NCBI RefSeq assembly: GCF_038397785.1
Contig: NZ_CP151642.1
Span: forward strand, 2,418,001 to 2,482,000
Direction of reading: 5' to 3'
Origin: Salinibacterium sp. TMP30
Lineage (GTDB): Bacteria; Actinomycetota; Actinomycetes; Actinomycetales; Microbacteriaceae
Length of the DNA: 64,000 bases
The first letter of the stretch is position 1, and each line of letters starts with the position of its first letter. This document shows positions 1 to 64,000 of this stretch, piece after piece. The notes under the pieces were generated by a model. That model did no database searches and had not been told where the DNA came from. It was given only the letters and a program-made list of their open reading frames with translations. The position numbers and the translations under genes are program-made.

Positions 1-37
1 ACCAGCTCGCGGCGCGATCTGCGCGGGATGTGGTCAC
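1..37 (-). CDS. 5' end of a truncated gene, product unknown
   Basis: A GTG codon read leftwards from 37 is preceded at 5 nt by a strong AGGAGG ribosome site (complement of 43-48). Only about 12 residues are visible before the window edge (MTTSRADRAASW), too few to name a family. It is divergent from the LacI-type regulator at 273, and the operator-like repeats between the two make it the likely target of that regulator. In such pairs the target is often a sugar hydrolase or ABC transporter gene, but that is inference only. Confidence 0.45.
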   Translation of the reverse strand, partial: MTTSRADRAASW

Positions 38-103
38 ACGTGCCTCCTTTGGCATCTGACTCGACTGCTTGTGCTCTGAGTCTTTATTCTGCGGACGTTT
101 TTC

Positions 104-220
104 TGTGAACGTGCACAGAATCTGCCCCGAAAGAACCTGCGTGGTTTTCTGGGAGCGTGCACAGACTATGCGAGCCCTCATCGACGTGTCAAGCGTTCGG
201 CGTGTCTGGGAGCGTGAACA
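104..220. promoter_or_regulatory. Three LacI-type operator-like repeats
   Basis: The intergenic region between the divergent gene at 37 and the LacI-family gene at 273 has three related 14-mers: TGTGAACGTGCACA (104-117), TGGGAGCGTGCACA (150-163) and TGGGAGCGTGAACA (207-220). The first sits in a 20-bp near-palindrome at 101-120 (TTCTGTG then AAC/GTG then CACAGAA) with the central CG step typical of LacI-family sites. The other two keep the right half better than the left. Spacing is 46 and 57 bp. They probably bind the adjacent regulator and control both directions. Confidence 0.55.
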
Positions 221-272
221 GTCCCGCAAACTCGGGCAACCCACACACCGCTGCGAGCGCTAGCATGGAGCC

Positions 273-1295
273 ATGGCAACCCCACGGGCTCGGCAACGCC
301 GCGCGACAATTTTCGATGTCGCAGCAGAAGCGAACGTTTCCCGCGGCACCGTCTCGCGACTACTCAACGGTGAGCCCTACGTCTCAGACTCTGCCCGCGA
401 TGCAGTCGAGAAAGCGATCGCCAAAGTCGGTTACGTGCGCAATATGGCCGCCCGCAACCTCGCCACCCAGCGCTCCAAGGCAATCGCGCTCATCGTGCAC
501 GAACCTCACTCGGTATTTCTCGAAGACCCCAACATTGGTGCGATTCTGCTCGGCACTAACGAGCGACTCTCCGAAGCCGACTATCAGCTTGTGTGCCTCA
601 TCATCGGATCCGACCGCGACAGCACTCGCATCGCCGAATACCTGCGCGGCGGATTCGTCGACGGCGCCGTCATCGTCTCGGCACGCGAACACGATCCCAT
701 CGCCGACGCCATCGCCCACATTGGTCTTCCCGCGGTTTTCGTTGGCCACCCCGAGAGCGCCCCAGAAATGCCCTACGTGGGCATCGACAACCGCAGTGCC
801 GCGCGCGATATCACCCGCGAACTACTTGCCACCGGTCGCAAACGCGTGGGAATGATTGCTGCCGCCCTCGACCGCGACTCCGGTAGCGAACGACTGGCCG
901 GCTTTCGGGATGCTATGGGTGACGACTTCGACGAAAGTCTGGTTGTCGATTTTCCGCTCTACTCCCGCACCAGCGGCGTCGAGGGAATGGAAACCCTCCT
1001 CGAACGCGCTGGCGACATTGATGGCGTGTTTGCGGCATCCGATGCTGTTGCCGCTGGCGCGATGGATGTGTTGCGGGAGCACGGGCGATCGGTGCCGGGA
1101 GATGTCGGAATCGTCGGCTTCGACGACAGCGACTGGGCGCTTCGGTGCCAACCTCAGCTATCGACGGTGCGACAGCCTGCCGACTTGCTCGGCCGTGAGG
1201 CGGCGTCGATGGTGCTTGAACTGGTAAACGGCCTCACCCCGGAGTCGCCGGGGCGAATCTTGCCCACCGAGATCAGATTACGCGGTTCCGCTTAA
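273..1295 (+). CDS. LacI/GalR-family transcriptional regulator
   Basis: A 340-residue protein with the standard LacI layout. The N-terminal helix-turn-helix is at about residues 12-58 (TIFDVAAEANVSRGTVSRLL, then a hinge ending in NMAARNLATQRS). A periplasmic-binding-protein-like effector domain runs from about 65 to the end, with the family signatures VGIVGFDDSDWA and TVRQPADLLG near the C-terminus. Such proteins repress sugar-use genes until a sugar or derivative binds. The ATG at 273 is taken because the HTH begins about 12 residues later; the upstream ATG at 265 is out of frame. Likely target: the divergent truncated gene and itself, through the repeats at 104-220. Confidence 0.93.
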   Translation: MATPRARQRRATIFDVAAEANVSRGTVSRLLNGEPYVSDSARDAVEKAIAKVGYVRNMAARNLATQRSKAIALIVHEPHSVFLEDPNIGAILLGTNERLSEADYQLVCLIIGSDRDSTRIAEYLRGGFVDGAVIVSAREHDPIADAIAHIGLPAVFVGHPESAPEMPYVGIDNRSAARDITRELLATGRKRVGMIAAALDRDSGSERLAGFRDAMGDDFDESLVVDFPLYSRTSGVEGMETLLERAGDIDGVFAASDAVAAGAMDVLREHGRSVPGDVGIVGFDDSDWALRCQPQLSTVRQPADLLGREAASMVLELVNGLTPESPGRILPTEIRLRGSA

Positions 1296-1360
1296 GACTG
1301 CGCGGTTCAGCTTAAAGCTGCGCGGCTCAGCCTGCGACTGAGCGGTTCAGGCTAGGGCTG
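1281..1360. repeat. Four tandem 20-bp degenerate repeats
   Basis: Four units in exact 20-bp register: 1281-1300 (CGCGGTTCCGCTTAAGACTG), 1301-1320 (CGCGGTTCAGCTTAAAGCTG), 1321-1340 (CGCGGCTCAGCCTGCGACTG) and 1341-1360 (AGCGGTTCAGGCTAGGGCTG). The first supplies the last codons and stop of the LacI-type gene; the fourth overlaps the 3' end of the convergent small membrane-protein gene. It lies between convergent genes, but no T-tract hairpin is evident. Confidence 0.75.
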
Positions 1361-1540
1361 TGTCGTCGCGTCGACGAGAGCCGCAGCCTTGGCGCGCTCT
1401 TCTGCCTCGATCTTGGCGTAGCTGGTGCGCTCGGTGCGGTCGGAGCGAATGATTGCCGCCATCACGATCCAAAAAATCACCCCAACAGCAATTGTGGGCA
1501 CGACGGAGAAGATCGCGTTCGACCAGAATTCTTGAGGCAC
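1352..1540 (-). CDS. Small one-helix membrane protein (62 aa)
   Basis: 62 residues from a GTG start. One predicted membrane helix lies at about residues 10-31 (AIFSVVPTIAVGVIFWIVMAA), followed by a charged, Arg/Lys/Glu-rich cytoplasmic tail with Ala-Glu runs that could be helical. It is the last of three tiny membrane proteins after lysS, 9 nt downstream of the stop of the 29-residue one. The 3' end runs into the 20-bp tandem repeats. Function unknown; similar small proteins are often left as hypothetical in actinobacterial genomes. Confidence 0.7.
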   Translation of the reverse strand: MPQEFWSNAIFSVVPTIAVGVIFWIVMAAIIRSDRTERTSYAKIEAEERAKAAALVDATTQP

Positions 1541-1549
1541 GTATTTAGC

Positions 1550-1639
1550 CTAACCGTTCAGCAGCGTGACAATGGCGATGAGTACAACAAGTCCCACGAG
1601 AGTCACAGTCATGATGAGCCGCGACGATTTGCGGTCCAC
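1550..1639 (-). CDS. Tiny membrane peptide (29 aa)
   Basis: A 29-residue frame with GTG start: a short basic N-terminus (MDRKSSR) followed by a single hydrophobic helix (LIMTVTLVGLVVLIAIVTLL) and NG at the end. The GTG shares its G with the TAG stop of the upstream 42-residue gene (TAGTG), so it would be translated by re-initiation. Basic-then-hydrophobic polarity predicts an N-in orientation. No family is recognised. Support comes from the coupling and from its position in an unbroken chain of small membrane-protein frames. Confidence 0.5.
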   Translation of the reverse strand: MDRKSSRLIMTVTLVGLVVLIAIVTLLNG

Positions 1640-1767
1640 TACTGCGCCTTCACGAACATGCCAACGATCCCGGTAGCAATCATGAATACACCAGCACCGG
1701 TCACCAGAATCCACAGCGTAACGCGCAGGGGCGTGATCGCTGAGGTCTTGCGGGGTTCGATCACCAC
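1639..1767 (-). CDS. Small membrane protein after lysS (42 aa)
   Basis: A 42-residue frame starting with GTG 2 nt after the lysS stop. Sequence pattern: N-terminal polar segment (VIEPRKTSAITPLR), one hydrophobic helix at about residues 16-39 (VTLWILVTGAGVFMIATGIV), and a short KAQ tail. Its stop overlaps the next GTG by one base. The tight spacing to lysS and to the following frame argues that it is translated from the lysS message. Function unknown. Confidence 0.55.
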   Translation of the reverse strand: MVIEPRKTSAITPLRVTLWILVTGAGVFMIATGIVGMFVKAQ

Positions 1768-1769
1768 TG

Positions 1770-3269
1770 CTACTTCACCAGCGGGAAGAGAATTGTTTCG
1801 CGAATACCCAAACCGGTGATCGCCATCAACAGGCGGTCGACACCAACACCGATGCCACCGCTCGGCGGCATGCCGTGCTCGAGCGCACGAAGGAAGTCTT
1901 CATCGAGGCGCATCGCTTCAACATCGCCCTGACTAGCCAAGAGCGATTGCTCAACAAAACGTTCCCGTTGGATGACCGGGTCTACGAGCTCCGAGTAGCC
2001 GGTTGCCAACTCGAACCCACGAATGTAGAGGTCCCACTTTTCAACAACACCCTCGATGCTGCGGTGGTCACGCACGAGCGGGCTCGTGTCAACCGGAAAG
2101 TCCATGACGAAGGTAGGGCGGTCGAGTCCCGGCTTGACGTAGTGCTCCCACAGCTCTTCCACGTACTTGCCGTGGGTGGGTTGGGTGACCTCGATGTCGA
2201 CGGCATCGGCAAGCTTCTTGAGCTCGTCGACAGGCATCTGCGGGGTGACGCTGAGGCCAGCCGCTGCGTTGAGCGAGTCATACATCGAGATGCGTGCCCA
2301 GTCACCGCCGAGGTCGTACTCGGTGCCGTCAGCGAGCGTAACGAGCATCGAGTCGGCCACAGCGAGAGCCGCATTCTGCACGAGCTCCTGGGTGAGGTCA
2401 GCCATCTGGTTGTAGTCGCCGTAGGCCTGATAGGCCTCGACCATGGCGAATTCGGGTGAATGGGTAGAGTCGGCACCTTCGTTGCGAAAGTTGCGGTTGA
2501 TTTCGAACGCGCGCTCAATGCCACCAACGACGGCGCGCTTGAGGAACAGTTCGGGCGCGATGCGAAGGTACAGCTCAGTGTCGAATGCGTTGGAGTGGGT
2601 CACGAACGGTCGAGCGGATGCCCCGCCGTGCATCGTCTGCAGCATCGGTGTTTCGACTTCGAGGTAGTCGTGCTCGGCGAATGTTGCGCGCAGGCTCGCG
2701 TTGACCTTGGCCCGGGCACGCACCGTGAAACGGGCCTGCTCACGAACAATGAGGTCGAGGTAGCGGCTGCGAACACGCTGTTCGTCGCTCAAGTCTTTGT
2801 GGAGGTTGGGCAGCGGAAGCACAGCCTTGGCCGCGATCTTCCACTCCGTGACCATGACCGACAGCTCACCGCGACGACTAGAGATGATCTCACCGCTGAC
2901 GAACAGGTGGTCACCGAGGTCGACGAGCTCTTTCCACTGCGCGAGGGCGTCTTCGCCAATCTCAGCAAGTGAAACCATGACCTGGATGCGCTGGCCGTCG
3001 CCTGCCTGCAACGATGCGAAGCACAGCTTGCCGGTGTTGCGAAGGTGCACAATGCGGCCCGCAAGCCCCACAATGTCGCCGGTAGTGTCATCCGCTTCAA
3101 GCGAAGGATACTTGGCTCGCACAGCAGGAATGCTCGTGGTGATCGCTACGCCTACCGGGTACGCCTCGGCACCAGAATCGATGAGTCGCTGACGCTTCTC
3201 AAGCCGAACAGCTTTCTGTTCAGAAACTTCGGCCTCGGTGGGATCTGGAGCGTTTGCGGCGTCATTCAC
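1770..3269 (-). CDS. lysS: Lysine--tRNA ligase, class II
   Basis: Charges tRNA-Lys with lysine. About 499 residues from the chosen GTG at 3269, close to the usual class II LysRS length of about 500; a longer open frame reaches 3326, but those extra 19 residues are low-complexity. The N-terminal OB-fold anticodon domain is at about residues 55-160. The class II catalytic core has motif 1 near LEVETPMLQ, motif 2 in RAFEINRNFRNEGADSTHSPEF, and motif 3 in GGIGVGVDRLLM. It lies 58 nt downstream of panC, and three tiny membrane-protein genes follow directly. Confidence 0.95.
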   Translation of the reverse strand: MNDAANAPDPTEAEVSEQKAVRLEKRQRLIDSGAEAYPVGVAITTSIPAVRAKYPSLEADDTTGDIVGLAGRIVHLRNTGKLCFASLQAGDGQRIQVMVSLAEIGEDALAQWKELVDLGDHLFVSGEIISSRRGELSVMVTEWKIAAKAVLPLPNLHKDLSDEQRVRSRYLDLIVREQARFTVRARAKVNASLRATFAEHDYLEVETPMLQTMHGGASARPFVTHSNAFDTELYLRIAPELFLKRAVVGGIERAFEINRNFRNEGADSTHSPEFAMVEAYQAYGDYNQMADLTQELVQNAALAVADSMLVTLADGTEYDLGGDWARISMYDSLNAAAGLSVTPQMPVDELKKLADAVDIEVTQPTHGKYVEELWEHYVKPGLDRPTFVMDFPVDTSPLVRDHRSIEGVVEKWDLYIRGFELATGYSELVDPVIQRERFVEQSLLASQGDVEAMRLDEDFLRALEHGMPPSGGIGVGVDRLLMAITGLGIRETILFPLVK

Positions 3270-3327
3270 GCCTTCAATCGTAGCCGGGATGGAACTACCT
3301 CGCCGCGCCCCAGAATCAGCCCACAAA

Positions 3328-4191
3328 CTACCCGACGTAGAGCGAAGAGTTGTCGATCAGACGGGTGTCTCCGACACGCGCGGCGACGATTGCCGTTGCC
3401 GGCCCACGGAAGCCATCAGGCACCGGCATGAAGGTGTCAGTGTCGACAACCGAGAAGTAGTCGAGCTCAGCCCGTGACTCCCCCATGAGTGCACCCTGCG
3501 CTGCCGCAATAACAGCATCGAGGCCACTATCGGCAGCCGAGGTCGCCGCCTTCAGGGCGGTCGACAGAATGGTCGCGGCTTCCCGCTGGCTGGCATCCAA
3601 GAACTGGTTGCGGCTCGAGAGCGCGAGTCCGTCGTCTTGGCGAACGGTTTCGATAATTTCGAGGCGAACCGGGATGTTGAGGTCGGTGATCATGCGGCGA
3701 ACCAAGAAGAGTTGCTGGGCATCTTTCTGGCCGAACGTCACGAAGTGCGGTGAGGTGATCGCGAGCATCTTGGCAACTACCGTGAGCACGCCATCGAAGT
3801 GACCCGCGCGGGCCTTACCTTCGAACATAGTGCCGATCTGGCCCGCAGAGATTGTGGTCGAGGTCGGCCCCTTTGGATACATTTCTTCGACACTGGGAGC
3901 GAACACGTAGGGAACACCGAGCTCGCCCAACAAATCGAGGTCGACATCCATGGTGCGCGGATACTTGTCAATATCCTCGTTGGCACCGAACTGGGTCGGG
4001 TTGACAAAGATCGACACAATGCGCACATCGGCAAGCTCGGCCGCGCGCTCAACGTGAGCCACATGCCCCGCATGCAACGCACCTAGCGTGGGAGTAAGGG
4101 CGATCGTTCGACCAGCAGCACGCTCATGCATCGCCAGATCGCGCATGCCCGCGACGGTCTCAATAACTTGCGGGCGGGAGTGTGAACTCAC
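3328..4191 (-). CDS. panC: Pantothenate synthetase
   Basis: Joins pantoate and beta-alanine with ATP to make pantothenate (vitamin B5, coenzyme A precursor). 287 residues, a normal family length. Visible motifs are the nucleotide-binding TLGALHAGHVAHV segment (HxGH type) at about residues 34-46, FVNPTQFGANEDIDKYPR, FGQKDAQQLFLVRRM, and the SSRNQFL segment. The start GTG overlaps the stop of the upstream DUF2520 gene by 4 nt (GTGA), so the two are translationally coupled. Confidence 0.96.
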   Translation of the reverse strand: MSSHSRPQVIETVAGMRDLAMHERAAGRTIALTPTLGALHAGHVAHVERAAELADVRIVSIFVNPTQFGANEDIDKYPRTMDVDLDLLGELGVPYVFAPSVEEMYPKGPTSTTISAGQIGTMFEGKARAGHFDGVLTVVAKMLAITSPHFVTFGQKDAQQLFLVRRMITDLNIPVRLEIIETVRQDDGLALSSRNQFLDASQREAATILSTALKAATSAADSGLDAVIAAAQGALMGESRAELDYFSVVDTDTFMPVPDGFRGPATAIVAARVGDTRLIDNSSLYVG

Positions 4192-4937
4192 GAGGGATCC
4201 TCCTGTGAATGGGGCCTCGAATCGGGGTCGAACGAGGAAAGGTCGATCGTAGTCGCAGTTGCGCCCGCGAGCGCACTTTCCACCGACGACCGCAGCAAGG
4301 GGCCCAACACTCGGGCAGGATTTTCGACCCCGACGTTCGCCAGCAAATCGAGTGATTGCCCCACAATTGCGGCCGAAAAACTGGTAGCCGTACTGACAGC
4401 CTCAGCCCAAGCGGCGCGCTCATTTTCCGCGACCACAATCGGCTCAGCACCCATCTCGACGACGAGAGCCTGAGCGATCGGCAATACCGGTGTCGGCGCG
4501 CTCACGGCGCAGTACGCCTCATGCAGCCGGGTGAGGTCAAGGCTTGTTCCCGTGAATACCATCGCCGGATGCACCGCCAAGGGAATTGCACCAGCAGCGA
4601 GGGCAGGAGCAAGCGCTCCATAACCGAGTCCCGGTGCCGTGTGCAGCACGAGTTGTCCCGGCTGCCACACCCCGGCAGCGGCAAGACCACTGGTAAACGA
4701 CTCGATCTCCGACTCGGGAATCGCCAAAATTACGAGCTCGCTTCGCTCAACAAGGGTGGGGATGTCGAGCACAGGAACGTCGGGCAAAATCGCGCTCGCA
4801 CGCTCCAGGTTTCGCTCGGACGTCGCCGCGATCCCCACGATTGCGTGCCCTGCCCCGGCGAGCGCCGCCCCAAGAATCGGGCCCACCTTGCCGGCGCCGA
4901 TGATGCCAATGCCGAGTCGGCCTGCTGCCTGTGCCAC
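4188..4937 (-). CDS. Rossmann-fold/DUF2520 protein next to panC
   Basis: 249 residues. The N-terminus has a dinucleotide-binding glycine motif (GIIGAGKVGPILGAAL) followed by a Rossmann domain to about residue 120. The C-terminal all-helical half matches the DUF2520 type (NERAAWAEAVSTATSFSAAIV, NPARVLGPLLRSSVESAL). Overall architecture resembles ketopantoate reductase and pyrroline-carboxylate reductase relatives. Because it is coupled to panC by a 4-nt overlap, a role in pantothenate synthesis is a reasonable guess but unproven. Its GTG start overlaps the upstream stop by one base. Confidence 0.8.
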   Translation of the reverse strand: MAQAAGRLGIGIIGAGKVGPILGAALAGAGHAIVGIAATSERNLERASAILPDVPVLDIPTLVERSELVILAIPESEIESFTSGLAAAGVWQPGQLVLHTAPGLGYGALAPALAAGAIPLAVHPAMVFTGTSLDLTRLHEAYCAVSAPTPVLPIAQALVVEMGAEPIVVAENERAAWAEAVSTATSFSAAIVGQSLDLLANVGVENPARVLGPLLRSSVESALAGATATTIDLSSFDPDSRPHSQEDPS

Positions 4938-6667
4938 TACGGGGTTGCCTCCGGGGTTGCCCCTGAGTTTGCCCCAGGGGGTACCTCCGGGGTTGCCCCA
5001 GGGGGTACCTCCGGGGTTGCCCCAGGGGGTACCTCCGGGGTTGCCCCTGAGTTTGCCTCTGAGTTGTCGGCAGTGCGCTCCGTGCTCCCACTGCGCCAGC
5101 GATGGCTCGTATCGACGCTGGCGGACTGCACCGCAGCATGCGAAACTTCGGTGAAGAATGCGATGACATCACTGCGCTCCAAGGCGCCAATGGTCGCCGA
5201 GATCGGGCCGGCAACGGTGTGCACCCGCAATTCCGCGAGACGCATCCGACGCAGAAGCGGGCCTTCAGCCATGCTGACACTCTGCATGCGCGCTTGAGGA
5301 ACGAGCACAAGTGAACGCCAGATCGCGCCCTTGCGGAGAGCAACAGCATCCGAAATCATGACAAAACCGTTGCGGCGCCATGAGAACCAGCGCAGCACGG
5401 CGGCTCGCTTTGGCGAAGTCACGTAGGCGTCATCATGGGCACCAGCGGCGAGCCCAGCTTCGAGCAACTCGCGCGATTCAGCATCGGCGAGGCTCGGCAG
5501 AATCAACTGCAGCACGCGGTGCACGTCATCCATATCCCCCACGGGAAGCAGTGTGGTTTTCGCATTCGCTTGACCAGAGCTTGAGGCCTGCGAAGCAGTA
5601 TTAATCTTGATCTCCCACCACCCGGCCAGCCGCCAGAGAAGCGGCTGAGAAACCTCGACGGCGTGAATGCGGCCCGGAGGCAACGTCTCATTGGTCGTTG
5701 AGAGCAGCCCGTAGCCGACACGGATACCGTCTTGGGTTGAGGCGATCGAATAGCGCAGAGAGCGGGTCAGCCGGGAGAGGAGGTAACCAAAAAGTCCGAG
5801 CACGCCTGGCAAAAATGCGAACAACCAGAGGTAATCACCGGAGATCGAAATCGTTACGATGATGCCGATAGCAACCGCGACCGCGATGATGGTTGCTTCA
5901 CTCAACACGAGCGAACCAATCAGTCGGGGAATTCGGATGCGCACAATCGACTCTGGCGGCGCCGCATCCGGGTCGAGCTCGGGAGCCAAAAACTCGTTCA
6001 CTCGCTGCTCAATGAGCCCACCCTCAGGGCTCGCAGCTGCTTCGGATGCCTCAACGGCGCGGGTTCCCGAAGCGAGCTGCAAGATCGCGCGCCGCAAATT
6101 GTCTGCTCCGCGGGAGCCAAGGTATGACAGCTCAACATTGGCGTCTTGACCGGCCACGTTTACCTCAAGTTTGGCCGCGCCAAACAGACGGGCAACAAGT
6201 GGACGCGAAATATTGATGCCCTGAATACGGTCAAGCCGACCACGGCGGTTGGTGCGGAACAGAATGCCGCTGCGCACCTCGACAACTTCATCAGTGATGC
6301 GGAAGGTGTGCATCCGCCAAGAAAAGTAGAACCCCAGTACGCTCAGAACGAGAACCGCAAGCACAATCAGGACTGCCGGAATCAACAATCCAAACTCTGC
6401 AAGTTGAGAGAACGGATCAAACTCATTGCGGCTGTTGAAGAGCGTCTCGATAAAGAAATCGCGCGCGTTCACAATGATCACACCGATGATCGCCAAGAGC
6501 GCGATGCCTCCCCGCAGCAGTGGGGTTGCGGGATGCAGCCTGTGCCATTCGCCGTCGGCGAGGCGCTGAGCTTCAGCCGGCAAACTGCCGACACTCGCGG
6601 CGGGTGCTACCGACTCGTTCGCGGGGGACGCGTTCGCGGTGTGATCGTTCGCGGGGAGCTCGCTCAC
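4937..6667 (-). CDS. Large bacterial PH-domain (DUF304/YdbT-like) membrane protein
   Basis: 576 residues. Two membrane hairpins near the N-terminus (about residues 48-70 and 95-115) precede the first bPH_2 domain (FRITDEVVEVRSGILFRTNRRGRL). A second hydrophobic pair (about 255-305) precedes another PH domain with the typical RIHAVEVSQPLLWRLAGWWEIKI segment, and a third PH-like segment is near residue 445. The C-terminal tail is a low-complexity Pro/Glu/Gly stretch with three copies of ATPEVPPG. Its start overlaps the stop of the smaller PH protein by 4 nt. YdbS/YdbT-like pairs have been linked to export and resistance functions in Bacillus; the role here is unknown. Confidence 0.85.
   Translation of the reverse strand: MSELPANDHTANASPANESVAPAASVGSLPAEAQRLADGEWHRLHPATPLLRGGIALLAIIGVIIVNARDFFIETLFNSRNEFDPFSQLAEFGLLIPAVLIVLAVLVLSVLGFYFSWRMHTFRITDEVVEVRSGILFRTNRRGRLDRIQGINISRPLVARLFGAAKLEVNVAGQDANVELSYLGSRGADNLRRAILQLASGTRAVEASEAAASPEGGLIEQRVNEFLAPELDPDAAPPESIVRIRIPRLIGSLVLSEATIIAVAVAIGIIVTISISGDYLWLFAFLPGVLGLFGYLLSRLTRSLRYSIASTQDGIRVGYGLLSTTNETLPPGRIHAVEVSQPLLWRLAGWWEIKINTASQASSSGQANAKTTLLPVGDMDDVHRVLQLILPSLADAESRELLEAGLAAGAHDDAYVTSPKRAAVLRWFSWRRNGFVMISDAVALRKGAIWRSLVLVPQARMQSVSMAEGPLLRRMRLAELRVHTVAGPISATIGALERSDVIAFFTEVSHAAVQSASVDTSHRWRSGSTERTADNSEANSGATPEVPPGATPEVPPGATPEVPPGANSGATPEATP
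4972..5043. repeat. Three perfect 24-bp tandem repeats in a gene 3' end
   Basis: Three identical 24-bp units at 4972-4995, 4996-5019 and 5020-5043, each containing GGTACC and encoding ATPEVPPG on the minus strand, flanked on both sides by partial units. They lie inside the 3' end of the large PH-domain gene and are in frame, so unit gain or loss would keep the reading frame. Exact identity suggests recent expansion or homogenisation. Confidence 0.9.
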
Positions 6668-7149
6668 AACCCGGCCCTGCGACTCTCTGCCAGCGCAACG
6701 AGTGTGTCTCTCAACTCCTCCGCGTCCTGCTCGGGCAAACCAGGAATGACCACACCGGTGGATGCCGCAGCAGTCACAAATTTGAGTTCGCTCAGCCCCA
6801 CAGCACGATCGAGGGGTCCGCGGTTAATGTCGACGAGCTGCATGCGACCATAGGGCACAGCAACCACGCGTCGGAACATCAACCCGCGTCGAAACACCAG
6901 GTCATCGGCACGCAGCATGTAGCCAATGGCGCGCACGCGTCGCGGGGTGAGAAGGATGTTGATGAGGAAAATAATTCCCAGTGAGATGGGGATAGCCGCT
7001 AGCCATTGAATACCCGAGATAAAGGTGGGGATCGAGCTTGCGGCCGAGAGAATCAGCCCAAAGATGATGAGGCCAACAACCTCAACGACCACGTATTTGC
7101 GGGAAACTCCGCGCCACTCGGTGTCAGGTAGGTCCAGTCGCTCGGTCAC
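6664..7149 (-). CDS. Small bacterial PH-domain (YdbS-like) membrane protein
   Basis: 161 residues: two membrane helices at about 20-42 and 47-68 (VVVEVVGLIIFGLIL and WLAAIPISLGIIFLINILL), followed by one bPH_2 domain (YMLRADDLVFRRGLMFRRVVAVPYGRMQLVDINRGPLDRAVGLSEL). The short-then-long pairing with the 576-residue protein is the usual YdbS/YdbT arrangement and suggests the two form a complex. It overlaps its neighbours on both sides by 4 nt, and translation is probably sequentially coupled. Confidence 0.85.
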   Translation of the reverse strand: MTERLDLPDTEWRGVSRKYVVVEVVGLIIFGLILSAASSIPTFISGIQWLAAIPISLGIIFLINILLTPRRVRAIGYMLRADDLVFRRGLMFRRVVAVPYGRMQLVDINRGPLDRAVGLSELKFVTAAASTGVVIPGLPEQDAEELRDTLVALAESRRAGL

Positions 7150-7631
7150 GCTGCTCCTTGGGGGTCCATCGGATTCTGCGACGATGAATCTTCATCGTCG
7201 GGCGGGATCGTGCACAAGTGTTCGGCAACGAGTCCTGCGATCAGTAACCCTATCGCGGCGCCAGAAACGACCAAACTAGCCGTAATGGTTCCCGCTCCAG
7301 GCGAGACAGTGCGGCTCAGCAAGTAGACGGCAATCGCTACAGCGGAGCCGCCGAGTAGCGCTCCCGAAAAGCTTGAGGCCTTGGCTAAGACCACAACGCG
7401 GAGAGCATAAAACGGGTTGACCCGCGCCCGGCGCAGTCCCCGCGAGGAACGATAGATGGGAACGGCGAGCACAACCACAACAACGGCGATGACGAACAGC
7501 GAAATTGCGAGCGAAATCGACGGGATCACAATTGGTCGACCCGATGCTGTCAGCAGCACTTCAAGGAGCCAGCCCGCGGCAGCGCCGACGGCCGCCAGCG
7601 TGATCAGGTGCAGTGGCGAGGTGCGGCTCAC
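7146..7631 (-). CDS. DUF3180 membrane protein
   Basis: About 161 residues with four hydrophobic helices: about 8-30, 38-60, 85-105 and 115-140. Arginine-rich loops lie between (YRSSRGLRRARVNPFYALR) and the tail is acidic and serine-rich (PPDDEDSSSQ). The pattern and the position immediately after folK match the actinobacterial DUF3180 family. Two adjacent GTG codons (7634, 7631) are possible starts. The second gives a 4-nt GTGA overlap with the folK stop and is preferred. No biochemical role is known. Confidence 0.8.
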   Translation of the reverse strand: MSRTSPLHLITLAAVGAAAGWLLEVLLTASGRPIVIPSISLAISLFVIAVVVVVLAVPIYRSSRGLRRARVNPFYALRVVVLAKASSFSGALLGGSAVAIAVYLLSRTVSPGAGTITASLVVSGAAIGLLIAGLVAEHLCTIPPDDEDSSSQNPMDPQGAA

Positions 7632-8158
7632 CACAGTGGTTCCGCCTCAAACTCGGTGGCGTCATTCTCGATCCCCGCGAGCAGGTCTGCCGCGCGCCCC
7701 ACCCCGGGAAGGCTCGCATCGGGGTCGAGCTGCAGCCACGGCACGAGAACAAAAGCGCGCTCGGCGGCCCGCGGATGGGGAATCGACAGCAGTTCATCAT
7801 CCACCAGCAGGTGCGCAAAGGTCACAATGTCGATGTCGAGAGTGCGATCGCCCCAGCGTTCTTCGCGCACACGGCCCTGCTCGGTTTCGATGCGCTGCAA
7901 CTGCGTGAGCAGGGCGTGGGGCTCCAGCGCGCTGCGCGCTAACAGGATCGCATTCAGATATGCGGGCGCCGAGTGGTCGACGCCGAAAACCTTCAGCGCT
8001 GGGGTCTGCACAATACTGGATGCGGCATCCACCGATACGCCGTTGATACGAGAGATGGCGTGCACGGCGTCGCGCAGCGTCGATTCGCGATCGCCCAGGT
8101 TGCTGCCGAGGGCAAGCACGAGTGGCAATTCGACGCGGAGGCGTTGCTGCCGAATCAC
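7628..8158 (-). CDS. folK: 2-amino-4-hydroxy-6-hydroxymethyldihydropteridine diphosphokinase (HPPK)
   Basis: Transfers pyrophosphate from ATP to 6-hydroxymethyl-dihydropterin, the step before dihydropteroate synthase. 176 residues. Family motifs are LALGSNLGDRESTLRDAV at the N-terminus, the central ERWGDRTLDIDIVTF with the two metal-binding aspartates (DxD), and IPHPRAAERAFVLVPW. Its GTG start overlaps the folB stop by 4 nt. Folate genes here run folE-folP-folB-folK as one message. Confidence 0.96.
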   Translation of the reverse strand: MIRQQRLRVELPLVLALGSNLGDRESTLRDAVHAISRINGVSVDAASSIVQTPALKVFGVDHSAPAYLNAILLARSALEPHALLTQLQRIETEQGRVREERWGDRTLDIDIVTFAHLLVDDELLSIPHPRAAERAFVLVPWLQLDPDASLPGVGRAADLLAGIENDATEFEAEPLW

Positions 8159-8574
8159 GAGAGCCGTTGTGGATCTGCGCTAAAGCCAGCGGGGTGGCCG
8201 GGTGCTGCGCGGTGACGCGTGATCGTGACCGACACATCAGCAAACGGCACGGTGATCGGGGCCGACGGCTTGTGGATGGTGATCTTGGTGCTAACCGCAG
8301 CCTCATAAGCAAGAACAATGGCCGCCACTCGCTCCGCCACTGTCTCAATGAGATCAACAGGATCGCCTTCCACCGCGGCGACGATCTGCTCCGCCAATTC
8401 TCCATAGTGAACGGTGCGGTTCAACTCGTCAGAGAGCGATGCGGGCGACAGGTCAAGGTAGACCGTGGCATCCACAACAAAGATCTGACCGTCTCGACGT
8501 TCGTGGTCGAACACTCCGTGAAAAGCTGTGGCACGCAGCCCGGTGAGGGTGAGTTCGTCCAGCGCGGGATTCAT
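8155..8574 (-). CDS. folB: Dihydroneopterin aldolase
   Basis: Converts dihydroneopterin to 6-hydroxymethyl-dihydropterin. About 139 residues from ATG 8574, which overlaps the folP stop by 4 nt (ATGA) and follows an AAGGG ribosome site. The frame extends further upstream, but that part lies inside folP. Motifs: LTGLRATAFHGVFDHERRDGQ at the N-terminus (active-site Glu), the VHYGELAEQI region, LIETVAERVAAIVL, and TIHKPSAPI with the conserved lysine near the C-terminus. Confidence 0.94.
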   Translation of the reverse strand: MNPALDELTLTGLRATAFHGVFDHERRDGQIFVVDATVYLDLSPASLSDELNRTVHYGELAEQIVAAVEGDPVDLIETVAERVAAIVLAYEAAVSTKITIHKPSAPITVPFADVSVTITRHRAAPGHPAGFSADPQRLS

Positions 8575-9398
8575 CGTTTTTTTCCCTTCTGCATCGCTGT
8601 GTACACGGAAAGTGCAACCTGTGTTGACGGTACATCGTGCACCCGAACACCCCAAGCGCCTGCCTCCGCCGCGATGTTACTTATCACTGCGGTAGCAAGA
8701 TCTCGATCGGTGGTTGGTGCATCCGGTGGTAAAAGTTTGCCGAGAAAACGTTTGCGCGATGCACCAATGAGGAGGGGGTAGCCGAGCGACGACAGTTCGT
8801 CGAATCGCGCCAGCAGGGCCCAATTATGGCGGGCCGATTTGGCAAAGCCGAGACCAGGATCGAGCACGACACGGTCAGGGTTGATCCCCCACACCATCAT
8901 TTCGGCCAAGCGGTCTTTGAGTTCGGTGCGTACATCGCTGACGACATCGTCGTAGTGCGCCAAATTAGCCATCTCAGTACTGTGCCCACGCCAGTGCATC
9001 GCAATATAGATCAGGTCGGTTGCGGCAACAGTTCGATACATCTCTGTGTCAGCAAGACCCCCCGAGACATCATTGATGATGGATGCTCCGGCCTTCGCCG
9101 CGGCCAGTGCAGTCTCGGCATTCATCGTATCGATGCTCACGGTCACCCCCTCAGCGGCCAGTGCTTCGATCACCGGGATGACTCGCACCTGCTCTTGGGC
9201 TGCCGGCACACGCTCAGCACCGGGACGCGTCGACTCTCCGCCGACATCCACCACATCGGCTCCCCGATCACGAAGTTCAATGCCGCGCGCGATTGCCCGA
9301 TCAACATGCTCGAATTGACCGCCATCGCTAAAGGAATCTGGGGTCACATTGAGAATGCCCATAACCCGCGGAACGGGCACGGTGGGCCTTCTACGCAT
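8571..9398 (-). CDS. folP: Dihydropteroate synthase
   Basis: Condenses hydroxymethyl-dihydropterin pyrophosphate with p-aminobenzoate; this is the sulfonamide target. About 275 residues. Signatures are MGILNVTPDSFSDGGQF, ADVVDVGGESTRPGAERV, SIINDVSGGL, and the C-terminal ASRKRFLG and RVHDV segments. The ATG at 9398 has AGAGG 6 nt upstream and overlaps the folE 3' end by 8 nt; a TTG six codons further up is less likely. Confidence 0.96.
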   Translation of the reverse strand: MRRRPTVPVPRVMGILNVTPDSFSDGGQFEHVDRAIARGIELRDRGADVVDVGGESTRPGAERVPAAQEQVRVIPVIEALAAEGVTVSIDTMNAETALAAAKAGASIINDVSGGLADTEMYRTVAATDLIYIAMHWRGHSTEMANLAHYDDVVSDVRTELKDRLAEMMVWGINPDRVVLDPGLGFAKSARHNWALLARFDELSSLGYPLLIGASRKRFLGKLLPPDAPTTDRDLATAVISNIAAEAGAWGVRVHDVPSTQVALSVYTAMQKGKKR

Positions 9399-9978
9399 TG
9401 TGGCCTCTGCTGCCAATGAGCGCCATCACTTCGGCGCGCTCAACAGAGTTGTTTAGCACTCCGCGAGAGGCGAGGGTGACGGTTGAGCTTGAGGTCTGGC
9501 GTGGTCCGCGAGTAGAGACACACCCGTGCACGGCGTCAATGACCACGAGCACACCGCGTGGTGAGAGCCCCTCGTCGATGGCGTCAGCGATCTCTTCCGT
9601 GAGCCGCTCTTGCAGTTGAGCGCGCGCCGAAATCGTCTCCACTACCCTGGCGAGATTACCGAGGCCGATTATCCGCTCATCCGGAACGTAGGCCACATGA
9701 GCTACACCAAGAAATGGCAGCAAATGGTGTTCACACATCGACCGAAACTCGATGTCCCGCAGAACCACAAGCTCTCCGGTCTGGTCGGCTTTCGCCGTGA
9801 ACTCGATGCTGTCAGAGAGATGGTCGACCGCGTTGACAGTGTTGCCAGCAAAGAACTCGGAGTACGCCTCGGCGACCCGGCGCGGCGTGGCGGTGAGGCC
9901 GGCCCGCTCAGGGTCTTCACCCACGGCAGCCAGCATTTCGGCTACCGCAGCTTCGATGCGTGCGAGGTCAATTGACAT
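9391..9978 (-). CDS. folE: GTP cyclohydrolase I
   Basis: Opens GTP to dihydroneopterin triphosphate, the first step of folate synthesis. About 195 residues from ATG 9978; 27 further codons are open upstream, but they overlap ftsH and are low-complexity. Zinc and active-site motifs: FRSMCEHHLLPFLGVAHVAYVP, GLGNLARVVETISARAQLQERL, and HGCVSTRGPRQ with the second cysteine. Starts 7 nt after the ftsH stop. Confidence 0.95.
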   Translation of the reverse strand: MSIDLARIEAAVAEMLAAVGEDPERAGLTATPRRVAEAYSEFFAGNTVNAVDHLSDSIEFTAKADQTGELVVLRDIEFRSMCEHHLLPFLGVAHVAYVPDERIIGLGNLARVVETISARAQLQERLTEEIADAIDEGLSPRGVLVVIDAVHGCVSTRGPRQTSSSTVTLASRGVLNNSVERAEVMALIGSRGHNA

Positions 9979-9985
9979 TGCGCGC

Positions 9986-11986
9986 CTAGGCTGTCGCGAC
10001 GCCCGGCGACTTGCGTGGCCGTGGCTTACGTGCCGGCTTCGACGGTGTGCTGTCGTCACTCTCTGCTACGCCAGTTGTCGCGACGCGCCTCTTGGGCACC
10101 TTCACGGGCGGAAGCTGAGAGACGGGACGCGCATCGCTGGAGAGCCACTGCGGGCGCTCAGGCAGTTTCGCAATACCCTTGAAGATCTTCTCAAGCTCGA
10201 CGTGGTCGAGCGTCTCTTTCTCGAGCAGCTCGAGCGCAAGCTTGTCGAGCACCTTACGGTTCTCGTTGAGCATCTGCCATGCCTCGTCGTGAGCGTGATC
10301 GATTAGTACGCGCACTTCTTCGTCAATGATTTTGGCCAACTCGTCTGAGTACTCTCGAGTTGCCCCCATGTCACGGCCCATGAACGGTTCGCCCGATCCG
10401 GTGCCCAGCTTCACGGAACCAATTCGGGCACTCATGCCATATTCGGTCACCATTCGGCGAGCAATCGATGTCGCTTTTTCGATGTCGTTGGATGCCCCAG
10501 TGGTCGGGTCGTGGAACACGATTTCTTCGGCAACACGGCCACCCATCGCGTAGGCAAGTTGATCGAGCAACTCGTTGCGCGTGACGGAGTACTTGTCTTC
10601 GAGCGGCATGACCATCGTGTAACCGAGGGCACGACCACGAGGAAGAATCGTGATCTTGGTGACGGGATCGGTGTTGCGCATCGACGCAGCAGCTACCGCA
10701 TGACCACCCTCGTGGTAGGCGGTGATGAGCTTCTCTTTGTCATTCATGAGGCGCGAACGACGCTGAGGGCCCGCCATGACGCGGTCTACGGCCTCGTCGA
10801 GTGCACGGTTGTCGATGAGCTGGGCGTTGGAGCGCGCAGTCAAAAGTGCAGCCTCGTTGAGCACGTTAGCGAGATCGGCACCGGTGAACCCCGGAGTCTT
10901 GCGAGCAAGAACCTCAAGATCAACACTCTCGGCCATGGGCTTGCCCTTACCGTGCACCTCAAGGATCTGCTTGCGACCCATCATGTCGGGCGCATCCACA
11001 CCAATCTGGCGGTCGAAACGACCAGGACGCAGCAGTGCAGGGTCGAGAACGTCAGGGCGGTTTGTTGCAGCGATGAGGATAACGTTGGCGTTCACATCGA
11101 AGCCATCCATCTCCACCAGAAGCTGGTTGAGGGTCTGCTCACGCTCGTCGTTACCGCCACCGATACCGGCACCACGGTGACGACCAACAGCATCGATCTC
11201 ATCGATAAAGATGATCGCGGGAGCGTTCTGCTTTGCCTGCTCGAAGAGGTCGCGAACGCGGCTTGCACCGACACCCACAAACATCTCAACGAAGTCAGAA
11301 CCGGAGATTGTGTAGAACGGCACGCCAGCTTCACCCGCGGTGGCCTTAGCCAGCAGGGTCTTACCGGTTCCGGGAGGGCCGTACAGCAGTACGCCCTTCG
11401 GGATGCGGGCGCCAACGGCCAAGAACTTCGCCGGCTCTTTCAGGAAGTCTTTGATTTCTTCCAGCTCTTCGATGGCCTCGTCGGCACCAGCGACATCCGC
11501 AAACGTTGCCTGCGGGGTGTCTTTGCCCACAAGCTTGGCTTTCGACTTGCCAAACTGCATGACCTTGCCGCCGCCACCCTGCATGCGGCTAAAGATGAAG
11601 AAGAAGATGATGCCGATGATGAGGAACGGCAGCATGATCGACAAGAACGACATGAAGAAGTTCTCTTGCGGAACCTGGTCGTTGAACTTTTTGACGTCTG
11701 CGCCATTGACCGCGGAAACGATCTCGGTGCCGCGTGGTGCGACGTAGTAGAACTGAACCTTCGTACCGTTGTCGCCTGCCGCCTTCGACAGTTCGAGATC
11801 GACGCGCTGCTCGCCATCGATGATGGTCGCCGACGTCACCGTCGAACCCTCGAGCAGACCAAGGCCCTCCTGGGTGGAGATCTCCTTGAAGCCCTCACCC
11901 AACAGCAGGCTCGCGGCAATGGACACCGCAGCGATGCCAATGATTATGTACGGAACCGGGCCGCGAAAAATGCGCTTAAAATCCAT
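9986..11986 (-). CDS. ftsH: ATP-dependent zinc metalloprotease FtsH
   Basis: Membrane-anchored AAA+ protease that degrades misfolded membrane and regulatory proteins. 666 residues. TM1 is at about 11-30 and TM2 at about 112-133, with an extracytoplasmic domain between. Walker A is GPPGTGKT at 203-210, Walker B IIFIDEID at 258-265, the SRH arginines follow at about 318-326 (RPGRFDR), and the zinc motif HEGGH is at 425-429. The C-terminal tail is Lys/Arg/Pro/Ala-rich and disordered. A 171-nt gap separates it from the serine hydrolase upstream, so it may have its own promoter. Confidence 0.97.
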
Positions 11987-12157
11987 GATGTTCCGAGTCG
12001 TAGGACTCAGTACCTCTCTCTGAAGAAACGTGGTGCAAGGTTACCGTTACTGCGCTGCAAGACGACTGCGTGTTTGCCACGGGCGTAATGCCTTTCGCGA
12101 TCGTTGCTGGTCGAAAAAGACGACCGGTGGATGCCGCGGGCGCCGACCCTGAGCGGC

Positions 12158-13591
12158 TCAGTGGTTCTCGGTAGTCACCGCAAAGGTTTGCACGCGCGGC
12201 GGCAGTTCAGGGCTCATCAAGATGTGGCACCTGATTCGGCCGCGTTCGCCCTCGATGGTCCAGTTGGTAACCGCGGGGGTATCGCTGAGTTCGCGCGGCA
12301 CCTCAGTGAGTGCTGCGGTCGTCAGCGGACCAACGTTAGCAATCGCTGTCGCGATGGCGGCAATGCGTTCCACATAGGGAGCATCGAGCGCCAAATTCAC
12401 GGCGGCAACCGCTTCAGCGCTGGCGGTGTCCCCGTTGCGGATGAGGCTGTCGAAGATATCGCGCGCAGCAACAGTTTCGGGCCACGCCGGTGCTGGCGTC
12501 GTCAGTTCACCGTAACTGTTGAGGGCCGCCTGCAGAGCATGAGTGGCCGGAATCGAGGATGCCGCAAAGGTGCCATTCTCGAGCGCCACAATGCCGAGCC
12601 CCGTAGGGGCATGCCACCGCATATGGGCGCTGAACCCCGGGTACCCGCCAGAGTGCGAAACAATCTTTGTCGTGCCCTCATCGACGAACAACCCATAGCC
12701 GTAGCCATGCGCGGTGGGTTCCGCGAACTCAGCAACCTTCGACAGGTTGGCCGGAACCGCACGCTGGATCTGCTGGAGTTCGCGACGGCTTGCCACAGAC
12801 AGCGGTCCGTCTGAGGTGTCCCCGGGGTCGAGAGCGCCAGCGAGCCACAGCGACCACCGCACAAGGTCAGTCGCGGTCGAAAACAAACCACCCATGGCCG
12901 AAAAAACTCCGGGCGCAGTGAACGGCTGAGCCTGCCACGCGCCATTCGCAAGCCGGTAACCGATCGCAATATCGGCATCCGGATCTTCATCGAAACGGGT
13001 CGATGTGAGGCCGAGCGGTTCAAGGATCTCGGCCGCGACGACGTCAACATAGTTGCGGCCCGTGACCTCTGCAATCACTTCGCTGAGTAGCGCATACCCG
13101 AGGTTCGAGTACTCAAAACGGGTTCCGGGCGTGCTCGAATAGCGGATGCCCGTGGAGACGAACTCGTCGAGCTCGACCCGAGTCATTTCCTCCATGCGGT
13201 CGCCCCAGGGGTTATCGGTGGGGAACCCGGCCGACATCGTCATGAGCATCCGCACGCTGGGGGTAGCCGGAGCAACCTCGGGGGAGAGAGACCGGAACGC
13301 GGGAACAAAGTCGGTGATGGGCGCGTCAAGGTTGAGCTGCCCACGATCGCGCAGCATCAGCAGCATCGTGCACGTGAAGCTCTTCGTGCACGACGCGATG
13401 CGGAACACGGTGTCACGGTCGGGGGCGGTCTCGTCACCGAGCACCTTTTCGCCGTAGCCGCGCTCGAGCACTATCCCGTCCGGACCAAAGACGGCGAAGA
13501 ATGATCCCGGGGTCTTCTGCTCAGGTACCCGATTCTCAAACAGACCAACGATCTCGTCGGCCGCCTGATCGATTGCTGCCTGCGCCCTCAT
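12158..13591 (-). CDS. Serine hydrolase, beta-lactamase/DD-peptidase (class C-like) family
   Basis: About 477 residues from ATG 13591; the frame is open further upstream only inside hpt. Family catalytic residues: SxxK in ASCTKSFT at about residue 66, the YxN motif in FEYSNLGYAL, and HSGGYPGFSAHM as the third element. About 130 residues follow the catalytic domain. No signal peptide or lipobox is seen, so it is probably cytoplasmic, and an esterase or peptidase role is as likely as beta-lactam hydrolysis. It sits between hpt and ftsH, two genes commonly adjacent in this group, which suggests insertion. Confidence 0.85.
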   Translation of the reverse strand: MRAQAAIDQAADEIVGLFENRVPEQKTPGSFFAVFGPDGIVLERGYGEKVLGDETAPDRDTVFRIASCTKSFTCTMLLMLRDRGQLNLDAPITDFVPAFRSLSPEVAPATPSVRMLMTMSAGFPTDNPWGDRMEEMTRVELDEFVSTGIRYSSTPGTRFEYSNLGYALLSEVIAEVTGRNYVDVVAAEILEPLGLTSTRFDEDPDADIAIGYRLANGAWQAQPFTAPGVFSAMGGLFSTATDLVRWSLWLAGALDPGDTSDGPLSVASRRELQQIQRAVPANLSKVAEFAEPTAHGYGYGLFVDEGTTKIVSHSGGYPGFSAHMRWHAPTGLGIVALENGTFAASSIPATHALQAALNSYGELTTPAPAWPETVAARDIFDSLIRNGDTASAEAVAAVNLALDAPYVERIAAIATAIANVGPLTTAALTEVPRELSDTPAVTNWTIEGERGRIRCHILMSPELPPRVQTFAVTTENH

Positions 13592-13601
13592 GCAGCCAGC
13601 C

Positions 13602-14153
13602 CTACGCGTAGACGTGGGGCGCGAGAACTGCGACACCGCGCAAATTGCGGTACTTCTCGGCATAGTCGAGTCCGTACCCCACAACGAACGCGTTGGGGAT
13701 GTCGAACCCAACATAACGAACGTCTACGTCGACTTTGGCGGCATCCGGCTTGCGCAGCAGGGTGCAGATTTCGACAGACTCTGCACCGCGGCTGCGAAGG
13801 TTGCCAAGCAACCACGAAAGAGTGAGGCCCGAGTCGATAATGTCTTCAACAATGAGCACCTTGCGGCCCTGAAGGTCGCTGTCGAGGTCTTTGAGGATAC
13901 GAACGACACCCGAAGACTGTGTACCGGCGCCGTACGAGGAGACGGCCATCCAGTCCATCTCCAGGGGAAGCGTGAGTTCGCGAGCGAGATCGGCCATCAC
14001 CATGACGGCACCGCGAAGCACACCAACCAGCAGAAGCTTCTCGCCCGCATAGTCGGCCTCGATCTGACGCGCCATGACGGCGATCTTCTCGTGGATCTCT
14101 TCCTGGGTCAGAAGTACCTCACTGAGGTCTCCTTCGACATCGCTAAACTGCAT
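13602..14153 (-). CDS. hpt: Hypoxanthine phosphoribosyltransferase
   Basis: Salvages hypoxanthine or guanine to IMP or GMP using PRPP. 183 residues from ATG 14153, which has a GAGG site 7 nt upstream and overlaps the tilS 3' end by 11 nt. The PRPP loop [18 protein letters not shown] is clear, along with [16 protein letters not shown] and [25 protein letters not shown]. The tilS-hpt pair is a common arrangement in Gram-positive bacteria. Confidence 0.95.
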
Positions 14154-15210
14154 CGCGTTCCTCACTGTGGGCCGAAAAGTGGAGAAGATTTTCTCGTCGC
14201 TCAACCCTAACGCCGGGAACGTCGATCGGTCCCTGCCCCCTCCAGCCGGTGACGAGGCGTGCGATCTCTAAAGTGTGGGTGCGGCTGAGCGACACCTGAA
14301 ACTCGCTGAATACCGCCAACCGAATCAACCGCTGGCGAAGAGCGGCCGGGTTTGCTGCGAGAGCCCGCACGGGAAGGGAGATTCCGGCCTCCGAAATTTC
14401 GGCCAAATCTTCGGCCATTTCTTCTGCAAAGTGGTCGAGTGCTTCGGCATCTTCGCGGGCCTGGTCTGCGGTTCGTGCCAATGCTTCGCGGATGCCGGGC
14501 CCCAGTTCACTTTCCAGCAGCGGCAAAATTGTCTGCCGAACCCGCACTCGCGTGTATGAGGTGTCGAGGTTGTGCGGGTCATTCCACGCCACGATTGCGG
14601 AGTCTGTGCAGAACTGCACTGTTGTCGCGCGCCCGACAGCCAGCAGCGGCCGTAGGTACTCGCCGGTGTCAGCGGCCATGCCTTTGAGGCTGCCGGCGCC
14701 ACTGCCGCGGGCAAGGCCCAGCAGCACCGTCTCGGCCTGATCGTCGAGGGTGTGACCCAGCAGCACCCGGACAGCGCCATGCTCGGCGGCGGCGGCGGTG
14801 AGCGCCGCATAGCGCGCATCACGAGCTGCAGACTCGGGGCCTCCGGCGTCACCAACGTGAACCGAGCGGATGTCGACGGGGTCGAGCCCCAGATCGCGAG
14901 CCTGCTGCGCGGCGGCGGCCGCAACATCCGCTGACCCGTCTTGAAGGTTGTGATTGACGATCACAGCGCCGGCCCGCACGCCAGCCTTAGGCGCCTCGAA
15001 GGCAGTCGCCGCCGCAAGCGCGAGAGAGTCGGGGCCACCGCTCAAGGCGACAAGCACGAGCGGTTCGGGGCCGGTTGCCGTTTCGTGCGAGGCTGAACTA
15101 GTCGAACCGGTCTTCGCGTTCGCGGCCAGAAGCGCGGCAAGTGCAGTGCGAACGGCACGACGCACGTCAGCGATTGCTGGGGTTAGGCGGGGGCGCCGAT
15201 CAGAGTGCAT
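14143..15210 (-). CDS. tilS: tRNA(Ile)-lysidine synthase
   Basis: Makes lysidine at C34 of tRNA-Ile(CAU), changing its codon reading from AUG to AUA. 355 residues. The N-terminal PP-loop ATPase motif SGGPDS is at 57-62, followed by [39 protein letters not shown], and [17 protein letters not shown]. The N-terminal 45 residues are Ala/Ser-rich and poorly conserved. The TilS C-terminal extension is short, as in other actinobacteria. It is divergent from ppa across 48 nt. Confidence 0.94.
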
Positions 15211-15258
15211 CCAGTAACGTTATTGCAGCAACCCCCCAATTTTCTTAGGAGCAGCTAG

Positions 15259-15750
15259 ATGGCCGCATACGACGTTGTCGTTGAGATTCCGCGCGGAAGC
15301 CGGAACAAGTACGAAGTTGACCACAAGACCGGTCGTGTTTTTCTTGACCGTTACCTCTTCACCACCTTCGCCTACCCCACCGACTACGGCTTCTTTGAGA
15401 ACACTCTCGGCCTCGATGGTGACCCCGTAGACGCATTGATCCTGCTTGACGCCCCCACCTTCCCCGGTGTTGGCATCTCGGTTCGTCCCGTTGCAGTGCT
15501 CAACATGAGCGACGACGGCGGCATCGACTCGAAGGTCATCTGCGTTCAGGCCAAGGACCCACGCTGGTCGCACATTCAGGACCTCACCGATGTTCCGGAG
15601 TTCACACGCCGCGAGATCGAGCACTTCTTCGAGCACTACAAAGACTTAGAGCCCGGCAAGTGGGTCAAGCTCGACGGGTGGGGCGATGCAGCAGAAGCTG
15701 AAGAGATCGTTCTGGCTGGCATCGAGAAGCTCAAGGCCGAAGGGCACTAA
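15259..15750 (+). CDS. ppa: Inorganic pyrophosphatase, family I
   Basis: Hydrolyses pyrophosphate to phosphate and so pulls biosynthetic reactions forward. 163 residues, the standard bacterial length. Motifs: [29 protein letters not shown], the metal-binding [10 protein letters not shown] (DxDPxD), and the C-terminal [15 protein letters not shown]. It is preceded by an AGGAGC site 8 nt before ATG. It is convergent with the SDR gene, 13 nt apart. Confidence 0.97.
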
Positions 15751-15763
15751 ACCTCCGCTGGTG

Positions 15764-16582
15764 CTAGCGGCCGGTGAACTCATCCATTGAGCGGTACACC
15801 TTGAATACGCGGTCGGCGATGAAATCCCAGGCTCGCGTTGGCAGGAGCCCTCTGACTCCGCGAGCGAACCCCACACTCCACGGTTTCATGAGTAGCGGTT
15901 TGCCGCGGAGCATGGCCGACCAGGCGGCAGCTGTTGCTTTTTCCGGGGTCATGATGGGGGTGAGTAGGGGCCCGCGGGCTCCGGCAAACATCCCCGTACT
16001 GATGTAGCTGGGGGCAAAAGTCGTCACCATCACGGTGCGGTGGCCCGCTTTGATCAGTTCGAGGCGGAGCGAGTCACTCCAGCCGATCATTGCCCATTTG
16101 GATGCTGCATACACACTCATACGCGGATTGGAGATGGTGCCCGCGGCGGAGGCGATGTTCAGGATTCGGGCGGGGCCAGTGCTGGCAATCATCGCAGGCA
16201 GGAACTCGCGAGTGAGATACATGGCGGCAAGAGTATTGATCTGCATGGTCGCTTCGATGTCGCCGATGGGCTCGTTATCCCAAAAATATCCGCTGCGGAT
16301 GATGCCCGCGTTATTGATGACTACCTGTGGGTCGCCAACTTCGGTGCGAATCCGTTCCGCGACCGCAGCGATTGCTGTGCGCGACGAGAGGTCGACAACG
16401 TAGCTGGCGACGGAACCTCCCGCCACCCGCAGCGCCGACGCCGCTACCTCGAGCGATGCAGAATCGACGTCAAGAAGAACAACATGTGCGGCACCCTCGC
16501 TGACGGCACGATGGGCATACATTTGGCCCATTCCTCGGGCCGCACCGGTGATGACAACTGTTAGTCCAGCAACGGAGTCGAT
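15764..16582 (-). CDS. Short-chain dehydrogenase/reductase with no canonical start
   Basis: NAD(P)-dependent oxidoreductase of the classical SDR family. The Rossmann strand and glycine motif read LTVVITGAARGMG, but the first in-frame ATG (16531) falls inside that motif. Upstream there is no ATG, GTG, TTG or CTG before an in-frame TAG. The best candidate is an ATC at 16582 with AGGGGG 5 nt upstream, giving 272 residues. Other motifs are intact: NNAG (INNAGIIRSG), the catalytic Ser (NIASAAGT), and YAASKWAMIG with Tyr and Lys. The C-terminal tail is hydrophobic/basic. Substrate unknown. Confidence 0.85.
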   Translation of the reverse strand: MDSVAGLTVVITGAARGMGQMYAHRAVSEGAAHVVLLDVDSASLEVAASALRVAGGSVASYVVDLSSRTAIAAVAERIRTEVGDPQVVINNAGIIRSGYFWDNEPIGDIEATMQINTLAAMYLTREFLPAMIASTGPARILNIASAAGTISNPRMSVYAASKWAMIGWSDSLRLELIKAGHRTVMVTTFAPSYISTGMFAGARGPLLTPIMTPEKATAAAWSAMLRGKPLLMKPWSVGFARGVRGLLPTRAWDFIADRVFKVYRSMDEFTGR

Positions 16583-16666
16583 GTGATCCCCCTATTCCGC
16601 CGAAGGCTTTCAGCCTTCAGGCTTGCGCGCCGTCAGGCTTTCACCCGTCCGGCTCGCGAGCGGTCG

Positions 16667-17962
16667 TTAGCCTAGACGAATGCCCTTATTTGCCATGAAG
16701 GGAACTGGGTCGGTAGTGCTCCAGCCGCCGGGGCGAACCTCAAAGTGAAGGTGGCATCCGCTGGAATTTCCGGTGTTGCCGACCCGAGCGATTTTGGTGC
16801 CCACGGCGACATTCTGGCCGTACGAGACGTTGATGCCACCGGGCATTATGTGACCGTACGCGGTGCGCAGTCCGTTGGCGTGCTCGATGATGATGTAGTT
16901 TCCGTAGCCACCGTTCCAGCCATAGCCCGCGTAAACGACGGTTCCGGCGGAGGCGGCAAAGATACTTGAGCCACAACCGGCACCCAAATCTGTGCCCTTA
17001 TGGAAGCTCGAGCCGTATTGTGAGCTGAAACCATAAACGGAGGTGATGTAGCCGCCTGCGGGGCGAACCCACCCGCTCAAGCTGATCTCACCAGCGTCAA
17101 GGTTCGGAACCTGGGCGGCCGCAGCTGCCGCCGCTGCAGCAGCCTGCGCTGCCGCTCGTGCTGCCTCACGCTCACGCACGCCAGCCAAATAGTCTGCCTC
17201 GGTGGTTTGGCGTGCGGCTGTCAGCGCGACGAGCTGGGCATCGAACTCGACCTTGCGTTCCTGCTGCTCGGCGAGGGCTGCTTCGGCTGCTGCTGCTGCT
17301 GCTTGAGCCTCAGCGAACGCCTTCTCTGCGGCAATCTTGAGCACTTCAAGTTCGGCGCGAGCAACTTCAGCGGCATCGCTCAGCGACTGTGCTGTATTGC
17401 GGGCCTGAACGGCACGATCAAAGAGCGCGGATGTCTGCTGCGAAATCTTCGACGACATACCCAAGTTGTAGAGCAGTGCGTCGGCGTCTTGCGAGTTAGT
17501 GAGGAGGTTAGTGGTTACGTCGCCACCGCCGGCACGCACGAGCCGTGCGGCAAGCTCACCGATTCGTTTCTCAGCTTCGTCTGCTTCGGCGCTGGCGGCA
17601 TCCGCTTGCTCTTGCAAAGTTTCAGTCTGGGCCGACTTGGCCTGGTATTTGGTGTCGGCTTCTTGCCAGATGTTGCCCTTTTCTTCGGCATCTTTCTGGG
17701 CAGCTACGGCCTGAGATTCAAGTTGAACGAGTGCGGCCTTGATGCGGGCTACTACCGCTTTGGTTGCGGCTTCGTTGTTGCGAGCTTCGGTAACGTCGCT
17801 CCACGTGGGGTAGTCGTCCGCGAAGGCGGCCTGGCTGCTGCCGTTATAAAGTGTGCCTCCGACGACGAGGCTGAGCACGGCGGTGAACCCGACGATTCGA
17901 AAAATTAATGAGCGCAGCGTGAGCTTTGCTGCGGTCCCCCGACTCGCATGCGTGGCGTTCAT
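16667..17962 (-). CDS. Secreted coiled-coil M23 metallopeptidase (cell wall hydrolase)
   Basis: About 431 residues; start ATG 17962 is chosen for its AGGGG site 5 nt upstream. A signal/anchor helix (FRIVGFTAVLSLVVGGTLY) ends in an Ala-rich cleavage region. A long Ala/Gln/Glu-rich coiled coil follows to about residue 290, then a poly-Ala linker, then an M23/LytM domain: HKGTDLGAGCG (zinc His and Asp), TAYGHI, and HLHFEV (HxH). Architecture matches the EnvC/NlpD-like peptidoglycan hydrolases used in daughter-cell separation. It likely cuts peptide cross-links. All zinc ligands are present, so it should be active. Confidence 0.9.
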   Translation of the reverse strand: MNATHASRGTAAKLTLRSLIFRIVGFTAVLSLVVGGTLYNGSSQAAFADDYPTWSDVTEARNNEAATKAVVARIKAALVQLESQAVAAQKDAEEKGNIWQEADTKYQAKSAQTETLQEQADAASAEADEAEKRIGELAARLVRAGGGDVTTNLLTNSQDADALLYNLGMSSKISQQTSALFDRAVQARNTAQSLSDAAEVARAELEVLKIAAEKAFAEAQAAAAAAEAALAEQQERKVEFDAQLVALTAARQTTEADYLAGVREREAARAAAQAAAAAAAAAAQVPNLDAGEISLSGWVRPAGGYITSVYGFSSQYGSSFHKGTDLGAGCGSSIFAASAGTVVYAGYGWNGGYGNYIIIEHANGLRTAYGHIMPGGINVSYGQNVAVGTKIARVGNTGNSSGCHLHFEVRPGGWSTTDPVPFMANKGIRLG

Positions 17963-18132
17963 TGTTCCCCTCAACCCTGGTGACCGCAGACTAATGTTCA
18001 TTAGTCACAGCAATAACATTGACCACACTAACAACACGTGGCCCAAAAGTCTCAACCTTTCAATGAACGTAGTATCTGTTGGTCCCAGAGTCGAGTACAT
18101 TTGAGCCTGTTGGAAAAAGGGTTTTTGCGAGA

Positions 18133-18162
18133 TACCAAACTTGCTTGCTTCTCGGTTTGGTA
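18133..18162. promoter_or_regulatory. 8-bp inverted repeat overlapping tRNA promoter -35
   Basis: TACCAAAC at 18133-18140 and GTTTGGTA at 18155-18162 form perfect 8-bp arms around 14 nt. The right arm overlaps the proposed -35 box of the tRNA promoter. It could be an operator or an RNA hairpin. Confidence 0.4.
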
Positions 18163-18185
18163 ATTCACGAAAGTCGCCGTATGCT
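18157..18185 (+). promoter_or_regulatory. Predicted promoter for the tRNA cluster
   Basis: The -35-like TTGGTA (18157-18162) and -10-like TATGCT (18180-18185) are separated by 17 nt. The expected start near 18192 lies about 30 nt upstream of tRNA-Glu. Assigned from motif and position only. Confidence 0.45.
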
Positions 18186-18220
18186 TTTCCCTCGGTAGCT
18201 AAGAAGTTCTGTGACTTCGA

Positions 18221-18296
18221 GGCCCCATCGTTTAGTGGCCTAGGACACCGCCCTTTCACGGCGGCAGCACGGGTTCGAATCCCGTTGGGGTCACCA
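18221..18296 (+). tRNA. tRNA-Glu (anticodon TTC)
   Basis: The acceptor stem GGCCCCA pairs with TGGGGTC. The anticodon stem CCGCC/GGCGG encloses loop CTTTCAC with anticodon TTC (18255-18257). The T-arm is GGGTTCGAATCCC. Discriminator A at 18293 is followed by an encoded CCA (18294-18296). It is the first of three tRNA genes in tandem. Confidence 0.97.
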
Positions 18297-18321
18297 GACA
18301 AAACACAGAATTTAATAGCTT

Positions 18322-18395
18322 GGCCCTGTAGCGCAGTTGGTTAGCGCGCCGCCCTGTCACGGCGGAGGTCGCCGGTTCAAGTCCGGTCAGGGTCG
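18322..18395 (+). tRNA. tRNA-Asp (anticodon GTC)
   Basis: The acceptor stem GGCCCTG pairs with CAGGGTC. The anticodon stem CCGCC/GGCGG encloses CTGTCAC with anticodon GTC. The T-arm is CCGGTTCAAGTCCGG. Discriminator G at 18395; no CCA encoded. 25 nt after tRNA-Glu. Confidence 0.97.
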
Positions 18396-18405
18396 CAAAC
18401 AGAAC

Positions 18406-18430
18406 GCCTCTTCGAAAGGAGGGGCTTTTT
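18406..18430 (+). terminator. Rho-independent terminator after tRNA-Asp
   Basis: An 8-bp stem, GCCTCTTC/GGAGGGGC with two G-U pairs, closes a GAAA loop and is followed by TTTTT. It would partly end transcription before tRNA-Phe. Confidence 0.75.
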
Positions 18431-18436
18431 CTGTAG

Positions 18437-18473
18437 TAGGAGGAAACTCCTATGAGTAAGAGGCAACTCTTAC
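18437..18473 (+). other. Two tandem GNRA-loop hairpins abutting tRNA-Phe
   Basis: Hairpin 1: TAGGAG-GAAA-CTCCTA (18437-18452). Hairpin 2: GTAAGAG-GCAA-CTCTTAC (18456-18473). The second ends on the base before tRNA-Phe. Both have perfect stems and GNRA tetraloops. They lack T-tracts, so an RNA-processing or stability role is more likely than termination. Confidence 0.6.
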
Positions 18474-18546
18474 GGCTCTGTAGCTCAGTTGGTAGAGCGC
18501 ACGACTGAAAATCGTGAGGTCACGGGATCGACGCCCGTCGGAGCCA
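18474..18546 (+). tRNA. tRNA-Phe (anticodon GAA)
   Basis: The acceptor stem GGCTCTG pairs with CGGAGCC. D-arm GCTCAGTTGGTAGAGC. The anticodon stem CACGA/TCGTG encloses CTGAAAA with anticodon GAA. Discriminator A at 18546; no CCA encoded. The T-loop reads GATCGAC rather than the usual GTTCGAA type, a small oddity. Confidence 0.96.
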
Positions 18547-18548
18547 CG

Positions 18549-18590
18549 TGACCCTTTCCCGGGCTTCTACTGGGCGAGGGTCATTTTTTT
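18549..18590 (+). terminator. Terminator after tRNA-Phe
   Basis: TGACCCT (18549-18555) pairs with AGGGTCA (18577-18583), followed by a run of seven T (18584-18590). The 21-nt loop can form an inner CCC/GGG pairing. It ends the tRNA cluster. Confidence 0.75.
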
Positions 18591-19023
18591 GCCCTCTGGC
18601 CCTCATTCCTGGCTTCCGGCCGTCATCTCTGACCGCTAGCCCATTCGCTGCAGCAGACGGCGCGGTCGGCCCCGAGCGATCACTTCGATTGCTGGCCCGG
18701 TGCCCAAGCCCATATAGGGCACCTCCACCGGCCCACCTCCACGCTTGTCGCCCTTCCTTCTGAAAACTCAGGAAATCCGAGCACAGCTGTACCCCGATGC
18801 GCCGTTTACCGGGGATCACAGTGCCACGCGACGAGCTTTTCCTGAGTTTCCGAAGGCGGCATAAGGGCTTAGCCGCGCAGCAACGCCGTCGGCAGTGCGC
18901 ACGACCGAAACCGTCAGGTCACTGTGATCGACGCGGGTCGAAGCCGCACTCAATCCCGGGCCACCACTGCGGGGGCTTTCGTCTTCCCGCTCGGCACAAC
19001 GTGTGTCGCGTGCAAGCCGTCAT
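18591..19023. other. Non-coding interval with tRNA relic and inverted repeat
   Basis: No convincing gene on either strand. It contains a 12-bp perfect inverted repeat (AAACTCAGGAAA at 18764-18775 and TTTCCTGAGTTT at 18838-18849) around 62 nt, and the tRNA-Phe-like relic at 18894-18949. It looks like the remains of an old insertion or duplication next to the tRNA gene. Confidence 0.55.
18894..18949 (+). pseudogene. Degenerate tRNA-Phe 3'-half relic
   Basis: This stretch aligns almost base for base with tRNA-Phe positions 18494-18547: GCGCACGAC then a GAA anticodon-like core, AGGTCAC, GATCGACGC and a GTCGAAGCC segment against GTCGGAGCC. Stems are broken, so it cannot be a working tRNA. A weak match to the 5' half may continue upstream to about 18866. 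It could be a decayed tRNA duplicate or an old attachment-site remnant. Confidence 0.65.
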
Positions 19024-19491
19024 TCAACTGATCCGCCCGATGCCGGGGATGAAACGGCCCACGCGAACCGCGTAGCCGGCATAGTTGGCGTAGCGCTCGA
19101 CGAGCATCCGTTCCTCCCAGCGCGCCTTCATCATGAGCAGCACCAAGAGCGCCAGCCACACACCCAAATGCCACCAGGTGGCGCCAGCCAACGCGACACC
19201 GAGTGAGCCCAACATAAGCCCGCTATAGATCGGATGGCGCACCAATCCATAGAGGCCGCCGGTAACTAGTTGTGAGCTTTCAAGCGGCACCGGGTTGGCT
19301 GTTAGGGAACGGCCGAGCCCCCGAACTCCGAGCACGGCAACCACCAGCCCGGCTATTGCAAGCACCCCCGCGAGGGTGTACACAACGGCATCCCGCTGCC
19401 ACAGCGGATCGGTCCACGGCAGAAGTGCAACCGCGGCAAGCAGCGCAAGCTGCACGACGACTAGCGCGAGCCCGATCGCGCGTCTGCTCAT
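19024..19491 (-). CDS. Isoprenylcysteine carboxyl methyltransferase-like membrane protein
   Basis: About 155 residues from ATG 19491, which follows GGAG by 6 nt. Four hydrophobic segments: about 5-25, 36-58, 90-108 and 112-128. The C-terminal half has the family signature GLYGLVRHPIYSG, then MMKARWEERMLVERYANYAGYAVRVGRFIPG, which binds S-adenosylmethionine in ICMT/PEMT-type enzymes. Bacterial members methylate lipids or small molecules; the substrate here is unknown. It stands alone, downstream of non-coding DNA. Confidence 0.82.
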   Translation of the reverse strand: MSRRAIGLALVVVQLALLAAVALLPWTDPLWQRDAVVYTLAGVLAIAGLVVAVLGVRGLGRSLTANPVPLESSQLVTGGLYGLVRHPIYSGLMLGSLGVALAGATWWHLGVWLALLVLLMMKARWEERMLVERYANYAGYAVRVGRFIPGIGRIS

Positions 19492-19503
19492 GATCAGCTC
19501 CAC

Positions 19504-19950
19504 TTCGTCAAGTTATTCGGGGTCAACTGCGTCACCGGCACGTGCCCTGCGGCCTTGAGGTCGCCGTACTAGTGACGTGCTGCATCGTGAAGAACTAAAT
19601 GAAGGCTACGACTTGTTGCTAGGAACGTCGAGGGGGTTGCCGCCGCATTATGTTGGGAACCACCGATGCAGAACACCACCTCATACGTTCTCCTGCCGAC
19701 AGCACATTCGGCATGTCGCCACTGGTGCAGTGCGCCCTCAACTGGGACAACTACGGTTTAGGCGGCCCAAGGTAATCGTGATGGCCCCGCTTCGTGTTGG
19801 CGTTTGCCCTGATCCCCTTCTGCAATACCTCTTCAGGGGGCCGCGGAAAAACTTTCGGCACCTTGCTGTGATTTTTGCTCCGAAGGTACGCGACATCGTC
19901 AGATAAAGCGGCACACCATGGATTGAACCGGCAGAAGAAGGCTCTTCTCT
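19504..19950. other. Interval without a recognisable gene
   Basis: About 450 nt between the methyltransferase start and the TetR stop. A 109-codon open frame on the plus strand (19577-19906) is rich in Arg, His and Pro and has no domain character, so it is not called. No clear repeats or RNA genes were seen. Confidence 0.5.
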
Positions 19951-20568
19951 TCAGTCGAAAGTCGCGCCCGTTCCCAACATTCCTTCGAGCGCGTTACGAA
20001 TGTGCGGACCACGTGCACCCGATTCGTTCCAGCGCACTAGGGCATGGGCGTTGAGCCCATCGATCATGCCGAGCAGGAGCCACGCGACCGATTCTGCGTC
20101 GACATCGCGGAATTCACCGCACGCGATTCCTCGCTCGATGATGTCTTGAATGATGTCTCGCCAGGCATCCATCTGCTGACGCACGACAAGAGCGAGCGTG
20201 GCATTGCGTCGCCCGATACCCCACGCTTCGACCCAAATAACGGTCACGTCGTCCCGCGACTGATCGAGCAGGGTGTCAACCAGCGCAACTAAGCAGGCAG
20301 CCGGCGACGGCTTGCTCGCGAGAAACTGCTGCACTTCGGCGATCTCCGTCTCAACAATTCCCTGAAACGTTGAGGCGACGAGCGCATCCATGCTCGGGGC
20401 GTAGCGAGCGACGAGACCGGATGCCACACCAACCCGCTTCGCTACAGCGCGAAGTGTCACCGCTGCAAGCCCCGCGTCGAGCGCGAGGGCACGCGCTGCC
20501 GCTTCGATCTGGGCGGTGCGCTCGCGGGGAGATCTGCGTGCTGGGCCTTCGCCCGGTGATCTTGACAT
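19951..20568 (-). CDS. TetR/AcrR-family transcriptional regulator
   Basis: 205 residues. The N-terminal HTH is at about 18-62 (RTAQIEAAARALALDAGLAAVTLRAVAKRVGVASGLVARY), with the TetR recognition-helix pattern. The C-terminal ligand domain is all-helical (TLLDQSRDDVTVIWVEAWGIG, MIDGLNAHALVRW), similar to BetI/PsrA-type members. It is divergent from the agmatine-deiminase-type gene. A 24-bp palindrome between them is the expected operator. The inducer may be an amine or amide substrate of the neighbouring enzymes, which is inference. Confidence 0.92.
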   Translation of the reverse strand: MSRSPGEGPARRSPRERTAQIEAAARALALDAGLAAVTLRAVAKRVGVASGLVARYAPSMDALVASTFQGIVETEIAEVQQFLASKPSPAACLVALVDTLLDQSRDDVTVIWVEAWGIGRRNATLALVVRQQMDAWRDIIQDIIERGIACGEFRDVDAESVAWLLLGMIDGLNAHALVRWNESGARGPHIRNALEGMLGTGATFD

Positions 20569-20599
20569 GATGGCCCCAGTCTAGATAGGTTCAGCACAT

Positions 20600-20623
20600 C
20601 TTATTGATCAGTCGATCAACAAG
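20600..20623. promoter_or_regulatory. 24-bp palindromic TetR-type operator
   Basis: Left arm CTTATTGATC (20600-20609) and right arm GATCAACAAG (20614-20623) match at 9 of 10 positions around the 4-nt centre AGTC. It lies in the 93-nt divergent region between the TetR gene and the deiminase gene, so it probably controls both. Confidence 0.7.
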
Positions 20624-20661
20624 CATTCTCGGCACAACACCGACGATCGAAAGGCCATCAG

Positions 20662-21690
20662 ATGGCGTGGCGTATGCCTTCCGAAACCGCACGCCACGAC
20701 CGAACCTGGATGGCATTCCCGCGCCCCGGCTACACCCTCGGAACAGACGCGGGCAGTGCGGACCAGGCCTACGAAGCTTGGGCGGCAGTAGCCAACGCCA
20801 TCCTCGAGTTCGAACCCGTCACGATGGTGGTTGACCCAATCGAGAGGCACACCGCGGCGAGGCTGCTGTCCTCCGAAATTGAGCTGGTGGAGACTCCGCT
20901 CGACGATTACTGGATGCGCGACTTCGGCCCCACGTTCGTTGTCGACGACGCGAGACCCGGCATCCTCGGCGGTGTGGATTGGATCTTCAACGCGTGGGGG
21001 CAAGAGCACTCCTCCTACGCCAGCGACAGCCAGATCGGCAGACTCGTCTGCGAGCATGCGAACGCCGAACTCATCCCATCACTCCTCGTCAATGAGGGCG
21101 GAGCAATCCACGTGGACGGTGAGGGCACTGTGCTGGCTACAGAAACCGTGCAACTGGATCCGCGTCGCAACCCCTACGTTGACAAGGAGCGCATCGAAGC
21201 GGAATTTCGTCGCACTCTGGGCGCGTCAAAGGTGGTGTGGCTGCCCCGCGGGTTGACCCGCGATTACACCGAGCTAGGTACGCGGGGCCACGTAGATATG
21301 GTCGCCACGATCCCGAGCCCCGGCACGCTCCTTCTGCACGAGCAGCAGAACCCCGACCATCCCGATCACCAAGTAATGCGCGAGCTTCGGGCGCTGCTTT
21401 CCGAGACGACGGATGCGGCGAACCGCCCGTGGAACATCATTGACGTGCCGGCCCCAACAACGGTGCGAGACAGCGAGGGGTTCGTCGATTGGAACTATGT
21501 GAACCATCTCGTGGTCAATGACGGAGTGATCGCCTGCGGTTACGGCGAACCTGCCGCCGATGCCGCTGCCCGCGAGATTCTTGCCGCCGCGTATCCCGGG
21601 CGCCGCGTTGTGACCGTGGATGCTCGACCCATTCTTGAGCGTGGTGGCGGGATCCACTGCATCACGCAACAGCAACCGGCGGTGGACTGA
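20662..21690 (+). CDS. Agmatine deiminase/peptidyl-arginine deiminase family protein
   Basis: 342 residues of the guanidino-group-modifying fold. Visible catalytic motifs: RTWMAFP near residue 15, DDYWMRDFGPTFVVDD at about 80-95, NEGGAIHVDGEG, GHVDM with the catalytic His and Asp, and the nucleophile Cys333 in RGGGIHCITQQQP. Agmatine deiminase yields N-carbamoylputrescine and ammonia, but related enzymes use other guanidines. It is followed without a gap by an amidase gene (stop and start overlap by 1 nt), implying a two-step pathway. Confidence 0.9.
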   Translation: MAWRMPSETARHDRTWMAFPRPGYTLGTDAGSADQAYEAWAAVANAILEFEPVTMVVDPIERHTAARLLSSEIELVETPLDDYWMRDFGPTFVVDDARPGILGGVDWIFNAWGQEHSSYASDSQIGRLVCEHANAELIPSLLVNEGGAIHVDGEGTVLATETVQLDPRRNPYVDKERIEAEFRRTLGASKVVWLPRGLTRDYTELGTRGHVDMVATIPSPGTLLLHEQQNPDHPDHQVMRELRALLSETTDAANRPWNIIDVPAPTTVRDSEGFVDWNYVNHLVVNDGVIACGYGEPAADAAAREILAAAYPGRRVVTVDARPILERGGGIHCITQQQPAVD

Positions 21691-23420
21691 TGATGCCGCA
21701 CGAGCAGCCGTTCGACGTCGTTGAGGCTTCGATCGCCGAACTGCGAGCAGCGCTGCAGAGCGGTCGCATCTCCAGCGAACAGCTCGTCCGCTCCTACCTA
21801 GCCCGAATTGAGGCCTACGATCGGCCCGAAACTGATACCGCACTGTGCTCCGTGGTGGTGATGAATCCGGAGGCAATTGCCGACGCGCGAGCATCCGACG
21901 CGCGTCGAGCAGCGGGTGGCACAGTGAGCGCTCTCGACGGCATTCCCTACACCGCGAAGAACAGTTTTCTCGCCCGTGGCCTTACCGCGGCCGCCGGATC
22001 CCCCGCATTCGCGCAGTTGATCGCCCAACGCGACGCGTACGCGATCGAGCGCCTTCGCTCCGCCGGGGCAGTGCTCATCGGTCTCACCAATATGCCGCCC
22101 ATGGCCAACGGCGGAATGCAGCGCGGACTGTATGGTCGCGCCGAAAGCCCCTACAACAAGCAGTATCTGACCGCAGCATTTGGTTCCGGGTCGTCGAACG
22201 GATCGGGCACGGCAACCGCGGCGTCGTTTGCGGCCTTTGGGCTGGGGGAAGAAACCTGGTCGTCGGGGCGTGCACCCGCCTCGAACAACGCTCTCTGTGC
22301 GTATACCCCCTCACGCGGGATGATTTCCGTTCGCGGCAATTGGCCCCTGGTTCCCACCATGGATGTTGTCGTGCCTCATACCCGCACCATGGCCGATCTG
22401 CTTGAGGTGCTCGACATTCTCGTCGGTGACGATGATGAGGTACGCGGGGACTTCTGGCGGGCCCAGCCCTGGGTCCCAATTCCGCGGGCATCCGAGATCC
22501 GGCCGTCCTCCTACCTAGCGCTGGTGCGCGATCCGCAGTCCCTCGCCGGTAAACGGTTCGGCGTGCCCCGGATGTATATCAACGCTGATTCTCTCGCCGG
22601 TACGAGCGCGCCCGGAAGCGTTCCCGGGGTCGGTGGCCCAACGGGGCAGCGGATAGAAACACGGCTGACAGTGATTGCGCTGTGGGAAGAAGCACGGGAA
22701 GCGTTGATCGCCGCCGGAGCCGAGGTTATCGATGTCGATTTTCCGGTCGTATCGAACTACGAGGGAGACCGCGTGGGAGCACCCACGATCGCTACCCGCG
22801 GTGTGGTGTCACAAGAATTTCTGCATCGAGAAATTATCGACCTCTCGTCGTGGGGCTGGGAAGACTTTCTCCAGAGCAACAACGACCCCAGGCTGAACAC
22901 CCTGACCATCATCGACGGTGCCACCATCTTTCCCCGCCCCGACGGCGCGCTGCGCGATCGCTACGACGGATTCGATGATGACATCACGCAGTATCCCGAC
23001 TTCGTGCGTGCGCACGACTTCACGTCATTTCTCGACATACCCGACCTCGCCGAGGGGCTTCACGGGCTAGAGCGAACCCGTCAGGTCGACCTAGAAGAAT
23101 GGATGACCTCGCTCGGGCTCGATGCCGTCGTTTTTCCCGCCGTCGCCGATGTTGGCTTGGCCGATATGGATGTCGAACCCGACTCCGCCGATCTCGGCTG
23201 GCGCAACGGCGTCTGGGTCGCGAACGGCAATCTCGCCATCCGTCACTTGGGGATTCCGACCGTCACCGTGCCGATGGGAACAATGTCTGATACGGGCATG
23301 CCGGTGGGCCTGACCTTCGCGGGGCGCGCCTACGATGACACCGCTCTGCTGGAGATCGGCTGCGCGTTCGAGGCGACCGCCGTCAGGCGCACGCAGCCTC
23401 CTCGAACACCGTCTCTCTAA
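21690..23420 (+). CDS. Amidase signature family enzyme
   Basis: 576 residues, at the long end for the family. The Ser-cisSer-Lys triad region is visible: Lys90 in IPYTAKNSF, GSGSSNGSG at about 165-173 (cis-Ser), and a nucleophile segment GEETWSSGRAPA at about 186-197. The usual TDxGGSIRxP is altered there, with Glu and Trp at normally Asp/Gly positions, so substrate specificity may differ. It is translationally coupled to the deiminase and probably hydrolyses the amide or carbamoyl product. The standard partner AguB is a nitrilase-type enzyme, not this family. Confidence 0.88.
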   Translation: MMPHEQPFDVVEASIAELRAALQSGRISSEQLVRSYLARIEAYDRPETDTALCSVVVMNPEAIADARASDARRAAGGTVSALDGIPYTAKNSFLARGLTAAAGSPAFAQLIAQRDAYAIERLRSAGAVLIGLTNMPPMANGGMQRGLYGRAESPYNKQYLTAAFGSGSSNGSGTATAASFAAFGLGEETWSSGRAPASNNALCAYTPSRGMISVRGNWPLVPTMDVVVPHTRTMADLLEVLDILVGDDDEVRGDFWRAQPWVPIPRASEIRPSSYLALVRDPQSLAGKRFGVPRMYINADSLAGTSAPGSVPGVGGPTGQRIETRLTVIALWEEAREALIAAGAEVIDVDFPVVSNYEGDRVGAPTIATRGVVSQEFLHREIIDLSSWGWEDFLQSNNDPRLNTLTIIDGATIFPRPDGALRDRYDGFDDDITQYPDFVRAHDFTSFLDIPDLAEGLHGLERTRQVDLEEWMTSLGLDAVVFPAVADVGLADMDVEPDSADLGWRNGVWVANGNLAIRHLGIPTVTVPMGTMSDTGMPVGLTFAGRAYDDTALLEIGCAFEATAVRRTQPPRTPSL

Positions 23421-23440
23421 CTAGCGCGAGAGCTGCCCCC

Positions 23441-25015
23441 TTAAACCCGCAGATCCTTGCGCAGAATCTTGCCCGAGGCCGACTTCGGGATGGTCTCGAT
23501 CATTTCGACCTGCCTCACCTTCTTGTAGGGAGCGACGCGTTCGGCAACGAATGCGATCACCTCGTCTTCGCTCAGCTCCATGGTGGCCTGCAGCACGACG
23601 AAGGCCTTGGGCACCTCTTCGCCTTCTGCGTCGGTGACTCCAATAACGGCGGCGTCGGCGATCAGCGGATGCGTCAACAGCAACGCTTCGAGCTCGGCGG
23701 GAGCCACCTGGTAGCCCTTGTACTTGATGAGTTCCTTCAGCCGGTCGACGATGGTGACGTACCCCTCAGCGCTCACGGTGGCGATATCTCCGGTGCGCAG
23801 GAAGCCGTCGGACGTCAGCACTTCGCGCGTCGCCTCGTCGTTGCCTAAGTATCCGATCATGATGTTGGGGCCGCGGCAGAGCAACTCTCCCGGCGCGCTC
23901 ACCCCGGATTGCGGAATCTCGATGTCTTCGTCGGTCAGCGGATCAATGAGTCGACACTCTACGTTCGCGATGGTCAGACCGACCGAACCGAGAGGGGTCT
24001 CAGGTCTGGCCACATCGTGGGCGTGGGAGACCGGGCTCATCTCCGTCATGCCGTATCCCTGAATCACCCGACAGCCGAGACGCGAAGCCGCCAGACTAGC
24101 GACCGCCTCATCGAGCGGTGCCGCTCCCGAGAAGATCACGCGCACACTCGCCAGCTCGTAGTTGTCGATCACTGGATGCTTGGCTAGGGCGAGGGCGATC
24201 GGCGGCGCCACAAACACAAAAGTGCAGCGGTGGTCTTGAATGATCCGCAGAAACTCCAGCAGATCGAATCGCGGCATTGTTACCAAGCTCGCCCGAGCAG
24301 AAAGCGCCAAGTTGAGCAACACCGTCATGCCATAAATGTGGAAGAACGGCAGCACCGCCAGCACAACATCGTCGGGGGTTACCCCGATCTGAGGTCCGGC
24401 CTGCACCACATTGGCGACCAGATTGCGGTGCGTGAGCATGACACCCTTCGGCTTCCCCGTCGTTCCCGACGAGTACGGCAGCACCGCAAGGTGCGTCACC
24501 GGGTCAAACGAGACCTCCGGGGCCGGAAGCCGGTCAGCGATAAGATCGGCAAACGAGCGATACTCCACCGTTGGGTCCAAGACGGTCACAGCATCCGGCT
24601 CCATCCCTACCCGCTGTGACGCCTCCAACGCCTGAGGGAGCAGGGGTGACACCGTCATCAGTCGCGTCGCCTTCGAATCAGTGAGCTGCGAAGCGATATC
24701 GTCTGCCGTCGCAAGCGCATTGATGGTGGTCACGGTTGCACCGGCCCGCAGGATGCCGTGGAACACCGCCACGAACGTTGGCGTGTTCGGGGAATGCAAC
24801 GCCACGACACTGCCCACCCCAATCCCGTCGGCCGCGAGCGCGCCGGCCACCGCATCGATCTGTGCGAGCAGCTCGCGATACGAAACCACGGCACCGGTAG
24901 TTCCATCGGTCACCGCCGCGCGTTCGAGGTCGCCCTCTGAAATCGAGCCGAAGAGGAAGTCGTAGATGCTGAGCTCGGGAATCACAACATCGGGGTAGGG
25001 GCTACGGAATACCAC
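23441..25015 (-). CDS. Acyl-CoA synthetase / 4-coumarate-CoA ligase-like
   Basis: 524 residues, ANL superfamily. Motifs: PYSSGTTGKPKGVMLTHRNL (AMP binding), VIQGYGMTEMSP, RTGDIATVSAEGYVTIVDRLKELIKYKGYQV, and the C-terminal lysine segment PKSASGKILRKDLRV. Length and motifs suit a ligase for aromatic or medium-chain acids. The GTG start has AAGGAG 7 nt upstream. It lies 51 nt downstream of the aldehyde dehydrogenase gene, so together they could take an aldehyde to an acid and then to a CoA thioester. Confidence 0.92.
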   Translation of the reverse strand: MVFRSPYPDVVIPELSIYDFLFGSISEGDLERAAVTDGTTGAVVSYRELLAQIDAVAGALAADGIGVGSVVALHSPNTPTFVAVFHGILRAGATVTTINALATADDIASQLTDSKATRLMTVSPLLPQALEASQRVGMEPDAVTVLDPTVEYRSFADLIADRLPAPEVSFDPVTHLAVLPYSSGTTGKPKGVMLTHRNLVANVVQAGPQIGVTPDDVVLAVLPFFHIYGMTVLLNLALSARASLVTMPRFDLLEFLRIIQDHRCTFVFVAPPIALALAKHPVIDNYELASVRVIFSGAAPLDEAVASLAASRLGCRVIQGYGMTEMSPVSHAHDVARPETPLGSVGLTIANVECRLIDPLTDEDIEIPQSGVSAPGELLCRGPNIMIGYLGNDEATREVLTSDGFLRTGDIATVSAEGYVTIVDRLKELIKYKGYQVAPAELEALLLTHPLIADAAVIGVTDAEGEEVPKAFVVLQATMELSEDEVIAFVAERVAPYKKVRQVEMIETIPKSASGKILRKDLRV

Positions 25016-25066
25016 TGGGTTCTCCTTAAAATGGGTTGATCGGGGCGGGGCGTAGATGCGGCGGGA

Positions 25067-26839
25067 CTAGGCGCGGAAAGCCGAAATGAAGATTCCCGGC
25101 ATCTTGGCCCACGAGGGCTTGCCCACAAACCCGGCAAGTAGTTTGCCGGTGCGTTGTGCGCTGCGCGCGGTCACGAACCATGGTGGCTTCGGGAACAGGG
25201 CGAACTCGCCGTGCACGAATGACCGCGGGAACGGCCGGAAGGGGCCCCGTACGACGGTGCGCTCGGGCGAATCGATCAGCAGAGCGTTGTGCACAACGCC
25301 GATACCCGACTGCACGTTGTCGATGGTGTGGCCAGGGAACGCGCCCCACGACGCAGTGGCGGTAAGGAACCCGACCCCCGTCCACGCGTTAATCGCGATC
25401 GTGCCGTACTCCAGCTCTGCCATGGCCTCCCAGAAGCCCGACCCGAGCTTCGTGATAACCGAAGGCTCGGCGATCACATTCGCGCCAAGGGTGCCGAGGA
25501 AGTCACGGTTGACGGTCGCCACAACGGCATCCAAGTAAGCCTGTCCGGAACCCGGCACCTCAATCACTCCGAGTACTGGAGAGAAGGTTTCGGTTTTCTC
25601 TAGGTACGTGGCATCATCCTCTGCCGTGATGTCGACGAGCAAGCGAGTGCCTGCCGCAAACTTTTGTGCGTTCGGGTAGCACGCCGCCGCATCCGACATC
25701 CGGTCCTCGCTGCCGGGGTACCACGCCGTGCGGCCGGGAGTGCGTTCGAGCGCTGCTCGCAGTTCAGCAAGAAACTGCTCCTTCTGCGGCCAATCGGCGC
25801 TGAGCACCACGATCTGACCGGCGATGCAGTTGTAGCCACCGTTGTGCAGGCGCATAGTGGCAACATGCTCGGCCTGGTAGCGGAGGTCGCGCTTCGTCCA
25901 CGTGCTCGGCAACAGGATGATGGGGGCGACGCCGCCAAGCTCACTCGTGATGGGCTTGACGAGCAGTGGTGTCTTTGCCGCCTTGCGGGCGGCACCATCT
26001 GTTCCGGGGCCCCAGACAATGGTGTCGTGCGTCGCAGAGCTGCCCGTGATGTGCACGTGGTCCACCGAGGGGTGGTGTGCCAAATAGCTGCCCTCAACGG
26101 CACCTCCCTGAACAATGCGGAGAAGTTTCGCGGTCACCAACGGCTCGAGCGCCGCGAGATAGACGTTCATCATGTCCGCCATGATCGGGTTCAGCTTCAG
26201 AATCACCGCCCGGTTGTTCGCAACGATCTCGTAGAGCACATCGAGCGGCGGGATGGACGTGATGTTGCCGGCCCCAAGCACAAGGCCGACACCGCCAGAT
26301 TCCTTGGGCGTGAGCTCGGCAAGGCCCGCTTTCTTTACGGCGTCGGATGCCGTCGCTCCGGGCTTCAGCCACACTTCAGCAGTGAAACCGTGCAGCAGCA
26401 GCGCCTCGTATGCCGTATGGGGAAGTACCGGAATCCTCACACGGTTGCCCGGGGCTGTTCCCGTCTTGATGCCGGCCAGCGGCGACTTGCCAGCGGCGAG
26501 GGCAGCGACCGAGTGGGCGAGGCTGCCCACTCCGGCGAGCGCAGCGTACGGGCCAGAGATCCACTCCTCACCGACCAGGGGGGATGCGGCTTCCAGACCC
26601 TTGATGTCGCTGGCGGTCGTCGCCCAGCGCTGGGCTTGCGCCGCCATGGCCGTGTGGGTCGCGGAGAGTAGGCCAGCGCGCTTAGCTAGCGGCATCGCTG
26701 CCCACGCCGCTGCGCCTGCTACGAGATCGGAGACGGCCGCGTCTAGCTCGGCTTTCTCTCGTTCGCCGAGCGGCTGGGGGCCAGTGGATGCCGGGGCCGA
26801 CGAGCTAGCGCCTTCGGGGGTGTGAGCTGCGATGGTCAT
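25067..26839 (-). CDS. Aldehyde dehydrogenase family protein
   Basis: About 590 residues from ATG 26839, which has AGGAG 4 nt upstream. This is longer than the usual 480-500 because of an N-terminal extension of about 40 residues and internal insertions. Glu in ELGGVAPIILL and Cys in NGGYNCIAGQ correspond to the ALDH catalytic pair; LGAGNITSIPPLDVLYEIV is the NAD-binding region. It is divergent from the PucR-type regulator. Substrate unknown; the linked CoA ligase points to an aryl or alkyl aldehyde. Confidence 0.88.
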   Translation of the reverse strand: MTIAAHTPEGASSSAPASTGPQPLGEREKAELDAAVSDLVAGAAAWAAMPLAKRAGLLSATHTAMAAQAQRWATTASDIKGLEAASPLVGEEWISGPYAALAGVGSLAHSVAALAAGKSPLAGIKTGTAPGNRVRIPVLPHTAYEALLLHGFTAEVWLKPGATASDAVKKAGLAELTPKESGGVGLVLGAGNITSIPPLDVLYEIVANNRAVILKLNPIMADMMNVYLAALEPLVTAKLLRIVQGGAVEGSYLAHHPSVDHVHITGSSATHDTIVWGPGTDGAARKAAKTPLLVKPITSELGGVAPIILLPSTWTKRDLRYQAEHVATMRLHNGGYNCIAGQIVVLSADWPQKEQFLAELRAALERTPGRTAWYPGSEDRMSDAAACYPNAQKFAAGTRLLVDITAEDDATYLEKTETFSPVLGVIEVPGSGQAYLDAVVATVNRDFLGTLGANVIAEPSVITKLGSGFWEAMAELEYGTIAINAWTGVGFLTATASWGAFPGHTIDNVQSGIGVVHNALLIDSPERTVVRGPFRPFPRSFVHGEFALFPKPPWFVTARSAQRTGKLLAGFVGKPSWAKMPGIFISAFRA

Positions 26840-26972
26840 GGATCTCCTTTGATCGTGACTCTCAGTGTTGCCGCCTCCGTGGTCTCGTCCTATGGGCGGC
26901 TGCCCCGACATCAGCCCCCGTCGTTGTGCGGCTGCACAATGGTTCTACGGAATCTGGGGCTAGAGTTGCGGC

Positions 26973-28196
26973 ATGTCTCCATCGGACAATGCTGTTCGCA
27001 CTACCGCCGCACAGCTAGACCCCCGCAACGTGACGGCGGGACTCGACGCTGATGCACGAGCACTCTTCGCCGAAATGCTCGACTCGGTCGAACTCATCTC
27101 GTCGCGGATCGTTGACGGGATCCTGAATGGAGAACACGCTTACGCCGAGAGCACCCTTGAGCTATCTGTGCTCGAATCTGTGGTTGCCGAAAACGTTGAA
27201 GCTATACTGCTCGGCCTCTCGGGCAGCAGTCGCTCGCTCGAAGCACCCCGCCGCGCCGGGCGAGTCAAAGCAGCATCGAACATTCCGATGGCCGGGCTGC
27301 TGCACGCCTACCGCCTCGCGGGCCTCCAGCTCTGGGAAGAGATGATGTCGCGCTCGCGCGCCTCCTCCCGATCTGAGGCACTGCTTCGCGTGTCGTCCGC
27401 TGTGTGGGGAATCATCGACGAATATTCGAATGCGGCCGCCGACGCCTACCGCGAAGTCATCGACGACATCGGGCGCAAAGACCAGCAGGCGAAAAGCGTC
27501 ACCCTGCTCACCTTGCTCGAGGGTGAAGCTGCCACCGGCGACATCGGCCGCATGCTTCGTGCGCTGGGGTTGAGCGAGCATGCCACCTACCTCGTCGTCG
27601 CTGCAGAGTTAAGCGGAACAGGTGAGGACCCAATGCCGGGCATAGCGCCCCGACTTCGCGCTGCCGGCATCCCGTCAGCATGGGCCACCTGGAAAGGCGA
27701 GTTCGTTGGTTTGCTCGGATGCCTCGTAGAGACCGACACCACGATCGCCACACACGTGGTCGCCGAGCTTGCGGCATCGCGAATCGGCGTCAGCCGGACC
27801 TTTGCGAATGTGACAGCCGCCAGCGAAGCAGTCACTCAGGCCCGACTGGCGATGCAGTGTGTCCCCAGCGGCGATAGCGGTGTTCATCGCTACGGGTCGG
27901 CGCCCCTCGATGTGCTCCTCGTGCGCGACCCCACCTCGGCGGCAGAAATCCACACGACAGTATTGGGCCCGTTGACGACGATCGATCCGCGCGACGCCGA
28001 ACTGCTGCTCGACACCCTCGAAGCCTGGTTCACAGCCGAAGGGTCAACATCTGAGGCGGCTCGCCTCCTCCACTGTCATCGCAACACAGTTCTGCATCGG
28101 CTCGCCAAATTGAGCGAGCTCACCGGACGGTCTGTCACCCGACCGTCGGAAGCAGCAGAGTTGTACACCGCGCTTCGTGCCGCGCGACTTAGCTAA
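26973..28196 (+). CDS. PucR/CdaR-type helix-turn-helix regulator
   Basis: 407 residues. The N-terminal two-thirds is an Ala-rich, mostly helical sensory region (about 1-160) and a GGDEF-like/CdaR central domain. The C-terminal HTH_30 domain reads [41 protein letters not shown], the PucR family hallmark. The 133-nt divergent spacing from the aldehyde dehydrogenase gene makes it the probable regulator of that gene and the CoA ligase. Confidence 0.9.
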
Positions 28197-28283
28197 GTCC
28201 GCCATCCAGCCAGCCTCAGTGACTATGGCGCTACTGCGAAGAAAGCTCTAGCGATGGCGCCACCCTCGTGTGAGAATTCGACT

Positions 28284-28568
28284 ATGCCCCAGAGTGAGTT
28301 CTCGTCAACAAAGACTGCGACACCCAGCCCCCCGGTTGCCGGCATCGCCCTGCCTCGTGTTAGTGCATCCGCGTCATACTGGCTGACGCTCAGCATCTGG
28401 GGCCTCGGCATACTCGCCGTGATGGCGGTGGCAGTGCAGTACGTCCCCAGCGCCACCATCGACATCAACTGGATCGATGTTGGACTCTCAGCGATCGCGA
28501 TTGCGGCCACGTTGAAAGCTGGGCGGAATCCGCGGGCCTTTACGCTCCCGTTGCCGAGAAGGCGCTAA
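28284..28568 (+). CDS. Small two-helix membrane protein (94 aa)
   Basis: 94 residues from ATG 28284. A Ser/Thr/Pro-rich N-terminal 35 residues is followed by two hydrophobic segments (YWLTLSIWGLGILAVMAVAV and WIDVGLSAIAIAATL), then a basic tail ending in PRRR. No ribosome site stands out, and a 10-codon upstream extension is open. Its composition is more protein-like than that of the opposite-strand frame at 28223-28510. It is convergent with the ROK gene. Function unknown. Confidence 0.55.
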   Translation: MPQSEFSSTKTATPSPPVAGIALPRVSASASYWLTLSIWGLGILAVMAVAVQYVPSATIDINWIDVGLSAIAIAATLKAGRNPRAFTLPLPRRR

Positions 28569-28593
28569 CTTAGCATTCCGCTGATAGACAGCG

Positions 28594-29811
28594 CTACGGC
28601 ATCGGCGGTTGGCTGCCCCGCGGCGCGGCAAGAAGCGCTTCGAGGGGCATCATCGCAGCGCCCAGTGCGACAGTGTCCCCACCGAAATGACACGCGTGCA
28701 ACGAGAACTGCCCACCGGGGCGCAGAAGTGCCTCGGATCGTGTAGCTTCCTGCACGCGGCTAGCGAACCTTTCCATGAGGCGAAGTCCGACCCAACCACC
28801 AATAATGACTCGCTCAGGATTGGTGAGGTTTACGAGGCCGCCCAGCGCCGAACCGAGGGTATCGATAATTTCATTGACGACACCAACAGCAACCGGATCG
28901 GTTGACTCGACCAACTGCCCGACTGCACCCCAGCCGGAACCCTCAAAGGTACCGCCGGCTTCGCGCCACGATTCGAGGATCGCGTCCGCTCCCAGATAGG
29001 CCTCAACACAACCTCGCCCACCGCAGCGACAAAGACGCCCATTGCGCACGATCTTGACGTGACCCCACTCCCCAGCGCTGCTATTTAGTCCGCGGGCGAG
29101 TTCGCCGTTCGACACAATCGCGAGACCGACACCGCGACCGAGCAGCACTACGAGTGCTTCATTCACACCACGAGCCGCGCCATCCCACAGTTCAGCCATC
29201 GCCTGAGTCTTAGCACCGTTCTCGGCAAAGACTGGCATATTGTGCGAGACAAGATCAGCGACCGGGATGGGCGTCCAACCAAGACTCTGGGCGTACAAAA
29301 CTTGGCGGCCATCAGCATCCGACTCAACAATGCCCGGCAATCCTAGGCCGATGCCAACCAAACGATCCCAGGCGGCCGGGTTTCGTTCACGCAAAGCGTT
29401 GAGGGCCTCATCAAGATCAGCAGCGATCGCCTCAATAGGCTCACCCTCGCGGCCGCCGCGAAACTCCCGATCGATACGCGTCATCGAAAGATCAAACAGC
29501 TCCACGGCGACGCCACGCTCGCCGACATCCGCGCCCAGAAAGTAGGCACCGGCAGGGTTCGGGGCCAGCAGAGTCACGGGTCGCCCACCGCTCGAAGCGA
29601 CCGATCCAGCCTCCATAACGAGCCCCTCGGAGATGAGCTCAGACACTAGGTTCGTGACCGACGCGACCGACAGGCCCGACTCGCGTGCCACCGCCGCGCG
29701 CGAAGTCTCACCCGTGAGAATCACACTACGTAACGCTTGCGAGCGGTTGCGCTGACGCACATCGCTCACCGTTGCCGGCGCGGAAGTGGTGAGTGCGATG
29801 CGCCCGGTCAT
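28594..29811 (-). CDS. ROK-family transcriptional repressor
   Basis: About 405 residues from ATG 29811; a longer open frame overlaps the upstream glycosidase. N-terminal HTH at about 20-70 (ILTGETSRAAVARESGLSVASVTNLVSELISEGLV) marks it as a regulator rather than a kinase. The ROK domain has the LGADVGERGVAVEL ATP-binding-like segment, GHVKIV, and the zinc motif LCRCGGRGCVEAYLG. It lies 11 nt after the GH5 gene at the end of the beta-glucoside operon, which it probably represses in a sugar-dependent way. Confidence 0.92.
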   Translation of the reverse strand: MTGRIALTTSAPATVSDVRQRNRSQALRSVILTGETSRAAVARESGLSVASVTNLVSELISEGLVMEAGSVASSGGRPVTLLAPNPAGAYFLGADVGERGVAVELFDLSMTRIDREFRGGREGEPIEAIAADLDEALNALRERNPAAWDRLVGIGLGLPGIVESDADGRQVLYAQSLGWTPIPVADLVSHNMPVFAENGAKTQAMAELWDGAARGVNEALVVLLGRGVGLAIVSNGELARGLNSSAGEWGHVKIVRNGRLCRCGGRGCVEAYLGADAILESWREAGGTFEGSGWGAVGQLVESTDPVAVGVVNEIIDTLGSALGGLVNLTNPERVIIGGWVGLRLMERFASRVQEATRSEALLRPGGQFSLHACHFGGDTVALGAAMMPLEALLAAPRGSQPPMP

Positions 29812-29822
29812 AAATCCAGACC

Positions 29823-31379
29823 CTACCAAGTCTTGTCGCTTCCCGACGGGTAGATCCTGGAGACCGTTGTTTCTGCGGTAGCGATGACCCGGATGCCGCG
29901 TGCTGTCTGCTCGACGCGCACCGCAGCATCCCGGCCATCGCCGTCCACCACGCGCGCCACAGCGGCACCCGTGAGCTCGTACTCGAGCCAGTCGCCCGCG
30001 GAGAGGTCCACGACCAGTTCTTCGGCGATATCGTAGACACGGCCATCCATCTGTTCGAACGGATTCGCGGGGTTGTTGCCCTCGCGAGCCCACCGCAGCG
30101 GCACGGTGTCACCAGCACGGATCGCCTTAACACCGCCTGTGACAGCAATCGAATAGGACTCGCCAGCACCGCGATAGCCATACCCCCACACGGGCACGAC
30201 CGTCGGATGAGAAGCAAGAAGAGCCGCAATAACGTCAGGCTGCCAACGACAGTTCTCGATCCTCATTGCGTCAAGCAGATCCTCAAAGACAGGCTTCGCT
30301 TCGGCGGGAGTGATCGCTGAAGGGTCGCTAATGCTGGCAATGACGCGGTCCCATCCTTCTGGCGCAATAATCGACGCGGCCGACGTGCGAGTGTCAATCT
30401 TCTTCCACGGCCAAAAGTTCCAACCGATCCCGTGCGACTCATACAGACGGAACGCCGCATACAACCACTCGAGTGTGTTCTCGCCACCCTCACCCATGTA
30501 GATGGGCAGTCCAAGACGATCCCGAACCTCAAGGAACGCCGAAATCGACTCGGTGTCGGGCGACGACCAGTACTTGTGGAACTGCAGCAGCGAGTTGTCG
30601 TCCCACCCCTCGGTGAAGATGTCCCAGTTCGTGGCCCAGTGCGTACCCTCATAAACAATGAGATGGTCGGGGTCGATCGCTCGGATTTCGCGTGTCAGGT
30701 CACGGTAGAGATCAGTGAGAGCATCCGCGTAGGTGTGCTGCCATTCGTTTGGCAGCGGCTCATTGAGGAGGTCGTATCCCATCACGACAGTCTCGTCGCG
30801 GTAGCGAGTCGCAAGATCCTGCCACAACCGCACGGTGAGTTCGCGGTAGCGCGGCTCCATGAACAACTCCGGCAGATTGTGCGGCGAATCATCAATGTTG
30901 GTGCCCGTCTGACCGCCCGGTGCCCCATGAAGATCGAGCATCACCCACAGCTTGTGTTCACGACACCACTCGATGAGCCGATCGATCATGGCGTAACCGG
31001 CCTCGATCGGTTCGCCGTTCTCATCCTGAATAACGCGCGAATTGATCGGCAACCGAACATGGTCGAAACCGGATGCCGCGATAAGAGCAATGTCCGCTTC
31101 AGCAATAAAGTTCGTCCGGAAGCCCTCCCAGAACCGCTCAGCCGCGGCTTCCCCCAGGAGTCGTTCGGTGAGCCGCTCGATTTCCCGAGGCGACTCCGCG
31201 CCGGGACCGAACTTCCACATGTAGCCCTCGGGCAGCATCCAGTTGCCCAACCCTACCCCACGAAGGAGCAACTCACGGCCTAAGCCATCGACGAGCCGAG
31301 CATGCTGTGCATGCACAAAGCCGTCAAAGGATGCGGGACGTGGTTCGAACGCTGGTGTGGCGAGCATGAGATCAGTCAT
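29823..31379 (-). CDS. Glycoside hydrolase family 5-like enzyme (beta-glucanase/cellulase type)
   Basis: 518 residues without a signal peptide. TIM-barrel GH5 features: LLRGVGLGNWMLPEG, FDHVRLPINSRV, LDLHGAPGG, acid/base Glu in GYDLLNEPLP, and nucleophile Glu in IYMGEGGENT. About 130 C-terminal residues form an extra domain, possibly beta-sandwich. Lack of export implies it acts on short oligosaccharides brought in by the ABC transporter encoded upstream. Gap to the permease stop is 12 nt. Confidence 0.9.
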   Translation of the reverse strand: MTDLMLATPAFEPRPASFDGFVHAQHARLVDGLGRELLLRGVGLGNWMLPEGYMWKFGPGAESPREIERLTERLLGEAAAERFWEGFRTNFIAEADIALIAASGFDHVRLPINSRVIQDENGEPIEAGYAMIDRLIEWCREHKLWVMLDLHGAPGGQTGTNIDDSPHNLPELFMEPRYRELTVRLWQDLATRYRDETVVMGYDLLNEPLPNEWQHTYADALTDLYRDLTREIRAIDPDHLIVYEGTHWATNWDIFTEGWDDNSLLQFHKYWSSPDTESISAFLEVRDRLGLPIYMGEGGENTLEWLYAAFRLYESHGIGWNFWPWKKIDTRTSAASIIAPEGWDRVIASISDPSAITPAEAKPVFEDLLDAMRIENCRWQPDVIAALLASHPTVVPVWGYGYRGAGESYSIAVTGGVKAIRAGDTVPLRWAREGNNPANPFEQMDGRVYDIAEELVVDLSAGDWLEYELTGAAVARVVDGDGRDAAVRVEQTARGIRVIATAETTVSRIYPSGSDKTW

Positions 31380-31391
31380 GGGTTGCTTTCG

Positions 31392-32231
31392 TTACTTAAG
31401 ACCGGAGAGGGCGAAGCCTTGGATGACATAGCGCTGGAAGATGATGAACACGATGAGGATCGGAATGACCATCACCGCTGCCGCCGCCATCTGCAGCGAA
31501 GGGTTCACGGCGAGTTGTTGGTTGAGGAGGGCTAATCCCACGGAAAGGGTGTACAACTTCTGGTCAGACGCAATGATGAGCGGCCACAGGAAGCTGTTCC
31601 AACCGGAGATAAATGTCAGAACGATTTGCACCGCAAGGATCGGTTTAGACATCGGCAGCACGATCTGCCAGAACGTACGGAATTCTCCGGCGCCGTCGAG
31701 GCGCGCGGCCTCAAGCATCTCCGTGGGGATTGTGGTCATGAACTGACGGAAGAGGAAGATGGCGAAGCCACTCACCAACGTCGGGAGGGCGATACCGACG
31801 AGGGTGTTGGTGAGCTTCATGCCGTTGAGGATTAGATAGGTCGGAATCATCGTGACCTGGATGGGGATCATCATCGTCGCGAGAACGAGGAAGAACATCC
31901 ACCGGCGGCCGCGGAACTCGAACTTCGCGAATGCATACCCTGCCATCGCCATAAACATCAGGCCGATGAATCCAATGAGAACGACGAGGATTGTGTTGAC
32001 GAGGTAGCGTCCGAAGTCCAGCTCAGTGAAGAGCATCTGGAACCACTGGAAGGTCGGCGCCTCAGGCAGGATCGTGGGAGGGAAGGTCACCGACTCCCGC
32101 TGCGGCTTGAACGCGGTGGTGAGCATCCACAGAAAAGGGAACGCCGTAATCAGGGCGCCAACCCCCAGCACGATACCGATTGTTCCGGTCAGCGCGCGTC
32201 TCCGCTTGGCGTAAGTGCGATCAGTAGTCAT
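31392..32231 (-). CDS. Sugar ABC transporter permease, MalG type
   Basis: 279 residues, six membrane helices. The EAA loop, EMLEAARLDGAGEFRTFWQIVLPMSKP, contacts the ATPase. It overlaps the MalF-type partner by 11 nt. No ATPase gene is present here; such importers usually share a common MsmK/MalK-type ATPase encoded elsewhere. Confidence 0.95.
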   Translation of the reverse strand: MTTDRTYAKRRRALTGTIGIVLGVGALITAFPFLWMLTTAFKPQRESVTFPPTILPEAPTFQWFQMLFTELDFGRYLVNTILVVLIGFIGLMFMAMAGYAFAKFEFRGRRWMFFLVLATMMIPIQVTMIPTYLILNGMKLTNTLVGIALPTLVSGFAIFLFRQFMTTIPTEMLEAARLDGAGEFRTFWQIVLPMSKPILAVQIVLTFISGWNSFLWPLIIASDQKLYTLSVGLALLNQQLAVNPSLQMAAAAVMVIPILIVFIIFQRYVIQGFALSGLK

Positions 32232-33099
32232 CGTCGGCCCGTCTCACTCGCAATTGGATGAGGGTGATCACGGCGATGATCGCAAACAGCACGATCGAAC
32301 CGGCGCTGGCATACCCGAACTGGTTGAGACGGAAACCCTCTTTGTAGAGGAAGATCGAGGCCGAGGTGGTGGCGCCGAGCGGCCCACCGTCGGTGAGCAC
32401 GAAAGGCTCATCGAAAAACTGGAGCCACGCAATCGTGGTGGTGACGCTCACGAAGAAAATCGCGAAACGCATGAGGGGGATCACGATCGAGAACGTCTTC
32501 TTCCATTCCCCAGCCCCATCGAGGGATGCCGCTTCTAGGTACTCCTTCGGAACACCCTGAAGTGCGGCAAGGAAGATGATGATGTTGAGCCCTGTTCCTC
32601 GCCAGACAGCGACAAGTGCCACGGAAAACTTCGCCAGTAGTGGGTCCGACAGCCACTGCACCTGGGGCACTCCCACAAGTGAGAACAGGTAGTTGAGCAG
32701 TCCGAACTGGGTGTTGTAGAGGTAGCCCCACACGAGCGAGATGGCCACGATGGCGGTGATGGCTGGGATGAAATAGAACGCCCGAAGCGAGCGGAAGAAC
32801 CTGCTCTGGCTGTGGTTCAGCAACAGCGCGACCCCGAGCGACAGGACCACGATGGCCGGCACCCCAAACACCGCAAACAGACCAGTGTTGCCGATGGCCT
32901 GCCAGAAGTCGGGGTCCGCAAATAGTTTTGTGTAGTTGTCGACGCCGATGAACTTGACGTTATTCCAGTCGGCGAAGGCGGAAATGTTCATGTTTGTCGT
33001 GCTGATGACAGCGGCGACAAGGATCGGGAAGATCCCGAAGGTGATGAGGAGAAGCATTGCGGGCGACACGAACAGGTAGGGAGTAAGGCGATTGCGCAC
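32221..33099 (-). CDS. Sugar ABC transporter permease, MalF type
   Basis: 292 residues with six helices; EAA loop EYLEAASLDGAGEWKKTFSIVIPLM. GTG start with an AGGACA site upstream. It pairs with the MalG-type permease. The operon is solute-binding lipoprotein, MalF, MalG, GH5, ROK. Confidence 0.95.
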   Translation of the reverse strand: MRNRLTPYLFVSPAMLLLITFGIFPILVAAVISTTNMNISAFADWNNVKFIGVDNYTKLFADPDFWQAIGNTGLFAVFGVPAIVVLSLGVALLLNHSQSRFFRSLRAFYFIPAITAIVAISLVWGYLYNTQFGLLNYLFSLVGVPQVQWLSDPLLAKFSVALVAVWRGTGLNIIIFLAALQGVPKEYLEAASLDGAGEWKKTFSIVIPLMRFAIFFVSVTTTIAWLQFFDEPFVLTDGGPLGATTSASIFLYKEGFRLNQFGYASAGSIVLFAIIAVITLIQLRVRRADDDY

Positions 33100-33163
33100 C
33101 GTGCTGTCCTTCCTGTTCGTGTCGCGTCGCGACGCTGAGATTATTAGTGAGAGGTGTTACTTG

Positions 33164-34405
33164 CTAGTTAATCGTGAGGCCCGCGGTGGTGGAGTAGAGG
33201 CCGTCAAGTGACGACTTCGCGTCCGCTCCCGTGAGCGTTATTGCGTTGAGTGCATTGAGCAGCTCGGTTCCCACAGCGCCGTCCCAGTTGGAGACGAGCG
33301 GAAGAACCTTGGCCGTCTTGAGCTGGTCGGTGTAAACCTGCACGTTGGGGTCGCTGTTCAGGTCCCCATCTTCAAGAGCAGAGGTCACAGTCGGCAGCTC
33401 GCCGGTCATGGCGTACCACTCAAGCTGCTGCTCGGCCTGCGAAACGTACTCGAGGAGATCGAGTGACGCATCCTTCTGGTCAGTGTTGAACCATACGCCG
33501 AGGTTCGAGCCGGCAAACAGCGAGATCGAACCGCCGTCACCCGCAGGCAGCGGGCTTGCTTGCCACTTGCCGTCGAGCTCAGGAGCTGAATCAGCGATTC
33601 CTCTGCCGAGGTACGGGCCACTCACGAGCATCGGCGCAACACCGGAGATGAACCCCTGGGTCTGGTCGAAGTCGCCGTTGACCGGCACGCTCTTGTCTGC
33701 GTAGAGCCCGGTGTAGATATCAACCGCTTTCTTGAACTCGGGAGTATCGAAGTTGACGTTGCCGTCAGCATCGATGACCTCGCCGCCCATGCTCCACGTC
33801 ATCTCGATCGGCAGCGGAGCATCCCACTGAGGAATGTAGTAGCCGTACTGGCCTTCACCGCGTGCCGCGAGAGTCTTCGCGTCAGCACGCAGTTCGTCCC
33901 AGGTGGCCGGAGGTGCGTCGATGCCGGCTTCCGAAAGAATGTCGGTGCGAGTGAAGAGCACGCGTGTGTCGCTTGTCCAAGGAACGCTCACGATCTCTCC
34001 GCCGACCGAAGTCGCGGTACCCGAAACTCCAGCAGGGAAGTTTGCGGGGTCAATGCCGGGATGGTTGGCGAGTTCGTCATCGAGAGGCATGAGGGCTCCG
34101 GCATCTGCAAAGGTGCGCAGCTTCGAAAGACCAATCTGGAGGATGTCGGGTCCGGAACCAGACGCGACAGCGGTCGTGAGCTTTTCGTCAATCGAATCCC
34201 ACGGGATCGCGACGACCTCAACCTCGATGCCGCTGTCAGCGACAAGCTTCTCGAAGTTTTCCCCCGAGTCGCCCATTACCCAGACGGTGAGTGGACCTTC
34301 GGCGTCGCCGCCTCCGGCTGCGGGTGTTGTCGAGCACGCGCTCATGCCTAGTGTGAGCCCCACTGCCGCAACGGTGGCGACAATGGAGGTTGCTGTTCTC
34401 TTCAT
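33164..34405 (-). CDS. Sugar ABC transporter solute-binding lipoprotein
   Basis: 413 residues from ATG 34405 with AAGGA 7 nt upstream. A lipoprotein signal ends in GMSAC, so the mature protein is anchored through Cys at about residue 24. Family 1 binding-protein features: LTVWVMGDSGENFEKLV, VPWTSDTRVLFTRTDIL and PPATWDELRADAKTL. In a locus with GH1 and GH5 the ligand is likely a beta-linked gluco-oligosaccharide. There is a 77-nt gap to the GH1 gene upstream. Confidence 0.93.
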   Translation of the reverse strand: MKRTATSIVATVAAVGLTLGMSACSTTPAAGGGDAEGPLTVWVMGDSGENFEKLVADSGIEVEVVAIPWDSIDEKLTTAVASGSGPDILQIGLSKLRTFADAGALMPLDDELANHPGIDPANFPAGVSGTATSVGGEIVSVPWTSDTRVLFTRTDILSEAGIDAPPATWDELRADAKTLAARGEGQYGYYIPQWDAPLPIEMTWSMGGEVIDADGNVNFDTPEFKKAVDIYTGLYADKSVPVNGDFDQTQGFISGVAPMLVSGPYLGRGIADSAPELDGKWQASPLPAGDGGSISLFAGSNLGVWFNTDQKDASLDLLEYVSQAEQQLEWYAMTGELPTVTSALEDGDLNSDPNVQVYTDQLKTAKVLPLVSNWDGAVGTELLNALNAITLTGADAKSSLDGLYSTTAGLTIN

Positions 34406-34482
34406 TGAGATTCCTTCTTCTCGATTTTTGGTGTGTAGTGCAGTGGGGCATGGGCGAGTCATCCAGACTCGCACCATCCGGG

Positions 34483-35901
34483 TCAGGCTGTTGTGTACGC
34501 CACGACTTCCTGATGCTCGGTGATGAGGCGCCGATACCAGTGCGCACTCAATTTCGGGATCCGCTCCTGGGTGCGGTAGTCGACCCATACAAGGCCGAAA
34601 CGTTTGCTGTAGCCTTCCGCCCACTCGAAATTGTCGAGGAACGACCACGCGTAATAGCCGCGAAGATCAACACCGTCAGCGATCGCATCGGCGGCAGCGC
34701 CGAGGTAGCCGCGCAGGTAGGCGATCCGCTCCGTATCGACAACGTCGCCATTGGGGTCCACGTAATCGTCGTAGCTCGCCCCGTTTTCGGTGACGTAGAG
34801 CGGCACACTGGTGAACTCGCGCGAGACTCTGGTCAGCACTGCAGTTAGAGATGCAGGGATGACCGACCAGCCAAAGGATGTCGTGGCTGGTTCAGCAGGC
34901 TTTTCGGCAACCCCAAAAGGTGCTGTCGCATCGTGCGAGGCGATTACACGCTGGTAGTGATTGATTCCGGCGAAGTCGGTGGGCGCCGAGATAATCTCGA
35001 GGTCACCCTCGTGCACCACGTCGCTAAGCCCTCGGTGGCCAAGGGTGTCCCACACGGCATCCGAGTATGCGCCTACGTAGACGGGATCGAGGAAAACCCG
35101 GTTGCTCGATGCATCGAGGCGCACCGCTGCTGCCGCGTCATCTGGCGAGTCGGTTGCAGGCACGATGTCGGTCACAATATTCGTGATGCCGACGGATGCG
35201 CTGGGCATTACTTCACGGATCCTCGCGACCGCAAGCCCATGGCCCAGATTGAGGTGGTGTGCGGCATGAATCGCTGCCCGGTAATCCTTGCGGCCGGGAG
35301 CGTGCGCACCGTTTCCGTAGCCGAGGAATGCGCTGCACCATGGCTCGTTGAGTGTCAACCAGTCGGTAGCGATGTCTCCGAGCGCCGTTACGGTTCTCGT
35401 AGCGAACTCTGCGAAGCGGTACGCCGTGTTCCGCACTGGCCAACCGCCGGCATCTTCGAGAGGCTGCGGCAGGTCCCAGTGGTAAAGCGTCACAAGGGCC
35501 CTGATGCCACGTGCCGCAAGTCCTGTGAGAACGTCGCGGTAGAAGGCGACGGCGATCTCGTTTAACTCGCCGTGTCCGCTGGGCTGCAGCCGTGACCACG
35601 AAACGGAGAGCCGGTAGTCGGTAACTCCGAGACTCTTCAGCAGGTCGAGGTCTGCTTGCCAACGGTGGTAGTGGTCGCAGGCGATGTCGCCTGTATCCCC
35701 GTGCAGGCTGAGGCCTAGCGTGTGCGAGAAAGTGTCCCAGATGCTCGGTCCACGACCGCCCTCAAAGGCTGCGCCCTCGATCTGGTAAGCCGCAGTAGCG
35801 AGACCCCAGCGGAAGTCCGAGGGGAAAGCTCGGATGTCCTCGATAGAAGGTTCAGAGTTGAGCCGCGCCGTAGGAGAGATCTCGGTCATGGTCGATCGCA
35901 T
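34483..35901 (-). CDS. Beta-glucosidase, glycoside hydrolase family 1
   Basis: 472 residues. GH1 hallmarks: DFRWGLATAAYQIEGAAFEGGRGPSIWD at the N-terminus, acid/base Glu in WLTLNEPWCSAFLGYG, nucleophile Glu in LYVTENGASYDD, and YAWSFLDNFEWAEGYSKRFGLV. It is cytoplasmic and splits cellobiose-like sugars after uptake. First gene of the operon, behind an AT-rich promoter. A second ATG at 35889 is an alternative start. Confidence 0.95.
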   Translation of the reverse strand: MRSTMTEISPTARLNSEPSIEDIRAFPSDFRWGLATAAYQIEGAAFEGGRGPSIWDTFSHTLGLSLHGDTGDIACDHYHRWQADLDLLKSLGVTDYRLSVSWSRLQPSGHGELNEIAVAFYRDVLTGLAARGIRALVTLYHWDLPQPLEDAGGWPVRNTAYRFAEFATRTVTALGDIATDWLTLNEPWCSAFLGYGNGAHAPGRKDYRAAIHAAHHLNLGHGLAVARIREVMPSASVGITNIVTDIVPATDSPDDAAAAVRLDASSNRVFLDPVYVGAYSDAVWDTLGHRGLSDVVHEGDLEIISAPTDFAGINHYQRVIASHDATAPFGVAEKPAEPATTSFGWSVIPASLTAVLTRVSREFTSVPLYVTENGASYDDYVDPNGDVVDTERIAYLRGYLGAAADAIADGVDLRGYYAWSFLDNFEWAEGYSKRFGLVWVDYRTQERIPKLSAHWYRRLITEHQEVVAYTTA

Positions 35902-35925
35902 TCAGGTTGAAAGTTCACTGGTTCT

Positions 35926-35970
35926 GACTTATTTCAATACTTACTATAACTATCGTCAAAACTAAGTCAA
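35926..35970 (-). promoter_or_regulatory. AT-rich promoter/operator of the beta-glucoside operon
   Basis: On the minus strand, TTGACT (35965-35970) and TATAGT (35943-35948) are separated by 16 nt. Inverted repeats surround it: GACTTA at 35926-35931 with TAAGTC at 35963-35968, and ACTTA at 35939-35943 with TAAGT at 35963-35967. The AT content stands out from the surroundings. ROK repressors bind AT-rich palindromes, so these are candidate sites. Confidence 0.55.
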
Positions 35971-36146
35971 GTCTTTTCAGAAAAGATTGCGACGAACGCA
36001 TCACCACCCAATTCGGAGCGAAACTGCCTGCGCGGTAGGCAGTACAACTCGACGTGCTCACAGAAGACGGCAGACTCTTCAATAGGCAACCCAGGGTTTC
36101 GCACCGTCACGCCGTGGGCAGACCCGTGCCGCGCCGCGGCACCCAC
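35967..36146 (-). CDS. Small hypothetical protein (59 aa)
   Basis: A 59-codon frame from GTG 36146 with AAGGA 7 nt upstream. The sequence is coherent, with mixed polarity and two cysteines (AVFCEHVELYCLPRRQF), ending FVAIFSEKT. Its stop falls in the -35 region of the GH1 operon promoter. It is divergent from the 44-residue membrane peptide, with 17 nt between starts. No family recognised; evidence is the frame, ribosome site and coding-like composition only. Confidence 0.4.
   Translation of the reverse strand: MGAAARHGSAHGVTVRNPGLPIEESAVFCEHVELYCLPRRQFRSELGGDAFVAIFSEKT
36023..36043. other. Perfect 7-bp hairpin inside a small gene
   Basis: ACTGCCT and AGGCAGT arms around GCGCGGT, within the 59-residue frame. 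It may be structural coincidence or a regulatory element. No T-tract. Confidence 0.3.
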
Positions 36147-36163
36147 TCCGATATCCTTAGGAA

Positions 36164-36298
36164 ATGAACTTCATCTCTGTAATCACTGTGCTCGGCAAGG
36201 CTGTGCTTGTGGTGATGGGCACGGTTGTTGCGCTCACCGGCATCCTCCTACTCGTCAACCTCGCTGTGCCAAGCCTGCTTGCCGGCTTCAGCAGCTAA
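36164..36298 (+). CDS. Tiny membrane peptide (44 aa)
   Basis: A 44-residue frame from ATG 36164, almost entirely one long hydrophobic helix (VITVLGKAVLVVMGTVVALTG, continuing ILLLVNLAVPSLL). The upstream AGGAA is very close to the ATG. It resembles small actinobacterial membrane peptides of unknown role. The next gene downstream begins 126 nt later. Confidence 0.5.
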   Translation: MNFISVITVLGKAVLVVMGTVVALTGILLLVNLAVPSLLAGFSS

Positions 36299-36423
36299 GC
36301 ACCCCGCACTGACCAACTCGATATCAACGATTGCGAGTTTCCGGCAACATGGGCCATTCCGCGGTTCGTCGGTTGACTCCTCCTCAAGAGTTCTAGGCTA
36401 GGCCTCAACCGAAGGAGAACGTG

Positions 36424-37221
36424 ATGCGAGAATCCGCCGATATTGTCAGGCAGATAACCGTTGCCGCGAGCGCGACATTCGCCCTCATCGGAGCATTCGT
36501 CGGCTCCGGTGCTGCAGGAGGAACGCCGATACAGGATGCTGCGGGTGGCGCGCTCAGCGCCGATGCAACTGTCATCGCCCCCGCCGGTTCAGCGTTTGGC
36601 ATCTGGAGCATCATCTACTTGGGTCTCGTTGCCTACGCCATTTGGCAAATGCTGCCCAAACAGACCAGCACCGAACTGCACCGCCGCGTCGGATACTGGG
36701 TCGCAGCATCACTAGTTCTTAACGCCGCCTGGATTCTCTCCATCCAGTACAACCAGCTTGCGCTCAGCGTTCCCGTCATCATCGTCTTGCTCGCCGTACT
36801 CATCCGGGCTTACCTCATCACCGTCGAACTGCCCGCCGCTGGCGCTATCGATGCGATCATCACCGACGGCACCATTGGCCTCTATCTCGGCTGGGTGTGC
36901 GTTGCGACGGCAGCCAACATCACGGCCTGGCTGGTCGCCATCGGATTCACCGGCTTCGGCATCCCCGAAGGTGTGTGGGGAGTCGCCATCGTCGTCGTTG
37001 CCGGCGCAATAGGCATCGCGCTCGCCGCTCGCGGTCGTGCACACTTCTCCCCAGCCCTTTCCCTCAGCTGGGGACTCGCTTGGGTTGCCGTCGGGCGCCT
37101 CAGCGGAGAGCTCATCTCACAACCCACCGCCGTCGCCGCCATCGTCGCCGTCGTCGCTGTGCTCGTCAGCGCAGCAATATTCACTAGTGCACGGCTTCGT
37201 GCTGAACGGATCACCCCGTGA
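36424..37221 (+). CDS. TspO/MBR-like tryptophan-rich sensory membrane protein
   Basis: About 265 residues, seven to eight hydrophobic helices. FGIWSIIYLGLVAYAIWQMLP, NAAWILSIQYNQLALSVPVI and LGWVCVATAANITAWLV match the Trp-rich helix pattern of TspO/MBR-related proteins; it is longer than classical TspO (about 160). ATG 36424 has AGGAG 6 nt upstream. Its stop overlaps the MFS transporter start by 4 nt (GTGA), so the two are made together. Confidence 0.75.
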   Translation: MRESADIVRQITVAASATFALIGAFVGSGAAGGTPIQDAAGGALSADATVIAPAGSAFGIWSIIYLGLVAYAIWQMLPKQTSTELHRRVGYWVAASLVLNAAWILSIQYNQLALSVPVIIVLLAVLIRAYLITVELPAAGAIDAIITDGTIGLYLGWVCVATAANITAWLVAIGFTGFGIPEGVWGVAIVVVAGAIGIALAARGRAHFSPALSLSWGLAWVAVGRLSGELISQPTAVAAIVAVVAVLVSAAIFTSARLRAERITP

Positions 37222-38849
37222 ACGAAATTCGCGCATCGCGTCGACGTTGGATCGGTCTCGTCTTCATCAGCATCGCCGTGGCGCTCATCATCGTCGACTC
37301 CACCATCGTTAACGTTGCCATACCGTCGGTCGTTGAAGACCTCGACCTCAACTCAACCCAAGTGCAGTGGGTGCAAGAAAGCTACACCCTTGTCTTCGCC
37401 GCACTACTGCTCGTCTTCGGCACCCTCGCCGACCGCTACGGCCGCCGACGCGTGCTGCTCCTCGGTGTTGTCATTTTCGCGCTCTCCTCCATCCTCGCCG
37501 CGACCGCCGCGACCGGAGAACTGCTGATCGCTTCGCGACTAGTGCAAGGAATCGGTGGGGCCATGATCCTCCCCGCCTCCCTCTCCACTATCAACGCCAC
37601 CTTCCGTGGCCGCGAACGCGCCATCGCGTTCGCCGTCTGGGGCTCCACCATCGGCGGAATGGCTGCTGTCGGCCCGCTCCTCGGGGGTTGGCTCACCACC
37701 TACTTCTCGTGGCGATGGGCGTTCGGCATCAACGTGCCCCTCGGCGTCATCATCGTTATCGGAATCCTTGTCTTCACCATGGAGTCCACAGAACCATCAG
37801 CTCAGAGACGGGTGGATGTAGTTGGTGCCGCCCTCTCGGTAGTCCTGTTCGCGTCGCTCGTCTTCGCCCTCATTGAGGGCCGCAGCTACGGCTGGTTCTA
37901 CAGCGACACCCCGCCAGACTTCTGGACCTGGAACATCTCCCCCATCCCGTTCGCCTTCGCGCTCGCCGTCATTTCTGGCATCGTTTTTGTGCGCTGGGGC
38001 TTCGCCCGCGAACGCGCCGGAAAATCAACGATGCTCGCGTTCGGGCTGCTGCGCATCCCCTCATTCCGAAACGGAAACATTGCCGCGATGATCGTCTCCC
38101 TCGGAGAATTCGGCATCATTCTGTCACTGCCGCTGTGGCTACAAAACGTGCTCGGCTATGACGCCCTGCAAACCGGTTTCGTCATCCTCGCCCTCGCCAT
38201 CGGCTCCTTTGTCGCCAGCGGATTCGCGGGGGCTTACGGCAACAAAATCACTCCCGTCACAATCGTGCGCGTCGGTATCGCCGCCGAAATCGTCGGCGTT
38301 CTGATCGTCGCCTTCGGCCTCAACCCCGACGCGGCCTGGTGGCAGATCGCCCCGGGACTCTTCGTCTACGGTTTCGGAGTCGGACTCGCGACCGCCCAGC
38401 TCACAAGCGTGGTGCTCAAAGATGTGCCGCTCAGCCAATCTGGCCAAGGTTCAGGAACCCAAAGCACGGCCCGCCAAATCGGCTCAGCTCTCGGCATCGC
38501 TATCCTCGGTACAGTGCTGTTCGCGAGCCTCGGCACCGGCCTCAACTCAAAGCTCGAGAACCGTCCAGAGCTTCCCGCTGAAGCGCGCACTCAAATTGTG
38601 AACCTCGTCGTTGACTCTGCCGGCACCGGCATCAGCGCCCTCGACAAGCAGTCACCGGATGTTGCAGCGGACGCCCGCCAAGCCTTCACCGATTCCACCC
38701 GGTATTCTGCCTTCGCGGCCGCCGGATTCCTCGCGATCGGGTTCCTCGCCAGCCTCCGCCTCGACAGCGGGCGACGAAGTGACGATGACGCTGAGGGCGA
38801 AGTCGAGGGCGAAATCGAGGGCGCAGTCGACGAGTCCACAACGACCTAA
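37218..38849 (+). CDS. MFS multidrug exporter, DHA2 (14-helix) type
   Basis: 543 residues, about 14 helices. Signatures: DSTIVNVAIPSVVEDL in helix 1, FGTLADRYGRRRVLL (motif A), LVQGIGGAMILPASLSTI (motif C region), and AVWGSTIGGMAAVGPLLGGWL. The tail is acidic and Glu-rich. EmrB/QacA-type proton-driven export is expected; the substrate is unknown. Coupled to the TspO-like gene. Confidence 0.93.
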   Translation: MNEIRASRRRWIGLVFISIAVALIIVDSTIVNVAIPSVVEDLDLNSTQVQWVQESYTLVFAALLLVFGTLADRYGRRRVLLLGVVIFALSSILAATAATGELLIASRLVQGIGGAMILPASLSTINATFRGRERAIAFAVWGSTIGGMAAVGPLLGGWLTTYFSWRWAFGINVPLGVIIVIGILVFTMESTEPSAQRRVDVVGAALSVVLFASLVFALIEGRSYGWFYSDTPPDFWTWNISPIPFAFALAVISGIVFVRWGFARERAGKSTMLAFGLLRIPSFRNGNIAAMIVSLGEFGIILSLPLWLQNVLGYDALQTGFVILALAIGSFVASGFAGAYGNKITPVTIVRVGIAAEIVGVLIVAFGLNPDAAWWQIAPGLFVYGFGVGLATAQLTSVVLKDVPLSQSGQGSGTQSTARQIGSALGIAILGTVLFASLGTGLNSKLENRPELPAEARTQIVNLVVDSAGTGISALDKQSPDVAADARQAFTDSTRYSAFAAAGFLAIGFLASLRLDSGRRSDDDAEGEVEGEIEGAVDESTTT

Positions 38850-38853
38850 AAAG

Positions 38854-40968
38854 CTAGCGGCGCTTCTTCTTTTTCAGATCCTTCTCGTGCACCGGCTCCT
38901 CGCCGGATGCACGACGGTCGGCGTAGTAGTCGCGCGCCTCGTTCTGACGAACAGCTTCGGCACCTGATGCGATCGGTGCACGCACCAGCTCATCAGTGAG
39001 GCCAAACGCGGCCACAAGATCTAGAGCCTGCGGGCGCAAACGTGGGAGCAGACGGTCGTCGATGTAATCGGTGATCGCCTGAGCGCGGTTCGTTGAAATG
39101 CGACCGTGCATCAGGTACCACGCGAGGTTCTTCTCGATCAGCGAGAAGCCGAAGAGGTCACGAAGCCAGGTCATGACCTTCGCAGTGCCTTCGTCTTCGA
39201 TCTTGTCGAGAGCACGGGTGAACGCTTCCCACTGCAAAAGCTCCGCGTGCGCGTAGGCCGTCATGATGAGCTGGTTTTGGTGACTGTTGAAGAGAGCGGC
39301 AGCCTCATCTTGCGGAAGCTTCGTAGCCGCACGCAACTTGCCTGCGACATCCGCCACCATCGTTTCGACGCGGTCGGTAAGCAGCTGGCGTTGAGAATCG
39401 GTGTCTCGCACATAGCCGATTGAGCGGGCCGTCGAACCAAAGTCGACGACGTTCTGGGCGAAGCGGCGAAGACCTGAACGGTTCACCGCAGCCTCGCTCA
39501 CCTGATCCGCAACATACTGCGCGAGAGTGCCCGGATCCGCACCCGCAAACTTGCGCGAGTAGTCAGTGAGGAGTCGCTTTGCTACCAACTGCAGAAGCAC
39601 GTTGTTGTCGCCCTCGAACGTTGCGTACACGTCGAGGTCGGCGCGCATCTGGGTGAGCCGGTTCTCGGCCATGAAACCGGCACCACCACACGCCTCGCGC
39701 GCTTCTTGAAGAGTGTCGAGCGCAGCCCACGTGCTGAGTGGCTTAAGTGCTGCGGCAATCGTTTCGAGATCTTGGCGGTCGGCTTCGGTGTCGGTGCGCC
39801 CCGAGAACACACCATCGAACTTCTCAAGGAATTCCTCGTGCGCAAACGACATTGCGTAGGTCTGCGCGAGGCGTGGCAGGAGGCGACGCTGGTGACGCTG
39901 GTAGTCCAGAATCACTTCTTCATGAGTGTTGCTGGCTGCCGTGAACTGTCGGCGCTCCGAGCCGTACTTGATCGCAATCGTGAGGGCTAGCTTGCTCGCG
40001 AGCACTGCGGCACCATCGAGTGAAACGCGGCCCTGAACGAGCGTGCCAAGCATCGTGAAGAAGCGACGACCTGGACTGTCGATGTCTGACGTGTATTCGC
40101 CGTTCTCGTCGACGTTGCCGTAGCGGTTGAGAAGGTTCGTGCGGGGCACGCGCACGTGGTCAAAAGCGAGGCGTCCGTTGTCGATTCCGTTCAGGCCACC
40201 CTTGAGGCCGTCGTCCTCGCCCGAGATTCCCGGGAGGAAACCGTTGTCGTCGCGCAGCGGAACGTAGAAGGCGTGCACGCCGTGGTTGACGTCTTTTGTC
40301 ACCAGCTGAGCGAACACTGTCGCCGCTTTACCGTGGAGGGCCGCGTTGCCGAGGTAGTCCTTCCACGCCGCACGGAACGGGGTGTTGATGACGAACTCAT
40401 CAGTCTTGGGGTCGTAGGTTGCCGTCGTGGCGATGCTCGCGACATCCGAACCATGACCGATCTCCGTCATCGCGAAAGCGCCGGGAGTTTTCAAGCTCAT
40501 GATGTCGGGCAGCCACTTGTCGTGGTGCTCCTTCGTGCCTAAGTGAACTACAGCGGAACCGAAGAGCCCCCACTGAACGCCAGACTTGATTTGTAGTGAT
40601 GGGTCGGCAAGCACGGTCTCTTCGAAAGCAGCAATGTTTCCGCCGTGGTCGTCGTTGCCACCGAGCTCCTTGGGGAACGCACGGTGAACCGCATTGTTAT
40701 CGACGAGGAGCGACAGTTGGTGCAGCACGCGTTCGCGGTGGTCATCCATAGAGAGTCCATCAACGCGGTGGAACTCCGGGTTCGACATGAGCGCACGCGA
40801 CTCTTTGCGAGCCTGTGACCATTTGCCCAAAAGGTATTCGCCCAGCCATTCAACGTTGATGGCGGGAGCCTCGGGGGAGGTCTCTGCAGAAGTCGTGGCT
40901 GCGTCGCCGTTGGCGGGTTTAGGTGCTTCGGGCGCCGTCTCGGTCGCCGTGTCGTGAACCTGTGTCAT
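38854..40968 (-). CDS. Acyl-CoA dehydrogenase/oxidase family enzyme (ACOX-like)
   Basis: About 704 residues from ATG 40968, much longer than typical acyl-CoA dehydrogenases (about 390). It shows acyl-CoA oxidase layout: AMTEIGHGSDVASIATTATYD (FAD-binding middle domain), the C-terminal ACGGAGFMAENRLTQMRADLDV with YATFEGDNNVLLQLVAKRLL, and an extra C-terminal helical domain. It catalyses alpha,beta-dehydrogenation of fatty acyl-CoA. Whether oxygen or an electron-transfer flavoprotein accepts electrons cannot be told. The N-terminus is Ala/Thr/Glu-rich and disordered. It stands alone, convergent with the MFS gene. Confidence 0.88.
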   Translation of the reverse strand: MTQVHDTATETAPEAPKPANGDAATTSAETSPEAPAINVEWLGEYLLGKWSQARKESRALMSNPEFHRVDGLSMDDHRERVLHQLSLLVDNNAVHRAFPKELGGNDDHGGNIAAFEETVLADPSLQIKSGVQWGLFGSAVVHLGTKEHHDKWLPDIMSLKTPGAFAMTEIGHGSDVASIATTATYDPKTDEFVINTPFRAAWKDYLGNAALHGKAATVFAQLVTKDVNHGVHAFYVPLRDDNGFLPGISGEDDGLKGGLNGIDNGRLAFDHVRVPRTNLLNRYGNVDENGEYTSDIDSPGRRFFTMLGTLVQGRVSLDGAAVLASKLALTIAIKYGSERRQFTAASNTHEEVILDYQRHQRRLLPRLAQTYAMSFAHEEFLEKFDGVFSGRTDTEADRQDLETIAAALKPLSTWAALDTLQEAREACGGAGFMAENRLTQMRADLDVYATFEGDNNVLLQLVAKRLLTDYSRKFAGADPGTLAQYVADQVSEAAVNRSGLRRFAQNVVDFGSTARSIGYVRDTDSQRQLLTDRVETMVADVAGKLRAATKLPQDEAAALFNSHQNQLIMTAYAHAELLQWEAFTRALDKIEDEGTAKVMTWLRDLFGFSLIEKNLAWYLMHGRISTNRAQAITDYIDDRLLPRLRPQALDLVAAFGLTDELVRAPIASGAEAVRQNEARDYYADRRASGEEPVHEKDLKKKKRR

Positions 40969-41198
40969 GGCTATCTCGATTCGTGAAAGTTTAGTAATCA
41001 CACGCTACGAGCGTTGCGGGCGGGTGCAAAGTGAGTCGTTCACGGTCAACCAAGTGGATGCCGCGCCCGCCGCATCCCTTTGTGCGAAACCGCAAAACAG
41101 CCGCCGTAGCGTTGTGGGAAGTATTGCGCTCCAGGCGAACTAGGCGGAGGGAATCTTTGTTCAGGCGACGTTGTTGGGCTCCATGAAAGGATGTAACT

Positions 41199-41600
41199 AT
41201 GTCGACTATCACTCTTACCTCAGAAGACTTTGGCCAGACGGTCACCAAAGAAGGAATCACGCTCGTAGATTTTTGGGCCGAATGGTGCGGCCCCTGCAAG
41301 CAGTTCGGGCCCATCTTTGAGACCGCAAGCGAAACCCACACCGACATCACGTTCGGCAAGGTAGACACCGAAGCACAGCAAGAACTTGCTGGTGCTGCAG
41401 GCATCACCTCCATCCCTACCCTCATGGCATTCCGTGACGGCGTACTCGTGTTCTCCCAGCCCGGCGCACTCCCCGCCCCTGCCCTCGAGCAGGTCATCGA
41501 GGGCGTCAAGAACCTCGACATGGCCGAGGTGCACAAGCAGGTTGCTGAACAGCAGGCTGCTGCTGAAGCTGGCGAAGCGCCGGCAGCCCCCGCTAGCTAG
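41199..41600 (+). CDS. trxA: Thioredoxin
   Basis: 133 residues with the WCGPC active site (Cys30, Cys33), the FWAEWCGPCKQ context and cis-Pro in SIPTLMAF. The last 25 residues form an Ala/Glu-rich helix-like tail absent from short thioredoxins. AAAGGA lies 8 nt before ATG. Reduces protein disulfides in the cytoplasm. Reads into a strong bidirectional terminator. Confidence 0.95.
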   Translation: MSTITLTSEDFGQTVTKEGITLVDFWAEWCGPCKQFGPIFETASETHTDITFGKVDTEAQQELAGAAGITSIPTLMAFRDGVLVFSQPGALPAPALEQVIEGVKNLDMAEVHKQVAEQQAAAEAGEAPAAPAS

Positions 41601-41648
41601 CTGTACCCGGCCGTGGCGTTGGTGACAGCGACCCGCCAACAGCTGTTT

Positions 41649-41686
41649 AGTCTAGGGGCGCCCAGCTAAGTGCGCGCCCCTAGACT
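41649..41686. terminator. Bidirectional terminator hairpin between trxA and DUF2202 gene
   Basis: A perfect 13-bp stem, AGTCTAGGGGCGC (41649-41661) and GCGCCCCTAGACT (41674-41686), with a 12-nt loop, lies between convergent genes. No long T-tract, but stem strength and location fit termination both ways. Confidence 0.7.
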
Positions 41687-41706
41687 CCATGCGAGTCGGG
41701 ATTCAG

Positions 41707-42411
41707 TTAGCCGCCGAATGCATTCAGGTGCTTTTCGGATCCCGACAGCAAGTGTGAATACACTGCGAGAACGTCGGGCGCGGTCACTGACTCAGCAGCT
41801 GCGGCGATGTCGCTAATGTCGTTCTTTTCAATGGTGCGGGCCGCCTCGAAGGCACCATCTCGGCTGACGGAACCTTGCGCGAAGAGTGAATCATACAGCT
41901 CCTGCATGCTCTCCGAGGAGAACTCGCCCGGGGCAAGCCCCACAGTGGGGTCAGCGAGGTCGTAGCGTTCAAGCAAAACCTGCACGGCAGAAAGGTGCTT
42001 GGTCTCGGCGTTCGAGACCCGGTCGAAGACTTTGTCGCCGTAGAGGTCACCAAACGCGACGTAGAGATCGTGTGCGACCTTCTCCTCTTCGGCCATGAGT
42101 GACAGCGTGGCTTCCTGCTCACTCGTCAGCGTTCCGCTTTCGACCCCGGTGAGGCCATCCATTGCATTGGTGCCAGATTCATGACCCTTCTGTGCACCCC
42201 GGCCCATTTCTGAGGAGTTCGAGCCGCCGCCCATTCCTGAATCTGAACCGTTCTGACCGTGGCCGCTCTGACCGTGACCGCTCTGACCAGACCCAGTGGA
42301 TGACTCGTTGTCGTTGTTGCTCGCGCCAAGAGCAAAACTGGCCCCGGCGACGAGCGTGACGGCGAGTACGCCGCCGATGATCGATGTGGTGATGATTGTT
42401 CCCTTGCGCAT
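41707..42411 (-). CDS. Exported DUF2202 (ferritin-like) protein with Gly/His/Ser repeats
   Basis: About 234 residues from ATG 42411 (AGGAG 6 nt upstream). An N-terminal signal/anchor helix (IITTSIIGGVLAVTLVAGASFAL) is followed by a low-complexity GQSGH repeat region rich in Gly, Ser, His and Met, then a DUF2202 four-helix domain: LSLMAEEEKVAHDLYVAFGDLYG with the Glu/His pairs typical of ferritin-like metal sites, and NAETKHLSAVQVLLERY. It is divergent from a two-component system. A metal-related or oxidative role is plausible but unproven. Confidence 0.8.
   Translation of the reverse strand: MRKGTIITTSIIGGVLAVTLVAGASFALGASNNDNESSTGSGQSGHGQSGHGQNGSDSGMGGGSNSSEMGRGAQKGHESGTNAMDGLTGVESGTLTSEQEATLSLMAEEEKVAHDLYVAFGDLYGDKVFDRVSNAETKHLSAVQVLLERYDLADPTVGLAPGEFSSESMQELYDSLFAQGSVSRDGAFEAARTIEKNDISDIAAAAESVTAPDVLAVYSHLLSGSEKHLNAFGG
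42252..42281. repeat. 15-bp repeats coding for GQSGH
   Basis: Two near-identical 15-bp units (TCTGACCGTGGCCGC, TCTGACCGTGACCGC) with degenerate flanking copies, coding Gly-Gln-Ser-Gly-His on the minus strand in the DUF2202 gene. Confidence 0.7.
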
Positions 42412-42430
42412 AATGTGCTCCTGTTCATTG

Positions 42431-42499
42431 TTGTGTGAAACACACACTGCGCTCTCACTGTGCAGGCCCTCTCGCGGTTGTGTGGAGATTGTGTGGAGA
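42431..42499. promoter_or_regulatory. Response-regulator box cluster: 11-bp direct repeats and palindrome
   Basis: TTGTGTGGAGA occurs twice in perfect tandem (42478-42488, 42489-42499) at the 11-bp period typical of OmpR/PhoB-family sites. A third TTGTGTG (42431-42437) begins the palindrome TGTGTG-AAA-CACACA (42432-42446) near the DUF2202 start. All lie in the 121-nt divergent region, so the adjacent response regulator probably controls both directions. Confidence 0.6.
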
Positions 42500-42532
42500 C
42501 TGTTCGCTGCACCACGTGGAATAAGGTGAAGT

Positions 42533-43225
42533 ATGCCTACCGTGCTGGTCGTCGAAGATGAACGGGATATCCGTGAGGTGCTGCGCCGCTATCTTGAACG
42601 GGCCGGGCTTTCGGTCCTCACCACCGGGTCTGGTGCCGAAGCACTTCGACTCTTCGACTCCGCAGATTTGGTGCTGCTCGATCTTGGCCTTCCCGACATC
42701 GATGGAACTGACCTTCTGAGGGAGATAAAGTTGCTGGGCAACCTCCCCGTTATCGTGTTGACTGCTCGCAGCACGACCGACGAGCGTATTCAGGGTCTCG
42801 AACTTGGGGCAGATGACTATGTGACCAAACCCTTCAGCCCCCACGAAGTGGTTCTTCGAGTACAGGCCGTGTTGCACCGACTCAGCGGGAAACCCACAGA
42901 GAACGGGATCGTCAGCTACGGCGGAAATCGTCTGCGGATCGACGAAGGTTCCCACCGCGCGTGGCTAGATGACTCCCTTCTCGATCTGACACCCACCGAA
43001 TGGGGGCTGTTGTCGGCAATCGCCACCGCCGCAGGGCGGGTCTATTCGCGCTATGAATTGGTGAATCGAGTTCGTGGATACGAATACGAGGGCTACGAAC
43101 GCACGATCGATTCGCATATCAAGAACCTCCGGCGAAAGCTCGGGGCCGACGGTTCTCTTGTTATCGAGACGGTGCTCGGCGTCGGCTATCGACTGGGTTT
43201 CACCAGGGATGAGTCGCCACAGTGA
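42533..43225 (+). CDS. OmpR/PhoB-family response regulator
   Basis: 230 residues. Receiver domain with phosphoacceptor Asp50 (LVLLDLGLPDIDG), acidic pair in VVEDE, Thr in LTARS and Lys in YVTKPF. The C-terminal winged-helix DNA-binding domain contains LTPTEWGLLSAIATAAGRVYSR and HIKNLRRKL. AAGG precedes ATG. Overlaps the histidine kinase by 4 nt. Likely targets: its own promoter and the DUF2202 gene. Confidence 0.95.
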   Translation: MPTVLVVEDERDIREVLRRYLERAGLSVLTTGSGAEALRLFDSADLVLLDLGLPDIDGTDLLREIKLLGNLPVIVLTARSTTDERIQGLELGADDYVTKPFSPHEVVLRVQAVLHRLSGKPTENGIVSYGGNRLRIDEGSHRAWLDDSLLDLTPTEWGLLSAIATAAGRVYSRYELVNRVRGYEYEGYERTIDSHIKNLRRKLGADGSLVIETVLGVGYRLGFTRDESPQ

Positions 43226-44586
43226 CCCGCAATTCTCGAGAAAACAGGTTCGGGCTTGGTGCCCTAGGTACCCGTCTTCTGCTTGCGTTCGCAGTAGTAG
43301 CGGTGTCGTCGGTGCTCGTGCTGACGGGAGCTGCACTCGTCGGCGTCGACCGTGGAGTGCAAGCGGGAGAACAGGCCGATCGCCAACAGGTGGCCGATTC
43401 CGCTGGCGCTGCCGCCGCCGACGCCTATCAGGCTGCTGGGGGCTGGGAAGGTGCCGACCTCACTCGCGCGGTGAGCATTGGCGAAGCGGCATCAGCACGG
43501 CTAGTCATTCTTGATGCGGCCGGGTCTACCGTGGCCGCTAGCGGCACCGCTGGCGGACATTCGGGCGGAAATGGCGGCGGGATGGGCTCCGGTGCCAGTG
43601 TCGCGGAAATAGTCATTGACGGGGCACAGGTCGGTTCGGTGCGAGTTTCGCAGTCTCCGATGGCCACATCCCGTGTGCTCGATATCGCGTGGGCGTGGAT
43701 ACTGATCTCCGCGATCGTGGCGCTCGCTATCGCTTTCACCGCAAGCTGGGTTGTCACTCGCTTTCTTGTTGGTCCCCTGCAGCGGATGACGGATGCCGCA
43801 CGATCCTTTACCGCCGGCAACCGCGCGTCGCGAGTCACCGGCCGCGCCCCGGGAGAGCTCGGAGAACTCGCCACCGCTTTCAATGGAATGGCAGACGAGG
43901 TAGTGCGCTCTGATCGGGATCGACGCAACCTGACCGCAGATGTTGCCCATGAGTTGCGCACGCCACTGGCAGCACTCCAAGCCGGCCTCGAGGAGCTTCG
44001 CGATGGCTTCGTACCGCCCGATGCTGAGCGGCTTGCGGCGTTGCACGATCAATCACTCAGGCTAGGTCGGGTCGTGGCGGATCTGGCCGAACTTTCTGCG
44101 GTCGAGACGGCTGGTCCCCTCCTACAGGAAGGACTAGTGGATCTCGCCACTGTCGCCCGCGAGGAGGTGGCACTTCACGAATCCCAACTGCGCGCATCGG
44201 GCCTCCACGTGTCCGCCGACCTGGCCGAGCCAGTTCTCGTGCGCGCGGATGCCGACCGGCTGCATCAGGCGGTCGGCAACGTGCTGGCCAATGCTGCACG
44301 GTATTGCCGACCAGGGGACGAGGTGAGCCTCTCCCTGTCAGTGCGCGATCATGAAGCCGCGCTGGAGATTGCCGACACCGGCCCGGGCATAGCTACAGAA
44401 GATCTGCCATTCGTTTTTGATCGATTGTGGCGAGGTGAGTCCGCACGAGAGATTCCCGGTTCTGGTATTGGTCTTGCTGTTGTGCGAGAAATTGTTTCCC
44501 GGCACGGTGGCAGCGCCGAGGTGGAGTCGCCCCCCGGTGAAGGAACCCGGGTCACGATCCGGCTTCCCGTCGCGATCGGTGAGTGA
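43222..44586 (+). CDS. Sensor histidine kinase
   Basis: 454 residues: TM1 at about 17-42, an extracytoplasmic sensor of about 110 residues with a Gly/His-rich loop (GGHSGGNGGGMGSG), TM2 at about 155-177, HAMP, dimerisation domain with His243 in DVAHELRTPLAAL, and an ATPase domain with N (NVLANAARYC), DTGPGI and GSGIGLAVV boxes. GTG start overlaps the regulator stop (GTGA). The signal is unknown. Confidence 0.94.
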   Translation: MTRNSRENRFGLGALGTRLLLAFAVVAVSSVLVLTGAALVGVDRGVQAGEQADRQQVADSAGAAAADAYQAAGGWEGADLTRAVSIGEAASARLVILDAAGSTVAASGTAGGHSGGNGGGMGSGASVAEIVIDGAQVGSVRVSQSPMATSRVLDIAWAWILISAIVALAIAFTASWVVTRFLVGPLQRMTDAARSFTAGNRASRVTGRAPGELGELATAFNGMADEVVRSDRDRRNLTADVAHELRTPLAALQAGLEELRDGFVPPDAERLAALHDQSLRLGRVVADLAELSAVETAGPLLQEGLVDLATVAREEVALHESQLRASGLHVSADLAEPVLVRADADRLHQAVGNVLANAARYCRPGDEVSLSLSVRDHEAALEIADTGPGIATEDLPFVFDRLWRGESAREIPGSGIGLAVVREIVSRHGGSAEVESPPGEGTRVTIRLPVAIGE

Positions 44587-44631
44587 CCGCGACGGCTACT
44601 GGGACTGTTGCGTCGACCGGTTGACGCCGCG

Positions 44632-46668
44632 TCAGTATTCCGGCGGCCCATCGTAAGGTGCATCGTCATCCGAGTAGAACGGGATGTCGTTTTCGTCACC
44701 GGGAACCGACGCTGAGGATGAAGCTGCGCTCGGTCGTGATGGTCGAGACGCAGGTCGCGACGCGGCGGTTCGAGGCTGGCGTGTGGGCGCTGCCGAGAAT
44801 GCCGGTGCAACCTTATCTGCCGCCACTGTAGTCGCAGCGGATGCATCAGGAGACTCCCCCGCAACAACCGCGAGCACTGCCGCACCATACGTTTCGAGCT
44901 TCTTCTCGCCGACCCCACTGATCTCAGCCAGCTCAGCCAACGACTCAGGCTTAGTGACGGCGATGCCTCGCAGGGTGGCATCCGCAAACACAACGTAGGC
45001 GGGCACCCCGTTGTCGCGCGCTACTCCCGAACGCCAGGTGCGAAGATTCTCGAAAAGGTCCGTCGCCGACTCGGGTAGATCGACCGTGGCCTTGCGCTTT
45101 GCGGCCGCCCCACCGCCGCCGGAACCTCGCGCTTTGCGGGGTGCCTCACGTCGCAGCTTCACGATGCGGTCGCCGCTCAACACCGACCCACTTTCGGGGG
45201 TGATCGCCAGAGTGCCGTACTCGCCGTGCACCGCCAGCAGTGACTGAGCCAGCAGCTGCCGCACGACCGAACGCCAATCCTGCTCAGAGACATCCGACCC
45301 GATGCCGAACGTCGCCAGATCATCGTGGCGCTGCTGCGTTACGCGGGGCGTGGTCTTACCGATCAGGATGTCGATAAGGTGTCCGGCGCCAAACTTCTGG
45401 TTGCGTTCGCGGTCGAGTCGCACAATCGTCGACATGAGTTTTTGGGCCGCAACCGTGCCATCCCACGACTCCGGAGGCGATAAGCACGTGTCACAATTTC
45501 CGCACGTCGTTGATTCCTGCCCGAAGTAGCCGAGCAGTTGCACCCGGCGACACTCGACGGTTTCGCACAGGGCGAGCATCGCATCGAGGTGCGCGCTGAG
45601 ATTACGACGGTGAGCCAGGTCGCCACCAGACTGGTCAATCATGCGGCGCTGCTGCATGACATCCTGCAAGCCATAGGCGAGCCATGCCGTTGCGGGCAGC
45701 CCATCACGGCCAGCACGACCCGTCTCTTGGTAGTACCCCTCAACGCTCTTGGGAAGATCAAGGTGGGCGACGAACCGAACATCAGGCTTATCGATACCCA
45801 TACCGAACGCGATCGTCGCGACCATCACCATGCCATCTTCGCGCAAGAAGCGGCTCTGGTTGCTGGCGCGAATCTTGGAGTCGAGACCCGCGTGATACGG
45901 GAGTGCGGGGATGCCGTTCTCTACCAAGAACTGTGCCGTCTTCTCGACCGACGCCCGCGATAGGCAGTACACAATTCCCGCATCGCCGGGGTGCTCGGTA
46001 TTAAGCAGCGTCAGCAGTTGCTGCAACGGCTGCGCTTTCGCCTCAATACGGTATTGGATGTTGGGCCGATCAAAACTAGAAACGTACTGAGTGGCGTCGG
46101 TGAGCTTCAGTCGCTGCGCAATCTCTGTGCGAGTGGCTTCAGTCGCGGTCGCGGTCAGCGCAATTCGCGGCACATTCGGCCAGCGGTCGTGCAGCACATC
46201 GAGCTGCAGATAGTCGGGCCTAAAGTCGTGGCCCCACTGCGATACACAGTGCGCCTCGTCGATCGCAAAGAGCCCGATCGTGCCCTGGTCGAGCAATGAC
46301 ACGGTGGATGAGACCCGCAGCCGCTCGGGGGCGAGGTAGAGCAGGTCCAACTCGCCAGCCCGGTACGCGTTTTCGACGCGCGTGCGCTCTTCGGCGGACT
46401 GGGTTGAGTTGAGAAACTCTGCGCGAGCACCAACGGCGGCGAGAGCATCCACTTGGTCTTGCATCAAAGCAATCAGGGGGGAAATGACAACACCAGTGCC
46501 GTCACGGACAAGTGCGGGGATTTGATAACACAGTGACTTGCCGCCACCGGTAGGCATGAGTACGAGAGCGTCGCCACCCTTGACGATCGTGTCAATGATC
46601 TCGCCCTGCTGCCCCCGGAACGAGTCGTAACCGAATGTGGACTCAAGAACAGACTGGGCAGACACCAT
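44632..46668 (-). CDS. recQ: ATP-dependent DNA helicase RecQ
   Basis: About 678 residues from ATG 46668 (an upstream start at 46692 is possible). Walker A in [21 protein letters not shown] box [26 protein letters not shown]-like [11 protein letters not shown], and [12 protein letters not shown]. The zinc-binding region has CxxCDTC ([12 protein letters not shown]), followed by the winged helix and an HRDC domain ([18 protein letters not shown] region). The tail is Ser/Pro/Ala-rich. Unwinds recombination and repair intermediates. Confidence 0.95.
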
Positions 46669-46731
46669 GCCGAGAAGTCTAGGCGCAGCCACCGTCGCAA
46701 GATGCGGCGGGGCGGCACCTGAGGACTACTG

Positions 46732-47700
46732 CTACCCCTTTGTGGAACCGGCGAGGAGTCCGCGCACGAAGTAACGCTGCAGTGCGAAGAACACGATTAG
46801 CGGCACGAGGATTGAGATGAAGGCACCCGCCGTGAGCAGGTTCCAGTCTTGACCGCGGCTACCGGTGATCTCCGCCAAGAGTTTCGTCATCGGAGCGACC
46901 CGGCCGTCGGCAAATACCAACGCCACAAGGAGGTCGTTCCACACCCACAAGAACTGGAAGATCGCGAAGGATGCGATTGCCGGCATGGTGAGGGGAAGCA
47001 CAATTCGGAAGAAGATTTGGCCGTGGCCCGCGCCATCTACTCGAGCGGCTTCAATCAGCTCAGACGGAATCTCCGAGACGAAGTTGTGCAGCAAGAAGAT
47101 CGCCAAGGGGAGGGCAAAAATCGTGTGCGCAATCCACACCTGTGAGTATGCGTTGGAGGCGTTCAAGCTGGCGAATAGTTCGACATCACCAATCGATAGT
47201 CCGCGCGAGAAGAGGCTCAGCAGGGGCACGAGTGCCATCTGCAGGGGAACGATCTGGAGTGCGAAGACTCCGATGAACATCCAGTTGCGGCCAGGGAACT
47301 TGATCCACGCGAAAGCGTAGGCTGCGAGGCTCGCGATAACGAGCGGGAAGATTGTGGCCGGTAGCGTGATCGCAATGGAGTTGATGAACGCGCCAGCCAG
47401 ATTGAGCGTGCTGTTTCCCGCGGCAAGCACCTCAGTGTAGTTGTTGAGGGTGAATCCGGGATTTTGGAAAATCGTCCACCAACCGTTGCGCAGGATCTCC
47501 TCGGGCGGGCGAATTGAGGAGATGAACAGGCCGAAGGTTGGCGTTGTCCACAGCACGGCGATTACCAGTGCTGCGATTGTTGCGCCTCGACTGGTGAGGC
47601 GCTTCTTGGTGCGCGTGGCTGCTCCCAGCTTCTCTCCGCGAGCCAGTTGCTTTTCGGTTTTCTTGTCAACCGGAATTTTTGCGGGAACGGTCGCGGTCAT
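46732..47700 (-). CDS. Sugar ABC transporter permease, MalG type (second system)
   Basis: 322 residues; a basic cytoplasmic N-terminus of about 45 residues precedes six helices. EAA loop ELIEAARVDGAGHGQIFFRIVLPLTMP. Overlaps the MalF-type gene by 4 nt. The trio resembles alpha-glucoside (AglE/F/G) importers, a tentative assignment. Confidence 0.93.
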   Translation of the reverse strand: MTATVPAKIPVDKKTEKQLARGEKLGAATRTKKRLTSRGATIAALVIAVLWTTPTFGLFISSIRPPEEILRNGWWTIFQNPGFTLNNYTEVLAAGNSTLNLAGAFINSIAITLPATIFPLVIASLAAYAFAWIKFPGRNWMFIGVFALQIVPLQMALVPLLSLFSRGLSIGDVELFASLNASNAYSQVWIAHTIFALPLAIFLLHNFVSEIPSELIEAARVDGAGHGQIFFRIVLPLTMPAIASFAIFQFLWVWNDLLVALVFADGRVAPMTKLLAEITGSRGQDWNLLTAGAFISILVPLIVFFALQRYFVRGLLAGSTKG

Positions 47701-48830
47701 CGGATCTCCCTCTGCTTTTTGATCTGTCTCGCGTTGTAAATGACAATCGGCAGCACCATCAGGAATAGCACGACCGCGAATGCCGCAGACCTACCAACTT
47801 CGAACCCTTGCCACTGGGAGTACATTTCGTTGGCGATCACGCTGGTCTCGTTTGCGCCTGCGGTCATGGTGCGCACGATATCGAAGACCTTCAGAGAGGC
47901 AATGGAGATCGTGGTGAGGACCACAACAAGTGAGCTACGGATGCCGGGAACTGTGACATTGGTGAAGCGTTGCCACGCGTTAGTACCGTCGAGTTCCGCG
48001 GCCTCAAGCTGTTCGAGGGGAACGCCTTTGATCGCGGCCGACAGGATCACCATGGCGAAACCCGTCTGGATCCAGATCAGCACAACAATAAGGAAGAACG
48101 TATTCCAGGGGGAATTAGAGAGCCACGAGACTGGCTCACCGCCCAGCCAGACCACGACCTGGTTGAGCAGACCGATCTGCTCCTGCCCTGCGGGGCGCAC
48201 CGCGTAAACGAAGCGCCAGATGATGCTCGCGCCGACGAACGAGATGGCCATCGGCATGAACACGAGCACTTTGAAGAACTTCTCGCCGCGCGACTTGTCA
48301 ATGAACACCGCATAGGCGAGCCCGAAGATGGTCGAGACTACGGGAACGATCAGCACCCAGACGACCGTGTTGAGTACAGTGCGGATGCCGGTGTCTTGCG
48401 TAAAGATCCAGATGAAGTTTTCGAGGCCCACGAAGCGGGTGCCTCGGCTGTTCATGAAGGCTTGGATGGTGGTTTGGATCGTGGGGTAAATGAGTCCGAT
48501 GCCGAGCAAGAAGATCGCGGGGCTGAGGAATCCGACCAGCTGAAAGAGGTAGCCAGCACCCTGCTTTGAGCGGTAGTCGAGGTAGAAGAAGAGTGCGCCA
48601 AAGAGTGTTGCGGCGGCAGCAGCCCAGAGCACTGATCCGAGGGTGAGAAACACGAGCCCGGGAATGAGCACGCAGGCAGCGGCGCGGATGATGGTGAACT
48701 TGCGCCCGGTTCGCGGCGCAACCTCCAAGAAGAAGATCAGCAGCGCTATCACTGCGAAGAAAGCCAGAAGCACGAGCGGTATTTGCGCAAGTGCCGGAAG
48801 GGTGGAAATCCACGCTAGGAACGCTGACAT
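47697..48830 (-). CDS. Sugar ABC transporter permease, MalF type (second system)
   Basis: 377 residues with about eight helices: two extra N-terminal helices (IPLVLLAFFAVIALLIFFLEV) before the six-helix core. EAA loop EQLEAAELDGTNAWQRFTNVTVPGI. ATG is preceded by AAAGG. The length and N-terminal extension fit AglF-like permeases. Confidence 0.93.
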   Translation of the reverse strand: MSAFLAWISTLPALAQIPLVLLAFFAVIALLIFFLEVAPRTGRKFTIIRAAACVLIPGLVFLTLGSVLWAAAAATLFGALFFYLDYRSKQGAGYLFQLVGFLSPAIFLLGIGLIYPTIQTTIQAFMNSRGTRFVGLENFIWIFTQDTGIRTVLNTVVWVLIVPVVSTIFGLAYAVFIDKSRGEKFFKVLVFMPMAISFVGASIIWRFVYAVRPAGQEQIGLLNQVVVWLGGEPVSWLSNSPWNTFFLIVVLIWIQTGFAMVILSAAIKGVPLEQLEAAELDGTNAWQRFTNVTVPGIRSSLVVVLTTISIASLKVFDIVRTMTAGANETSVIANEMYSQWQGFEVGRSAAFAVVLFLMVLPIVIYNARQIKKQREIR

Positions 48831-48911
48831 GTCAAACCTTTCGAGTGCATCACTGGACTCTCTCTACTTCTGTGACTCTACGACACCTCGGCGGTAGAGC
48901 AACAGATATGG

Positions 48912-48943
48912 GTGCGGGCCGGGAAGAGTTTCCCAGCCCGCAC
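48912..48943 (-). other. Strong intercistronic hairpin between binding protein and permeases
   Basis: GTGCGGGC and GCCCGCAC arms (8 bp) plus an inner GGGAA/TTCCC pairing lie in the 143-nt gap. No T-tract in the direction of transcription, so it is more likely a 3' stabiliser of the binding-protein message, giving more binding protein than permease. Confidence 0.6.
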
Positions 48944-48973
48944 GTCATACCTGTCTCGAACTACGGTGTCGAA

Positions 48974-50314
48974 CTATTCAGATGGCCATGAGGCGTCAAT
49001 AGTTGAGAGCACCTCTTCGGTTGATTTGCCGTTGATCCAGTCGACCATTCCTGTCCAGAACGATCCAGCGCCAACAACACCCGGCATAAGGTCGGATGCG
49101 TCAAAGCGGAAGGTCGTGTCGGGGTCCTGCAGGATGGTGATGGCCTGCTGCAGGATCGGGCTGCTCGCGCTTGCGGGGTCGAGGCCGTTGTTGGCGCTAA
49201 TGACACCGCCCAGCTTCACGCGAGTGTTTGCCCACTCGGGGCTCGAGAGGAACTCCTGAACCTTGATGGTTTCTTCGTCGTTCGAGAAGGCTCCAACGAT
49301 TTCGCCACCACCGGTGACGGCGTTGCCGCCGGCCTCAACGGACGGAGTAACGAAGGCCCAGATGTCAGCATCCGGTCCGACCGTAGCGTTGCCGTTCTTG
49401 GGGTCCTGGATGAACCCGTCGAAGAACGATGCCTGGTGGTGGAGTGCACAGGTGCCGTCACCGAGCGCACGAGCCGGGTCACCGAACGGGGTAGTAACGA
49501 TCGACTTCACGTCACCGAATCCCGCGTTGACGAATTCAGGGTTCAAGAGAATTTCACCGACGGAATCGAAGGCCGAGACGATGGCGGGGTCGCTGAAGGG
49601 AATTTCGTTCGACACCCACTTGTCGTACGTCTCTGGTCCGGCCTGGCGAAGCACGAGGTCTTCAACCCAGTCGGTTCCTGGCCAGCCCGTTGCGGCATCC
49701 GATCCGAATCCTGCACACCACGGTGCGGTGCCCGTCTCGTCAGCGATTGTTTGGGTGAGGGTGAGCAGTTCATCCCACGTGGTGGGAACTTCTACACCCC
49801 ACTCAGCGAACTGCGCTGGCGAGTACCAGACGAAACCTTTAACGCTGGCCATCAGTGGTGCACCGTAGAGGGTGTCTCCCGTGGTGGCGTAGTTCGCCCA
49901 GTCTGCGGACCAATATTCTTCTACGTTGGCTTTAACGCCCTCGGGGGCTGGCTGAATGTAGTCGCGCGATGCGAGGTCTGCGAGCAGACCAGGCTGCGGG
50001 AAGATTGCGAGGTCGGGAGCGTTGCCGCCTTGGGCCCGGATACTGATCTGGGCTTCGAACTCTTTGCTGGCTTCGTACTGAATGTCGATGCCGTTCTCAT
50101 CTTCCCAGGCAGCCCAAGACTCCTCAAGAAGTTCAGCCTCGGTGTCAGCAATGGTGCCGTAGATGGTGACGATGCCGTCAGCATCGCCAGCATCGCCGGG
50201 TCCGCCGGCGCCGTCTGTGCCACCGGATCCTGATGCGCAGCCGGTGAGAACCAAGCTTGCGATGCCGAGAGTGGCGATCGGAAGTATGGCTCGTCGATAG
50301 TGGTGGGAAATCAT
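48974..50314 (-). CDS. Sugar ABC transporter solute-binding lipoprotein (second system)
   Basis: 446 residues from ATG 50314 with AGGAGG about 7 nt upstream. Lipobox ending LTGC. A Gly/Asp-rich linker (SGSGGTDGAGGPGDAGDADG) precedes a family 1 binding fold: QGGNAPDLAIFPQPGLLADLASRDYIQP, VPTTWDELLTLTQ, and FWTGMVDWINGKSTEEVL. AglE-like by overall pattern; ligand likely an alpha-glucoside, tentative. Confidence 0.92.
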   Translation of the reverse strand: MISHHYRRAILPIATLGIASLVLTGCASGSGGTDGAGGPGDAGDADGIVTIYGTIADTEAELLEESWAAWEDENGIDIQYEASKEFEAQISIRAQGGNAPDLAIFPQPGLLADLASRDYIQPAPEGVKANVEEYWSADWANYATTGDTLYGAPLMASVKGFVWYSPAQFAEWGVEVPTTWDELLTLTQTIADETGTAPWCAGFGSDAATGWPGTDWVEDLVLRQAGPETYDKWVSNEIPFSDPAIVSAFDSVGEILLNPEFVNAGFGDVKSIVTTPFGDPARALGDGTCALHHQASFFDGFIQDPKNGNATVGPDADIWAFVTPSVEAGGNAVTGGGEIVGAFSNDEETIKVQEFLSSPEWANTRVKLGGVISANNGLDPASASSPILQQAITILQDPDTTFRFDASDLMPGVVGAGSFWTGMVDWINGKSTEEVLSTIDASWPSE

Positions 50315-50429
50315 ACAAATCCTCCTCGTCGAGGTTTTGCCCGCAAGCCGATCAGTATGCGGGGGAACAACTGCAGCGCTGAACTCGTCGTTGGGGTAGC
50401 TGAGACCCGGGCGAGCGTGTTCAAGATTC

Positions 50430-50468
50430 ACGCTAAGGCACACCCGCAGATTTATGCAAGCGCTTACT
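50430..50468 (-). promoter_or_regulatory. Promoter with LacI-type operator over the -35 box
   Basis: On the minus strand, -35 TTGCAT (50454-50459) and -10 TAGCGT (50430-50435) are 18 nt apart. A LacI-family-like site TGCAAGCGCTTACT (50455-50468, core AAGCGCTT) covers the -35, fitting repression of the second sugar transporter. The regulator gene is not next to it. Confidence 0.5.
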
Positions 50469-50582
50469 GTCCACTTTCGTCGACCGAAACCGGAATGAGA
50501 CATTTGGCGAAGCTGGTGTGACATTTGTGCGCCCCACTGCTGAAAGCTTGAGTAATCATAGGTGCGGGTGTTCACTGGAATT

Positions 50583-51296
50583 ATGGATCAAGGATTAGTA
50601 ATTGACTGGACTCAAATGCCCACCTACAACACGATCATGGCGGTGGCAGCCGGAGCAGGCCTGCTCAGCCTTGTTCTGTTTGCGAGACGGCTGATGGCGG
50701 GCACCGAGATCGACTTCCGAGGCTACGCTGTCAACTTCGGCGTGTTGGGCCTGATACTCACGATCACGGGCGCTCATATGACACTGACATGGCCGTTTGC
50801 CGCCTACTTCCCGTTCGACAACATCATCTTCGGAGAACCAAGCCTTGCGTTTGGTGTTCTCCTGCTGGCTGCGAGCTTTGTACTGTGGCGTCGAGCCGCA
50901 GTGCTCGAAGAGTCAGCGGATGCTGCACGCTCCGTTGCCCGCACAGCGGAGCCGCTTGGCGTGCTCATCTTCGGCCTCGGGCTTTCCCTCATCGCTATCG
51001 CTTTCGCGGGAATCATCTTCCAGCTCTTCGCTGCCCCGCCGGAGGAACCCATTTCTGGCGCTTTCGCCCAGTGGCCCTGGGTCGAAGCAATCTTCATGTC
51101 GGGACTGTTCGGACTGGTTGGTCTGGGTGCACTACTGTTCCCGTTCGCCACCCGCACCTTCGCTGTGCGCAGCACCCCTACCAAGGTTCAGTGGATTGCT
51201 GGGGTTGCGCTCGCCCTGAGTGGAGTCGTATTTCTGCTCTTCGGCGCTCTCAACTTCTTCACTCACATCGGGCTTATCGTCAACACGATGGGCTAG
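50583..51296 (+). CDS. DUF981 membrane protein
   Basis: About 237 residues from ATG 50583 (the frame is open to 50562). Six hydrophobic helices. The DUF981 pattern is visible in YNTIMAVAAGAGLLSLVLF, ILTITGAHMTLTWPFA, FGEPSLAFGVLLLAASF and WVEAIFMSGLFGLVGLG. Function unknown. It is divergent from the sugar-binding lipoprotein gene and convergent with the ABC-2 permease gene. Confidence 0.82.
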   Translation: MDQGLVIDWTQMPTYNTIMAVAAGAGLLSLVLFARRLMAGTEIDFRGYAVNFGVLGLILTITGAHMTLTWPFAAYFPFDNIIFGEPSLAFGVLLLAASFVLWRRAAVLEESADAARSVARTAEPLGVLIFGLGLSLIAIAFAGIIFQLFAAPPEEPISGAFAQWPWVEAIFMSGLFGLVGLGALLFPFATRTFAVRSTPTKVQWIAGVALALSGVVFLLFGALNFFTHIGLIVNTMG

Positions 51297-51316
51297 CTCA
51301 GCACGGGCCACATCGT

Positions 51317-52381
51317 TTACGCGATGCGGCTCCCGCGGCTCAGCCTGGCTGCTGGCGTTGTGGTACGAAACCACGCGCCGGCCAGCAGAGCACCGGCAAG
51401 TACGAGGTGTGTTGCAAGCCCTACGGCCCATCCGGGAGTCGTGGATTCGATAATGTCTCGCGCATTCGAATACTCGGAAGACGGCTGCTCGGGCTGTCCG
51501 ACGACACACACAGTGCTTTCATAACCGGCACTCTGGGGCAGTTGGGTCATACGTGCCGACAACTTGAAGTATCCGAACAGGTCGGTCGGCTGGTCATTCT
51601 GGTCGTAGGCGGTAGGCACCGCATCGGCCAAGATCACGTAAGGATTGGCGACGAGAGCGCCCCAGAACAAATCGAAGCGCGGGGTTTGATACTCGTATTC
51701 CTCGGGTGTCGAACACTGTGTCGGAATTCCGTCGGCGTTGTATTCCGTGCCATAGCTGAAGACCGATTTTGCGGTTGTTTGGAGCGCAAGGCCGCCCAGC
51801 GTAAACGCAATCAGGGTGCCAACGCTGAGTGCAGCCACCACAAGATACGTCACAACAATCGAAAACAAGGGGCGCGTCATCAGCCCAGAAAGCCCCACAC
51901 CGACGGCGGCAACGACACCCAGCTCGACCGCCAATACGATGACCGAAACAACAATCGTGCTCACCCGAAGCTGACCGACAATCGCGGCGTAGATGAGAAA
52001 CGGAATCGCAGCGATCAAGAAGGCGAGCGCGGTAATCCACGCCGAGAGAAACTTACCCATGATCAGTTGGCCGGTCGTGATGAGCGTCACCTGCGTGGTG
52101 GCAAGAGTTCCCGCATCCCGATCACCATTGATGGCGTTGCCGCTGAGGGCAGGCGCAACAAGAGTGCCCAACAGCAGCACGAAGTAGATGATGGTGGAAT
52201 ACACGCCACCACCACCGTCATTGGGGCTGCCGAAGCCGTTGAGGGCAAACGACAGCAGCACCGTGACGATCAGAATCAGGCCCACAAACACCCCGAGCAG
52301 GATGAACCAGCTGACGGTACGCACGCGTTGGCGCAATTCGAGCGAAAGAATTACTCCGACACCGGAGAAGAATGCGGTCAT
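51317..52381 (-). CDS. ABC-2 type transporter permease
   Basis: 354 residues, six main helices with a large soluble loop of about 75 residues near 215-290 (GTEYNADGIPTQCSTPEEYEY) containing cysteines. QRVRTVSWFILLGVFVGLILI begins helix 1; GDRDAGTLATTQVTLITTGQLIMGKF is typical of ABC-2 exporters. Overlaps the ATPase gene by 4 nt. Substrate unknown. Confidence 0.9.
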   Translation of the reverse strand: MTAFFSGVGVILSLELRQRVRTVSWFILLGVFVGLILIVTVLLSFALNGFGSPNDGGGGVYSTIIYFVLLLGTLVAPALSGNAINGDRDAGTLATTQVTLITTGQLIMGKFLSAWITALAFLIAAIPFLIYAAIVGQLRVSTIVVSVIVLAVELGVVAAVGVGLSGLMTRPLFSIVVTYLVVAALSVGTLIAFTLGGLALQTTAKSVFSYGTEYNADGIPTQCSTPEEYEYQTPRFDLFWGALVANPYVILADAVPTAYDQNDQPTDLFGYFKLSARMTQLPQSAGYESTVCVVGQPEQPSSEYSNARDIIESTTPGWAVGLATHLVLAGALLAGAWFRTTTPAARLSRGSRIA

Positions 52382-53361
52382 TTCGAGTCCTCGGCGCTCA
52401 AGTCGATAAAAGTGTGTTCGAGGTCGCCGACAGCAGGAGCAAAAGTGCTGATCGCGACCCCCGCTCCCACCAAGCGAGCAAGCAGGGCGGATGCCGCAGC
52501 TTCGCCTTCGAGAGCAACAAGCAGCTCGGTGCGGTCGGTTGCAATCGCATCCTCGTCGATGCCGTCGGCAACAAGTGCCGCGCGCAGTGCCACCACATCA
52601 CTCGAGCGGATGCGCCACGGTCGAGCACTGGCGCGACTGCGCGCAAGTGCCTCAGCTGACGCCGTCACTCCCTTGGAGATGTAGACGGCACCGTCGGCCA
52701 TCTCATCGAGTTCGGAGAGTACGTGGCTCGACACCAACAGGGTTTTGCCTTCAGAGGCGAGACGCCGCACCAGAATTCGCAGATCGGCGCGAGCAACCGG
52801 GTCGAGACCCGACGCTGGCTCATCGAGCAGCAGCACGTCGGGCTCATGCACGAGAGCGCGGGCCAGGCTCAATCGCTGCTTCTGGCCCCGCGAGAGTACG
52901 CGCGTTGGGCTGTCGGCAAGCTCAGGCAGATCAACAAGAGTGATGAGTTCTGCCGCGCGCGCTGCTGCGGCAGATTTATCCATTGCGTACATGCGCGCCG
53001 TGTAGATGAGGGTGTCACGAACGCTGAGGCTCGACCACGAGCCGAGCACGTCGGGCATCCATCCCAGCCGCGCGCGAACCGCAGCAGTCTCGGTGACAGG
53101 ATCATGACCAGAAATGCGGATGCTGCCAACATCCGGCTTCAACAGCGAAGCCAGCATGAGCATGAGCGTGGTCTTGCCCGAACCGTTGGGCCCGATCAGC
53201 CCGGTGACGGTGCCCGGTTCAGCGATAAAGCTTGCGTCGCGCACGGCGTGCACTTCGCCGAATGATCGCCCGACATGCTCAACGGCGATGCCGCTCTGGG
53301 CCACACCGCTGGGTTCTGGTTCGATGTGCGCTGTCTCAACTGACGTCATGGGGTTGAGCAT
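52378..53361 (-). CDS. ABC transporter ATP-binding protein
   Basis: 327 residues. Walker A GPNGSGKT, signature LSRGQKQRLSLARAL, Walker B LLLDEPASGLDP, then the H-loop in LLVSSHVLSELDEM. About 90 C-terminal residues form the DUF4162-like extension seen in drug/lipid ABC-2 exporters. An internal ATG at 53349 is another possible start. Pairs with the downstream permease. Confidence 0.94.
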   Translation of the reverse strand: MLNPMTSVETAHIEPEPSGVAQSGIAVEHVGRSFGEVHAVRDASFIAEPGTVTGLIGPNGSGKTTLMLMLASLLKPDVGSIRISGHDPVTETAAVRARLGWMPDVLGSWSSLSVRDTLIYTARMYAMDKSAAAARAAELITLVDLPELADSPTRVLSRGQKQRLSLARALVHEPDVLLLDEPASGLDPVARADLRILVRRLASEGKTLLVSSHVLSELDEMADGAVYISKGVTASAEALARSRASARPWRIRSSDVVALRAALVADGIDEDAIATDRTELLVALEGEAAASALLARLVGAGVAISTFAPAVGDLEHTFIDLSAEDSK

Positions 53362-53412
53362 AACTTACAAATGGGCTGCACACGATCGCCCCAATCAGGA
53401 GTGCACCAGAGC

Positions 53413-53982
53413 CTAAATGTAGATCGCGGGGTCGGTGTAGTTGAAGCTGTCGCGGGGAGCTTCGGTGCCCCGCTTGGGTCGCGCAACGGCGGGGACACCG
53501 ACGAGTAGAGAATCGGCGGGCGCATCCGCAACCACGATGGCTCCGGCACCAACGACCGAGCCCGCGCCGATAGTGATATCGCCCAGAATCGCGGCCCCAG
53601 CCCCGACAACGATGTCACTGCCGAGAGTTGGATGCCGCTTGCCACCCTGAGAGCTCGTGCCACCCAAAGTGACACCGTGGTAGATGAGTACGTCATCGCC
53701 AACAATGGCGGTCTCACCAATGACGACACCAGACCCGTGGTCGATGATCACGCGGCGACCAAGCTGCGCTGCAGGATGGATCTCTACTCCGGTCAAGAAA
53801 CGAACGAACTGGGAGACCACGCGGGCGAGGAAGTGCGCCCGCGCAGTCCACAACCAGTGGCTGAAGCGGTAACCCCACACCGCATGCATGCCCGAATAGG
53901 TCAGCCAGATCTCGAAAGCTCCGCGCGCTGCGGGGTCGCGCGTACGCACAGCAGCGATATCTTCACGGGTTCGAGGAAACAA
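53413..53982 (-). CDS. cysE: Serine O-acetyltransferase
   Basis: Acetylates serine for cysteine synthesis. 189 residues, the short actinobacterial form. Left-handed beta-helix hexapeptides (VEIHPAAQLGRRVIIDHGSGVVIGETAIVGDDVLI, GVTLGG, HPTLGSDIVVGAGAAILGDITIGAGSVVGAGAIVV), with catalytic His in IIDHG and YHGVTLGG. Directly downstream of cysK (95-nt gap). Confidence 0.95.
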   Translation of the reverse strand: MFPRTREDIAAVRTRDPAARGAFEIWLTYSGMHAVWGYRFSHWLWTARAHFLARVVSQFVRFLTGVEIHPAAQLGRRVIIDHGSGVVIGETAIVGDDVLIYHGVTLGGTSSQGGKRHPTLGSDIVVGAGAAILGDITIGAGSVVGAGAIVVADAPADSLLVGVPAVARPKRGTEAPRDSFNYTDPAIYI

Positions 53983-54077
53983 TAGGGCTATCCATCAGTT
54001 GAGGTGGGCAATGAATTGATAATTGCGACGCGCTGCAGCACGTGGGGCGAGCAGCAGCGCGCTAGTACACGGTGCTC

Positions 54078-55016
54078 TTAGTCGACGAGGTCTTCATAGA
54101 GCAAAGTCGAGAGGTAGCGCTCGCCGAAGCTCGCGATAATCACGACGATGGTCTTGCCGGCGTTCTCGGGGCGCTTAGCCAACTCGAGTGCTGCGTGCAC
54201 TGTCGCTCCCGAGGAGATGCCAGCGAGGATGCCCTCTTCTGCTGCGAGACGACGGGCCATGGTTACCGACTGGGTGATGTTGACGTCGAGAACCTCGTCA
54301 TACACATCGCGGTCAAGAATCTCTGGAACGAAGTTGGCGCCGATTCCTTGAATCTTGTGGGGACCAGGAGCGCCACCGTTGAGGATTGCGGACTCTTCTG
54401 GCTCAACGGCCACAACCTTGATTTCGGGGTTCTGCTCTTTGAGGAAGCTGCCGGCGCCGGTGATCGTTCCGCCGGTTCCGATTCCGGCGACGAAAATGTC
54501 GACGGTTCCGTCAGTGTCATTCCAAATCTCGGGGCCCGTGGTTGCGTGATGAATAGCAGGGTTCGCTGCGTTGGCGAACTGCTGGGCCGCGACTGCACCT
54601 TCAGTGTTGGCAACAATCTCGGCCGCCTTCTCAACAGCGCCACGCATTCCTTCGCCGGCGGGGGTTAAGACGAGTTCCGCACCAAAGGCGCGCAACAGCA
54701 TCCGGCGTTCCTTACTCATGCTTTCGGGCATCGTGAGCACGACGCGGTAACCACGAGCCGCACCAACCATTGCCAGAGCGATACCGGTGTTGCCACTGGT
54801 GCCCTCAACGATGGTTCCGCCGGGCTTGAGCGCACCGGCTTTCTCGGCGGCATCGATGATGGCGACGCCGATGCGGTCCTTCACGCTTGCGGACGGGTTC
54901 TGAAACTCAAGCTTGGCCAGCACTGTCGCGCCAGCGCCCTTTGTTACGGAGTTGAGCTGAACCAACGGTGTGTTGCCGACAAGTTCGGTGACGTTGTTAT
55001 AGATACGACTAGCCAT
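54078..55016 (-). CDS. cysK: Cysteine synthase A (O-acetylserine sulfhydrylase)
   Basis: PLP enzyme forming cysteine from O-acetylserine and sulfide. 312 residues. PLP Lys46 in [15 protein letters not shown], phosphate loop [27 protein letters not shown], and [12 protein letters not shown]. cysK-cysE order suggests joint regulation and the usual cysteine synthase complex. Confidence 0.97.
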
Positions 55017-55121
55017 GATTCAGGGGTTCCTTCGTAGGTAGGAGATCGATGGGAGCTTGCTCACCATAGTTACCAGCAATCTGTGCGCCAAATTTATTTC
55101 ATCAAACTGGGTAACACGCGA

Positions 55122-55150
55122 AAGAGGGCCCCGCAGAACGGGACCCTCTT
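55122..55150 (-). terminator. Terminator after the secreted nuclease gene
   Basis: AAGAGGG and CCCTCTT arms with further CCCG/CGGG pairing, a short loop, and TTTC on the minus strand after the stem. Lies between the nuclease stop and the cysK start. Confidence 0.7.
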
Positions 55151-55180
55151 CGCGCTATTCGGCTAGCTGCCCGATGTCAT

Positions 55181-58100
55181 CTAGAAGACGAACACCAGTC
55201 GTGGCCAGCTTAAACTCGACTCCACAGTGGCGTTACCGGAGTACTCGACCCAAATGAAGTGGATACCGCGGCTGAGCTTCGGCAGTTCCAGCGAAGCATT
55301 GCCGCGATTGTCTACCGTGCTCGTTCCGACAGCGGTGCGACCGTCATAGAAGGTCACCTCGCCAGCGGACGTGCCATCTTTACCAACCTTGACGCTGGCA
55401 TCGACGGTGACCGAGCGGTTGCCCCACACGAACCAAGAGGAGAGGCTCGTGCTGACTCGCGACGAGATCTTCTCCACTGATTGGGCGTCCGATACAGCCA
55501 CACCGTCTGAGAAACCGTCCTTGCTGGCCGTGACCTGCACGCTCAACTCGGTGCCGATGTCCTCGGTCGTGATGCGGTAGCGACGGTCGGTTGCATCGGC
55601 AATCGGCTCACCATCGCGCAGCCACTGGTAGCTGAACTCTGCCGAACGCTCACTCCACCGTCCCGGCATTGCCTTGACGGTCTTACCAACCTCAACCGTG
55701 CCTCGGATGCTCGGAGCACGAGTGTTCTCGATTGCTTCTGCCGTTGCGGTGACCTCGATCGGAACCGCAATCGCAGTATCCGTTCCCGGCACCGCTACGG
55801 TCAGCGCGAGCATGCCCGAAGGCACTCCAGCCGGGATCGTGATCGTCACTGTTGCGCGACCCTGCTCATCCGTCGTATCGACGATGGTGCGGTCGATTGT
55901 TGCCGAACCGAGCACGGTACCGTCAACCGATACTTCGACCGTGGTGGCATCTGATCCGCCACGGCTGAAGGTGAGCGACGACAGATCGAGCGTGACGTCG
56001 TCTCCGGGGTTGTAGCCGTCAGCATCCGGAGCCGAAACAACAGCACCAATAGCGCGCTGTTCGAACGGCGGCGAAGCTACCGGGGTCTCCTCGAAGTAGT
56101 CGACCATGGCCTGCAGGTCGACGCGTCCGGTGTCGGTCGGGTTCGCGCCCGCAGCGAGAGTAGCGAAGTTGTCGCCACCAGCCGCGAGGAAGGAGTTAGC
56201 AACCACTTTGTAGTTGGCTGCAGCATCCACCGGAACACCGTTGAGGTACATCGCAGTCACATGTGCACCCTGGCCCGCAGCGGGGTCATAGACGTACGTG
56301 AGTCCTTCAGAAACACCGAGCTTGAGGAACGGACGCTGAGCGCCAGCGGGCTGCCACTGCTCTTCAAGAACCTGCTTGAGCTGGGCACCCGTGAGTGTCA
56401 GCGTGACAAGAGTGTTCGCGAAGGGCTGCACGTTGGCTGCCTCACGGTAGGTCACATCACCGTCAGCGTCATTGGGCCCCGAGGATTCATAGACGAGGTC
56501 GGTACGCAAACCACCAGGGTTCATGAAGGCGATCTCTGCACCCGAATCGGATGCTGCCCAGAGCTGAACGTCAGCAACAAAGTTACCGAGTGTCGACTCT
56601 CCACCGCGGTTCTCCGGGAACGGGGTTCCCACTACCGGAGTCTGAACCGCACGGAACATGCTCGCCGAGATTTCGCCGACCTTGGCCGAACCCAACTCGT
56701 CAGCAACAGCGGTCGCTTCGTCAACGATTGCCTGCACAGCCAAGTCAGGCTCGAAGCCCTCAATGGGCAACACCTCGGCGCTGAAGGAGATGATCTCCTG
56801 CGTTGCCGGGTCAACCGTCAGGTCGAAGTGACCGTAGTTTGAGCCGTACTGTCCCGCCGAGATGACCAGTCGAGGGCGGTCCATACCGGGAATCGCGATC
56901 TCGTGGTCGTAGGCCAGGTGAGTGTGACCCGAAACGATTGCTTCAACCTTCGGGCTCAGGTCCGTGACGATCTTGCCAAAGTCCGAATCGTCAGTTGACG
57001 CCGCGATATCGGTGGATGCCGCACCCTCATGAACGAGCAAGACGAGTACGTCGGCTTCGCCGTTAGCGTCATTGCCGTCGGTGAGGTAGTCCGCAACGCG
57101 ATCAACCTCGGTAACGATGCTGCGAATCTCCAGCGAGGCAATGCCAGCAGGGCTGACCAGCTCATTGAGGTCCTCGGTGACGGCACCAATGAATCCGACA
57201 GTCACGCCATCGAACTCCTGCAGGAAGTACTCGTCATAGGCCGGAGCGTTCGTAGCCCGGTCGTAGAGGTTCGCTGCAAGGTAGGGCCAGTCGGCGGCAT
57301 CCAGGATGCGGTCGTCAACATCGGCGCGACCCTGATCGAATTCGTGGTTACCGAACGAACTCGTGGCGAGCCCAATTTCGTTGAGCACATCAATTGTGGG
57401 CTGATCGTTCTGGATAAACGACGTGAACGTGGATGCACCAAGGAAGTCACCGGCACCAACAAATGTTGTGTTCGGGTTCTGTGCCTCCCAGTAGTTCACC
57501 ATTCCACCGAGCTGAGCTGCTCCAGGAATGCCGCGACCGGCTTCGATGCGACCGTGGAAGTCGTTCGTCGTCAGAATTTCGATCTCGACGGGCACCGCCT
57601 CAGTGCTGAGGCCGATGCTAATCGGATCGTGATCACTCGAGCGGAATACGGTTCCCGCTTCAGCTGCCGCATACGCGTAGCCACGGTCTGACCATTCTGG
57701 GGAGTTAATGTTCCAGACAGCAGCATCCGTCACGTGGTCGGCAAGCGACGGCGACACAATGATGTGGTCGAGTGATCCCAGTTCACCATCGAAGGTGTAG
57801 GTATATCGATCGTCGGTCGTGGCAGCAAGAGTGTCAACGTAGCCAGCCGAAGTGAACACCTGAACTGGGTCTTCTTCAGAGTAGGAGTTGAAGTCACCCA
57901 CAAGAACAACCTGATCGCTCTTGGTTGGATCAGCCGAAATGCTGTCAACAAGCGCCTTCACCGCGGTGGCCTGCTCAACACGCTCAGTGTTGAACTTTCC
58001 CTGACCATCAGCAGGTTCAGCGCCCGAGCCACCCTTCGATTTGAAGTGGTTGGCGATAACCGTAATGAGTTCGCCATTCGACTCAAAAGTTTGAGCAATC

Positions 58101-59449
58101 GGCTCACGCGCAATGTCCCACACCGTCTCGTCAACGGCAGTGAAGCTGTCGCCCACCGCGGTGACGGAGGCCGGCTTGAAGATGATCGCGCTCGTGATGA
58201 AGTCGGTGATCGCCGCATCATTGAGTGCTGCCGGGGTGCGAACGTAATCCCATGTACCCGCGCCGGCTGCCGCGTTGAGAGCACCCACGAGGTCCATGAG
58301 CGCTTCGTCGAGGCCGCCACCCAACTTGATGGAGTTCTCGATCTCTTGGAGACCAACAACATCCGCATCGAGCGAGTTGATCGCGGCAACAATCTTCGAC
58401 TGCTGAATCGCAAACTCTTCGGCGGTGTCTGCACCACGCGCATCGGGGTCTTCGCTTGTGAGAGTTGTGAAGTAGTTGAAGACGTTGAATGCTGAGACCT
58501 TGAAGTCTCCGCCAACTACTGGAGCCGACTCTTCACGCGGGTTCGTCGACGCGAACGTGGGGCGGTACTCCGCCGCGCTCGAGTCATTGATCGCAACAGT
58601 CGGCTGCAAACGCCAGTCGTCAAAGCCGTAGCTCAGAATGTAAGGGTTCGCGGGGAACTCAACGGTGTCACCGTTGCGCACAACAGTGTCAGCCGAGAAA
58701 TATGGCTGGTCGCCGGGGTGAGCACCGTTAGAAATCTGGATGCTGTAGCCATCATCGAGGAAAATGCGGCTCGCACGGTTGGCGGCGGCAATCGCGTTTG
58801 CAGCATCGCCGGCATCCGTGGTTTCGGTGCTCTTGACGGCGAGTTCTTCTGGGCTGAGCCAGAGCGTGCCGAAGTTGTAGAGCTGGTGGCTTGAGCTGAC
58901 GAGGTAGTCGCCGGTGGGGGCGACCAGCATCGACTCGAAGGGTTCACGATCATTGCCGACAACACTGGTATCAAGCGCCGTTGCTTGAACCGTGTCTGCG
59001 TCTGCGAGGTCTGCTGCGGCGGTAACCAGCTCAACGGTGGCAGGAGTTGCGCCCGCACCTAGCTGAGTCTGGCCAAAACGTTCGTCGACAGGGCCGGTCG
59101 CGCTGACCTTGTCGCCAATGGCGACAGCGGGGTTCAGGTTGTTGAGGTAGAGGAAGATTCCGTCGGAGGCGCCGGGCGTAGCATCGCTCACCCCGCCTGA
59201 TCCGGGAGTCTGAATAACGATGCCGCGGTAGCCGGAAGCTCCGCGGTAGTCAGCAGTAACGACACCATCAACGGTGACGGTAGAACCCACCAAGGGGCTC
59301 GATGCTGTTGTGCCTTGAACATCGGCAATAGTTGCCGTTGCGTCGGCGGCAAGTGCGGCCGGAGCTGTGATCGTAGTCAACGCGATCGCACACGATGTGG
59401 CAAGAGCCCCTATCGTGAGTCGCGTTGGCCTACTGCTTCGAAAATGCAT
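55181..59449 (-). CDS. Secreted ExeM/NucH-type endonuclease fused to 5'-nucleotidase, with Ig-like repeats
   Basis: About 1422 residues from ATG 59449. A signal peptide ends near APAALAA. Then a nuclease-associated OB/lamin-like domain (about 40-190), an endonuclease/exonuclease/phosphatase domain (about 320-615; NVFNYFT, DVVGLQEIEN, NHFKSKGG, LVGDFNSY, SSDHDPI), and a metallophosphatase (TTNDFHGRIE, GAGDFLGAS, FGNHEFDQG, SGHTHLAYDH). A 5'-nucleotidase C-terminal domain follows (ESTLGNFVAD, NPGGLRTD), then two to three Ig-like modules to the end. No sorting motif. Likely frees phosphate and nucleosides from extracellular DNA. Confidence 0.9.
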   Translation of the reverse strand: MHFRSSRPTRLTIGALATSCAIALTTITAPAALAADATATIADVQGTTASSPLVGSTVTVDGVVTADYRGASGYRGIVIQTPGSGGVSDATPGASDGIFLYLNNLNPAVAIGDKVSATGPVDERFGQTQLGAGATPATVELVTAAADLADADTVQATALDTSVVGNDREPFESMLVAPTGDYLVSSSHQLYNFGTLWLSPEELAVKSTETTDAGDAANAIAAANRASRIFLDDGYSIQISNGAHPGDQPYFSADTVVRNGDTVEFPANPYILSYGFDDWRLQPTVAINDSSAAEYRPTFASTNPREESAPVVGGDFKVSAFNVFNYFTTLTSEDPDARGADTAEEFAIQQSKIVAAINSLDADVVGLQEIENSIKLGGGLDEALMDLVGALNAAAGAGTWDYVRTPAALNDAAITDFITSAIIFKPASVTAVGDSFTAVDETVWDIAREPIAQTFESNGELITVIANHFKSKGGSGAEPADGQGKFNTERVEQATAVKALVDSISADPTKSDQVVLVGDFNSYSEEDPVQVFTSAGYVDTLAATTDDRYTYTFDGELGSLDHIIVSPSLADHVTDAAVWNINSPEWSDRGYAYAAAEAGTVFRSSDHDPISIGLSTEAVPVEIEILTTNDFHGRIEAGRGIPGAAQLGGMVNYWEAQNPNTTFVGAGDFLGASTFTSFIQNDQPTIDVLNEIGLATSSFGNHEFDQGRADVDDRILDAADWPYLAANLYDRATNAPAYDEYFLQEFDGVTVGFIGAVTEDLNELVSPAGIASLEIRSIVTEVDRVADYLTDGNDANGEADVLVLLVHEGAASTDIAASTDDSDFGKIVTDLSPKVEAIVSGHTHLAYDHEIAIPGMDRPRLVISAGQYGSNYGHFDLTVDPATQEIISFSAEVLPIEGFEPDLAVQAIVDEATAVADELGSAKVGEISASMFRAVQTPVVGTPFPENRGGESTLGNFVADVQLWAASDSGAEIAFMNPGGLRTDLVYESSGPNDADGDVTYREAANVQPFANTLVTLTLTGAQLKQVLEEQWQPAGAQRPFLKLGVSEGLTYVYDPAAGQGAHVTAMYLNGVPVDAAANYKVVANSFLAAGGDNFATLAAGANPTDTGRVDLQAMVDYFEETPVASPPFEQRAIGAVVSAPDADGYNPGDDVTLDLSSLTFSRGGSDATTVEVSVDGTVLGSATIDRTIVDTTDEQGRATVTITIPAGVPSGMLALTVAVPGTDTAIAVPIEVTATAEAIENTRAPSIRGTVEVGKTVKAMPGRWSERSAEFSYQWLRDGEPIADATDRRYRITTEDIGTELSVQVTASKDGFSDGVAVSDAQSVEKISSRVSTSLSSWFVWGNRSVTVDASVKVGKDGTSAGEVTFYDGRTAVGTSTVDNRGNASLELPKLSRGIHFIWVEYSGNATVESSLSWPRLVFVF

Positions 59450-59487
59450 AGCGGGCAGTCCCCTCGAGAGTTGTGAAATCTGTGGTC

Positions 59488-59504
59488 TACCCCCATTAGG
59501 GGTA
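59488..59504. promoter_or_regulatory. Short palindrome upstream of the nuclease gene
   Basis: TACCCC and GGGGTA arms around CATTA, about 40 nt upstream of the nuclease ATG. It could be an operator or a leader hairpin. It does not match the direct-repeat form of a Pho box. Confidence 0.3.
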
Positions 59505-59644
59505 TGACAGACGATAGCCCCGCTCACAGCCAATTCCAAGGGTTAAGGCGAATTGCTCATGTGCGCGTAACCCACTGTTCGTGTGCGCATCTAGCGGCTA
59601 CCCGGATGCTGCATGCCCAGCAGGCTCGCCACATCACTCGTCGG

Positions 59645-60463
59645 CTAGCGCACAGAGGAGCGCGCGAAAGCGTGTGCACGTGCAGCCAACGAGCGGGAGA
59701 TGCGCCCAAAGAGTTCCAGACTCGCCTGGCCGGGCCACCCCGACGGAAGCGCCGAGTTCGGCAACCCAGGATCGAGATACGGGATCACTCGCCACTGATC
59801 AAGAGCATGAATGTAGCGAGCGAAGGCTTCGGCGTCGCTCGCGGCCGGGCCCACCTGAGCGGAGTGCTGTGCGAGGAAACGCTCATGCAATTCGCGCAAG
59901 CGATCCAGATCCCACCACTGAGCTGCGGCATCCGACAGCGGGCGGTCTGTTTCAGGGCTTCCTGCGATGAACAGCGTTGCGCATTCCTGCAGATCGAGGT
60001 CTTCAAGAATCGCAAGAACCTCATCCTTGAGCGATGCCGGGCAAATCCAGAGACCCGTTGCGACGGTTCCACAGCCGATCCAGCCCAGCCGTCGGCGCAA
60101 CTGGTGACGTGCATCCCGGCGCGACTCAGGAATGGAAAACGAGATCAAACACCAGTTATCGTCTTCGCGCTGTTGTCGAAAACTGAAAATGCGGCGGTCA
60201 CCACTTTCGAGCATGGGCACCGCGTCACCATGCACCCGATACCCCGGCTGACCGTTGACAACCTCAGGAACGAGCAAACCCTTCGACTTGACTCGAGCGA
60301 TCGCACTGCGAGCGCCATTGGCCGGAACTCCCAATGCCTCCATGATGCGCACAAGCTGCGCCGACGAGATCCAGCCGCCCAACTGGCGCAACTGCGAGCC
60401 AACAAAGGTGCGCAGCAGTGAGGTAGCGCTCCCCGGTCGGGAGTCGAAGTCATCCAGAATCAC
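59645..60463 (-). CDS. PaaX-family transcriptional regulator
   Basis: 272 residues. N-terminal winged helix (FVGSQLRQLGGWISSAQLVRIMEALGVPANGARSAIARVKSKGLL) followed by the PaaX body: LGWIGCGTVATGLWICPA and the DPGLPNSALPSGWPGQ segment near the C-terminus. PaaX repressors respond to aryl-CoA thioesters such as phenylacetyl-CoA. Here it is the last gene of the kynurenine operon, 6 nt after kynU, so it may respond to a tryptophan breakdown product (inference). Confidence 0.9.
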   Translation of the reverse strand: MILDDFDSRPGSATSLLRTFVGSQLRQLGGWISSAQLVRIMEALGVPANGARSAIARVKSKGLLVPEVVNGQPGYRVHGDAVPMLESGDRRIFSFRQQREDDNWCLISFSIPESRRDARHQLRRRLGWIGCGTVATGLWICPASLKDEVLAILEDLDLQECATLFIAGSPETDRPLSDAAAQWWDLDRLRELHERFLAQHSAQVGPAASDAEAFARYIHALDQWRVIPYLDPGLPNSALPSGWPGQASLELFGRISRSLAARAHAFARSSVR

Positions 60464-60469
60464 GGGCTG

Positions 60470-61681
60470 CTACTTCACCATGGCTGCGTGAATTGCTTCG
60501 ATCCCCAACTGCACTTCGGCGAAGGTGGTGCTCAGCGGTGATAGCCCCAAGCGGATGCCGTGGGGCCGGCGAAAGTCAGGAATGATCCCCTGTTTCCACA
60601 GTTCGGCGTTGACGCGGCCGAAACTCTCGTGGTCGATCGTGATGTGGCTGCCACGCTCATCGGAATTGCGCGGTGAGCTCACGGTGACGCCGAGCGGAAC
60701 GAGCAATTCGTCGACCAGTTCAAGCGCGAATTCGGTGAGCGCGACAGACTTTGCGCGAATCGCAGGAATGCTGGCCTGCTCGATGAGTCCCAGCATGTCT
60801 TGCATGGCAAGGGATCCAATAATCGACGGCGTGCCACTGATGAAGCGACGGATGCCGTGGTGCGGCGCATAGCCTGGCCCCATTTCGAAGGGAGTGCTGC
60901 TGCCCATCCACCCCTGGATTGGTTGGGTCATGCTCTCGATGTGTTCTGCGCGCACATACCCGTAGGCGGGGGAGCCTGGCCCACCGTTGAGGTATTTGTA
61001 GGTGCACCCGACGGCGAGGTCGACACCCCACTCGTCGAGTTCGGTTTCGACAACTCCGGCGGAGTGACAGGTATCCCAGAGTACGAGCGCACCCACTTCG
61101 TGAACGAGCGCGGTGATGCCGGGCATGTCAGCGAGGTGTCCGGAGCGGTAGGCGACATGGCTGATGACGACGATGGCGGTGCTCTCGGTGAGGACCGCGC
61201 GCAGCTGGTCGGCGGTTACTCCCCCGTCGATGGGCGGGTCGACCCACCGCAGCGTTTTGCCGAGTTCGTCGGCAATTCCTTCGACGAGATAGCGGTCGGT
61301 GGGAAAGTTGCCGGTGTCGATGACAATTTCGCTGCGATCGGGTCGTGCTGTGAGTGCGGCGCGGATCAGTTTGTACAGGATGACCGTGGTGGAGTCGCCG
61401 ATAAACGTTTGCCCGGGCGCTGCGCCAAGCACTGCGCGGCCGAGTCGGTCGCCGAGAGTCAACGGCAGTTCGTACCATGATTCGTCCCAGCCGCGGATGA
61501 GGCGACCACCCCACTGGTCGTTAACGAAGGATGCTAATTGTTCTGCGCTCGCGGTGGTTGGGCGGCCCAGTGAGTTGCCGTCGAGGTAGGCGCGCACTTC
61601 GGGGGAACGCACAAACTTGGCGGGGAAGGCGGCAAGCGGGTCAACGGCATCCTTGGTTGCCGCATCGGGTGTGGTATTCAT
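60470..61681 (-). CDS. kynU: Kynureninase
   Basis: PLP enzyme splitting kynurenine into anthranilate and alanine. About 403 residues from ATG 61681 (GAGG 5-6 nt upstream, ATGA overlap with the amidohydrolase stop). Motifs: YLDGNSLGRPT at the N-terminus, GDSTTVILYK, DTGNFPTDRYLVEG, WDTCHSAGVVETEL with the PLP-contacting Asp, and the PLP Lys at about 229 in VGCTYKYLNGGPGSPAYGYV. Confidence 0.95.
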   Translation of the reverse strand: MNTTPDAATKDAVDPLAAFPAKFVRSPEVRAYLDGNSLGRPTTASAEQLASFVNDQWGGRLIRGWDESWYELPLTLGDRLGRAVLGAAPGQTFIGDSTTVILYKLIRAALTARPDRSEIVIDTGNFPTDRYLVEGIADELGKTLRWVDPPIDGGVTADQLRAVLTESTAIVVISHVAYRSGHLADMPGITALVHEVGALVLWDTCHSAGVVETELDEWGVDLAVGCTYKYLNGGPGSPAYGYVRAEHIESMTQPIQGWMGSSTPFEMGPGYAPHHGIRRFISGTPSIIGSLAMQDMLGLIEQASIPAIRAKSVALTEFALELVDELLVPLGVTVSSPRNSDERGSHITIDHESFGRVNAELWKQGIIPDFRRPHGIRLGLSPLSTTFAEVQLGIEAIHAAMVK

Positions 61682-62730
61682 CGGGTCCTCATTAGTTCGG
61701 GTGCGGTCAGTACAGTTGCGGTCATCAGCCATTGGGCAAGATCGGTATCAGCGTCGGGAACGGTCGGAAGGTAGCTCACGGTGCTGCCGAGGCTCGGAAG
61801 GCAGAGCGCTCGAAGGAGAGCGTCGTTACGCACCCCGGCATCCTGCAGGGCGACAAGCTCGCGCTGGTTGAGTCCCGGCGGAAGATCGCCATTGCCGAGG
61901 TCGGTGCCGTACCGCACGATTCCCCCGGCGAGGTGGAACCGTCGCAGGTTGTCGCTGGCGATGTCACAGTCGATACCGCGTTGACCGTAGCCGTGGATGT
62001 CGAGGGTGCTGACCCAGGAGTGGCGCCCACCCAAGAAACGTGGATCGCTCTGCGCCATCGTCTCAATGAGGGCGTCATCGAGACGTTCCGACCACGGTGT
62101 GTGGGCGAGACGATCAACACCGGCATCGAAGGCTCGCTGTGCCTGGCCGATTCCTTGCGCGTGCGCGACAACTTCGCAGCCTCTGCTGTGCGAGTACTCG
62201 ACCACGGCATCCAACGTCTCATCGGCGATGACCGGACCATCATCGGTATTCAGCGTGACTTTGATGAGGGATGCCCCCGCAGCTACTTGCTCAGCCACAA
62301 CCGCGATCGCTTGCTCTGGCGTTGACACTTCGCACACCGAGAGTGTTGCGGCCCACGCGCGAGTAGCAGGGTAGCCGCCGGGTGCCGTAATGAATGCCCC
62401 CGCATAGCGCAGCGCAGGAACCATGTTGTCGCTCGCCCATTCGATAAGACGGCCAGGGTCTCCGCCCAGGTCATCAACCGCAGCAAGGCCGCCCGCGATG
62501 AGGCTACGCGGCTCGATCAGCCCGAGATGCACGTGCGAGTCACGAAAGCCCGGAAGCAGCACTCCCGGGAGGTGGCGCGCACCAGAGTTGTGGTGATCGG
62601 CGGTTGGGGCATCCGGAAGTACCGTAATTGAGGATGGCGTAACCCGCACAATGGCCGGACCATGCCAGCCGCGCTCCCAGTACGCATCAATCGCATAGTC
62701 GACGCTTGCCGCGCCGACGGGCTCTGTCAC
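61678..62730 (-). CDS. Metal-dependent amidohydrolase in the kynurenine operon
   Basis: 350 residues, amidohydrolase superfamily. A full metal set is visible: His66 and His68 (FRDSHVHLG), Lys157 (SLIKVTL, possible carboxylated bridge), His190 (EVVAHAQG), His210 (RLAHTPW) and Asp277 (RYGTDLG). It lies between kynA and kynU with 4-nt overlaps on both sides. That is the slot of N-formylkynurenine formamidase (kynB), which belongs to another fold and is absent here. The simplest inference is that it hydrolyses N-formylkynurenine, but this is untested. Confidence 0.85.
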
Positions 62731-63584
62731 GAACGCCCAATCTCGGTGCGCACAGCGAATAGTTCAGGGAAGAAGGTGAGATCGAGTGCTTTCTGCAAGA
62801 AGCCGACACCGCTTGACCCGCCGGTGCCACGCTTCATGCCGATGATGCGCATGACTGTTTTCATGTGGCGGAAGCGCCACAGCTGAAAGTTGTCTTCGAG
62901 GTCAACGAATTCTTCGCACGCTTCGTAGGCGAGCCAGTGTTCGCTCTCGTTGTCGTAAATGTGGCGGAACGTGTCGATGAGGTCATCGTTCTGCTCGTAG
63001 CCGCGCGTGACATCGCGGTTGAGTACGGCTGCCGGGATGTCGTAGCCGTGCCGGGCAAGGTAGCGGAGAAACTCGTCGTAGACGCTGGGCTCGGCCAGCA
63101 GTGTGCTGAGCAGGGCGTGCGCTTCGGGCTGAGATTCGAAGACCTTGAGCATGCCGGCGTTCTTGTTGCCGAGCAGAAACTCAACCGCGCGGTACTGGTG
63201 CGACTGGAATCCGGATGAGCTACCTAAGTAGTCACGGAACTGCGAATACTCACTGGGCGTCAGGGTCGCAAGCACTGACCACTGCTCGGTGAGAGTGCGC
63301 TGGATGTGCTTGACGCGCGCAATGCGCTTGAGCGCAATAGAGAGGTTGTCGTTGGCGATCAGATCGCGGGCCGAAGTCAGTTCGTGGATCACCAGTTTGA
63401 GCCACAGCTCGGTGGTCTGATGTTGGATGATGAACAGCATCTCGTCGTGATGCTCAGGCTTGCTCTGCGTGGTTTGCGCGCTGAGTAGCTGGTCGAGTTC
63501 TAGGTAGGAACCGTACGACATCCGCTCACTGAAGTCGGTAACAATATCGTCTTCGAGGGCGCGTTCGTTGTGAGTATCCGACAT
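62727..63584 (-). CDS. kynA: Tryptophan 2,3-dioxygenase
   Basis: Heme enzyme opening the indole ring of tryptophan to N-formylkynurenine. 285 residues, normal length. Motifs: [34 protein letters not shown], the substrate-site [19 protein letters not shown], and [24 protein letters not shown] containing the conserved His and GTGGS loop. First gene of kynA-amidohydrolase-kynU-paaX; AGGG 7 nt before ATG. Confidence 0.97.
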
Positions 63585-63656
63585 GCCGACACCCTATTGC
63601 ACTTTTACGACGACCGCCACACTTGTGTTTACCTGCGGACTCACATCTGCCTCAGG

Positions 63657-63860
63657 TCAGGGGGCCTTCTCACCGTCCACGCTTTCCGCAGCCCTGTTTT
63701 CGCCGACCTCATGAATACTGCGAAGGCTGTCGTCAAGGGCGCTGCCAAGTGTCGCGTCAGCGTTGTCCTGCTCGTTTTTGCCCTTCAACTTCTCGCGCGC
63801 AGCAGCGTCAGTGGCACCGTCCATCATCGGTTCGTCCTGAGTTTTGTCATGTGAAGTCAT
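63657..63860 (-). CDS. Small acidic hypothetical protein (67 aa)
   Basis: 67 residues, highly charged and probably disordered (MTSHDKTQDEPMMDGATDAAAREKLKGK, then an acidic half). Start ATG 63860 overlaps the stop of the frame entering from the right edge (ATGA). Similar short hydrophilic proteins are common hypotheticals in this family. Function unknown. Confidence 0.6.
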   Translation of the reverse strand: MTSHDKTQDEPMMDGATDAAAREKLKGKNEQDNADATLGSALDDSLRSIHEVGENRAAESVDGEKAP

Positions 63861-64000
63861 GTTCGAATTCTATGGTCAGACCCTGATGAATCGCCGCTAT
63901 GGGTTCCCTTTGCGAAACCAGTTTCTGCCCGGCGCTTGCGCTTCTCGTTCGCAGCAGCGAGGGCCTTGCGCGCGAGAGCGTTAGCCTTGCCGCTGGCTCT
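63857..64000 (-). CDS. 3' end of a basic protein truncated by the window edge
   Basis: 48 codons read leftwards from the edge, frame-consistent with high-GC third positions, giving a Lys/Arg/Ala-rich tail (NALARKALAAANEKRKRRAE) ending in DHRIRT. Its TGA overlaps the next ATG (ATGA). Another frame is also open over this stretch, so the call rests on codon usage and coupling. Product unknown. Confidence 0.4.
   Translation of the reverse strand, partial: RASGKANALARKALAAANEKRKRRAETGFAKGTHSGDSSGSDHRIRT

What the first reader, a model, noticed from the sequence alone, without database searches (positions are those of the whole stretch)
59645..63584. Kynurenine operon with an amidohydrolase in place of formamidase and a PaaX-like regulator
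The order kynA, amidohydrolase-superfamily gene, kynU, paaX-like is coupled by two 4-nt overlaps and a 6-nt gap. Known bacterial pathways need N-formylkynurenine formamidase (KynB, cyclase fold) between TDO and kynureninase. None is here, but an enzyme with a complete metal site (His66, His68, Lys157, His190, His210, Asp277) fills the slot. It may be a non-orthologous formamidase. A PaaX-type regulator would be an uncommon sensor for tryptophan breakdown.
Basis: partly seen in the sequence, partly recalled or inferred. Interest (0 to 1): 0.7.

Follow-up and report, generated by a model that had tools for sequence, protein, structure and literature searches.

The report
Unrecognised formamidase in kynurenine operon
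A marine actinobacterium carries a tryptophan-breakdown operon whose middle enzyme looks unrelated to both known kinds of kynurenine formamidase, and comparisons across hundreds of genomes suggest that it does that job.

Summary
The operon is as described: kynA, amidohydrolase (amh), kynU and a PaaX-family regulator, joined by two 4-nt overlaps and a 6-nt gap, all six metal ligands present. Reading amh as a non-orthologous N-formylkynurenine formamidase is well supported by comparison but biochemically untested. In 299 genomes of the family, 69 of 79 with main-type TDO carry amh, always adjacent. Canonical KynB passes its cut-off in one genome, which lacks TDO. Of the ten TDO genomes without amh, six carry an alpha/beta hydrolase in the kyn gene group and a seventh a distant relative elsewhere; none of the 69 has one at the same threshold. 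The window's genome has neither that hydrolase nor a KynB over cut-off. The metal ligands are invariant in 43 sequences; the model (pLDDT 94) is closest to ochratoxin amidohydrolases and prolidases. Unexpectedly, at least three lineages keep amh, mostly with kynU, without TDO, which hints at use of outside N-formylkynurenine. PaaX was seen only in loci with kynA. Against: 22 genomes with a divergent TDO have none of the three enzymes at the thresholds used, and 52 of 79 sampled TDO loci of the class have neither amh nor the hydrolase nearby. A longer 'amidohydrolase' was already proposed for this step in mycemycin biosynthesis.

The parts
62727..63584 (-). kynA, tryptophan 2,3-dioxygenase, 285 aa
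   Evidence: TIGR03036 404.4 bits, over cut-off 390.7; PF03301
61678..62730 (-). amh, amidohydrolase-superfamily protein, 350 aa, GTG start, proposed N-formylkynurenine formamidase
   Evidence: H66, H68, K157, H190, H210, D277 present, invariant in 43 aligned sequences; AF2 model pLDDT 94.4; Foldseek to amidohydrolases
60470..61681 (-). kynU, kynureninase, 403 aa from the ATG at 61681 (the ORF could extend to 61732)
   Evidence: PF22580 over cut-off; TIGR01814 226.6 bits, under its cut-off 246.4; start chosen from the overlap and
59645..60463 (-). paaX-like regulator, 272 aa, last gene of the operon
   Evidence: PaaX, PaaX_M and PaaX_C over cut-off; TIGR02277 123.1 of 264.55 bits; only PaaX_C match in the genome
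63585..63629 (-). block conserved in 11 same-genus sequences directly before the kynA ATG; holds the box TGGCGGTCG (63619-63611); candidate operator or promoter
   Evidence: alignment of 11 upstream regions, G023 of the same genus not included; box TG[AG]CGN[TC]CG within 130 nt before kynA in 20 of 25 paaX+ and 5 of 20 paaX- loci, pattern chosen after looking

Best explanation
The operon is a complete tryptophan-to-anthranilate pathway. KynA turns tryptophan into N-formylkynurenine; amh, a barrel-type amidohydrolase with a two-metal site (HxH, probably carboxylated Lys, two His, one Asp), uses a metal-bound hydroxide to split off formate and give kynurenine; KynU splits kynurenine into anthranilate and alanine. 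The PaaX-family protein most likely represses the operon from a box at the kynA promoter and is released by a pathway compound. Shown: gene content, order, coupling, conservation, metal ligands, predicted fold, absence of the two other formamidase types at the thresholds used, alternating distribution. Inferred: substrate, chemistry, and the regulator's role, site and ligand.
For: (1) 69 of 79 genomes with main-type TDO (of 299 in the family sample) have amh, 69 of 69 adjacent, in 24 genera; Fisher p 7e-39, not corrected for kinship. (2) Canonical KynB over cut-off in 1 of 299 genomes, G068, just over it (223.7 of 223.05 bits) and without TDO; 24 of the 69 have no KynB relative at E<=1e-3. (3) Replacement: of ten TDO genomes lacking amh, five have an alpha/beta hydrolase with HGGFW or HGGYW and GHSAG directly after kynU or kynA (in L140 one gene further on), and a sixth (L135) a weaker one without HGGxW directly before kynA; counted genome-wide, 7 of 10 against 0 of 69. 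The hydrolase follows kynU in 8 of 8 fetched loci of genus g130 (probably Streptomyces) and in one of them, L208, is read in one 651-aa ORF with kynU. A S. roseosporus paper predicts, by RAST, NFK formamidase at the matching position (orf3245-3244-3243; PMC9058172, passages; matched by gene order, sequences not compared). (4) amh keeps kynU at the locus in 29 of 34 named loci without kynA (two, L095 and L117, are cut upstream); G068 shows the parallel pair KynB-KynU without TDO; L157, L158 and L125 have kynA-amh without kynU at the locus. Both break-ups put amh between the two steps. (5) Metal site invariant in 43 sequences; nearest solved structures are amide hydrolases.
Against: No activity data. 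22 genomes of the family with a divergent TDO have no amh, no hydrolase at E<=1e-25 and no KynB over cut-off (some have cyclase-family hits at 75-97 bits), and 52 of 79 TDO loci taken from the class sample have neither amh nor the hydrolase in about 7 kb on each side, so the argument from a missing step is weaker than it looks. 19 of 88 amh genomes have no TDO or IDO, so N-formylkynurenine made in the cell by these enzymes cannot be the substrate there. Related genomes are not independent events. The seventh hydrolase genome (G186) rests on a distant relative (132 bits, HGGYF, outside the operon). G035, G132 and G307 have TDO and neither enzyme. The window's genome has two cyclase-family proteins of unknown substrate. 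The closest solved relatives cut N-acyl amino acids or peptides rather than formamides.
Confidence: 0.8

Rival explanations
1. Amh works one step later: KynU cleaves N-formylkynurenine directly and amh deformylates the resulting N-formylanthranilate.
For: amh-kynU pairs without kynA fit either order; PMC9058172 lists formation of formylanthranilate by kynureninase as a branch of its predicted network (passage).
Against: kynA-amh without kynU at the locus (L157, L158, L125; kynU elsewhere in those genomes was not checked), and in L138 the replacing hydrolase follows kynA directly with no kynU at the locus. Both fit a step right after TDO better.
Confidence: 0.07
2. Amh serves another substrate that feeds or drains the pathway (an N-acyl amino acid, a kynurenine conjugate, a dipeptide), and a housekeeping esterase or one of the two cyclase-family proteins deformylates N-formylkynurenine.
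For: Closest solved relatives are prolidases, Arg/Lys carboxypeptidases and ochratoxin amidohydrolases; lineages with TDO but no recognised formamidase exist; two PF04199 proteins in the genome.
Against: Does not explain the alternation with the alpha/beta hydrolase nor strict adjacency; 24 of 69 genomes have no KynB relative at E<=1e-3, among them G001 and G010 of the same genus. A cyclase with a weak TIGR03035 match elsewhere is tied to nicotine breakdown (PMC6214936, passage), so a weak match is no sign of KynB.
Confidence: 0.11
3. Amh is a passenger of the operon with no role in tryptophan breakdown.
For: Operons can carry unrelated genes; most of the TDO loci sampled from the class (72 of 79) do without amh.
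Against: 69 of 69 adjacency in 24 genera, invariant metal site, presence with kynU in three lineages without TDO.
Confidence: 0.02

Closest known systems
Bacterial kynurenine formamidase KynB (PF04199 / TIGR03035, two-zinc site; PMC4243253, passages)
   Same: Same proposed reaction, same operon neighbours, two-metal water activation
   Different: Unrelated fold and sequence: amh has no PF04199 match and models as an amidohydrolase
Alpha/beta-hydrolase kynurenine formamidase (HGGxW type, as in animals and yeast; that link is recalled)
   Same: A hydrolase of this fold occupies the same operon slot in related genomes
   Different: Serine nucleophile, no metal, different fold
Ochratoxin amidohydrolase ADH3 / prolidase / Arg-Lys carboxypeptidase group of the amidohydrolase superfamily
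   Same: Best structural and sequence matches, same ligand pattern HxH-K-H-H-D
   Different: About 20% identity, amh is shorter (350 aa) and linked to kyn genes
Amidohydrolase MymD/MyeD of mycemycin clusters (PMC5867642, passages)
   Same: An 'amidohydrolase' proposed to cleave N-formylkynurenine between TDO and kynureninase; deletion of myeD abolished mycemycins A and B
   Different: MymD is 513 aa against 350; secondary metabolism of Streptomyces; no formamidase assay seen in the passages read; sequences not compared here
PaaX, repressor of phenylacetate catabolism (TIGR02277)
   Same: Three PaaX Pfam domains
   Different: 123.1 of 264.55 bits; sits in a kyn operon; no other PaaX_C protein found in the genome

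Membership tests
KynB (TIGR03035 / PF04199) | Match to the family model | tested here: not met
   Only PF01979 reported for amh; NCBIfam gives only Xaa-Pro dipeptidase at 40.6 of 500 bits
Alpha/beta-hydrolase formamidase | Alpha/beta-hydrolase domain | tested here: not met
   No alpha/beta-hydrolase Pfam match; model matches amidohydrolases
Amidohydrolase superfamily | HxH, Lys, His, His, Asp metal ligands | tested here: met
   ligands line up with ADH3
Amidohydrolase superfamily | Amidohydrolase fold | tested here: met
   AF2 model pLDDT 94.4; Foldseek E 3.4e-20, TMq 0.73 to 8j85_A; a prediction
Amidohydrolase superfamily | Pfam Amidohydro_1 over gathering score | tested here: not met
   22.3 of 25 bits
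Kynurenine formamidase by function (EC 3.5.1.9) | Hydrolysis of N-formylkynurenine | not testable with these tools
   Needs an enzyme assay
Kynurenine formamidase by function (EC 3.5.1.9) | Alternates with other formamidases beside TDO (supporting, not defining) | tested here: met
   Hydrolase in 0 of 69 amh genomes and 7 of 10 amh-less TDO genomes
PaaX (TIGR02277 equivalog) | Score over curated cut-off | tested here: not met
   123.1 of 264.55 bits
PaaX superfamily regulator | PaaX, PaaX_M and PaaX_C domains | tested here: met
   37.6, 83.4 and 66 bits, all over cut-off
Tryptophan 2,3-dioxygenase (TIGR03036) | Score over curated cut-off | tested here: met
   404.4 of 390.7 bits
Kynureninase (TIGR01814) | Score over curated cut-off | tested here: not met
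   226.6 of 246.4 bits; PF22580 KYNU_C over cut-off

The most novel reading that the evidence does not exclude
Amh-KynU is a self-standing salvage module for N-formylkynurenine that the cell does not make itself. Several lineages (Frigoribacterium-Frondihabitans-Curtobacterium, a Microbacterium group, Cellulosimicrobium arenosum) keep amh, mostly beside kynU, without TDO, and may harvest N-formylkynurenine released by light-damaged tryptophan and proteins or by hosts, turning it into anthranilate, alanine and formate.
Probability: 0.3. Interest if true: 0.68.

Novelty: new variant of a known kind. Interest (0 to 1): 0.6.

Why it matters
It would add a third, structurally unrelated enzyme for the second step of tryptophan breakdown, after the cyclase-type KynB and the alpha/beta-hydrolase type, and would give a function to a protein group whose member in the window Pfam does not recognise at its cut-off. 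It would fill the pathway gap in many Microbacteriaceae and neighbours. It also exposes a wider gap: many actinobacteria have TDO with no recognised formamidase at the locus. The amh-kynU pairs without TDO and the PaaX-type regulator are each directly testable.

Tried and rejected
A search for close relatives in viral contigs found none. IDO as the source of N-formylkynurenine: 0 of 27 genomes, namely the 19 TDO-less amh genomes, 7 named ones and G000; rejected. A distant TDO (PF03301): none in the 19 nor in 4 named genomes (L081, L093, L115, L124; IDO not tested in these 4), but present in 7 of 7 other named genomes (Nocardia, Saccharopolyspora, a Micromonosporaceae bin, two Nocardioides, two Amycolatopsis), where TDO simply lies elsewhere. 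Longest-ORF gene calling upstream of amh failed in high-GC DNA; a codon-position GC score did better but still miscalled some loci (L078, L083). Promoter and terminator scans were uninformative (1 promoter-like site, 1.2 expected; 2 terminator-like, 3.0 expected). A fixed 45-nt upstream core matched clearly beyond shuffles only in the genus and its nearest kin; the shorter box was picked after seeing the sequences, so its p of 3e-4 is exploratory.

Choices and dropped rows: amh orthology set at 130 bits or more, because the next scores end at 118; G154, whose TDO is split in two pieces, was put in the main TDO type. L070 left out of the box count; L095, L117 and L131 left out of the tree. The 79 class loci were chosen by me, a few per genus, from the listed rows of 236 TDO genomes (that list was itself cut). 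Amh relatives in genome contigs: 94 found, best 80 kept. That the family is Microbacteriaceae is inferred from named relatives.

Papers: PMC5867642, PMC4243253, PMC6521150, PMC9058172, PMC6214936, PMC5270213 and PMC10608976 were seen as passages found by term; all others only as search listings. Statements on animal/yeast formamidases are recalled. No paper naming this amidohydrolase family as a formamidase, or a PaaX-type kyn regulator, turned up; several listings were capped (20 of 50, 10 of 601, 15 of 134), most papers were not opened, and subscription journals are mostly not held.
Full report
The window lies in a complete 2.69-Mb genome (G000) whose nearest named relatives are Salinibacterium. 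The finding holds as written. On the minus strand, kynA (63584-62727), amh (62730-61678), kynU (61681-60470) and a PaaX-family gene (60463-59645) follow each other with overlaps of 4 and 4 nt and a gap of 6 nt. The second overlap needs the in-frame ATG at 61681 rather than the longest ORF. The six metal ligands are present.

What amh is. Pfam sees only a sub-threshold Amidohydro_1 match (22.3 of 25 bits) and NCBIfam nothing over cut-off. D64, H66, H68, K157, H190, H210 and D277 are invariant in 43 aligned sequences that go down to 42% identity to the window's. The AlphaFold2 model has mean pLDDT 94.4. The best solved matches are ochratoxin A amidohydrolases, a putative prolidase and Arg/Lys carboxypeptidases; phenylurea hydrolase B is at rank 50. 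It is a metal-type amide hydrolase of a known superfamily, unrelated to KynB and to alpha/beta-hydrolase formamidases.

Linkage. In the same genus, TDO is in 12 of 27 genomes and amh (leaving out one hit at E 9.5e-4) in the same 12, always adjacent. In 299 genomes of the family, 101 have a TDO: 79 of the main type and 22 of a divergent type. Amh is in 88; 69 of the 79 main-type genomes have it, adjacent in 69 of 69, in 24 genera. Of 80 named loci with amh, kynU is on the same strand in 72, kynA in 46 and paaX in 25; some loci are cut by contig ends. Beyond the family, amh sits next to TDO in L157, L158 and L169 and beside kynU in Oerskovia, Cellulosimicrobium, Isoptericola, Krasilnikoviella, Nocardia, Nocardioides and Saccharopolyspora loci.

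Alternation. Canonical KynB passes its cut-off in 1 of 299 genomes, G068, by 0.6 bits, and G068 has no TDO. The window's genome has two cyclase-family proteins at 81 and 78 of 223 bits, far from the operon. 24 of the 69 have no such relative at E<=1e-3. The ten TDO genomes without amh were opened. Five have an alpha/beta hydrolase (Pfam BD-FAE; HGGFW or HGGYW, and GHSAG) directly after kynU or kynA, in L140 with one gene between; a sixth, L135, has a weaker relative directly before kynA without HGGxW. A genome-wide search with eight such hydrolases found relatives at E<=1e-25 in 7 of the 10 and 0 of the 69, p 4e-8, uncorrected for kinship; among the other 220 genomes 21 have one. The seventh, G186, is distant and elsewhere. 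The hydrolase also follows kynU in 8 of 8 fetched loci of genus g130, which I take for Streptomyces from genome size and number; in L208 both are read in one 651-aa ORF. A S. roseosporus paper predicts NFK formamidase at the matching position (PMC9058172, passages; order compared, not sequence). Two unrelated hydrolases seem to take turns in one slot.

Break-ups. 19 of the 88 amh genomes have no TDO (PF03301) and no IDO; four more named genomes have no TDO. Of 34 named loci without kynA, 29 have kynU after amh; L095 and L117 are cut upstream and do not count against kynA. On the amh tree the loci without kynA and without a TDO found elsewhere need three changes, all forced by starred branches; two of the three groups (Microbacterium, Cellulosimicrobium arenosum) are nested among loci with kynA, so loss of TDO is the simplest reading there; for the third the direction is open. 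G068 shows the same with the canonical enzyme: KynB next to KynU, no TDO. L157, L158 and L125 have kynA-amh without kynU at the locus. Both kinds of break-up put amh between TDO and KynU. They also show that N-formylkynurenine from the cell's own TDO cannot be the substrate everywhere. N-formylkynurenine is a UV product of tryptophan in proteins (abstract of PMC4682814 as listed), so an outside source is a fair guess.

Regulator. The PaaX-family protein is the only PaaX_C match of the genome and far below the PaaX equivalog. paaX occurs in 25 of 46 loci with kynA and 0 of 34 without, after kynU. Eleven same-genus upstream regions share about 45 nt right before the kynA ATG. A box TG[AG]CGN[TC]CG recurs before kynA in 20 of 25 paaX+ and 5 of 20 paaX- loci; one paaX- locus with the box, L106, is cut by its contig end. 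The pattern was chosen after inspection. The simplest reading is a repressor at the kynA promoter.

What stands against. 22 of 22 divergent-TDO genomes have no amh, no hydrolase at E<=1e-25 and no KynB over cut-off. Of 79 class loci with TDO, 7 have amh, 20 the hydrolase (115-227 bits), none both, and 52 neither within about 7 kb. So TDO often occurs with no recognised formamidase at hand, and the mere need for one is a weak argument; the weight rests on adjacency and alternation. Kinship inflates the p values. No assay exists.

Prior art. For mycemycin an 'amidohydrolase' MymD/MyeD was proposed to cleave N-formylkynurenine, and deletion of myeD abolished the product (PMC5867642, passages). 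MymD is 513 aa and was not compared by sequence. The idea of an amidohydrolase at this step is therefore not wholly new; a conserved catabolic family of this kind was not seen in the searches listed.

Verdict: observation confirmed; formamidase reading supported at about 0.8; a new variant (third enzyme type) of a known pathway.

Noticed in passing
L222 (G068:C1:1092481-1107107): Canonical KynB lies next to kynU in a genome in which no TDO was found, a parallel to the amh-kynU pairs without TDO.
   Followed up: partly
L049, L219; 22 genomes with TDO at 169-258 bits: L049 and L219 show a divergent TDO next to kynU with no formamidase seen at the locus; the 22 family genomes with such a TDO have no amh, no kyn-type hydrolase and no KynB over cut-off, though some have cyclase-family hits at 75-97 bits.
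   Followed up: partly
L173, L180, L190, L214: Two-gene kynA-kynU loci without a formamidase nearby; a divergent Lrp/AsnC-like gene (named by eye) lies beside kynA.
   Followed up: no
L208:5050-7005, minus strand: kynU and the alpha/beta hydrolase read as one 651-aa ORF, a possible natural fusion.
   Followed up: no
L079, L088, L097, L132: Amh beside a large AMP-ligase-like gene (L088, L097, L132) or near ClpP-like genes (L079, L097, L132), named by eye, in Nocardia, Saccharopolyspora and Amycolatopsis; looks like another setting for amh.
   Followed up: no
L131:3885-6824: A 979-aa ORF in a metagenome-assembled genome that begins like UvrB (by eye) and ends in the amh-like stretch; fusion or assembly artefact not resolved.
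   Followed up: no
L066 and L067: Identical amh proteins in kynA-amh-kynU loci on two scaffolds of one Lacisediminihabitans assembly: duplication or artefact.
   Followed up: no
window 55181-59539, minus strand: A 1452-aa secreted-looking ORF downstream of paaX that reads, by eye, like a nuclease domain followed by a 5'-nucleotidase domain.
   Followed up: no
L139 (G186:C1:1875000-1891500): kynA-kynU-paaX with amh missing between kynA and kynU, while four other sampled genomes of its genus (G124, G237, G282, G321) have amh beside TDO.
   Followed up: partly
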